Virus record (IMG/VR): IMGVR_UViG_3300044797_000042
Coordinates: 1 to 29,177 of that record
Length of the DNA: 29,177 nt
Source of the DNA: a virus
Strand: one strand, 5' to 3'
The stretch's first letter is position 1. Each line of letters starts with the position of its first letter. Under the pieces are notes generated by a model. The model was not told where the DNA came from and ran no database searches. It was given only the letters and a program-made list of their open reading frames with translations. The translations under genes and the position numbers were made by a program. This document shows, piece after piece, positions 1-29,177 of the stretch.

Positions 1-326
1 GACGCTCCAAGCACGTCTGGAAAAAGGATTACCGCACGCGCGTCTCGCAAAGCTCCCTGCAGATCGAATTCACCCCCGGTATGGGACTCCCCTACGGTCA
101 GGGGTCTAACCCGCAAGCGATGTTGCGCTGGTCCAATGATGGGGGCTTCTCGTGGAGTCACGAGCATTGGAGGTCGATCGGGGCGCAGGGGCAGTACAAA
201 AACCGTGCCAAATGGAACCGATTGGGCTATGCGCGGGATCGAGTCTACGAAGTAAATATTACAGACCCGGTGCCGCGTGACATAATTGGGGCGACATTAT
301 TCGTGGAAGTTGAGGATTCTGAATGA
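1..326 (+). CDS. P22 gp10-like tail accessory factor, C-terminal part
   Basis: The frame is open from base 3, so this is the 3' end of a gene that starts before the window. The visible residues include GQGSNPQAMLRWSNDGG and EHWRSIGAQGQYKNR, then a segment on the pattern WNRLGYARDRVYEV and the ending DPVPRDIIGATLFVE. This pattern is typical of the C-terminus of P22 gp10-like packaged-DNA stabilisation (tail hub) proteins, which close the portal channel after packaging and hold the tailspikes. An internal ATG lies at 81, but conserved-looking residues continue upstream of it, so it is not the true start. The stop overlaps the next gene by ATGA. The assignment is from remembered family motifs and is fairly secure. 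Confidence 0.75.
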   Translation, partial: RSKHVWKKDYRTRVSQSSLQIEFTPGMGLPYGQGSNPQAMLRWSNDGGFSWSHEHWRSIGAQGQYKNRAKWNRLGYARDRVYEVNITDPVPRDIIGATLFVEVEDSE

Positions 327-652
327 GTTATTTATCCACACCCACCTACGAAACCCCGATCACGCAGGGCCGAAATACTCATTCTGCGTGGTATCGGTTC
401 TTCACCGGTATCCAGAAAGGCACCCCGCCCTCGGCTGAATCGGTCTTAACCTTAGGGGTTTCCCCGTATCCCTATAAGGCCGCGCAGAAGGGCTTTCTCA
501 TCATCAAAGGCGGCACGGTCTCAGCCGTTCAATTCACCCGTTCAGCGACCACCTTGACGGGTCAGACGCAGGGGATATTCCCAATGAGTGCGGGGGATGT
601 GCTCACCATTACCTATGCGGTGTTGCCCACGGTCACCTGGGTTCCCACCTAA
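323..652 (+). CDS. Small virion-associated protein, unknown function
   Basis: This encodes 109 residues and starts at an ATGA overlap with the gp10-like gene. The first third is polar (NTHSAWYRFFTGIQKGTPPS). The rest alternates beta-prone stretches, KGFLIIKGGTVSAVQFTRS and then FPMSAGDVLTITYAVLPTVTWVP. That ending resembles short beta-rich domains repeated in phage tail and capsid accessory proteins. There is no signal peptide or membrane segment. Its position between a tail-hub gene and ejection genes suggests a minor virion component or assembly factor, which is inference. I cannot name a specific family. Confidence 0.7.
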   Translation: MSYLSTPTYETPITQGRNTHSAWYRFFTGIQKGTPPSAESVLTLGVSPYPYKAAQKGFLIIKGGTVSAVQFTRSATTLTGQTQGIFPMSAGDVLTITYAVLPTVTWVPT

Positions 653-1056
653 TGGACGTTGTACGCATCCCTGTTTGGAAGCTTCAGGAAGCGCTGAAGG
701 ATTTCCCTCAATTGCCGTTAGAAACGCTTCATTATTTCGCGGATGGCATGTATTTGCGCTGGCTCTTTAGGCCCAAGGGTACTTTGATCATCGGGAAGGT
801 CCACAAGAAAGAACACTTTTATCTTGTGATTCAAGGCGCGGTGCAGATCGGAAAGACAATCCATCGTGCCCCTACCGTCATTGTGTCGCAGCCGGGCACT
901 AAGCGAGCTGTGTTGGCGTTAGAAGATTCGGTCTGTATCACGGTTCATCGAACGGATGAAAGAGATTTAGAGAAGATTGAGGCGCAATTAGTAGAACCCG
1001 ATCCAACCTCGGCCTATTTGCCAGGAAATATCTTGAAAGCAAAGGAACTCACATGA
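652..1056 (+). CDS. Cupin-fold phage protein
   Basis: This encodes 134 residues and is joined to the preceding gene by a TAATG overlap. The core (about residues 40-105) reads like a cupin beta-barrel: a KVHKKEHFYLVIQGAVQIG segment, then RAPTVIVSQPGTKRAVLALEDSVCITVHRT. The H/E-containing first motif and the PGTKRAV segment are typical of the small cupin proteins seen between tail and ejection genes of P22-like and related podoviruses. The metal ligands are only partly recognisable, so enzymatic activity should not be assumed. The gene overlaps the next by ATGA. A structural or tail-assembly role is inferred from position only. Confidence 0.65.
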   Translation: MDVVRIPVWKLQEALKDFPQLPLETLHYFADGMYLRWLFRPKGTLIIGKVHKKEHFYLVIQGAVQIGKTIHRAPTVIVSQPGTKRAVLALEDSVCITVHRTDERDLEKIEAQLVEPDPTSAYLPGNILKAKELT

Positions 1057-1811
1057 GCTTTATTGCTCTCGCGATCGGCGGGGCGGCGTTGATCGGCGGA
1101 GTGGCGACCTATGAAGGCGCGCAGACTCAAGCGAGCGCGGCAAGGAATGCGGCTAATACCCAAGAGGGCATGTATCAGCAACAGGTGGCGAATGAAACCC
1201 CCTACATGCAGGGAGGCTATTCGGCCTTAAACCAATTGAACTATTTGATGGGAACCGGCCCTCGCACGGGGCAAGGGATCAATCCCAATGCAGGCACCTA
1301 CGGGTCACTCAACAAGCCCTTTACGACCGCTGATTGGAAATCCCTCTCACCTGCCTACAACATGCAGCTCCAGCAAGGCGCGCAAGGGACCACGAGCCAA
1401 TCGGCGGGCACGCAAGGGGCCTTGTCGGGCGCCGCGCTCTCGAGCTTGCAAGCCAATAACCAAGGACTCGCCAATACCTCGTTTAACAATGCCTTCAACA
1501 TGTACCAGACGCAAAATCAGAATGTCTACAGCCGTTTGGCGGGCATCGCTAATTTAGGCGAAGCGGCGGCCTCGAATCAGGCCACGGGCGGTTCGAACTA
1601 CGCGCAAGGGATCGGTCAGTCCTTGACCAACGTCGGCACCGCTCAGGGGGCGGGGATTGCGGGGGCGGGCAATTCGGTCGCGAATGCAGGTCTTTTGGGC
1701 GCGCTCTATCAAGGTGGAGGCTTTGGGGGCGCCAGTGGAGCAGCCGCCGGGGGTTATAGCGGAGGGGGCGCGGCCCTCGCCGATGTGAATGCATTGGGTT
1801 ATGGAGGATAA
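1053..1811 (+). CDS. Internal virion (DNA ejection) protein, gp7-like
   Basis: This encodes 252 residues. A hydrophobic N-terminal segment (residues 3-20, FIALAIGGAALIGGVATY) is followed by a Gln/Asn/Ala-rich helical middle with motifs such as NTQEGMYQQQVANETPYMQGGYSA, and a very Gly-rich C-terminus after about residue 200. This layout is common in the first of the three ejection proteins of P22-like phages (gp7 class), which leave the virion to help DNA cross the envelope. It is followed four bases later by the next ejection gene. The class is inferred from composition and order, since sequence identity between such proteins is low. Confidence 0.6.
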   Translation: MSFIALAIGGAALIGGVATYEGAQTQASAARNAANTQEGMYQQQVANETPYMQGGYSALNQLNYLMGTGPRTGQGINPNAGTYGSLNKPFTTADWKSLSPAYNMQLQQGAQGTTSQSAGTQGALSGAALSSLQANNQGLANTSFNNAFNMYQTQNQNVYSRLAGIANLGEAAASNQATGGSNYAQGIGQSLTNVGTAQGAGIAGAGNSVANAGLLGALYQGGGFGGASGAAAGGYSGGGAALADVNALGYGG

Positions 1812-1815
1812 GTAA

Positions 1816-3234
1816 ATGCCTGATATGACCCCCGTCGGTTCGATGTACCCGCCGGCTAATCCGCTCTCAACGCTCTCTGCTATCTATGGCATCCAGCAGC
1901 AGCGAATTGGGGTACAACAGGCGCAGCAGAATTTGCAGACGGGACAGTATACGCAAGCGAGCGCACAAGCGAATGCCTCGCAGGATCAACAGAAGAATGC
2001 GGAATTGAAAGCCGCGCAGCAGTTGGCGATTCAGGGAGCGAAAAGCGGTCAATATAGCAATTCAGATGGAACATTGAATCGTCAGAAAATGGCTGATGAT
2101 ATGACGGCGATTGGACCTTACGCCGCCTCGAATGCCACTCAATTGCTCTCGCAAGCCAATGAGGTAGTACAGAACCAACAAGCTCACCAAAACTTGACCG
2201 TTTCTCAGAAAAAAGAGATGGGCGATACCTTCGCCTCCTTGGCCGCTGATCCGCAGGTCGATAATACTAAGGTGACCGATGCGGTCGAGAGATTGCGCGC
2301 GGCCCATCCTAACGATCCGAACTATAGTCGCTTGCTGACCAGCATGACGATGCATATGCCGAATACGGCAAGTTCGCAAGATCTGCAGACATTGCTAGGA
2401 CGCTGGTCCTCTGCGGCCACAGGTCAATCGCAGATCGCTCAGGGCACGAACGCGGCCGGCCAAAACCAAGTGGTCAATCTATATACTGGCGCCCGCTCTG
2501 CCCCGCAGCTCGGCCCGGGCGCGACCAATCCCGAGAGCCCTGCCGTCGCGGGCGCGACCGCCGCTGCGACGCTGCCCTATGTGGGGCCGGCCGCGGCGGC
2601 CAGTGCCGCCGGAGCCGCCGAAGGGGCTGCCGGGACTGCGAATCTGACGGGGGTGGCAACTCGTGTGCAGCAAGCACAAGCCGCTGCTAACAACACCGTC
2701 CAATCCCAAGATGCACTCAACCGCGCCAAAGCGATTTTGGAATCGCCAGGCGCGCCCTCGACCGGCACGCAGTACGAGAATGTGAAGGGCCTTAAGAATC
2801 TCATGTCAAGTCTCGGCATTGATACCGAGGGGGCCAATGACATGAATACCCTGACCAAGAACTTGGCACGCTTTGAAGCGGCCCGTGCGACACAAGCGGG
2901 CTTAGGTGGCACCGATGCGGCGCGTGAACTTGCCCATAGCGGTAGTCCCAATACGCAACTTGATAACAAGGCACTTCTAGGGATTGTGCGTCAGTCGCTC
3001 GCCACGGAGCAGGCGGTTGCTTCCTACGCTAACGTCCAAAGTAAAACGAACGATCCTGCCCAGCAACTCAAGAACGAAACGGCCTTTCGCAACATCCCCA
3101 ATCATATTCAAGCTCGGGAATTCGGCATGATGCGAAATCCGAAAGAAGCGGATGAGTATTTGAAGGAGCAAGGGATGACGAAGGCCCAAATGGCCGCGGC
3201 ACGGGCGAAAATGAAAGAGTTTGATACGCAATGA
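1816..3234 (+). CDS. Internal virion (DNA ejection) protein, gp20-like
   Basis: This encodes 472 residues, preceded by a good ribosome-binding site (GGAGG about 8 bases before the ATG). The N-terminal third is extremely Gln/Ala-rich (QQQRIGVQQAQQNLQTGQY) and predicted helical. An Ala/Gly/Pro-rich stretch lies near residues 235-275, and the C-terminal half is charged and helical, ending in KAQMAAARAKMKEFDTQ. It is the middle gene of three coupled large genes and overlaps the next by ATGA. Its composition and position match the second ejection protein of P22-like phages, although no catalytic motif is visible. The role is inferred. Confidence 0.55.
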   Translation: MPDMTPVGSMYPPANPLSTLSAIYGIQQQRIGVQQAQQNLQTGQYTQASAQANASQDQQKNAELKAAQQLAIQGAKSGQYSNSDGTLNRQKMADDMTAIGPYAASNATQLLSQANEVVQNQQAHQNLTVSQKKEMGDTFASLAADPQVDNTKVTDAVERLRAAHPNDPNYSRLLTSMTMHMPNTASSQDLQTLLGRWSSAATGQSQIAQGTNAAGQNQVVNLYTGARSAPQLGPGATNPESPAVAGATAAATLPYVGPAAAASAAGAAEGAAGTANLTGVATRVQQAQAAANNTVQSQDALNRAKAILESPGAPSTGTQYENVKGLKNLMSSLGIDTEGANDMNTLTKNLARFEAARATQAGLGGTDAARELAHSGSPNTQLDNKALLGIVRQSLATEQAVASYANVQSKTNDPAQQLKNETAFRNIPNHIQAREFGMMRNPKEADEYLKEQGMTKAQMAAARAKMKEFDTQ

Positions 3235-4943
3235 GTGACTTCGATCCAGACGCTTATTTGCAGGGTTCGGCACCGACTCAGCCATTTAACCCGGATCACT
3301 ATTTATCATCGGATCAAACGCCTTCCCCGCGCAAAGTCACCACCACGCTTACCCCCTATGACCCGACCGAGGGCATGTCGAACTACGATAAGTTCATGGC
3401 GGCCGCCGGTAAAGCCCAAGTGGATGCGTGGCGCGGGATCAAGCAGCTCGTAGGCGCGGGCGATCAATCGGATATTGACGAATCGGCACGTTTGGATCGA
3501 CCGCTCATGAAAACCGGGGCAGGGATCAGCGGCGATATCGCCGGGAACATCGCGGATGTGGTGATTCCCGCAGGCATTGCCGGGGATGCACTGAAAGCCG
3601 CGGGAGCCGTGAGAGCAGCGGCCGTCGTTGGGGGTCTTGCCAATCCAGCGACCTTCGGAGGCGCTGCCGCCTCGGGCGCTTTGCAAGGCGCAATGCAACC
3701 GGTACCGACCGGGCAGAGCCGTACTCAGAACGTATTACTCGGAGCGGGCTCTGGATTGGTCGGGCAGGGCCTCGCGCGAGGTGCATCCGCTGTTGCGAGC
3801 GCTCTCGCACCCGAAGATGCGGCAAGCAAAGCCGTTCAGGCGTTAACCGATGCAGGTGTCCCTTTGGATGCCGCTCAGCGCACGGGATCAACGCTGTTGA
3901 ATCGCGCCAAAATCATGCTATCCGATAACCCGCTTACTGCGGGAGCGCAAGCGGATTTCCAAGAAATGCAGCAAAAGTCCGTCAACCGGGCATTTCTCTC
4001 AACGATGGGTGAGACCGCCAACGCCGCAACCCCGGATGTGATGAGTCGCGCCATGAATCGGATGGGGAACATCTACGATGATGTGGCCTCGCGCGTAAAC
4101 ATCCCCTATGACAAGGTAGAGACTCCGCTCGCCGACATCATGAACAATGCGCGGCTGACCTTGAATGACAGCCAATTTGGCACCATTTCGAGGAACGCGG
4201 ACGATATCTTGCAGAAGGCCTCGCAGAACAATGGTGTGATCAGCGGGCCGCAATTCCAAAACATCAAAAAGACCTTGGATAGCTTGTCTCAGGGAGGCGA
4301 TTCTGATGTTGCTTCGGTGGCTCGGGATATGCGCCAAGCGATCCATGACGGGCTATATCAGTCTGCGGTGGATTCTGGCAATACCGCCGATGCGCAGCTC
4401 CTGAAACAGACCAATCAGCAATGGCGCAACATGCGCACGATTGAGGGGGCGATTGATAAGCAAGGCAACGGAGATATCAGCCCCGCGCGGTTGGCGAACA
4501 TCATGGGGCAGAAGGCGAATCGCTCGGTCTCGATCTATGGGAAGGGCGATACGACGCTGTCGGATCTCGCCCAGTCAGCCAATGCTCTGCTGCCGCAACG
4601 ATTCCCCAATAGCGGAACCGTGGGGCGTGCGGCCGCGCAGATTGCCATTCCGGCCGCGATCGGCGCGGGGTACGAGGGGATCAAGGAAGGCAATTGGCAA
4701 GGCGCCGCCAAGGGGGCGGTTGCCGGAGTTCTCTTACCGAAAGCGATTCAAGCAACGCTCAATTCTCAAGGAGGACTCGGGCGTGTAGCCAGTGCCGCCG
4801 GAGCCCTGGCGAAGCCCTCAAGTATGTCCGCAATAGCTGGCGGCGTTTTACAGCACGCGCCCTTGTCATCGATTCTCGCTGAGAAGCAACGGCTAGCGAA
4901 TCAGCCGGATATATCCACCCCAGCAGAAGCAAATAGCAAATGA
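3231..4943 (+). CDS. Internal virion (DNA ejection) protein, gp16-like
   Basis: This encodes 570 residues and starts at an ATGA overlap. The N-terminus contains FDPDAYLQGS and FNPDHYLSS, a repeated Asp/Tyr-type short motif. Residues about 60-180 hold several Ala/Gly-rich hydrophobic stretches (AGNIADVVIPAGIAGDALKAA and onward) that could enter a membrane. A long polar helical region follows, with more Ala/Gly-rich segments near residues 465-510. Large phage ejection proteins often have this shape. In P22 the third protein, gp16, acts in membrane DNA transfer. The assignment rests on size, composition and position immediately before the tailspike gene. Confidence 0.55.
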   Translation: MSDFDPDAYLQGSAPTQPFNPDHYLSSDQTPSPRKVTTTLTPYDPTEGMSNYDKFMAAAGKAQVDAWRGIKQLVGAGDQSDIDESARLDRPLMKTGAGISGDIAGNIADVVIPAGIAGDALKAAGAVRAAAVVGGLANPATFGGAAASGALQGAMQPVPTGQSRTQNVLLGAGSGLVGQGLARGASAVASALAPEDAASKAVQALTDAGVPLDAAQRTGSTLLNRAKIMLSDNPLTAGAQADFQEMQQKSVNRAFLSTMGETANAATPDVMSRAMNRMGNIYDDVASRVNIPYDKVETPLADIMNNARLTLNDSQFGTISRNADDILQKASQNNGVISGPQFQNIKKTLDSLSQGGDSDVASVARDMRQAIHDGLYQSAVDSGNTADAQLLKQTNQQWRNMRTIEGAIDKQGNGDISPARLANIMGQKANRSVSIYGKGDTTLSDLAQSANALLPQRFPNSGTVGRAAAQIAIPAAIGAGYEGIKEGNWQGAAKGAVAGVLLPKAIQATLNSQGGLGRVASAAGALAKPSSMSAIAGGVLQHAPLSSILAEKQRLANQPDISTPAEANSK

Positions 4944-4970
4944 TCAATAGCAGGATCACAGGACACCCCC

Positions 4971-7124
4971 ATGGCCGGTAATCTTCAAGCCTCCCCGCTC
5001 TTCCAAGCCTTCGCCCCCCAGGGCGGATTTGCGAGCGGGTACTTACTTTATACCTACGTCGCGGGCACGACCACTCCCATCCAGACCTACGCGAATGCGG
5101 GGCTTACGATCCTCAACACGAATCCGATCACGCTCGACTCCTACGGCTGCTGTCTCATCTGGCTAAATCCCGCTCAGTCCTACAAATTTAACTTAACCGA
5201 TGCCTCCGGCAATCAACAGCCGGATTGGCCGGTGGATAATATCCCGGGGCCTTTGTCGAATGTCGGGGGCAATATCCTACCGGCGACCTCCAATGTGTAT
5301 ACCTTGGGGTCCCCCCTCTTTTCGTGGGCGAACCTCTATTTAGGCCCGAGTGGAGTCCCGGCGCTCAACAGTGCCTATACCTCCTATGGCATAGGGTATA
5401 CCCCACAAACCCCGTGTGAGCTCGCTGCGGCGGTGCTACCCACCAATTATTTCTATGGGGAAGGGAATGTCCTGAGGTATGGGGCAGATCCTACCAATAC
5501 GAACGATTGCAGTGCGGCGATCAAGAACGCCTTTAAGGTCGCTTGTGCGGCCTCCGGCTCCTCGGGACTTGGCAATCACCCCATCGTTTATTTCCCGCAT
5601 GGTCAATACAAGGTGACCTCGACCCATGTGTTCGGGAATCCCAATTACGCAACGACGGGTGTGATTCGAGGGATCAAGGTCTATGGGGATGGGCTAGGCT
5701 CGAGTCAGATCAATCTCGTGTCGGGCTCGAGCACTCAGCTCTGGCTCTTTGATGCAACCGGGACGGAGAACGTCGCCCCCTATACGCAGACCTACATTGC
5801 CCCGGTGTTTGAAGATTTGTACTTCAACGGCGATGCGGCGAGTTATTGCAACGGCTTTCGGGTGTTCACCTCGCAGAATGGCCGGTTTGATCGCTGTTAT
5901 TTCAACAATATGGACATTGTCATCGACTTCGAGACCGCGCAAGGGACCGGGTATTTGGGCGATGGGTGGGAGTTCTGGGCCTCCAAAGTCACTAATTGGG
6001 TGGGGGCTTTTGCGGTATTCAATAATGGGCAGGCCTTTAACTTTCAGCTCCACGGCTGCTCGATCGAGCAGAACATCTCCGGCAACATGTTTCAGTGGGG
6101 GCCAAACGGCGGAGGGGGGGTCTGCGTGTTTGGCGGCTCCCTCATCATGCAGAACTCAAGCTCCCAAGGGTATTTGGTCAATATGACCCAAGCCACCGGG
6201 CTTGCCGATAATAACAACTCCATCACCTTCAACAATTGCACCTCGATTTCGCTCCAGTCGCAATTGGCGGGGCTCGTTTATATCGGCGCATCGGGCGATG
6301 AAGCCCCGCTCGTCACCTTCAATGATTGTCCCATTCAGGAGACCAATGGCACGACGAACGCCAAAACCACGGCGCTCATCTATCAAGGGCATTTGCTTTT
6401 CAACCGCTGCGCGCTCACGGTCAATACGGGGTCGATCTACGCAGCCTATGGACCTGCCGCCGGGGGCGGTCAGTACGGAGACCCCGGCTCCATCATCTTC
6501 AATCAATGCGAAGTGCCCTTATACCTGTCCACTTTTTGTCAAACCCCCGCAGGCGGCGATGGCCTTGCGTGGGGGTATGTCTCGGCGCGGGATTGCTTTG
6601 CCTCCTCGTTCATCGCGGGAGATCCGATCTACCAGCGCTATGCGATCGATTTTGACCTCAATTGGCAGGTTCAGGGCAGAGCGAGCAATGGCCCGCGGGT
6701 GAAGCGCGCTTACTTCAAGCCTGCGCAGAACTCGACGACCACGCCCTGGCCCGCGCTCGCCGGAACCAATGCGAACTGGATCTGTTATCTCCCGCAACAG
6801 GCGACCCTGATTAAAGTGCTGGTTTATCGGGCCGCCACGGGCTCGAATATCGCCTATAACCTGTATTGCGGTAATGGGACGGGAGGTGCCTCCGGTTCGT
6901 CCGTCTCCTATGGGAACGTCACGTCGAGCAACTGTAATGTGGCCCAGACGATCGCGACCGATAACGTGGATGCGCCGGCCAACTGGGTGGTCACCCCGGC
7001 CGCCACCAGTGCGGGAGTCCCCTCCACCGCCGCGGCGGCCACCGTTCAGATTTGGTCCACCGCCGCCTCCGTGACCGATGCGGAGGCGGGCGGATTGGGC
7101 TATGCCTATGTTGAATACTATTGA
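4971..7124 (+). CDS. Tailspike with pectate-lyase-like beta-helix
   Basis: This encodes 717 residues. Residues 1 to about 110 (PLFQAFAPQGGFASGYLLYTY and NPITLDSYG) look like the particle-binding head domain of many podovirus tailspikes. Near residue 168 the motif LRYGADPTNTNDCSAAIKNAF begins a pectate-lyase-type right-handed beta-helix, continuing through IVYFPHGQYKV and many Asn/Gly turns to about residue 560. The last 120 residues form a separate beta-rich, Ala/Thr/Ser-rich end domain that could trimerise or bind sugar. Such spikes bind and often cut surface polysaccharide. The active site cannot be assigned by eye. It has a 27-base gap after the ejection gene and an AGGA-type ribosome-binding site. 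Confidence 0.8.
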   Translation: MAGNLQASPLFQAFAPQGGFASGYLLYTYVAGTTTPIQTYANAGLTILNTNPITLDSYGCCLIWLNPAQSYKFNLTDASGNQQPDWPVDNIPGPLSNVGGNILPATSNVYTLGSPLFSWANLYLGPSGVPALNSAYTSYGIGYTPQTPCELAAAVLPTNYFYGEGNVLRYGADPTNTNDCSAAIKNAFKVACAASGSSGLGNHPIVYFPHGQYKVTSTHVFGNPNYATTGVIRGIKVYGDGLGSSQINLVSGSSTQLWLFDATGTENVAPYTQTYIAPVFEDLYFNGDAASYCNGFRVFTSQNGRFDRCYFNNMDIVIDFETAQGTGYLGDGWEFWASKVTNWVGAFAVFNNGQAFNFQLHGCSIEQNISGNMFQWGPNGGGGVCVFGGSLIMQNSSSQGYLVNMTQATGLADNNNSITFNNCTSISLQSQLAGLVYIGASGDEAPLVTFNDCPIQETNGTTNAKTTALIYQGHLLFNRCALTVNTGSIYAAYGPAAGGGQYGDPGSIIFNQCEVPLYLSTFCQTPAGGDGLAWGYVSARDCFASSFIAGDPIYQRYAIDFDLNWQVQGRASNGPRVKRAYFKPAQNSTTTPWPALAGTNANWICYLPQQATLIKVLVYRAATGSNIAYNLYCGNGTGGASGSSVSYGNVTSSNCNVAQTIATDNVDAPANWVVTPAATSAGVPSTAAAATVQIWSTAASVTDAEAGGLGYAYVEYY

Positions 7125-7144
7125 TAAAGGAGTTGACCCGCGAC

Positions 7145-7372
7145 ATGTCCGATATCGACTGGAATCATACGGGCTGGGTCGCTGCGCTCTTTGCATCGAT
7201 GTTGGCATTCGCCCAACGCATCATCATCGGGCGTTACAACGCCCACGCCTCCGTCATGAAGGAGATTGATGAGCGCTTGAACCGGATCGAAACGGACTTA
7301 GCGGGCATCAAGGGCGTGCTTCGGGAGCGCGATCGCAATGGCCGCCACACCTGGCCGCAAAACCATGACTAA
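7145..7372 (+). CDS. Small membrane protein with coiled coil, lysis module
   Basis: This encodes 75 residues from the ATG at 7145, chosen because AAGGAG lies 12 bases upstream. A TTG at 7121 would add eight residues but would place the start before the Shine-Dalgarno sequence. One transmembrane helix is visible (residues 9-26, GWVAALFASMLAFAQRIII), followed by a charged heptad-like stretch KEIDERLNRIETDLAGIKGVL. This one-helix-plus-coiled-coil shape fits an inner-membrane spanin or an accessory holin, but neither can be proven. It sits directly upstream of the lysozyme-like and holin-like genes. The stop overlaps the next gene. Confidence 0.65.
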   Translation: MSDIDWNHTGWVAALFASMLAFAQRIIIGRYNAHASVMKEIDERLNRIETDLAGIKGVLRERDRNGRHTWPQNHD

Positions 7373-7721
7373 GCTCGCTCAATTGATCGCCCAGGAGGAG
7401 GGTTTCAATGTCGAAGGGTCGCTACCTAACCGAGATCACAATCCGGGTGATCTCAGACATTCCCCTCACTCTAGCCACCCTGCAGGAGATCCAGACGGAA
7501 TTGGAGTTATCGCTACCGACGCAGCCGGGTGGGCCGATCTTGAACGTCAGCTTGAGCTCTATGCCGCTCGAGGTCTTACATTAGCGCAAATGGTGGCCGA
7601 ATACGCTCCGTCCACCGAAAACAACACGCAAGCATATTTATCCTTTCTCTGCAATGGGTTAGGATGTAGTCCTACAACCCTTGTAGCGGATGCCTTACAG
7701 ATAGGGAGCACCGATGGATGA
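7365..7721 (+). CDS. Lysozyme-like muralytic protein (endolysin candidate)
   Basis: This encodes 118 residues from ATG 7365, which overlaps the preceding stop by eight bases, a coupling style common in this genome. An in-frame ATG at 7338 is the alternative. The motifs LIAQEEGF (E11/E12), PNRDHNPGDLR, GWADLERQLELYAARGLTLAQMVAEYAP and ENNTQAYL follow a family of small phage proteins with a lysozyme-like fold, in which the early Glu is the likely catalytic acid. Cleavage of peptidoglycan glycan strands is the expected activity. It could serve as endolysin or be virion-bound. There is no signal peptide, so a holin would be needed for export. Confidence 0.6.
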   Translation: MTKLAQLIAQEEGFNVEGSLPNRDHNPGDLRHSPHSSHPAGDPDGIGVIATDAAGWADLERQLELYAARGLTLAQMVAEYAPSTENNTQAYLSFLCNGLGCSPTTLVADALQIGSTDG

Positions 7722-7953
7722 ACCGATGCCGAGGGATTTCGGATGGCGCTGGGTGCTCTGGATGGCCTGGTGCAATGCGATCAGCATCTTAGCGACCCTC
7801 CAGGCGGTCTTTGCCGCCATCACGTTGGACCCCACGTTGCTCCCGCATGATGTCGTGCATTGGATTCAGATCGCGAGCCTCATTCTGCTCGTGATCATCG
7901 CCCAGTTGAAAAAATACAATCCCCCTCCCCCCTTGTTAAAGGACCCATCATGA
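7714..7953 (+). CDS. Two-helix membrane protein, holin candidate
   Basis: This encodes 79 residues. Two hydrophobic helices are visible: about residues 12-36 (WRWVLWMAWCNAISILATL and onward) and 48-65 (VVHWIQIASLILLVIIAQL). The N-terminus is short and acidic, and the C-terminal tail is polar, beginning KKYNPPPPLLKDPS. Two transmembrane helices, small size and a place right after a lysozyme-like gene are the usual marks of a phage holin, which permeabilises the inner membrane at a set time. It starts eight bases before the upstream stop and overlaps the next gene by ATGA. No dual-start motif is seen. Confidence 0.6.
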   Translation: MDEPMPRDFGWRWVLWMAWCNAISILATLQAVFAAITLDPTLLPHDVVHWIQIASLILLVIIAQLKKYNPPPPLLKDPS

Positions 7954-8222
7954 GTACACCGAACCCCACCACTCCCCAGCCGAGCGCGGCCCTTATTGCT
8001 GCGTCGCCCTTCTTGAAAACCGCCCTCACCGAATTGAAGACGGCCATTAATACCACCTTGACTGGCGATCCCTTGCAGATCGGCCTTCGGGCAGGTCCGG
8101 CCTTTGGGATCTTCTTAAACCAGCTATTGCTTCTGGAGCCCTCCCTCGCGGCGGCCGAGCAAGGCGTTATCAATCAGACCATCGGCACTCAGATAGATGG
8201 GTTGATCGCCAAGCTTCCATGA
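7950..8222 (+). CDS. Small protein of the lysis module, unknown function
   Basis: This encodes 90 residues from ATG 7950. The frame is open further upstream, but this ATG forms an ATGA overlap with the holin-candidate stop and has AAAGGA about seven bases upstream. The protein is Ala/Leu/Thr-rich and mostly helical in appearance (PFLKTALTELKTAINTTL, then FGIFLNQLLLLEPSLAAAEQG). A weakly hydrophobic stretch lies near residues 48-68, but no clear transmembrane helix or signal peptide is seen. It lies between a holin candidate and a papain-like hydrolase, so it is probably expressed with lysis genes. I do not recognise the family. Confidence 0.65.
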   Translation: MSTPNPTTPQPSAALIAASPFLKTALTELKTAINTTLTGDPLQIGLRAGPAFGIFLNQLLLLEPSLAAAEQGVINQTIGTQIDGLIAKLP

Positions 8223-8686
8223 TCCGGCTTCAGTTCGTCCGAGGAATGGGGATTTCATCGAGTGCGATCTCCTGGTTTTCGGCTGGACATTTTAGCCACG
8301 TCGATGCGATTCTCCCGAATGGGAGCCTTTTGGGCTCCCGCTCGGATCAGATCGGCTTGATTCCCCCGGGAGTGCAGATTCGCCCCCCGTACTACGAGAA
8401 GTGGAAAGAGCGGGTGGTCATGGTGCTGCCGCAAAGCTCGGGCTATGATGAGGCATTCATCGCGTTCTTACATTCCCAATTGGGTAAGCCGTACGATAAA
8501 ACCGCCATTTGGGGCTTTGTCGCAGGACGCGATTGGCGAGAGGATGATAGTTGGTTCTGTTCGGAACTTCTCTCTGCCGCCTTAGAGATATCGAGAGCGT
8601 GCCCCGTGCTCTATGCGCCACGGAACAAAGTGACCCCCGCGGCCCTTGCCACGGTGATGTCAGCTTTGGGAGCGATCGTTTCCTGA
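8219..8686 (+). CDS. Papain-like (YiiX/NlpC-P60 type) hydrolase
   Basis: This encodes 155 residues and starts at an ATGA overlap. The motif HFSHVDAILPNG supplies His27, and WFCSELLSAALE supplies Cys114. The HxD-then-Cys order is that of the permuted papain-like YiiX/NlpC-P60 group. Q/G-rich spacing and the GKPYDKTAIWGFVAGRDW segment before the Cys also fit. Members cut amide bonds such as those in peptidoglycan peptides or acyl links. In phages they are found near lysis or tail genes. Its place at the end of the lysis module suggests an endopeptidase, though the substrate is inferred. It is the last plus-strand gene before the convergent early operon. Confidence 0.65.
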   Translation: MIRLQFVRGMGISSSAISWFSAGHFSHVDAILPNGSLLGSRSDQIGLIPPGVQIRPPYYEKWKERVVMVLPQSSGYDEAFIAFLHSQLGKPYDKTAIWGFVAGRDWREDDSWFCSELLSAALEISRACPVLYAPRNKVTPAALATVMSALGAIVS

Positions 8687-8700
8687 GGCATCATCAGTAG

Positions 8701-8883
8701 TCACGGTCGCAAATCCTCTAGAACCGCTTTGGCGTGCTCGAACGTCCACGTGCCCTCGATGGCGTTGGTCAGATACCGCAGCCCTTGAGTGATGTACGCT
8801 TCCGTGATCGTTCGTGGCTCCCATAGAGCCCAGTCCTCGGCTTGGATCGCCGTTAACTCGCGCAGTTGCTCAACCGTTATCAT
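8701..8883 (-). CDS. Small early protein, unknown
   Basis: This encodes 60 residues, the last gene of the leftward operon. It is acidic and Leu-rich with Trp at three sites (DWALWEPRTITEAYITQGLRY), probably helical, with no metal or nucleotide motif. It begins inside the end of the Cys-knuckle gene, and AGGGG lies upstream of its ATG. Its stop lies only 14 bases from the stop of the convergent hydrolase gene, and no terminator hairpin separates them. The function is unknown. Confidence 0.6.
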   Translation of the reverse strand: MITVEQLRELTAIQAEDWALWEPRTITEAYITQGLRYLTNAIEGTWTFEHAKAVLEDLRP

Positions 8884-9148
8884 CAGCGCCCCTATCAGAT
8901 TGTGAGCGTATTTCGCCGGTCATCCCCGGATAGCGACCCTCGGCGATTGACTTACGCAACCTGTAGAACGCATCCCAGCCAGCTTTCTCTAGTTCGCCGC
9001 CAGATTTATTGAGGAACGCCGTCAGGTCGCAGTCGTCATGCACATGCGCTTCTATGTCGGCGCATCGCTGGCAAAGAGAATAGTTGATCGGATCGCCTAG
9101 CGTGATATCGACAACCGCCTCACGCGGGCAATGGGCGCATTTACTCAT
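8870..9148 (-). CDS. Small Zn-knuckle protein
   Basis: This encodes 92 residues. The N-terminus carries two Cys pairs, C4-x2-C7 (CAHC) and C26-x2-C29 (CQRC), 19 residues apart, a likely four-Cys zinc ribbon. The remainder is acidic and probably helical, with no other motif. Proteins of this kind in phage early operons often contact nucleic acid or a host protein, but no partner can be named. It overlaps both neighbours by a few bases, consistent with translational coupling. Confidence 0.65.
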   Translation of the reverse strand: MSKCAHCPREAVVDITLGDPINYSLCQRCADIEAHVHDDCDLTAFLNKSGGELEKAGWDAFYRLRKSIAEGRYPGMTGEIRSQSDRGADDNG

Positions 9149-9335
9149 GTTTCACTTCTCCGCTGTCAGTGCGGCCTAGCGCTCGGCCGAGCCAGTCATA
9201 CAACGCGTTAGCCTCTTGGGGCAGATGCGCGAGTATCACCATATCGCCCTGCTTGATTAGGATCGCATTGAGACCTTCAGTGACCGTGGCGCTCATGTTG
9301 CGCAAGATCAGCGAGTCAATTGGCTTAAGTTCCAT
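9141..9335 (-). CDS. Small early protein, unknown
   Basis: This encodes 64 residues from ATG 9335. An ATG 15 bases further upstream also exists, but the inner start has GGAGG about eight bases away and overlaps the preceding stop by 11 bases. The sequence (MELKPIDSLILRNMS and onward) is mixed, with a hydrophobic GDMVILAHLP strand and a helical QEANALYDWLGRALGR stretch. There is no recognised family or motif. It lies within the tightly coupled leftward operon. Confidence 0.6.
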   Translation of the reverse strand: MELKPIDSLILRNMSATVTEGLNAILIKQGDMVILAHLPQEANALYDWLGRALGRTDSGEVKHE

Positions 9336-9735
9336 GCTTCTCGCCTCCATCGGAAGTAGCTCCGGTAAGGCGAGACATCAGTTGGCCAACAAGAGTCATG
9401 GAGTTGCGGCGCTTGCCATCGGCCAGTTCGCTCATGATCCGGCGCAAGTCGTGAATCACGTCCTCGTATAGGAAGGAGCAAAGCTGCCGCATGGCGTTCT
9501 CTTCCGACATACGATGGGCTTCGTCATCGTCACCCTTGATATTCGAGTAGGTTGTGGCTATCCGGATCTCTAGGATCTTGTTCACTACGCCATCCCACGA
9601 GGGGTTAGGGATAATGCGCTTCGTGGCATCAAAGCCCACCCGCGCAGGTTCGTCAAACTCGTTCATAGAAGCGGTACGCAATACGCGGCGCTCGATGGCT
9701 CCGAGCGCACCGCGCAATTTTGGTGTTTCGGCCAT
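9325..9735 (-). CDS. Early protein, unknown, helical
   Basis: This encodes 136 residues from ATG 9735. The codon before it is GTG in frame, but the ATG makes a TGATG overlap with the stop of the 58-residue gene upstream. The protein is charged and helix-rich (RRVLRTASMNEFDEPARVG, NAMRQLCSFLYEDVIHDLRR) with no membrane segment. No conserved motif is recognised. It belongs to the leftward early operon. Confidence 0.6.
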   Translation of the reverse strand: MAETPKLRGALGAIERRVLRTASMNEFDEPARVGFDATKRIIPNPSWDGVVNKILEIRIATTYSNIKGDDDEAHRMSEENAMRQLCSFLYEDVIHDLRRIMSELADGKRRNSMTLVGQLMSRLTGATSDGGEKHGT

Positions 9736-9911
9736 CACGGTTGCTCTCCTGTTGTTTCGGGCGCGGACTCACCGGCAGGTCTGGCGAAGAATTCCCCGGT
9801 GCGCGTCGCCTCGATGAACTCCGAACGGCCCTGCTGCATGGCGTCTGCCTCAGTGTCGGCTTCCACCGTCACTGCCCAATCGAACAAACCGCAATAGACT
9901 TTCCACTTCAT
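9735..9911 (-). CDS. 58-residue early peptide
   Basis: This short gene encodes MKWKVYCGLFDWAV and onward, with an acidic middle and a Gln/Pro/Glu ending EQP. It is supported by context rather than homology: its start overlaps the stop of the membrane-protein gene upstream by ATGA, and its stop overlaps the following ATG as TGATG. It therefore fills what would otherwise be the largest hole in a chain of coupled genes. The beginning, WKVYCGLFDWAVTVEADTEAD, resembles small phage proteins of unknown role. No function can be given. Confidence 0.65.
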   Translation of the reverse strand: MKWKVYCGLFDWAVTVEADTEADAMQQGRSEFIEATRTGEFFARPAGESAPETTGEQP

Positions 9912-10096
9912 TTGCCACCCTCTGGTTTATGTGCGGAGTCCTTCATAACGGCCGATCTGTAGAAGCATCCAGCCGTGAAGGCAAACAGAAAGATCCCAAC
10001 CCAATGCGGGTGCCTCAAGTCGTCCATCGCGTTAATGGACATACTCATGAAATACCCGCAAAAGATCCACCGAGCATTATCGATTAGGTGTTTCAT
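9908..10096 (-). CDS. Small two-helix membrane protein
   Basis: This encodes 62 residues. Two hydrophobic segments are visible: residues 9-24 (RWIFCGYFMSMSINAM) and 32-50 (WVGIFLFAFTAGCFYRSAV), separated by a short polar DDLRHPH loop. Short charged ends favour an inner-membrane hairpin. In an early operon it could act on host membrane physiology or superinfection, but nothing in the sequence decides this. It is joined to both neighbours by ATGA overlaps. Confidence 0.65.
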   Translation of the reverse strand: MKHLIDNARWIFCGYFMSMSINAMDDLRHPHWVGIFLFAFTAGCFYRSAVMKDSAHKPEGGK

Positions 10097-10293
10097 GGCT
10101 TCTCGGATGGATTGGCAGCTAAGTGTGCCGCGTAGAAATTGCAGGCTGCAATGATGAACTCTGCGCAGTCGTCCTGGAATACGTCGGCGACATACCAGCC
10201 GCCAGAGCTATAAACGCATTTGTCGGTCGATCCCAGGTGATCGACGTGCCACGGGAATTCGGCCAATGCTGGAGTTGGTCTGCCACCGCTCAT
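10093..10293 (-). CDS. Small early protein, unknown
   Basis: This encodes 66 residues. It is rich in aromatic residues, with SGGWYVADVFQDDCAEFIIAA in the middle followed by CNFYAAHLAANPSEKP. The pattern 'VADVF…AEFIIAACNFY' recalls small phage proteins that track residue runs such as AEFIVAACN, all of unknown function. It has ATGA overlaps at both ends. No metal site or membrane helix is evident. Confidence 0.6.
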   Translation of the reverse strand: MSGGRPTPALAEFPWHVDHLGSTDKCVYSSGGWYVADVFQDDCAEFIIAACNFYAAHLAANPSEKP

Positions 10294-10538
10294 GTGGGAT
10301 CTCCTTTGGATGTATCCGCGAAGCTTGCTTCCGCAGCTTCCTCGGCGGTCTCAAAGAAGTTACAGCGATCATCCGGGAACCGCCATCGCTTGCAATGCGC
10401 GCACCGCACCTGTTTGTGTTTCCGGCGCCGATGGCTGCGCGCGTATGTCTCCCAATCCTGGTTAGACTGACGTGCTGCGCGTCGATCCGTCGCGTCAGCG
10501 CACGCATTAGGACTGTCGAAGTGCGGAGATTCAGTCAT
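10290..10538 (-). CDS. Small basic Cys-containing protein
   Basis: This encodes 82 residues from ATG 10538, which overlaps the stop of the DUF551 gene by eight bases. The open frame extends upstream, but the upstream part only shadows the DUF551 gene. A basic segment (ARSHRRRKHKQVRCAHCKRW) contains C46-x2-C49 and a further Cys at 59, a possible small zinc site. The C-terminus is acidic and Ala-rich. Nucleic-acid binding is plausible from the charge, but is inference. Confidence 0.6.
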   Translation of the reverse strand: MTESPHFDSPNACADATDRRAARQSNQDWETYARSHRRRKHKQVRCAHCKRWRFPDDRCNFFETAEEAAEASFADTSKGDPT

Positions 10539-10764
10539 GGGTCTCTCGTGAAGTAGGGGCGGATGGTTGCGGCATCCAATGAGTTGGCTGTTCGGCCTCC
10601 GGCAAATCGAAGGCGAAAATGCTGCCCACGATGAACATATAGCCATTCGATATTTTCGACTTCCGCGCTGCATGGACGTGACTTGCTGTTAGCTTTTTCG
10701 GAAGCCAGACCAGCACTGGCGTACCGTCACACGGGATCGTTTCGATTGGTTGCCACTCAGCCAT
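10531..10764 (-). CDS. DUF551-like phage protein
   Basis: This encodes 77 residues starting MAEWQPIETIPCDGTPVLVW and ending with PTHWMPQP followed by a short polar tail. The W-x-PIET-x-P-x-DG-x-PVLV start and THWMP end are the hallmarks of the DUF551 family, small proteins frequent in phages and of unknown biochemical function. The start at 10764 has GGAG about six bases upstream. Upstream in-frame starts would extend into the preceding gene. It overlaps both neighbours by eight bases. Confidence 0.75.
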   Translation of the reverse strand: MAEWQPIETIPCDGTPVLVWLPKKLTASHVHAARKSKISNGYMFIVGSIFAFDLPEAEQPTHWMPQPSAPTSRETHD

Positions 10765-10939
10765 GTTCATCTCCGTCACTCTTAGGAAAGCGCGATTCGT
10801 CTTTGTTGGGGCCGACATGGCGTTCGCACCATATCCAATCGTCGGTATGGTTGCCCGTAGGTTTTCTGTAGAACAGGCCCGGCTCTTTGCAGTGGGTCTC
10901 TACGATGCGAGAAAACTTTTGCCAAAAGCATTCGTTCAC
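10757..10939 (-). CDS. Small early protein, unknown
   Basis: This encodes 60 residues from GTG 10939. That GTG overlaps the preceding TGA as GTGA and has AAGGA about nine bases upstream. A farther ATG at 11014 would force a long overlap and carries no such signal. The protein (beginning MNECFWQKFSRIVETH) contains Cys and Trp residues (CFW, DDWIWCERH) that might form a small metal site. No family is recognised. Confidence 0.6.
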   Translation of the reverse strand: MNECFWQKFSRIVETHCKEPGLFYRKPTGNHTDDWIWCERHVGPNKDESRFPKSDGDEHG

Positions 10940-11202
10940 GGCTTGGTTTCCTTGATGTAAGCGGAGTACACAACCAACTTCTTCCCCTTGATCGTCAATA
11001 TCGGCTGATTGCACGCTTTGCGTATCCGCGTCAGCGTCACCCGCAGATCGTCCACGCTGTCCTCGATGATGCGGATTGACTCTTCGGTCCAGCTAGTCGG
11101 GATCTTGTCGCTAGCGCGATCGTAGAAGCACTCATGCACGCCGAAATAGCTATTCCTCGCGGACATCTCGCGGTGGAAAATGATGCGGTGATTCCAGGTC
11201 AC
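10936..11202 (-). CDS. Conserved small phage protein, unknown
   Basis: This encodes 88 residues from a GTG with AAAGGA six bases upstream. The layout TWNHRIIFHRE, then YFGVHECFYDRA, PTSWTEESIRIIEDSVDDLR and a C-terminal KACNQPILTIKG resembles a common family of small phage and bacterial proteins ('WTE' then a helix 'S-x-x-LR' and 'P-x-L'). The family has no known function. It is separated from the upstream gene by a 33-base gap, one of the few gaps in this operon. Confidence 0.65.
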   Translation of the reverse strand: MTWNHRIIFHREMSARNSYFGVHECFYDRASDKIPTSWTEESIRIIEDSVDDLRVTLTRIRKACNQPILTIKGKKLVVYSAYIKETKP

Positions 11203-11235
11203 TTCGTTTCCTTTGCATCAGGGAAGCATGTCTTT

Positions 11236-11445
11236 TCAATTTTCATCATCGCCCCACATTTGGATTTCAAAAAGTGTGCGCCGACGGCTATAACCGGCCG
11301 CTCTCAGTTTTTCAAACTCTGTCGCCTCACGAGTAAGAATTTGTCGGAACGGCCAACGCTTTATTGGCAAAAATCTGCAGCACTGAACCCACATCCTTTC
11401 TGATATCCAGCGCCGTTTGACTCGCACCAATTCCCAGCCGCTCAT
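11236..11445 (-). CDS. Small basic early protein, unknown
   Basis: This encodes 69 residues and starts at an ATGA overlap with the cytosine methyltransferase stop. The sequence is strongly basic and Trp/Arg-rich (SGWELVRVKRRWISERMW, then RRRTLFEIQMWGDDEN). A hydrophobic core is lacking, so a folded domain is not obvious. It could bind nucleic acid, but no motif supports a specific role. Coding evidence is the coupled start and lack of any better frame. Confidence 0.5.
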   Translation of the reverse strand: MSGWELVRVKRRWISERMWVQCCRFLPIKRWPFRQILTREATEFEKLRAAGYSRRRTLFEIQMWGDDEN

Positions 11446-12059
11446 GGTTTTGTCTTTGCAGAACCACAGGCTACAACCTGGTTTCGTTGTGGTTCATACC
11501 AGGGCACAACCTGGTATCTGTTCGCTAGAAAGAACGCCTCCGCGAATCCTTCGGGCGTCCTGCTGCGGATATTCTTGCGGTCCGGTATTTCTCCCACCAA
11601 GTGCATCTTGCTGCCCTCGGTCGGATGCACAGGATTCTTCTGCGGCATCGTGAACTCGCCCCAGAGGCACGTTCGCTTGGTGTAGGGATCGCCGTAGTCG
11701 CACGGATCGAATGTGGCCGTAGGTTTGCCTATGAAGCGCGATAGCCTCCCTGAGGGGTTCTCCAGCGCCCATACGACGGGTCTGTAGATCGCCACCATGC
11801 GCAGACAGGCATCTACCAGAGCCATCGCTTCGAGGAGTGCCTTTTCTCCCTTTGCGGCCCACCAACGCGCGCCGGAGTTGGCGAGATGGTCACAAGGAGG
11901 GGCTGCAAGGATGACTGAGGGCGCCTGGCGCATGAATGGAAGCGTCCGTATATCCCTGCCGGACTGAAGATCAACGCGTTCCACTTGGAAGCCGGCATCA
12001 GCCCATGGCCGGGACCAGACTCCAGAGTGATCGCACAATGACAAAACGCTAACGCTCAC
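11442..12059 (-). CDS. Compact C5-cytosine DNA methyltransferase-like protein
   Basis: This encodes 205 residues, GTG start overlapping the Ref-like stop as GTGA. Motif IV is intact: LAAPPCDHLANSG, with catalytic Cys56. Motif VI appears as WALENPSG (E100-N101-P102). The DYGDPYTKRTCLWG stretch replaces the usual YG-x-PQ-x-R-x-R motif VIII. Motif I is a degenerate LCDHSGVWSRPW. At about 205 residues it is much shorter than the 320+ residues common in bacterial C5 methyltransferases, so the target-recognition domain is minimal. Such compact forms are found in phages and probably methylate phage DNA against host restriction. The site is unknown. Confidence 0.75.
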   Translation of the reverse strand: MSVSVLSLCDHSGVWSRPWADAGFQVERVDLQSGRDIRTLPFMRQAPSVILAAPPCDHLANSGARWWAAKGEKALLEAMALVDACLRMVAIYRPVVWALENPSGRLSRFIGKPTATFDPCDYGDPYTKRTCLWGEFTMPQKNPVHPTEGSKMHLVGEIPDRKNIRSRTPEGFAEAFFLANRYQVVPWYEPQRNQVVACGSAKTKP

Positions 12060-12397
12060 AATCTTTTCCCGGAACGTAGCATCTCGTTCACCCGCGCCAA
12101 CAGCTCGCGCTGGCTGCCGTACACCTTGTCGAACTCGCGCCGCTCGAGCGTCATCGAGGGACCGCGCATCATTCGCATTTGCGTGACGGTCTTATCCATT
12201 TCAGGCTCGCCACGGTGATGCCACGCACACAAAGGAATCGTTGCTTGATTGCCCCCGGAGTGCTTCCGATAGCCCTTATCGACCAAATGGTGGATCTCGG
12301 GAAGTTTGAAGCCGCCATCCAAGTGACAGGCGATGCAGCCCAATTCCCGCAAGGCTTCATATCGCTTCACATCGCGGCTTTGGCCTTGACGGATCAC
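12056..12397 (-). CDS. Ref-like HNH nuclease (RecA-dependent nuclease family)
   Basis: This encodes 113 residues from GTG 12397, which overlaps the upstream TGA as GTGA and has AAAGGA eight bases away. An ATG at 12448 would add 17 residues that run over the upstream gene. The core has C21-x2-C24 (GCIACHLDGG), EIHHLVDKG (H36-H37) and IPLCAWHHRG (C57, H60, H61), the Zn plus HNH layout of phage P1 Ref-like proteins. In P1, Ref cuts DNA in RecA filaments. RecA dependence here is expected from family but not shown. It lies between a methyltransferase and a helical protein of the early operon. Confidence 0.75.
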   Translation of the reverse strand: MIRQGQSRDVKRYEALRELGCIACHLDGGFKLPEIHHLVDKGYRKHSGGNQATIPLCAWHHRGEPEMDKTVTQMRMMRGPSMTLERREFDKVYGSQRELLARVNEMLRSGKRL

Positions 12398-12720
12398 TGA
12401 ATCAGTCCTTTGGTTCTGGCCGATGACATGGAGCGCCACACATCGCAAATCAGCATTTCCCGACTTCTCCCGTTGCGCATGGCTTCGTGGTCTTTCAGCG
12501 CACCGAAATAAGTCTCCATCGCGGCCTGGTATTCGGGATGAGTACCGGCAATCGCGTTACGCTCAGCGACCGATCCCTCACTACGAAGGAACACCGCATC
12601 CTTCACCGCTTTGGCCCGGTATTCGGCCCGCTCGACTTCGGCATGCAGTTCCGCGACCCGCTCATCCGTTTGAGCGATATGCGTTAAGGCTTTCTCAAGA
12701 CGTGCATCGTTAATGAGCAT
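12394..12720 (-). CDS. Helical early protein, unknown
   Basis: This encodes 108 residues from ATG 12720, chosen because it overlaps the preceding stop by 11 bases. An in-frame ATG at 12792 would extend 24 residues into that gene. It starts MLINDARLEKALTHIAQTDE and is helical throughout, with heptad-like AELHAEVERAEYRAKAVKDA. Sequence neighbours in other phages lie beside recombination genes, as this one does (Ref-like downstream, SSB-like upstream). A role in DNA recombination is plausible but unproven. Confidence 0.6.
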   Translation of the reverse strand: MLINDARLEKALTHIAQTDERVAELHAEVERAEYRAKAVKDAVFLRSEGSVAERNAIAGTHPEYQAAMETYFGALKDHEAMRNGRSREMLICDVWRSMSSARTKGLIQ

Positions 12721-13003
12721 GCTTGAGTTTCTCGGTTTTGACGAACTCATCGTAGTTAACGAATTGCCGCCACGCCCTGCGTTCACCTGCATTCAAATGC
12801 TCCCAAGCGGCGATCAACTCTTCGCTGTCGGCGGATCGGTTATAGATTTGCACTTCGAGCGAGATATCGATCTCATCCAGATCTAGATTTAGGATTTGCC
12901 GCATTTCGCCGGCAATTCGTAAAGCCACATCGGTATCGACGGAGTACCCCGAGTCGCCTCGGGGTTCCGCATAGTCACCAATCATGTCGCGGACTTTAGC
13001 CAT
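12710..13003 (-). CDS. Small acidic early protein, unknown
   Basis: This encodes 97 residues, joined to the SSB-like gene by a TAATG overlap. The N-terminus holds AKVRDMIGDYAEPRGDSGYS and the middle an acidic LNLDLDEIDISLEV stretch. The C-terminal helix WEHLNAGERRAWRQFVNYDEF is conspicuous. No metal or nucleotide motif is seen. It lies between SSB-like and recombination-type genes, so a role in DNA metabolism is possible. Confidence 0.6.
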   Translation of the reverse strand: MAKVRDMIGDYAEPRGDSGYSVDTDVALRIAGEMRQILNLDLDEIDISLEVQIYNRSADSEELIAAWEHLNAGERRAWRQFVNYDEFVKTEKLKHAH

Positions 13004-13467
13004 TAGAACGGCACGTCGTCCGCGAACTCTTCGTCTACGGGCTTCGTAGGAGGTTTGGCGGCTAGTTTCTTCGGGGTGCGAAGCCTCAGGCCGCCCACGA
13101 CTTTCCCGCCAAAGGACACATTCGGATCGACGTACACCATGACCTTGTTACCCACCCAATGATCCGTGTCCCCCCCATAAGCTTGCTCGAGCACTCGGAT
13201 GGTCGTCACATTGAGTACCATGCCTTTCTCACGCTCTCGGAAATACAGAACCCAGCGACTTTCCTGTGCGTCCTCTTTGCCGACCTCTTCTAACTTGCAA
13301 TCTCGAATCGTCATCACTTGATCTTCGTCAAAATCCTCTTTGCGTAGGAACTTCGATTGAATCATGTCCTTCACTAATGCCATGTCTCTCTCCTGTTCTC
13401 GTAGGTAGCGCTCGTCTTGCTCCAGCTGATGCCACCACGCGCTAACGGTGTCATCCTCGTCAAACAT
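13003..13467 (-). CDS. ssDNA-binding-like protein with SSB-type C-terminal tip
   Basis: This encodes 154 residues. The core (about residues 36-130) is beta-rich, with KFLRKEDF, MVLNVTTIRVLEQAYG, HWVGNKVMVYVDPNVSFGG and GLRLR. It resembles a phage protein family often found beside recombinases, probably OB-like. The C-terminus, after a Lys/Pro linker, is EEFADDVPF, matching the acidic D-D-[IV]-P-F tip by which bacterial SSB recruits partners. Two starts are possible: 13467 (overlaps upstream stop by eight bases) and 13383, which has AGGAG seven bases upstream and would drop 28 residues. I chose the longer one because the gap would otherwise be empty. Confidence 0.6.
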   Translation of the reverse strand: MFDEDDTVSAWWHQLEQDERYLREQERDMALVKDMIQSKFLRKEDFDEDQVMTIRDCKLEEVGKEDAQESRWVLYFREREKGMVLNVTTIRVLEQAYGGDTDHWVGNKVMVYVDPNVSFGGKVVGGLRLRTPKKLAAKPPTKPVDEEFADDVPF

Positions 13468-13648
13468 TGTTCAGCTTCGTCAGTAACAAATCCGCCGCAT
13501 CGATCGAATCGAGCAGCCCCGTTAAAGAATTGGCGCGGCGCTGCTCGACAATCAGATTCAAGGCCGCAACGGCTTGTTGGCGTTCAAGCTTCACGCGCTT
13601 GAAGTCGGCCAGCAGACACAGGTTCTCAACGTCTTCTATGGCGTCCAT
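13460..13648 (-). CDS. Small helical early protein, unknown
   Basis: This encodes 62 residues from ATG 13648, which overlaps the preceding stop as TGATG. An ATG at 13678 would run back over the coiled-coil gene. It starts MDAIEDVENLCLLADFKRV and continues as a Leu/Ala-rich helix with a second helix DSIDAADLLLTKLNN. There is no metal, nucleotide or membrane motif. It could be a small adaptor in the early operon. Confidence 0.55.
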   Translation of the reverse strand: MDAIEDVENLCLLADFKRVKLERQQAVAALNLIVEQRRANSLTGLLDSIDAADLLLTKLNNV

Positions 13649-13845
13649 CACTCGGCCTGCGGGATGAGCAGCGCGCACGATTCAGCCGAGCGCGGCCGGC
13701 GTGAAAGCTTGAGTTCCAGAATTCGAATGTGCGCGGCCATCAGTTGGTTCTCGCGCTCCAGTTCCTTGATTCGATCGCATGCCTGTTTGAGCATGTCGTC
13801 TTGGAGCCGGAGTGTGCCGATCACGCTGCGAGCGATGGTGGTCAT
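13648..13845 (-). CDS. Small coiled-coil protein
   Basis: This encodes 65 residues, starting at an ATGA overlap. After a short N-terminal TTIARSVIGTLRLQD comes a heptad-patterned helix, RIKELERENQLMAAHIRILEL, typical of a coiled coil, then a basic LSRRPRS. It is likely to oligomerise. The function is unknown. It is one of several short helical genes in this part of the leftward operon. Confidence 0.55.
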   Translation of the reverse strand: MTTIARSVIGTLRLQDDMLKQACDRIKELERENQLMAAHIRILELKLSRRPRSAESCALLIPQAE

Positions 13846-13994
13846 TTGAAGTCCCGAGTGAAGTTGTTGTGAATCGCGGCGCGCGGATCGGCAAAGGGGC
13901 GAGGTAGCGGCTTCTTACGCTTCGGCAAACACGCCACGACGCCAACGACGATCAGCGCACAGCAAATCCAGATGCAGCCCGCGCGAAGGCTCAC
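13842..13994 (-). CDS. 50-residue membrane or lipoprotein-like peptide
   Basis: This short gene begins with a GTG that overlaps a preceding TGA as GTGA, and ends in an ATGA overlap with the coiled-coil gene. The peptide starts MSLRAGCIWICCALIVVGVVAC: one basic residue, then a hydrophobic run ending in V-V-A-C, which resembles a lipobox. The rest is short and basic/proline-rich (LPKRKKPLPRPFADPR). It could be a small lipoprotein or a single-helix membrane protein. The shape recalls Rz1-type outer-membrane spanins, but it lies in the early, not the lysis, region. Confidence 0.55.
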   Translation of the reverse strand: MSLRAGCIWICCALIVVGVVACLPKRKKPLPRPFADPRAAIHNNFTRDFK

Positions 13995-14063
13995 GGCATG
14001 ACCTTGTTGACAAGCTCGACACTCACATCTGATCTCCTTTGGTTTTCGATGTGTAGCACATCA
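13991..14063 (-). other. Two tandem mini-ORFs coupling adjacent genes
   Basis: Between the adenine methyltransferase and the 50-residue gene lie two very short frames. The first starts at a TGATG overlap with the methyltransferase stop and encodes MCYTSKTKGDQM. The second starts at a GTG overlapping that stop and encodes MSVELVNKVMP; it has AAAGGAG (14034-14040) seven bases upstream. Its own stop overlaps the GTG of the next gene. The chain could pass ribosomes between genes or act as a leader. Whether either peptide is stable or functional is unknown. Confidence 0.4.
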
Positions 14064-14732
14064 TGCGAATAACCGCCCTTGCGCGTAGGCCGCTTCGATC
14101 CGCTGACAGGCGATGTCGAAGTATTTGGGTTCTATTTCGATGCCGATGAACTTGCGGCCCAAGTTAGCGCAGGCCACTCCGGTCGTACCGGAGCCCATGA
14201 AGGGATCAAGTACGGTCTGATCCTCAAGCGTGCATTTGGCTACCGCCCACTCCATCCATTTGACCGGCTTGGGACAGGGATGGCCGTTGACATCGGCCAA
14301 TTGGAACGATTCAAATCCACTCGGGCCCTGACGCGTATGTGGGAGACCAACGCCGTAAAACAGCATCGGATGTATTACTGTAAATCCCCATCGACCGAGA
14401 CCGGCACCGCTGGGACAGTAAACGCATCCCATCTCGTAAGGCTTGGGATAATCAAAAATCAACCTATTGCCGGGAAACACGACGGCACGGGCGGCCTTTT
14501 CCAATGCCTTGGCAACCACCGTAGGCCCTACAGCGCTATCGCCGCTCTCATAGCCTCCCGGCTCGTCGTGCGCGGCACAGGTATGTTTCGTTCGTTTGCC
14601 GACGAAATCCACGTTATAGGGCGGATCAGTAATCAGCGCATCGACGCGGAAACATTCCGGCACGGAGTCCATCCAATCGCGGCAATCCGCATGGATAAGG
14701 ATCGCATTGCCTATTTGCACCGACTCACCCAT
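14061..14732 (-). CDS. N6-adenine DNA methyltransferase
   Basis: This encodes 223 residues from ATG 14732, which overlaps the preceding stop by eight bases. Upstream in-frame starts (14741, 14801) are possible. Motif IV is TDPPYN (D36-P-P-Y39), and motif I lies near the C-terminus as LDPFMGSGTTG (residues 175-184), the order of beta-class amino-methyltransferases. The ending includes FIGIEIEPKYFDIACQRIE, the usual acidic residue that binds S-adenosylmethionine. There is no long insert, so the recognition domain is small. In this operon it probably protects phage DNA from restriction or marks it. Cytosine-N4 specificity cannot be excluded. Confidence 0.85.
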   Translation of the reverse strand: MGESVQIGNAILIHADCRDWMDSVPECFRVDALITDPPYNVDFVGKRTKHTCAAHDEPGGYESGDSAVGPTVVAKALEKAARAVVFPGNRLIFDYPKPYEMGCVYCPSGAGLGRWGFTVIHPMLFYGVGLPHTRQGPSGFESFQLADVNGHPCPKPVKWMEWAVAKCTLEDQTVLDPFMGSGTTGVACANLGRKFIGIEIEPKYFDIACQRIEAAYAQGRLFA

Positions 14733-15012
14733 GCTGCACATCCGTTTCCGACTGTAACGCGCCACGAGCCATTTCTTTCGCAACCAATGCCGCAGAGTCA
14801 TGTCCGGTGTAACTGGCGATGATTGTCAGTGCTTTCCTCAGCCGCGCGTTCTCAGCTTCGAGGGCGGCCACAGTATCGCAGGGCGGCGGCACGTCGATGG
14901 GGTCCATGACGTGGTGCTCGGGATTCTCACGTCGCTCCTTTCGGAGCTGGTCGGCGGCGTCCAAGGCGGCTTCCCAATCGATGTGACCCGAGTCATCCAG
15001 GAAGCGGCTCAT
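14725..15012 (-). CDS. Small early protein with helical segment, unknown
   Basis: This encodes 95 residues and starts at an ATGA overlap. An acidic N-terminus (SRFLDDSGHIDWEAALDAAD) is followed by a Pro-rich stretch and a heptad-like helix VAALEAENARLRKALTIIA. The helix suggests self-association. There is no metal or catalytic motif. It precedes the adenine methyltransferase, but a functional link is not shown. Confidence 0.55.
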   Translation of the reverse strand: MSRFLDDSGHIDWEAALDAADQLRKERRENPEHHVMDPIDVPPPCDTVAALEAENARLRKALTIIASYTGHDSAALVAKEMARGALQSETDVQHG

Positions 15013-15305
15013 CGGGACAGACTCGAAAAGATCATGTCCATCACCTTCGCGTTATAGGCGATGGCGCGCTCCGTATCGCGAGCCGCTTCTTTCCAGATGC
15101 GTTCGCGCCGTGCGAATTGCTCCATGAACTCTTTCACCTTCGCCGCATGCGCCGCATCGTGCGGGCGGTAGGCGGCGAGCTCGACCGCTTGGATGTAGCC
15201 TACGTTCGGATCGCGGGTGATGGCATCGATCAGCGGTGAGCACCCGGCGCAGTAATCGTTAGCCGGCAGACACGGCTCTAATTGGCATCGATCGCAGAGG
15301 TTCAT
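15009..15305 (-). CDS. First gene of leftward operon, Zn-knuckle protein
   Basis: This encodes 98 residues. The N-terminus has C4-x2-C7 (CDRC), a further Cys at 12 and C19-x2-C22 (CAGC), a probable zinc site. The rest is a helical, charged region (AAHAAKVKEFMEQFARRERI). AGGAG lies seven bases before its ATG. It is transcribed directly from the promoter at 15333-15362 and so is probably among the first proteins made. Such a protein could act on host transcription, but no motif proves it. Confidence 0.65.
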   Translation of the reverse strand: MNLCDRCQLEPCLPANDYCAGCSPLIDAITRDPNVGYIQAVELAAYRPHDAAHAAKVKEFMEQFARRERIWKEAARDTERAIAYNAKVMDMIFSSLSR

Positions 15306-15327
15306 ATTTCGCTCCTCAAGTGACTAT

Positions 15328-15357
15328 GGCGTATCCTAATACGCCGATTTGCGTATT
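15328..15357. promoter_or_regulatory. Overlapping operator inverted repeats
   Basis: Two perfect inverted repeats share one half-site. The first is GGCGTAT / ATACGCC at 15328-15345 with a four-base centre. The second is AATACGC / GCGTATT at 15338-15357 with a six-base centre. Three GCGTAT half-sites thus span the -10 and spacer of the leftward promoter. They lie next to the Cro-like gene and are good candidates for its operators. Confidence 0.7.
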
Positions 15358-15362
15358 GTCAA
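15333..15362 (-). promoter_or_regulatory. Leftward early promoter (sigma70-type)
   Basis: Reading the minus strand, a perfect -35 TTGACA lies at 15357-15362 and a -10 TAGGAT (four of six to TATAAT) at 15333-15338, 18 bases apart. Transcription would start near 15325 and read through the operon to 8701. The -10 and spacer are overlapped by inverted repeats, as expected for a repressed early promoter. Confidence 0.75.
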
Positions 15363-15410
15363 CCATTAATCCGCTTTCTTTCGTATTTCTTTTGTGAGAA
15401 GATTCGCGCT

Positions 15411-15608
15411 ATGGAAAATCCAATCGAAGAACTCGAAAGCCGGGTTTCTAAAAGCTCCCAGGCCTATGTGGCGAACGAACTTGGGATCAGCCCTCAATAC
15501 TTAAACGACGTGTTGAGGCGCCGGCGCGAGGTGGGGAAGAAGATTCTGGATGCACTCGGGCTTGAGCGAGTGGTGGGGTACGTCAAATCGAGGGGGAAGC
15601 GTCGATGA
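15411..15608 (+). CDS. Cro/CI-like HTH repressor
   Basis: This encodes 65 residues. A helix-turn-helix spans about residues 15-36 (SSQAYVANELGISPQYLNDVL), with the AYVANELGIS-x-QYLNDVLR pattern of Cro/XRE-type DNA-binding proteins; GKKILDALGLERVVGY follows. The length fits a stand-alone Cro-like protein with no dimerisation/cleavage domain, so it is not a LexA-type CI. It lies immediately beside the operators at 15328-15357 and probably binds them, limiting leftward transcription. I do not see a strong promoter for this gene itself. It overlaps the next gene by ATGA. Confidence 0.75.
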   Translation: MENPIEELESRVSKSSQAYVANELGISPQYLNDVLRRRREVGKKILDALGLERVVGYVKSRGKRR

Positions 15609-15799
15609 ATTCACAATGTAACCTGGTGTTGAATCATCTGCAGCGGGGAAGGTCTTTAACCCCGGCCGCTGCCATGCATTTATTCGATATCTACCGCCTC
15701 GCCGCTCGCGTGCATGACTTGAAGCGACGGGGACACCGAATCAGAAGCCAGAGGATTCGTCTGTCGAGCGGCTCCTACGTCGCCCAATATTCTCTGTGA
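15605..15799 (+). CDS. Small HTH protein (HTH_39-like)
   Basis: This encodes 64 residues, started at an ATGA overlap and preceded by a purine-rich GGGGGAAG. The order LNHLQRGRSLTPAAAMHLFDIY, RLAARVHDLKRRGHRI and a final Tyr-containing strand SGSYVAQYSL matches a small winged-helix family common in phage early regions. Members are thought to bind DNA; the target is unknown. It overlaps the initiator gene as GTGA, forming a regulator-regulator-initiator unit. Confidence 0.7.
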   Translation: MNSQCNLVLNHLQRGRSLTPAAAMHLFDIYRLAARVHDLKRRGHRIRSQRIRLSSGSYVAQYSL

Positions 15800-16311
15800 G
15801 CATCCGGTTGATGACCATCGTTTGGTCACTTCAAACCTTAAATTGCACCCAGAAGATGGTTTTACTGGCTCTCGCCGATAGCGCCAATGACGAGGGAGGC
15901 TGCTGGCCGAGCATTCCGACCGTCTGCCAAAAAGCTTCTTTGAGCGAACGCGCGGTCCAAAACGCGCTAAGACAGCTCATCAATCTGGGACTTGTTCACC
16001 GCCGCGGGCGCGTGGGGCATAGTAATTATTTCACGGTTTGCGAGGAAGAATTGCAAGCCTTACACATCGACAAGCCTGTGGATAAGTATGTGAATAAGTT
16101 ATCCACAACCCCCGCACGTGGTGCACCCACCCCCGCACGACGTGCACCCCCACCCCCGCACGTGGTGCACCCAGAATCTTCATCTGAACCATCAAAGAAC
16201 CTTCTGAGAGCGGAAAGACCGTTAGAAACGGTTTTCGAGAGAAGAAAAACCAAGAGCGCGACTTCACGCCTCCCAGGTTTTGAGAGCCTCGTCGAGAAGC
16301 TCAAGACCTAG
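15796..16311 (+). CDS. Lambda-O-like replication initiator with internal origin
   Basis: This encodes 171 residues. Residues 6 to about 82 form a winged-helix HTH_36-type domain (QKMVLLALADSANDEGGCWP, then SLSERAVQNALRQLINLGLV and GHSNYFTV), as in phage replication proteins that bind origin iterons. The middle (residues about 95-126) is low-complexity Thr/Pro/Ala/Arg/His because it is encoded by the DnaA boxes and iterons. The C-terminus is basic and may recruit a helicase loader or host DnaB. I see no phage helicase or helicase loader in the window. The GTG start overlaps the upstream stop; ATG 15811 is an alternative. Confidence 0.75.
   Translation: MSIRLMTIVWSLQTLNCTQKMVLLALADSANDEGGCWPSIPTVCQKASLSERAVQNALRQLINLGLVHRRGRVGHSNYFTVCEEELQALHIDKPVDKYVNKLSTTPARGAPTPARRAPPPPHVVHPESSSEPSKNLLRAERPLETVFERRKTKSATSRLPGFESLVEKLKT
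16077..16107. promoter_or_regulatory. Cluster of three DnaA boxes
   Basis: TGTGGATAA at 16077-16085 (minus strand TTATCCACA), TGTGAATAA at 16089-16097 (minus strand TTATTCACA) and TTATCCACA at 16099-16107 all fit the TTATNCACA consensus exactly. The outer two form a perfect nine-base inverted repeat. The three boxes fill 31 bases. The encoded residues (about DKPVDKYVNKLSTT) show no reason for such codon choice. Confidence 0.8.
16109..16172. repeat. Three origin iterons
   Basis: The unit is CCCCC-GCAC-nnn-GTGC-ACCC, each with a small inverted repeat. Units start at 16109, 16130 and 16153. Units one and three carry GCACGTGGTGC, and unit two GCACGACGTGC. The spacings of 21 and 23 bases put the third in another reading frame, so conservation is at DNA level. 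The likely ligand is the initiator encoded by the same gene. Confidence 0.75.
16218..16235 (+). terminator. Weak hairpin with short T run inside initiator gene
   Basis: ACCGTT and AACGGT pair around an AGA loop, followed by TTT. It lies just downstream of the iterons. It might slow RNA polymerase near the origin. The stem is only six base pairs and the T run is short, so this is a weak call. Confidence 0.25.
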
Positions 16312-16365
16312 TTGCAACGCCGCGTTTGTAGGAATAGATTACGTTCAGCCGTAGGACAGGGATGT

Positions 16366-16722
16366 ATGCCCACACTCGAGCAAGCCCGGGAACTGATTCA
16401 GAAAAACTCACCTAGGCCCTTTGCCTTAGAGTTCAAGCGCTTATCCGATCACGCCATCCAGTGCAAGTGCTGCGGCAAGTTTTACATCGTGAAAGTCACG
16501 CAGAACGGGAGAGATACGTTCGAGTGCTGGTTCAAAGAATCCCCCGCGACCCAAGCGGTCTGTTTGCGCCAAAACCTCCCCACCGGAACCGATGCCAAAT
16601 CCTGGATAGGAGCGATGGCGAGCGCGTATGCCAAAGGCAATCTCAATTTGAGAGCCCCGCCCACCCGAGCGGAGATTGAGGCGGAGCAGCTGGCCTTGAA
16701 TCGATTGAAGGAGACGGCGTGA
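16366..16722 (+). CDS. Small Cys-motif protein next to the initiator
   Basis: This encodes 118 residues from ATG 16366; a TTG 54 bases upstream is the only alternative. A CKCCGKFY motif (about residues 33-40) and further Cys residues (FECWF, QAVCLRQ) suggest a small zinc-binding fold. The C-terminus is helical and acidic (TRAEIEAEQLALNRLKETA). It lies directly after the initiator, where other phages often put a helicase loader or primase helper, but it shows no ATP-binding motif. The function is unknown. Confidence 0.6.
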   Translation: MPTLEQARELIQKNSPRPFALEFKRLSDHAIQCKCCGKFYIVKVTQNGRDTFECWFKESPATQAVCLRQNLPTGTDAKSWIGAMASAYAKGNLNLRAPPTRAEIEAEQLALNRLKETA

Positions 16723-16746
16723 GTTCGGGGGCCTTACCGACTCACG

Positions 16747-16771
16747 CCGCCAGGTGGAGGGCCATTGGCGG
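16747..16771 (+). other. Intergenic inverted repeat
   Basis: CCGCCA (16747-16752) and TGGCGG (16766-16771) can pair around a 13-base loop in the 123-base gap between genes. No T run follows, so it is not a typical terminator. No convincing promoter, tRNA or ORF is seen in the rest of the gap. Confidence 0.35.
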
Positions 16772-16845
16772 TCACGGCGTAACCCTCTCGGTACCGCATC
16801 TTACCATCGTTAGCCCTCTAATCAATCGGACATATGTGACAGATC

Positions 16846-17001
16846 ATGGCCGGTAAACCCCGATTTACCGCCCGAGATGACCGAGTGTACGAACTCAAAC
16901 AGAAAAACATTCCCATTGAGGCCATTGCCGCTCGGTTAGGCATTCGCCCCCGTCAGGTGCATACCATCTGCCAGAGGGTTGCCAAACGGAGAGAGGCATG
17001 A
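16846..17001 (+). CDS. 51-residue helix-turn-helix protein
   Basis: This short gene starts ATGGCCGGTAAACC and overlaps the next by ATGA. The protein, MAGKPRFTARDDRVYELK and onward, contains a compact helix-turn-helix at about residues 21-45: IPIEAIAARLGIRPRQVHTI, then CQRVAKRREA. Its pattern of AIAARLGIRPRQV is that of a sigma-region-4 or Hin-type DNA-binding helix pair. It could be an activator of the late cluster, since a promoter lies about 390 bases downstream, but this is only position-based. Confidence 0.65.
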   Translation: MAGKPRFTARDDRVYELKQKNIPIEAIAARLGIRPRQVHTICQRVAKRREA

Positions 17002-17249
17002 GAGCCCAAAAGCGCGATATCGCAGAACCCGCCATCGTGGAGGCCTTGCAAGCGATCGGCGCCAAAGTCTACCGCGACCTCCCCGTCGATCTTCTGGTCT
17101 ATTACCGCGGGCGCTTTCATTGCCTGGAGGTCAAAACCCCGGGGCTAGGAGCGCATAGGAAGGAGCGTAAGCGGCAATTAGCCTTTCTCGCGGATACGGC
17201 AAGCCCCATCGTCAAAACCCCGGAGGAGGCCTTACAGGCCGTCACATGA
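16998..17249 (+). CDS. VRR-NUC-like nuclease (PD-(D/E)xK)
   Basis: This encodes 83 residues. The core holds the signatures EPAIVEALQAIGAKVYRD, VDLLVYYRGRFHCLEVKTP, then KRQLAFLADTASPIVKTPEEALQAV. D31, E44 and K46 form the D…E-x-K catalytic core of the PD-(D/E)xK fold. Small stand-alone VRR-NUC proteins of about this length are common in phages and are thought to cut branched DNA such as Holliday junctions. It follows an HTH gene by ATGA overlap and overlaps the membrane peptide gene. Confidence 0.75.
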   Translation: MRAQKRDIAEPAIVEALQAIGAKVYRDLPVDLLVYYRGRFHCLEVKTPGLGAHRKERKRQLAFLADTASPIVKTPEEALQAVT

Positions 17250-17380
17250 AACGCGACCGACTCCCCATCGATGATTTGAACAATGCGGATAGAGCTCTCG
17301 GATTGGTCATTTTAGCGGGAGCCTTCAGTGTCGGGCTCTGGTGTGCGGTGCATTTGATCCGCTGGATACTCGGCGGGTGA
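17246..17380 (+). CDS. 44-residue single-helix membrane peptide
   Basis: This short gene overlaps the nuclease gene as ATGA. The peptide has a charged N-terminus (MKRDRLPIDDLNNADRAL), then one hydrophobic helix (GLVILAGAFSVGLWCAVHLI), and ends RWILGG. It is probably an inner-membrane peptide. No family is recognised. It ends just before the promoter at 17393. Confidence 0.6.
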   Translation: MKRDRLPIDDLNNADRALGLVILAGAFSVGLWCAVHLIRWILGG

Positions 17381-17392
17381 AAGATCATCGGT

Positions 17393-17421
17393 TTGACGAT
17401 CGCGGACAGGCAGAGTAAATT
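17393..17421 (+). promoter_or_regulatory. Promoter for the late/structural cluster
   Basis: TTGACG at 17393-17398 and TAAATT at 17416-17421 are separated by 17 bases, a good sigma70 arrangement. The start site would be near 17428. The ribosome-binding site and ATG 17447 follow directly. All downstream genes read in this direction. Confidence 0.6.
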
Positions 17422-17446
17422 CTACACTTTACCAGGAGATTTTCCG

Positions 17447-17620
17447 ATGCCCGGCAAAGCTGAGAACAAGATGTCTGAGCGTGGTATGGCCAAGCATGAG
17501 GATCGTGGTCAGGCCGGTAAAGGCTCGATCAAGAGCGAAGAGAAGGTCGGCTCCTCGGGCTCCCACGGCATTCGCTTCCCTCTCCCGAATCATCCCGATA
17601 AGTCGGTCGTGACCCCCTAA
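17447..17620 (+). CDS. Small polar protein, unknown
   Basis: This encodes 57 residues from ATG 17447, which has AGGAG eight bases upstream; the frame is open upstream across the promoter, but those codons are not used. It is Lys/Gly/Glu-rich (MPGKAENKMSERGMAKHEDR, then GQAGKGSIKSEEKVG) and probably disordered, ending FPLPNHPDKSVVTP. It may be the first late gene. No family is recognised. Confidence 0.6.
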   Translation: MPGKAENKMSERGMAKHEDRGQAGKGSIKSEEKVGSSGSHGIRFPLPNHPDKSVVTP

Positions 17621-17761
17621 ATGCCCGAGCCTCATAAGGGCGAATCGTTGGGCGCTTTTGTCTCCAAGTTTATGGGGTCGAAGGATGCGCGCAAGAAGTT
17701 CCCCAAAAAGTCCGAGCGCATCGCTCAACCCGAGAACGAGCGTGCGAAGCTTAAGCAATGA
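17621..17761 (+). CDS. 46-residue basic peptide
   Basis: This gene begins immediately after the preceding stop and overlaps the GroES-like gene by ATGA. The peptide (MPEPHKGESLGAFVSKFMG, then a Lys/Arg-rich DARKKFPKKSERIAQPENER) is very basic. It could bind nucleic acid. Support is from strict coupling with neighbours rather than homology. Confidence 0.6.
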   Translation: MPEPHKGESLGAFVSKFMGSKDARKKFPKKSERIAQPENERAKLKQ

Positions 17762-18153
17762 GTGTTTCACGTGGAACACGCATCGGCCATGAGTGCTTCG
17801 ATGCCCTGCCGGCGAGTGCTCAAGTTAAGCCCTTACGCGACCAGATTGTGCTCGAGCCCATCGCGTGGCCCTTCAGTGAGGTTATTGAGGTCATCTACAC
17901 GGGGCGCGCGCTTCGGGGCATCGTTCGAGCCGTTGGTCCGGGTTGTTACGAAAAGAAGTACGATGGCCCCAAGGGCAAACGCACGAAGTCCTGGGATTCC
18001 AAGCACTTAAGGCCCTGCGATGTGAAAGTAGGTGATATCGTGCAGTTGGGCGGTCTCTCCTTGGAGGGCTATCTCTTCCAGACCTTCCGCTGGGGCGATA
18101 AGGAGATGGTGATCTGTCGTGAGAACGATGTCACGGGCATCGAAAATGATTGA
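17758..18153 (+). CDS. GroES-like co-chaperonin
   Basis: This encodes 131 residues. From residue 24 the order is VKPLRDQIVLEPI, then a mobile-loop-like EVIEVIYTG, RGIVRAVGPG, a lengthened basic loop, LRPCDVKVGDIVQLGG and finally KEMVICRENDVTGIE. This lines up with GroES (RPLHDRVIVK, GGIVLTG, RGEVLAVG, DVKVGDIV, EEVLIMSESDI). Phage GroES-like proteins replace or assist host GroES in folding the coat protein. No phage GroEL is seen, so the host chaperonin would be the partner. The N-terminal extension carries a parS site. It precedes the terminase genes. Confidence 0.75.
   Translation: MSVSRGTRIGHECFDALPASAQVKPLRDQIVLEPIAWPFSEVIEVIYTGRALRGIVRAVGPGCYEKKYDGPKGKRTKSWDSKHLRPCDVKVGDIVQLGGLSLEGYLFQTFRWGDKEMVICRENDVTGIEND
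17763..17778. promoter_or_regulatory. Perfect parS (ParB-binding) site
   Basis: TGTTTCACGTGGAACA is exactly the reverse complement of the Bacillus-type parS TGTTCCACGTGAAACA, the 16-base centromere site bound by chromosomal ParB/Spo0J in many bacteria. It is inside codons 2-7 of the GroES-like gene. No ParA or ParB gene is present in the window, so binding would depend on host ParB. Confidence 0.75.
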
Positions 18154-18376
18154 AGCGAAGGGCCCGTCGATCGAGAAGCTCAACTACGCGGTCGAGTGCA
18201 AGGAGATCGATTACGGCCTCCTCACGGCCCGAAATCAGCTCATCAAGCGCATCATTAACCCGTTGATGGATATGATCGATGAGACGTTGAAACCCGACCA
18301 CGTGGTGGGTTCCAAAACGAGCTACACGCTCTCGCTCGTCGTCACCTCCACCCGCGAAATTGACACAGTGCAATAA
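18146..18376 (+). CDS. Small helical protein between GroES-like and terminase genes
   Basis: This encodes 76 residues from ATG 18146, which overlaps the GroES-like stop by eight bases; a GTG at 18119 is an alternative. Segments EAKGPSIEKLNYAVECKEI and IINPLMDMIDETLKP are helical. It shows no zinc or nucleotide motif. A near-palindrome centred on CACGTG lies within it near 18301. It could be an assembly factor. The function is unknown. Confidence 0.55.
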   Translation: MIEAKGPSIEKLNYAVECKEIDYGLLTARNQLIKRIINPLMDMIDETLKPDHVVGSKTSYTLSLVVTSTREIDTVQ

Positions 18377-18389
18377 CTGAAGGTGCAAC

Positions 18390-18785
18390 GTGAATGCAGT
18401 TCTCAAGTCCCACCTGTGGCAACCTGGACAATCCGGGAATCCCGCGGGGCGCAAAAAGGGCAGTCGAAACAAGCTCGAGGAAGCCTTTCTCGCCGATCTA
18501 TCGGCCGATTGGTCGGAGCATGGTCCTAGCGCGATTGATGCGGTACGGCAGGATGATCCATCGACCTACCTTAAAGTGGTCGCAAGCCTTATGCCGAAGA
18601 TGGCTGATCCTGACGCTGCCCTTGAGGGATTGAGTCGGGATGAGCTCCGTATCGCCATCGATGCCCTTCGATCCTTCCTTGCTCCTCGAGACGCTGATAG
18701 CGCAGGAAGCGCGCTTGGCGAGTCAGGAAAAGTTGAACGATTACCGTCCTTATCCGAAGCAGTTAGCCTTCCACGCTCGGGGTAA
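18390..18785 (+). CDS. Terminase small subunit-like (DUF5681-type) protein
   Basis: This encodes 131 residues from GTG 18390, which has AAGGTG about four bases upstream. The N-terminus reads WQPGQSGNPAGRKKGSRNK, a conserved DUF5681-type motif (basic DNA-binding tail) placed at the start of proteins next to large terminases. A helical region DPSTYLKVVASLMPKM follows. The last 49 residues are translated from DNA that also encodes the start of the large subunit. Recognition of packaging sites in the phage genome is the expected role. The assignment comes from motif and position. Confidence 0.65.
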   Translation: MNAVLKSHLWQPGQSGNPAGRKKGSRNKLEEAFLADLSADWSEHGPSAIDAVRQDDPSTYLKVVASLMPKMADPDAALEGLSRDELRIAIDALRSFLAPRDADSAGSALGESGKVERLPSLSEAVSLPRSG

Positions 18786-20079
18786 GGACTATCGAGAGCG
18801 GCTTTTGATGGCCGGCAACCAATTAGGCAAGACACTGGCCGCGGGGATGGAATATGCCATGCATGCGACGGGTCGATACCCCCCCGCGTGGCCTGGCAAG
18901 CATTATGATCGAGCGATTGTCGGCTGGGCCGCAGGGATTACCGGCGAATCGACTCGGGACAATGTTCAGCGCATCCTCTTAGGCCGCCCTGGTAGCTATG
19001 GAACGGGCGCCATTCCTAAAGACGCGATTGAGGACATTACCCCCGCTCGGGGGCAGCCTGATCTACAAGATTCCATCAAAGTGCGACACGAATCGGGGCA
19101 AGTGAGTCACATCGCGCTCAAAAGCTATGAGAAGGGGCGCGAGAAATGGCAGGGCGAAACTCTCGATATGGTGTGGTTCGATGAGGAGCCGCCCCTGGAT
19201 ATTTACTTAGAGGGCCTGACCCGAACCAACAGCACGGTCGGGCCCGTGTTCGTGACCTTCACGCCGCTTTTGGGTATGTCGGATGTGGTCAAACGCTTCT
19301 TGCTCGACAAGGTGCCCGGGACTTCGGTTACGCAAATGACCATCGATGATGTCGGGCATTACACGAATGAGCAACGAACCGCGATCATCGCCTCCTACCC
19401 GGAATACGAAAGGGATGCGCGCACGAAAGGCATTCCGCAGTTAGGGTCCGGGCGTGTCTTCCCCATCGCCGAATCGGAGCTTCAATGTGAGCCCTTTGCG
19501 ATCCCGGCGTACTGGCCGCAACTCGGGGGTTTGGACTTCGGCTGGGACCACCCCTCGGCGGCGGTTCGAATGGCCTGGGACCGCGATAATGACTGCTTAT
19601 ACCTCCTCGCCTGTCATCGACAGCGAGAGCAGACGCCGGCGATGTTTTCAGCCTCTATTCGCCCGTGGGGAGACTGGCTCCCCTGGGCGTGGCCTCATGA
19701 TGGTCTGCAGCATGATAAGGGGTCTGGCGAACAACTCGCCGCCCAGTATCGGGCTCAGGGCTTGAAGATGATCGGCCAGCGGGCGACCTTTCCCGATGGG
19801 ACGAACGGGTTGGAGGCGGGTGTTGCGGAAATGCTGGACCGGATGCAGACTGGGCGTCTCAAAGTATTCTCAACCCTATCAGACTGGTGGGAAGAGTTTC
19901 GGATGTACCACAGGAAGGATGGTCTCATTGTGAAGATGCGCGATGACCTGATGAGTGCCACGCGCTACGCCATGATGATGCGCCGCTTTGCCGAGGTGCA
20001 GTTCAAGTCGGTCCCGCCGAGCGGTCGCTCCTTCTCCGCGCAGCCTAGGAACGATGGCTTGGGATGGCTCGGGTCATGA
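18640..20079 (+). CDS. Large terminase subunit (packaging ATPase/nuclease)
   Basis: This encodes 479 residues. Walker A is AGNQLGKT (residues 58-65), Walker B is LDMVWFDEE (D181-E182), and a following TFTPL motif fits the coupling segment of terminases. The nuclease domain shows LDFGWDHPSA (D299) and WPHDG (D354) as metal ligands, with a third acidic site likely near MRDDLMSATRYAMM. It powers DNA translocation into the prohead and cuts concatemers. The start overlaps the small-subunit gene by 146 bases in another frame. ATG 18661 is an alternative, but homologous-looking residues begin by residue 30 in either case. Confidence 0.9.
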   Translation: MSSVSPSMPFDPSLLLETLIAQEARLASQEKLNDYRPYPKQLAFHARGKDYRERLLMAGNQLGKTLAAGMEYAMHATGRYPPAWPGKHYDRAIVGWAAGITGESTRDNVQRILLGRPGSYGTGAIPKDAIEDITPARGQPDLQDSIKVRHESGQVSHIALKSYEKGREKWQGETLDMVWFDEEPPLDIYLEGLTRTNSTVGPVFVTFTPLLGMSDVVKRFLLDKVPGTSVTQMTIDDVGHYTNEQRTAIIASYPEYERDARTKGIPQLGSGRVFPIAESELQCEPFAIPAYWPQLGGLDFGWDHPSAAVRMAWDRDNDCLYLLACHRQREQTPAMFSASIRPWGDWLPWAWPHDGLQHDKGSGEQLAAQYRAQGLKMIGQRATFPDGTNGLEAGVAEMLDRMQTGRLKVFSTLSDWWEEFRMYHRKDGLIVKMRDDLMSATRYAMMMRRFAEVQFKSVPPSGRSFSAQPRNDGLGWLGS

Positions 20080-20105
20080 ATGGCTCATATATTTATGTAG
20101 ACACG

Positions 20106-20143
20106 TTGCATAAAGTACGGGTCTGATACCGGAATCTATGCAA
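20106..20143 (+). other. Inverted repeat before the portal gene
   Basis: TTGCATA (20106-20112) and TATGCAA (20137-20143) are perfect complements around a 24-base centre, which itself contains GGT…ACC. GCATAAAG also occurs as a direct repeat at 20108 and 20151. It may form a cruciform, or regulate the portal. No T run follows. It lies in the 78-base terminase-portal gap, which shows no convincing promoter. Confidence 0.35.
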
Positions 20144-20157
20144 GGACACGCATAAAG

Positions 20158-22290
20158 ATGCCCCAAGTTCCCACCGATCAGGACACTCCCGCCGAGACGG
20201 ATGAGGAGATCTGGGCCGAATGTGCGGCGCGTCACAAGATCGCCGAGGAAGTCGAATCGACCAATCGGGTGCTTGCCATCGAGGACCTCGAGTTCGAGGA
20301 TGGGCAGCAGTGGCCGGACGATATCTACAATATGCGCAAGGTGCAGCGCCGGCCGACGCTCACGATCAACCACACGGCGACCCTGGTGCGGCGCGTGACG
20401 AACAACATGCGCGAGCAGCGCCCGCGCATCAAAACTCACCCGGTCAGTGATGCGACGATTGACGATGCGCGGGTCGCCAATGGGCTCGTGCGCCATATCG
20501 AGACGCTCTCGAAAGCCTCCGTCGCCTATGACACCGCGGGGACTTCGGCGGTTCGAATCGGCTGGGGATATGCCCGAGTCATCGGCGAGTATTGCGATGA
20601 GAAGAGCTTCGATCAGGAATTGAAGATCAAGCCCATTCGTAACGCCCTCTCCTGCTATATCGACCCCGCCGCGGAGATGCCGGACGGCGCCGATATGGAC
20701 TGGTTCATCATCACGGTGGAGATGAAGCGGGCGGATTTCAAACGCAAATACCCCGGGGAGCCGTTGAATGAGTGGACGCATGGCTCGGCCGGGGATCAGC
20801 AAAGGAAGTGGGCTTCGCGTCAATCGATTCGACTGGCCGAGTACTATCGGATCAAGAAGACCAAAGAGACGCTCTACAAGCTCTCGACCGGCTCGACGAT
20901 CTATGCTTCCGACTACCGCAAGAAGAAAGCCGCTTTTGATCTGGCGGGGGTATCGCTTGCCTTAGATCAGAGCGGTCAACCGATTGAGCGCGCGAGCGAG
21001 CGTCGTCAAGTGCAGTGGTTTCGTATCACGGGAACCGAAGTCGTTGAGAAGCGAGACTTGCCGGGTCGCTGGATACCGATATCCCGCTGCGAAGGCAATG
21101 TCCTTGACTTAAACGGGGAGGTGCGCAGGAAGGGCATGATTCGGGACATGAAGGACCCGGCCCGCAGTGCGAACTATTGGGAGACCGCGAAGGCGGAAAA
21201 GCTCGCCCTGTCCTCCAAAGCCCCGTGGGTGGGCGTAGAGGGACAGTTCGACGGACACCCTGAGTGGGATGATGCGAATCAGAAGCCCTATTCGGTCCTT
21301 AAGTACAAGTTGATCTTAGGGGCGGATGGGAACCCCTTGCCCGGTGTGCCGCCCCCGCAAAGACAGCAAGCGGTGGAGGTCGAGGCGGGGTTCAAAGAGG
21401 CCGCCGAATCCGGTTTGAGGAACTTGATGGCGGTCGCGGGCATGCCGCACGATCCGACGCAAGATGCCCCGGGCTCGGTCGTATCGGGGATTGCCTTGAG
21501 GCGACGGCAGGCGATCTCCGACATGGCCCATTATCAGTTCTACGACAACCAGACGATGTTTATCAGCCACATCGGGGAGATCTGCTTAGACTTGATCCCG
21601 TATTACTACAGCCAGGAGAAGATGCAGCGCATCATCGGGGAGGATGGCGTGCCCTCGATGGTGGCGATCAATCAACCGAGGCCCAACCCCTCCACTGGGG
21701 TCATGGAGCTTTCCCATAACATGACGGTCGGCAAATACGATGTGGTCATGGACACGGGACCGGGGTATGAGACCAAGCGCCAGGAGGGGGCTGAGAACAT
21801 GCTCGACCTCTTAAGGACCCCCTTGGCGGAGCCCATTGCCAAGACGGGCGCCGATTTGATCGTGCGCAATATGGACTTTGCGGGGGCGGAGGATTTGGCC
21901 GATCGCTTAATGCCGTTGAACGAGCAGGGCATGCAAAAGGCGATGGAGAATCTACCGCACGAGGCGAAGGGGATCGTGCAGGCGCTGCAAATCCAGAATC
22001 AGCAATTGCAACAGGAGTTGCAAAAGACGCAAATGGAGTTGAAGTACAAGGTCACAACCGAGCAGGGCTGGATGCAGGTCGAGCGCGAGAAGATGCATGT
22101 GGCGGCTGTCACCAAAGTCCACGATACCGACCGGCGTGCCCAGACGACCTTGGAAGCGGCTGAGATCAAAGAGGCGGGATCGCTCTTAGATACCCATGTC
22201 CAGGGCAAATACGATGCGGCGGCGAGGAAGGATGAACTTGCCGCGGCGAAACAGGCAGAGCGGGATAAACCGGCAAATGGAGCAAGTTAA
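20158..22290 (+). CDS. Portal protein, P22 gp1-type
   Basis: This encodes 710 residues, close to the usual length of P22-type portals (about 725). Conserved-looking segments are VESTNRVLAIEDLEFEDGQQW, RRPTLTINHTATLVRRVTNNMREQRPRIK, VIGEYCDEKSFDQELKI, then AISDMAHYQFYDNQTMFISH and a C-terminal coiled coil (QIQNQQLQQELQKTQMELKYK) that fits the P22 portal barrel. The dodecameric ring is the DNA channel and the site where terminase, gp4-like adaptor and ejection proteins meet. AAGGA lies 11 bases upstream of the ATG. The stop overlaps the scaffold gene as TAATG. Confidence 0.85.
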   Translation: MPQVPTDQDTPAETDEEIWAECAARHKIAEEVESTNRVLAIEDLEFEDGQQWPDDIYNMRKVQRRPTLTINHTATLVRRVTNNMREQRPRIKTHPVSDATIDDARVANGLVRHIETLSKASVAYDTAGTSAVRIGWGYARVIGEYCDEKSFDQELKIKPIRNALSCYIDPAAEMPDGADMDWFIITVEMKRADFKRKYPGEPLNEWTHGSAGDQQRKWASRQSIRLAEYYRIKKTKETLYKLSTGSTIYASDYRKKKAAFDLAGVSLALDQSGQPIERASERRQVQWFRITGTEVVEKRDLPGRWIPISRCEGNVLDLNGEVRRKGMIRDMKDPARSANYWETAKAEKLALSSKAPWVGVEGQFDGHPEWDDANQKPYSVLKYKLILGADGNPLPGVPPPQRQQAVEVEAGFKEAAESGLRNLMAVAGMPHDPTQDAPGSVVSGIALRRRQAISDMAHYQFYDNQTMFISHIGEICLDLIPYYYSQEKMQRIIGEDGVPSMVAINQPRPNPSTGVMELSHNMTVGKYDVVMDTGPGYETKRQEGAENMLDLLRTPLAEPIAKTGADLIVRNMDFAGAEDLADRLMPLNEQGMQKAMENLPHEAKGIVQALQIQNQQLQQELQKTQMELKYKVTTEQGWMQVEREKMHVAAVTKVHDTDRRAQTTLEAAEIKEAGSLLDTHVQGKYDAAARKDELAAAKQAERDKPANGAS

Positions 22291-23333
22291 TGGCTAAGGT
22301 AGTCACCTCGGACGGTGGTGTTCAGAGTACGGAAGTCATTGTCGATAAGCGCCGGCCCGCGAAGGAAGCCGCCGCTCCCTTAGAGATGAAGGCGGGCGAT
22401 GGGGTATCGCCCCCGGTGGTCGAGGGACCGGAGAGCCGAGTTCCCCCAGTCGACAAAGAGCCGCCCAAAGTCAATGAGGACGATGGGATCGATGCTGAGG
22501 ATCTGGCCGAGCTCCAAAAGGCCGAAGCGGTCAAAGAGCGCAAGCGGATCGGTAAGTACGTCGCTCGCCTGCGGGCACAAGAGGCCCTCGCCCACCAAAA
22601 AGCCGAGGAAGCCCAGGACTCCGAGCGCTTCGCCGAACAGCTCTTCAACGAGCGGGAGGAGTACCGAAAGAAGGCCGATGTGGCCGAGGCGCGGGCGAAA
22701 GAACTCGAGTCCCGGGTGACGGCTCCTCCCAAGCCTGAGGCGCCCCCCGATGAGAAGGACCCCAAATACTTCAACGAGAAGGGCGAATTTCAGTGGAAGC
22801 AGTTCTCCACCGATAATGCGGCCTTTGAGGCCAAAAAGGCCATTGCCGAGGATCGCCAAGCGCGGGAGAACGAGGCGCAAAAGGCCCGAGAAGCCCAGGC
22901 GGAGCGCGAGTTCAAGACACGCTTAGAGGCGGCGCAGAAGAAATATCCCGATTTCGACAAAGTCGTGCTCAAAAGCCCGCTGCTGTTGCAGAACGAGGCC
23001 TTGCAATATATACAACAGTCGGAGTATGGTACGGACCTAGCGTACTACCTCGCCAAAAACCCGGAAGTCGCTGGCAGGATTAAGGAATTGCACCCGATTC
23101 GTGCAATAGCAGAGCTGGGGAAGTTAGAAGTAAGTCTTACGAAGCCCGCAGAAAAAGGAGCATCCCCTGCTCCGGCGGCTCCGCAAGCGGCAGAACGGCA
23201 AGGAGCTCCGGCTCCCATCACTCCAATTAGCTTAGGCGGGACGAATGCTCCCGCGGTCGATCCTGCGAAGATGGACTTTAAGCAATTGCGCGCCTATGAG
23301 CGCGACCGAGCCCGAGAGGCCCGCCGCAGATGA
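22290..23333 (+). CDS. Scaffolding protein
   Basis: This encodes 347 residues, joined to the portal by TAATG. It is dominated by charged helices: KNEDDG-type acidic N-terminus, then long Lys/Glu/Ala stretches (AHQKAEEAQDSERFAEQLFN, RENEAQKAREAQAEREFKTR), and Pro-rich linkers. The C-terminus is basic, ending DRAREARRR, as in P22 scaffold, whose C-terminal basic helix-turn-helix binds coat protein. The position between portal and coat and lack of any enzyme motif fit a scaffold. It would be lost from the mature capsid. Confidence 0.75.
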   Translation: MAKVVTSDGGVQSTEVIVDKRRPAKEAAAPLEMKAGDGVSPPVVEGPESRVPPVDKEPPKVNEDDGIDAEDLAELQKAEAVKERKRIGKYVARLRAQEALAHQKAEEAQDSERFAEQLFNEREEYRKKADVAEARAKELESRVTAPPKPEAPPDEKDPKYFNEKGEFQWKQFSTDNAAFEAKKAIAEDRQARENEAQKAREAQAEREFKTRLEAAQKKYPDFDKVVLKSPLLLQNEALQYIQQSEYGTDLAYYLAKNPEVAGRIKELHPIRAIAELGKLEVSLTKPAEKGASPAPAAPQAAERQGAPAPITPISLGGTNAPAVDPAKMDFKQLRAYERDRAREARRR

Positions 23334-23345
23334 TGTGATCCGTCG

Positions 23346-23378
23346 CTCCTAGAAGTTTTCAACTAACTTTCCTAGGAG
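23346..23378 (+). promoter_or_regulatory. Hairpin masking the coat-gene ribosome-binding site
   Basis: CTCCTAG-AAGTT (23346-23357) pairs with AACTT-tc-CTAGGAG (23365-23378), a 12-base-pair stem with one two-base bulge and a seven-base loop. The Shine-Dalgarno AGGAG (23374-23378) of the coat gene is wholly inside the stem. No T run follows, so it is not a terminator. Confidence 0.65.
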
Positions 23379-23383
23379 TCATT

Positions 23384-24766
23384 GTGAATAACCTGCTCAC
23401 CATGAGCTATATCACCAACGAATCGTTGGTGGTGCTCGAGAATGAGCTGGTCATTGCGAATCGGGTCGAGCGTCAGTATTCCGCTGAATTTGCTCAAACC
23501 GGCGCAAAGATCGGCAATACCTGTAACGTGCGCCGTCCGCCCCGCTTTAAGGGCACCTATGGGCCGCCCCTGAATGTCGAAGATACGAATGAGACCTACA
23601 TCCCGGTCGCTCTGAACTATCAGTTCCACGTCGATATTCAGTTCACGACCCAGGATTTGGCGCTCTCGATGGACATGTTCAAAAAGCGTGTCCTGAAGCC
23701 GCAGATTGCGACCGTCGCGAATCGCATCGACTCCGACACCGCGCAGTATGCGTACTTGAACACCGCCGCGCAGTTGGGCACCTTTGGCGTGAGCCCGAAC
23801 TCCTTGAAGCTCTTCACCGATGCGCGGGCGTATCTGGCGAATGAGTCGTGTCCGCGCGAGGGCGAGAAAAACGCGGTCCTGGACCCGACTTCCATGTCCT
23901 CGATGGTTGCGACCGTGCAGGGCCTGTTCAACCCGCAAGCGAAGATCGGAGATTATATCGAGACGGGCATGATCGCCCGGGAGTTCGCGGGCCTTGACTG
24001 GTGGGAGGATCAGAATATCCCGGTCTTTACGTGCGGTAATGGCGGAAACGCCGCCGCCACGATGACCACGGGTACCTCCACCGCGCTCTTAACCTCCGGC
24101 TGGGCGCAGTCCGGGACCATTCAGACCACGGGCTGGACCGCCTCCACCGCGGTGGTTCAGGTGGGGGACATCATCCAGATTGCGGGTGTGTATCCGGTCA
24201 ACCCGCAAAACCGCAATCAGTACGGCAAGACGCTTCGGCAGTTCGTGGTATTGCCGCCAGGCGGCTTTGCGGTCCCGGCGAACGGGGCGGCGGGCACGAC
24301 CTTGACCTATGGGGCGGCGACGCTGACCGCGGGTACCTTCAATCCGGTGACGGGTGCCTACACGTCGAGCTCGAGCAACACGCTCACCTTGACCATTGGC
24401 GATTGCATCATCTCGGGCGGTCAGTTCCAGAACGTCACGGCGGCGCCCGCGTCCACCGCGGCGATCTATTTGAACGGCGTGATCACTCAGACGAACTATG
24501 CGGCCAACTCGATTGGCCCCTCCGGGGTCGTCTCCCCGCAATCTCTCGTGTTCCACAAGTACGCCTATGCACTTGCCTTTGCGGACTTGCCGCTCCCGCG
24601 CGGTGTGGAGTTCGCGGCCCGCGCCTATGACGATGAGGATGTGGGAATGAGCATTCGGGTGGTCTCCCAGTACACGATCAACAACGACAGTGAGCCGAAC
24701 CGGGCTGATGTGTTGTATGGGCCGGCGAGCCTGTACCGCACGTTGGGCCTTCGGATCGCAGGTTAA
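23384..24766 (+). CDS. Major capsid protein, P22 coat-type
   Basis: This encodes 460 residues from GTG 23384, with AGGAG five bases upstream. The first half shows TNESLVVLENELVIANRVERQ, then GNTCNVRRPPRFKG and FTTQDLALSMDMFKKRVLKP, features of the P22 coat (HK97-fold) family. The residues about 215-380 form a Thr/Gly/Ala-rich inserted domain in the place of the P22 I-domain. The ending (FADLPLPRGVEFAARAYDDE, SLYRTLGLRIAG) also fits the family. Length is slightly above P22 coat (430). It is the target of the scaffold and probably of the GroES-like protein. Confidence 0.85.
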   Translation: MNNLLTMSYITNESLVVLENELVIANRVERQYSAEFAQTGAKIGNTCNVRRPPRFKGTYGPPLNVEDTNETYIPVALNYQFHVDIQFTTQDLALSMDMFKKRVLKPQIATVANRIDSDTAQYAYLNTAAQLGTFGVSPNSLKLFTDARAYLANESCPREGEKNAVLDPTSMSSMVATVQGLFNPQAKIGDYIETGMIAREFAGLDWWEDQNIPVFTCGNGGNAAATMTTGTSTALLTSGWAQSGTIQTTGWTASTAVVQVGDIIQIAGVYPVNPQNRNQYGKTLRQFVVLPPGGFAVPANGAAGTTLTYGAATLTAGTFNPVTGAYTSSSSNTLTLTIGDCIISGGQFQNVTAAPASTAAIYLNGVITQTNYAANSIGPSGVVSPQSLVFHKYAYALAFADLPLPRGVEFAARAYDDEDVGMSIRVVSQYTINNDSEPNRADVLYGPASLYRTLGLRIAG

Positions 24767-24777
24767 GGAGTAGAAAC

Positions 24778-25326
24778 ATGGCAAATGTGAATCCAGGCCC
24801 GGCTTCTACTTCCACGGCTTCGGCTCTGGCGGTGCTAGCCCCCGCCTCGCAGCCGAACTTCGGTAATGGTTATCAGGGTTCCAATGCGGTCCGATTGCTC
24901 GCCTTTCAGAAGGCGGTGCCCATCAACTCCACGGGGGATGCGGCATTTTTGCCGCTGATCAATGCCCAGGCCTTTAGCTTCATCGTGGCCGGTGCCGGCA
25001 CGGGGGCGATCGTGCTCGCGAATCCGGGCTCTTACGTGAACGGTGTCTTTACCGCCGGCACCGCGGCGGCTTGTGTGTTTAAGCTCTGGTCGGGCCCTGC
25101 CGGCACGGGAACGGCGATTTGCGCCTCCACCACCTGTACGGGCTTGACCGGGGCAGCGGCGGCCTCATCGATCTTGAACGTCACCTCCACCGCAACGGGC
25201 TATTACTTGGCCTCGAACTGGGGAGCCTCGAGCGCGGCCTCCTATGGCATCTACGTGAACGTGACGACGATCGCCGCCACCGCCACGCAGATGGATATGT
25301 ACATCTACGGGCTCGATCTGACCTAA
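24778..25326 (+). CDS. Capsid-associated beta-rich protein
   Basis: This encodes 182 residues, preceded by GGAG about six bases upstream (TAAGGAGTAGAAACATG). It is Ala/Thr/Ser/Gly-rich and beta-prone (AQAFSFIVAGAGTGAIVLAN, NVTSTATGYYLASNWGASSA) with no membrane segment. Its position directly behind the coat suggests a decoration or minor capsid protein, made in high amount. No named family is recognised. It is followed by a terminator-like hairpin. Confidence 0.6.
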   Translation: MANVNPGPASTSTASALAVLAPASQPNFGNGYQGSNAVRLLAFQKAVPINSTGDAAFLPLINAQAFSFIVAGAGTGAIVLANPGSYVNGVFTAGTAAACVFKLWSGPAGTGTAICASTTCTGLTGAAAASSILNVTSTATGYYLASNWGASSAASYGIYVNVTTIAATATQMDMYIYGLDLT

Positions 25327-25337
25327 ATCCCCCCACT

Positions 25338-25359
25338 GGGGGCTTCAAGCCCCCCTTTT
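25338..25359 (+). terminator. Rho-independent terminator (attenuator)
   Basis: GGGGGC (25338-25343) pairs with GCCCCC (25349-25354) around TTCAA, followed by C and TTTT (25356-25359). A second, competing C/G pairing is possible upstream (CCCCC at 25330-25334 with GGGGG). It would cut transcription after the coat and the next gene, so downstream genes would be read at lower level. Confidence 0.65.
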
Positions 25360-25370
25360 AGGAGTGTTTC

Positions 25371-25865
25371 ATGACGCAATTCTTAGGGGCCTTTAGGGAT
25401 GATTTCTATAACGCCATCAGTGCGTTGCCCCAGTCACAATCGACGGGGCTCACCGGGGCGCTGTCAGGGACGGTCCTCACGGCCGCTCAACTGTCCGGGG
25501 CGGGCGATACGTACCTGGTGTTGAGTGGGCAGACGGCAGCGCAGACGGCAACGACCGATACGGCGGCGAACTTGATCGCCAATCTTCAGACCTCCGTGGC
25601 CACGACCTGGGGCAAGGTGAGCCAATTTTCGGCATCGACCGTCGTTCCTTCCTCGGGGGTGCCGAATCTCTTCAATCTCAGCTGGACCTTGACCATAAAC
25701 AACCAGAACACGAGTTCCGGGGCCTTGACCTTGACGGGCGGTACCGGGGTCACCTTGGCGGCGGTCGGGGGGTTGTCCACGACGGTGGTTGCGGTCACGA
25801 CGGTCTCGATCTGGGTCTGTAGTGTGACGGGACCGTCCGGTGTGACTTTAACCCGGGTGCAGTAA
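25371..25865 (+). CDS. Small beta-rich virion protein, unknown
   Basis: This encodes 164 residues with TAGGAG upstream, immediately after the terminator. The N-terminus FLGAFRDDFYNAISALPQSQ is followed by Thr/Ala-rich beta-like repeats (GAGDTYLVLSGQTAAQTAT and onward). It ends TGPSGVTLTRVQ. The composition resembles the two genes that follow, suggesting that they arose by duplication or share a fold. A head decoration or tail-assembly role is inferred. Confidence 0.6.
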   Translation: MTQFLGAFRDDFYNAISALPQSQSTGLTGALSGTVLTAAQLSGAGDTYLVLSGQTAAQTATTDTAANLIANLQTSVATTWGKVSQFSASTVVPSSGVPNLFNLSWTLTINNQNTSSGALTLTGGTGVTLAAVGGLSTTVVAVTTVSIWVCSVTGPSGVTLTRVQ

Positions 25866-25866
25866 C

Positions 25867-26250
25867 GTGGCGCGATCTATCACGGTGACGACGGGGACGG
25901 GCACCGTGACCGCGGCACTCCTTGCCAATGGCTCGGCCTCCATTTTGTATGGAGTCTATGCGGCGAGTTTGGAGGCCGCGGGCGCTTTGAATATTAAGCT
26001 CTACTGGGAAGGAACCGGCACCGCCCCGCCCACCCTCGCGGGTCAGCAAACACCGACCGTGTTGCCGGTGGCGGGCACGAATTCCCCGCAGCTCGTCATT
26101 TCGGTGCCGACCACGGGGCTTGTTTTAAGCTCGCCGGTCCCGCTCAACAATGGCGGGCGGATCTGGTACTGGGTCTCGAAACTTCCCGGTTTGACCGATA
26201 CCACCGCCTTGGTGACGGGCGGGGATGTCATCACCTTCGTTTTCGACTAA
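25867..26250 (+). CDS. Small beta-rich virion protein, unknown
   Basis: This encodes 127 residues from GTG 25867. Its composition (ARSITVTTGTGTVTAALLAN, then GTNSPQLVISVPTTGLVLSS) is beta-rich and Gly/Thr-rich. RIWYWVSKLPGLTDTTALV follows, and it ends GGDVITFVFD. No family is recognised. It lies between two virion-type genes and ends in a TAATG overlap with the adaptor gene. Confidence 0.55.
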   Translation: MARSITVTTGTGTVTAALLANGSASILYGVYAASLEAAGALNIKLYWEGTGTAPPTLAGQQTPTVLPVAGTNSPQLVISVPTTGLVLSSPVPLNNGGRIWYWVSKLPGLTDTTALVTGGDVITFVFD

Positions 26251-27248
26251 TGGGCGCCGTCACCTCGACAGCGCTCGATCTGCTGACGGGGGCGCTACGA
26301 AAAATCAACGTTCTCGCGGCCGGCGAACCCTTGGACGCAACGGATGCGGCGGACGGTCTGCAGGTCTTAAATGATCTGCTTGAATCGCTCTCCACCGATC
26401 GGCTGTATGTCTACTCGAGCAATTATTCGAAACTTGCGTGGAATCCGGGTCAATACGACTACACGATCGGAAATCCGACGCAAGGCTCCTTCGTCGGGGC
26501 CTGTACGGTGGGAACTCCGTACCTTACCGGGGTGGTGTCCACCCTCACCTTGACCTATGGTTTGAACGCCGCCGGCGTGCGAGTCGGCGGCACCATCACC
26601 GATACGCTCGGGCTCCTCCCGTCCGGGACCACGATATCGACGATATCGGCCAATACCGGGGTCATTACCCTCTCGCAAAACGCGACGGGGACGAGTCTAT
26701 CGAATCTTTTCACCTATACCGCCCCCGGTGATTTTGCGATTTCCCGCCCACTGCGCCTCCGTCCGGGCTATACGCGCATCACGGCCTCCGGGAACACCGG
26801 CCTTGATTACTGGTATGACGTGGTAAATTTCGATGACTACAACCAAATCGGCTATAAGGGGGTGCCGGGGCCGTGGCCGTATGTCGTGAGCTACAAGCCG
26901 GACTTTCCCTATGCGCATCTGTTCGTCTATCCCGCGCCTCAGCAAGCGGGCGAAGTGCATTTTTTCTCTGATGTGATCTTGTCGGACTTGACCTCGACCA
27001 CGGCGACTTTCTCGCTGCCTCAAGGCTATTCGCGGTCTATCAAGACGCTTCTGGCCTTGGAGTTCTGCCCCGAGTATGGCAAGACACCGAGTCCGGAGCT
27101 CTTGCGGCAAGCGTGGGAGGCGCGCACCTTTATCAAATCCTTGAATGAGATGCCGGTCAAGAAGATGAATTACGACAGTGCATTGATGGCCGGCAACGGT
27201 AAAGATGCGAGTTTCATCATGCACGGCGGCTTTGGCTCTAACCTTTAG
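26250..27248 (+). CDS. gp4-like head-tail adaptor with an inserted domain
   Basis: This encodes 332 residues. The start TALDLLTGALRKINVLAAGE, with the acidic TDAADGLQVLNDLLESL, resembles the N-terminal half of P22 gp4. The middle holds YDYTIG, and the C-terminal half DFAISRPLRLRPGYTRI, PGPWPYVVSYKPDFPYAHLFVYPAPQ, SRSIKTLLALEFCPEYGK. These parts fit phage adaptors that sit under the portal. P22 gp4 has 166 residues; this protein is twice as long. Residues about 77-158 are a Gly/Thr/Ser-rich beta insertion. It joins the preceding gene by TAATG. Confidence 0.65.
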   Translation: MGAVTSTALDLLTGALRKINVLAAGEPLDATDAADGLQVLNDLLESLSTDRLYVYSSNYSKLAWNPGQYDYTIGNPTQGSFVGACTVGTPYLTGVVSTLTLTYGLNAAGVRVGGTITDTLGLLPSGTTISTISANTGVITLSQNATGTSLSNLFTYTAPGDFAISRPLRLRPGYTRITASGNTGLDYWYDVVNFDDYNQIGYKGVPGPWPYVVSYKPDFPYAHLFVYPAPQQAGEVHFFSDVILSDLTSTTATFSLPQGYSRSIKTLLALEFCPEYGKTPSPELLRQAWEARTFIKSLNEMPVKKMNYDSALMAGNGKDASFIMHGGFGSNL

Positions 27249-27255
27249 GTAACTT

Positions 27256-27564
27256 ATGGCAAATCCAACCAAATTCAGCTGGGCTGATCCCACCGTCAAT
27301 ACGGATGGTTCGCCCATCCAGGCGGGGGAGATTACGGGCTATCAGATCGGGATTCGGCCCTCGACCGGCACGGCCGGCACGTACCCGACGATTGTTGCCG
27401 TCTCGGGAGCGTCTTCCACGAGTGCGCCCGTGCCGACGCTTGCGAGCGGAAGCTACGAGGCGGCCATTCAAACCGTGGGCCCGAACGATTCGGCGTGGTC
27501 GGCGGAGATGGCCTTTACGATCACCGCCACGCCGGAACCGCCCTCGGGTTTTTCGATTGCCTGA
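27256..27564 (+). CDS. Fibronectin-III/Ig-like small virion protein
   Basis: This encodes 102 residues. The pattern FSWADPTVNTDGSPIQAGEI, then GYQIGIRPSTGTAGTYPTIV, and YEAAIQTVGPNDSAWSAEMA fits a single Ig/FnIII-like beta sandwich, ending TITATPEPPSGFSIA. Such domains are often carried on phage surface proteins and can help contact host surfaces. Seven bases separate it from the adaptor gene. No enzymatic motif is expected. Confidence 0.65.
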   Translation: MANPTKFSWADPTVNTDGSPIQAGEITGYQIGIRPSTGTAGTYPTIVAVSGASSTSAPVPTLASGSYEAAIQTVGPNDSAWSAEMAFTITATPEPPSGFSIA

Positions 27565-27565
27565 G

Positions 27566-27584
27566 CCAGTGGCTTCGTTACTGG
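27566..27584 (+). other. Short intergenic hairpin
   Basis: CCAGT (27566-27570) pairs with ACTGG (27580-27584) around a nine-base loop in the gap before the signal-peptide tailspike gene. No T run follows it, so its effect, if any, is unclear. Confidence 0.3.
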
Positions 27585-27607
27585 TTCGCCCAAGGTCCCA
27601 AACCCAC

Positions 27608-29177
27608 ATGCGTTTTGCATACCTCTTAATTCTCTTCACCTCCCTGGCGTGGGGCCAGAGTGTGCCGAACGGCACCATCACGCAGGGGCAGGTATGGAGC
27701 GCGGCGCAGTGGAATGCCGCCTGGGAGGCAAAAGTCGATTACCCGTTGGGCGCGTTGCCGGCAGTGACTTATGCATCGGCCAATATCTTCCCCGCGCAAG
27801 CCTATGGCTCATGTACCTGGACGACTGCATCCAACCCGACGACCGATGTAGGGCCCTGTATCAATTTAGCTATTGCGGCGGCTGCGGCGGCCGGAGGTGG
27901 GACAGTCACCATCCCTGCCACGGGTCCAGGCGTCGGCTTTGGCGTGACGACGCCGATTGTGCAAGCGAATAATGGTGTCCATGTTCAAGGCGCCGGACTT
28001 CAGTACGGCGGCTCCTCTGCGACCACGACCCTGATTGCGACTTCGTCCTTCCCTTCCACCGGGACGATGTTCACCATCGCCTCCAGTGGCGCAGAGCTTT
28101 CCGACGTGAGCGTCACCGGGATCAATTTCAACGCGAACAACTATGCCGAGCACGGCTTTCACGCAACCTCGGTGGCATCCTCGACATTCGAGATCAACTG
28201 CACGGATGCGGGTGGTGCGGGACACGGAAGTCCGACCACCGGGAGCGGTGCATACAATGGCGGGGCTGAGTGCATCATTTTCGATACCGGTACGGGCGGA
28301 AACGGTAACCAGAATAACGTCTTCAGCAAAATCTATGGCGCGACCAACAACTACGCCAAGATCGCGCGCTTCGATACCGGAGGGTCTCCGGGTGCGAAAG
28401 AGACCACGAACACGAGCCAGAACGTCTTTGGGGATGTGTTCATCAACATGGGGACTGATCTCGGTGACGGGATCGTCATCGGGGACAACGACAACACCCA
28501 ATTTGTAGGGGAGATTCGTTGTCAGGGTGGTTGCAAGGGGAACACTGCCGGGACCTATGGTGCTGGGCGTCCCTTCATCATCACCAATGGCGGAGCGAGC
28601 ACCGGATATACCTCACCTGATGGTGTCTCGACCAATGGGAGTCAGTTAAATTCCCAAATTCGGATCGCTCATACGAGCGTCCCCGTCGCGGTTTTGGGAT
28701 ATCAGACCGGCTCGACCATCGTCAAGACGGCAGGGAGCGGCACGGAGACTTTAGCGACCGTCACGTTGACCCCGACGACTCCGACACCCGTGGCCTCCAA
28801 GGGTCAGGACACCATCACCTTCACGGCGAACCCCATTACCGCAGGTGTGGCCGCTGGAATGGTGCTTGAGAACTGCGGTAATGGCGTGATGGACTCCGGC
28901 ATGCCGGGGAACGATCCAGTATTGCAAGTCACCTCGACCACGATCGAACATTTGCAGCCGATCATGGACTTGAAGACCTTTGGTCTTGCGAACTTTCCAG
29001 CTTCCTATACCTGTACGTATGGTTACGGCATCACATCGCAAGCCGCGACCGGCGGTGGGATCACCTCGGGCACCTACGTCATCACCTCGAACGGCACGAC
29101 CTGGTCTACGACGACCGTCCCCACCGGCGGCCATTCGCAATCCGGGATTTCGGCGGTCAGTGAAGCAAGCGGCGCTG
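27608..29177 (+). CDS. Tailspike-like protein with signal peptide, 5' part
   Basis: The frame is open for 523 codons to the window end, so the gene continues outside. The first residues, MRFAYLLILFTSLAWGQS, look like a Sec signal peptide (basic n-region, hydrophobic core, A-x-G before QS). Then comes ITQGQVWSAAQWNAAWEAKVD, a phage-tail 'TAAQWN-x-x-x-x-AK' module, and a beta-helix-like region (CINLAIAAAAAAGGGTVTIP, then VHVQGAGLQ, and repeated Gly/Asn turns). It is probably a second spike or depolymerase. The signal peptide is unusual on a virion protein, which normally folds in the cytoplasm. ATG 27608 has AAGG 13 bases upstream. Confidence 0.65.
   Translation, partial: MRFAYLLILFTSLAWGQSVPNGTITQGQVWSAAQWNAAWEAKVDYPLGALPAVTYASANIFPAQAYGSCTWTTASNPTTDVGPCINLAIAAAAAAGGGTVTIPATGPGVGFGVTTPIVQANNGVHVQGAGLQYGGSSATTTLIATSSFPSTGTMFTIASSGAELSDVSVTGINFNANNYAEHGFHATSVASSTFEINCTDAGGAGHGSPTTGSGAYNGGAECIIFDTGTGGNGNQNNVFSKIYGATNNYAKIARFDTGGSPGAKETTNTSQNVFGDVFINMGTDLGDGIVIGDNDNTQFVGEIRCQGGCKGNTAGTYGAGRPFIITNGGASTGYTSPDGVSTNGSQLNSQIRIAHTSVPVAVLGYQTGSTIVKTAGSGTETLATVTLTPTTPTPVASKGQDTITFTANPITAGVAAGMVLENCGNGVMDSGMPGNDPVLQVTSTTIEHLQPIMDLKTFGLANFPASYTCTYGYGITSQAATGGGITSGTYVITSNGTTWSTTTVPTGGHSQSGISAVSEASGA

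Follow-up and report, generated by a model that had tools for sequence, protein, structure and literature searches.

Shifting parS sites in P22-like viruses that lack ParB suggest borrowing of the host chromosome-sorting machinery

Introduction

Bacteria sort their chromosomes with the help of parS, a 16-base DNA tag read by ParB, and few bacterial tags are as conserved as this pair. In known parS, the first of two free positions is a pyrimidine and the second a purine (Y..R). Here, we describe a parS-type site on a virus record of 29,177 bases (IMGVR_UViG_3300044797_000042), the whole of which was analysed and is called the window below. The site shares with chromosomal parS of the ParABS system (Bacillus subtilis Spo0J/ParB type) the same 16 bases, the Y..R signature, and the occurrence as single dispersed sites, but its setting is a phage genome that encodes no ParB rather than the neighbourhood of a host origin. 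The phage-plasmids and mycobacteriophages P1, N15, RedRock, and First likewise have a centromere-type site and no known integrase. They bring ParA/ParB and centromere repeats of their own (PMC7157519, PMC3585329), whereas the window has a host-type site and lacks the ParB gene in the same genome that marks a phage-encoded ParABS locus. No description of phages that use host ParB via parS was found in the open literature, a body that excludes preprints and most subscription journals. P22-like podoviruses have the families of large terminase subunit (TerL), portal, and coat protein in common with the window; P22 itself, unlike the window, has no parS site, and its enterobacterial hosts are not known to have a canonical chromosomal ParB-parS.

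An exact parS in the late region of a P22-like podovirus

The record is a fragment of the genome of a P22-like podovirus, with P22-type portal and coat proteins and a matching terminase (Pfam: P22_portal, E 6e-140; P22_CoatProtein, E 2e-29; Terminase_6N, E 1e-28; Table 1). The lambda-O-like replication initiator of its early module starts at 15796, and a RecA-dependent nuclease (Ref-like, PF16786) lies in the minus-strand early region at 12056-12448.

Table 1. Features of the window that bear on the parS site.
Feature	Coordinates	Strand	Basis
Exact parS TGTTTCACGTGGAACA	17763..17778	+	Pattern match; 7e-5 expected in window
GroES-like (co-chaperonin 10) gene, codons 2-7 = parS	17758..18153	+	Profile match to PDB GroES
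Small upstream ORF, stop 1 base 5' of parS	17621..17761	+	ORF; homologue in G020
Sigma-70-like match TTGACG-17-TAAATT (late promoter of the initial annotation)	17393..17421	+	Near shuffle level
Small HTH (Cro-like) protein, winged-helix protein, and lambda-O-like replication initiator (early/replication module)	15411..16311	+	Pfam
Terminase large subunit (TerL), query for relatives	18640..20079	+	Pfam
P22-like portal protein	20158..22290	+	Pfam
P22-like coat protein	23384..24766	+	Pfam

The site has zero mismatches to the chromosomal parS consensus TGTTNCACGTGNAACA, as the initial annotation had claimed for a Bacillus-type parS. Its free positions are T..G, i.e., Y..R as in known parS, and its reverse complement, TGTTCCACGTGAAACA, is the B. 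subtilis spo0J parS. The site departs from the palindromic consensus for locating parS in genomes, TGTTTCACGTGAAACA (PMC10197239), in a single base, which is one of the two left free. The base composition of the window predicts 7e-5 exact matches in 29,177 bases, and none occurred in 60 dinucleotide shuffles. The site sits in the phage late region, not beside parAB near a chromosomal origin, beginning 1 base past the stop codon of one ORF and encoding part of the start of the next (M-S-V-S-R-G-T-R). Read as an RNA hairpin, it showed nothing unusual (z -1.3).

The GroES-like name given to the downstream gene holds. Pfam Cpn10 alone scores under the cut-off (E 0.0034), and the label is fair because a profile of 16 relatives matches PDB GroES at E 1e-8 (profile 19-125). 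Phage DSL-LC04 (L488:6593-7045) and pelagiphage HTVC023P (L490:12146-12586) also have an annotated GroES co-chaperonin gene, placed between those for portal and capsid; phage GroES inside the head module is recurrent. A late promoter had been proposed about 340 bases before the site; a match is present there, yet it is not clearly above expectation, with 3 promoter-like matches in the region against 1.8 +/- 1.3 in shuffles.

Presence is kept and position turns over in the closest relatives

Relatives were collected via the GroES-like protein (19) and via TerL (80), and whole records or loci were scanned for parS. The two closest, G001 (TerL 90%) and G020 (TerL 88%), have end repeats marking complete genomes of about 39.8 kb and form one supported clade with the window in the TerL tree (SH-aLRT 97). 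In G001, an exact TGTTCCACGTGGAACA precedes the GroES-like gene by about 1 kb. In G020, a parS core, AGTTCCACGTGGAACC, falls precisely on the gene junction that holds the site in the window; it arrives on a 27-bp insertion missing from G001, whose sequence is otherwise nearly identical there. The stop codon of the G020 homologue of the small upstream ORF overlaps this core. Conservation at the same position is rejected for most relatives, which have no parS at the homologous place, with G020 as the sole exception. In these genome sequences, the presence of parS is therefore kept among the closest relatives while its position turns over, both G001 and G020 having the site at different places. 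It is not indispensable: G002 (TerL identity 84%) and G006, both close relatives in which no known integrase was found, are also without parS.

Two other features of these genomes were seen. G001 has an ORF of 300 aa made of long near-repeats rich in Ala, Arg, Asp, and Trp (AARDAAGAAAWAAAGDAGWAAG...; L302:15841-16743). G001 and G020 both encode a lysis-region protein of 462-463 aa (L301:2906-4294 and L303:3834-5225) that by eye resembles a fusion of a glycosyltransferase and a sulfotransferase.

parS recurs at non-homologous places across the wider family

With the window left out, 1.22 Mb of sequence from relatives contains 14 copies of the core GTTNCACGTGNAAC, and 12 dinucleotide-shuffled versions of it contained 0-1 cores each. 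All 14 family cores are Y..R at the two free positions (p = 4e-9), a count that is independent of the pattern since these two N positions played no part in the core search. Control palindromes that keep the composition of the half-site, or that combine CACGTG with other arms, had no exact matches in the TerL relatives. An origin by chance, or as a neutral remnant of recombination with the region around a host origin, would fit the finding that most relatives are without a site at this position, but is hardly credible given the low expectation in the window, the 14 cores against at most one per shuffle, the phage genes that flank the site, and the insertion of 27 bp as the only difference between G020 and G001 at the site.

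Roughly a fifth of family members carry parS, at non-homologous places that include positions upstream of other genes, the scaffold region, the tail region, and the early region. Presence switches at least 9 times on the TerL tree, which therefore implies repeated gain or loss. The initial annotation had proposed retention of the site in relatives as a check: most do not keep it here, while both closest relatives have a parS and about a fifth of the wider family have one elsewhere. In integrated prophage relatives (genomes mostly of Ensifer), parS was much rarer, at 2/80 against 13/65 (p 0.0007), a comparison confounded by kinship and host. Many Ensifer/Sinorhizobium prophages have a related terminase (L221-L300), and several genomes have two of them (e.g., L229 and L249).

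These placements bear on local regulation, in which ParB at the start of the GroES-like gene would block or tune late transcription. The window site does lie at a gene start about 340 bases past the promoter-like match, but the relatives' sites lie before other genes or in the scaffold, tail, or early region, shuffles yield promoter-like matches about as often, and the spacing to the promoter is not conserved. This variable placement speaks against the late-gene repression proposed earlier, and local regulation is very unlikely.

Host ParB as the most likely reader

A phage-encoded ParB was considered as the reader of parS and rejected: ParB_N (PF02195) was found in none of the 45 family records, comprising the window and 44 relatives including the complete G001 and G020. 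ParA was likewise absent among the window ORFs scanned with Pfam, a part of the ORFs of a genome fragment. The earlier statement that the window has neither protein thus stands for ParB, and for ParA it extends to the ORFs scanned. Since the site is a genuine parS-type sequence on a phage without ParB, host ParB would be its natural binder, as had been proposed. Identity to chromosomal parS, together with what is known in general of ParB-CTP clamps (review: PMC12704722), makes host ParB the most likely reader.

Neither a tyrosine or serine recombinase nor an S24 repressor was found in the window (a fragment), G001, G020, G015, or G016; of related kind, the window has only the small Cro-like HTH gene. 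Across two comparisons, the counts relating parS to lack of an integrase (1/12 against 11/33, p 0.14; 3/50 against 4/22, p 0.19) run in the expected direction but are not significant, and a link between the two was not retained.

We consider it probable that this is a real parS and draws host ParB to the phage DNA, to the benefit of the whole molecule. Host ParB-CTP clamps would load at the 16-base parS, close, and then slide across the adjoining phage DNA. The ParB-coated phage genome might then be handled like a piece of the chromosomal origin, with ParA holding or moving the DNA and SMC being received. The gain would be a property of the whole molecule, so that one parS anywhere in the genome would be enough; a function of this kind fits best with single sites whose position varies, and it is favoured by the recurrence of parS at non-homologous places. 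The most likely gain would be partition or nucleoid tethering of a non-integrating genome, whether as an episomal or long-lived carrier form or in early infection. Within the host-ParB reading, we give partition or tethering about half of the weight and SMC loading or DNA protection the rest; the integrase counts lean, without reaching significance, toward holding or partition of a non-integrating genome. The shifting parS sites and the missing ParB suggest that these P22-like viruses borrow the chromosome-sorting machinery of their hosts.

parS in other virus contigs

The exact parS pattern occurs in at least 120 stretches of IMG/VR. The form TGTTCCACGTGGAACA likewise reaches at least 120, against 54 stretches for a control palindrome with AGCT for ACGT, which was searched in the whole collection and never occurred twice per stretch. 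Among the matches listed, 138 of 145 exact sites (95%) are Y..R, against 25% by chance, which argues that nearly all of the listed viral sites are real parS; in the flanking bases, A is preferred before the site and T after it, which is again palindromic. Palindromes are typical operators, and the site could instead serve a phage or host regulator not yet recognised, whose operator shares the parS sequence by coincidence. We regard this as quite unlikely, as it is the full 16-base parS, with Y..R and the A/T flank preference, that recurs in unrelated phages, and the family has no ParB-fold protein.

We took 50 parS carriers of at least 26 kb among the matches listed. They have one to three parS sites per record, 2 of the 50 have ParB_N over the cut-off, and 3 encode a tyrosine integrase. 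At 20 loci tested, a good part of the large genes near parS are phage genes (such as TerL, portal, DNA polymerase, helicase, and tail), so these contigs are not simply host DNA.

The carriers also bear on titration, in which many phage copies would pull ParB and SMC off the host origin and upset how the host segregates its chromosome or divides, with a gain for the phage. A free position and a count of one to three sites per genome agree with such a decoy, and T7-like polymerase or helicase genes are present in some carriers, phages that would need no partition; however, more sites would be expected of a decoy and no phage of the family has a site array, and we hold titration to be unlikely. 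Recruitment of host ParB for the whole molecule is also compatible with lytic use (positioning, protection, or ParB titration), since some carriers have T7-like replication genes.

More broadly, there is an even chance, in our estimate, that many unrelated phages have acquired a 16-base host centromere without partition proteins and pirate host ParB, and via it ParA and SMC, for the inheritance or positioning of their genomes, which would amount to widespread gene-free partition in trans. If phages widely have parS without ParB, infection would commonly draw on chromosome segregation proteins as a host factor. Phages that do not integrate might then be inherited although they encode no partition gene, and they would escape searches that recognise phage-plasmids by ParAB genes. 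A 16-base site also offers a simple knock-out by which the idea can be tested.

Among 22 cultured phages, some with hosts expected to possess ParB, no Y..R parS was found at up to 1 mismatch; the set included F116, P22, LUZ24, PaP3, Rhizobium phages, and BcepIL02, with BcepIL02, DSL-LC04, and HTVC023P covered over 50 kb only. A separate IMG/VR contig of 6.3 kb (L033) has five exact parS within 800 bases (2657-3444), an array that is either a fragment of a host origin or a phage with a parS array.
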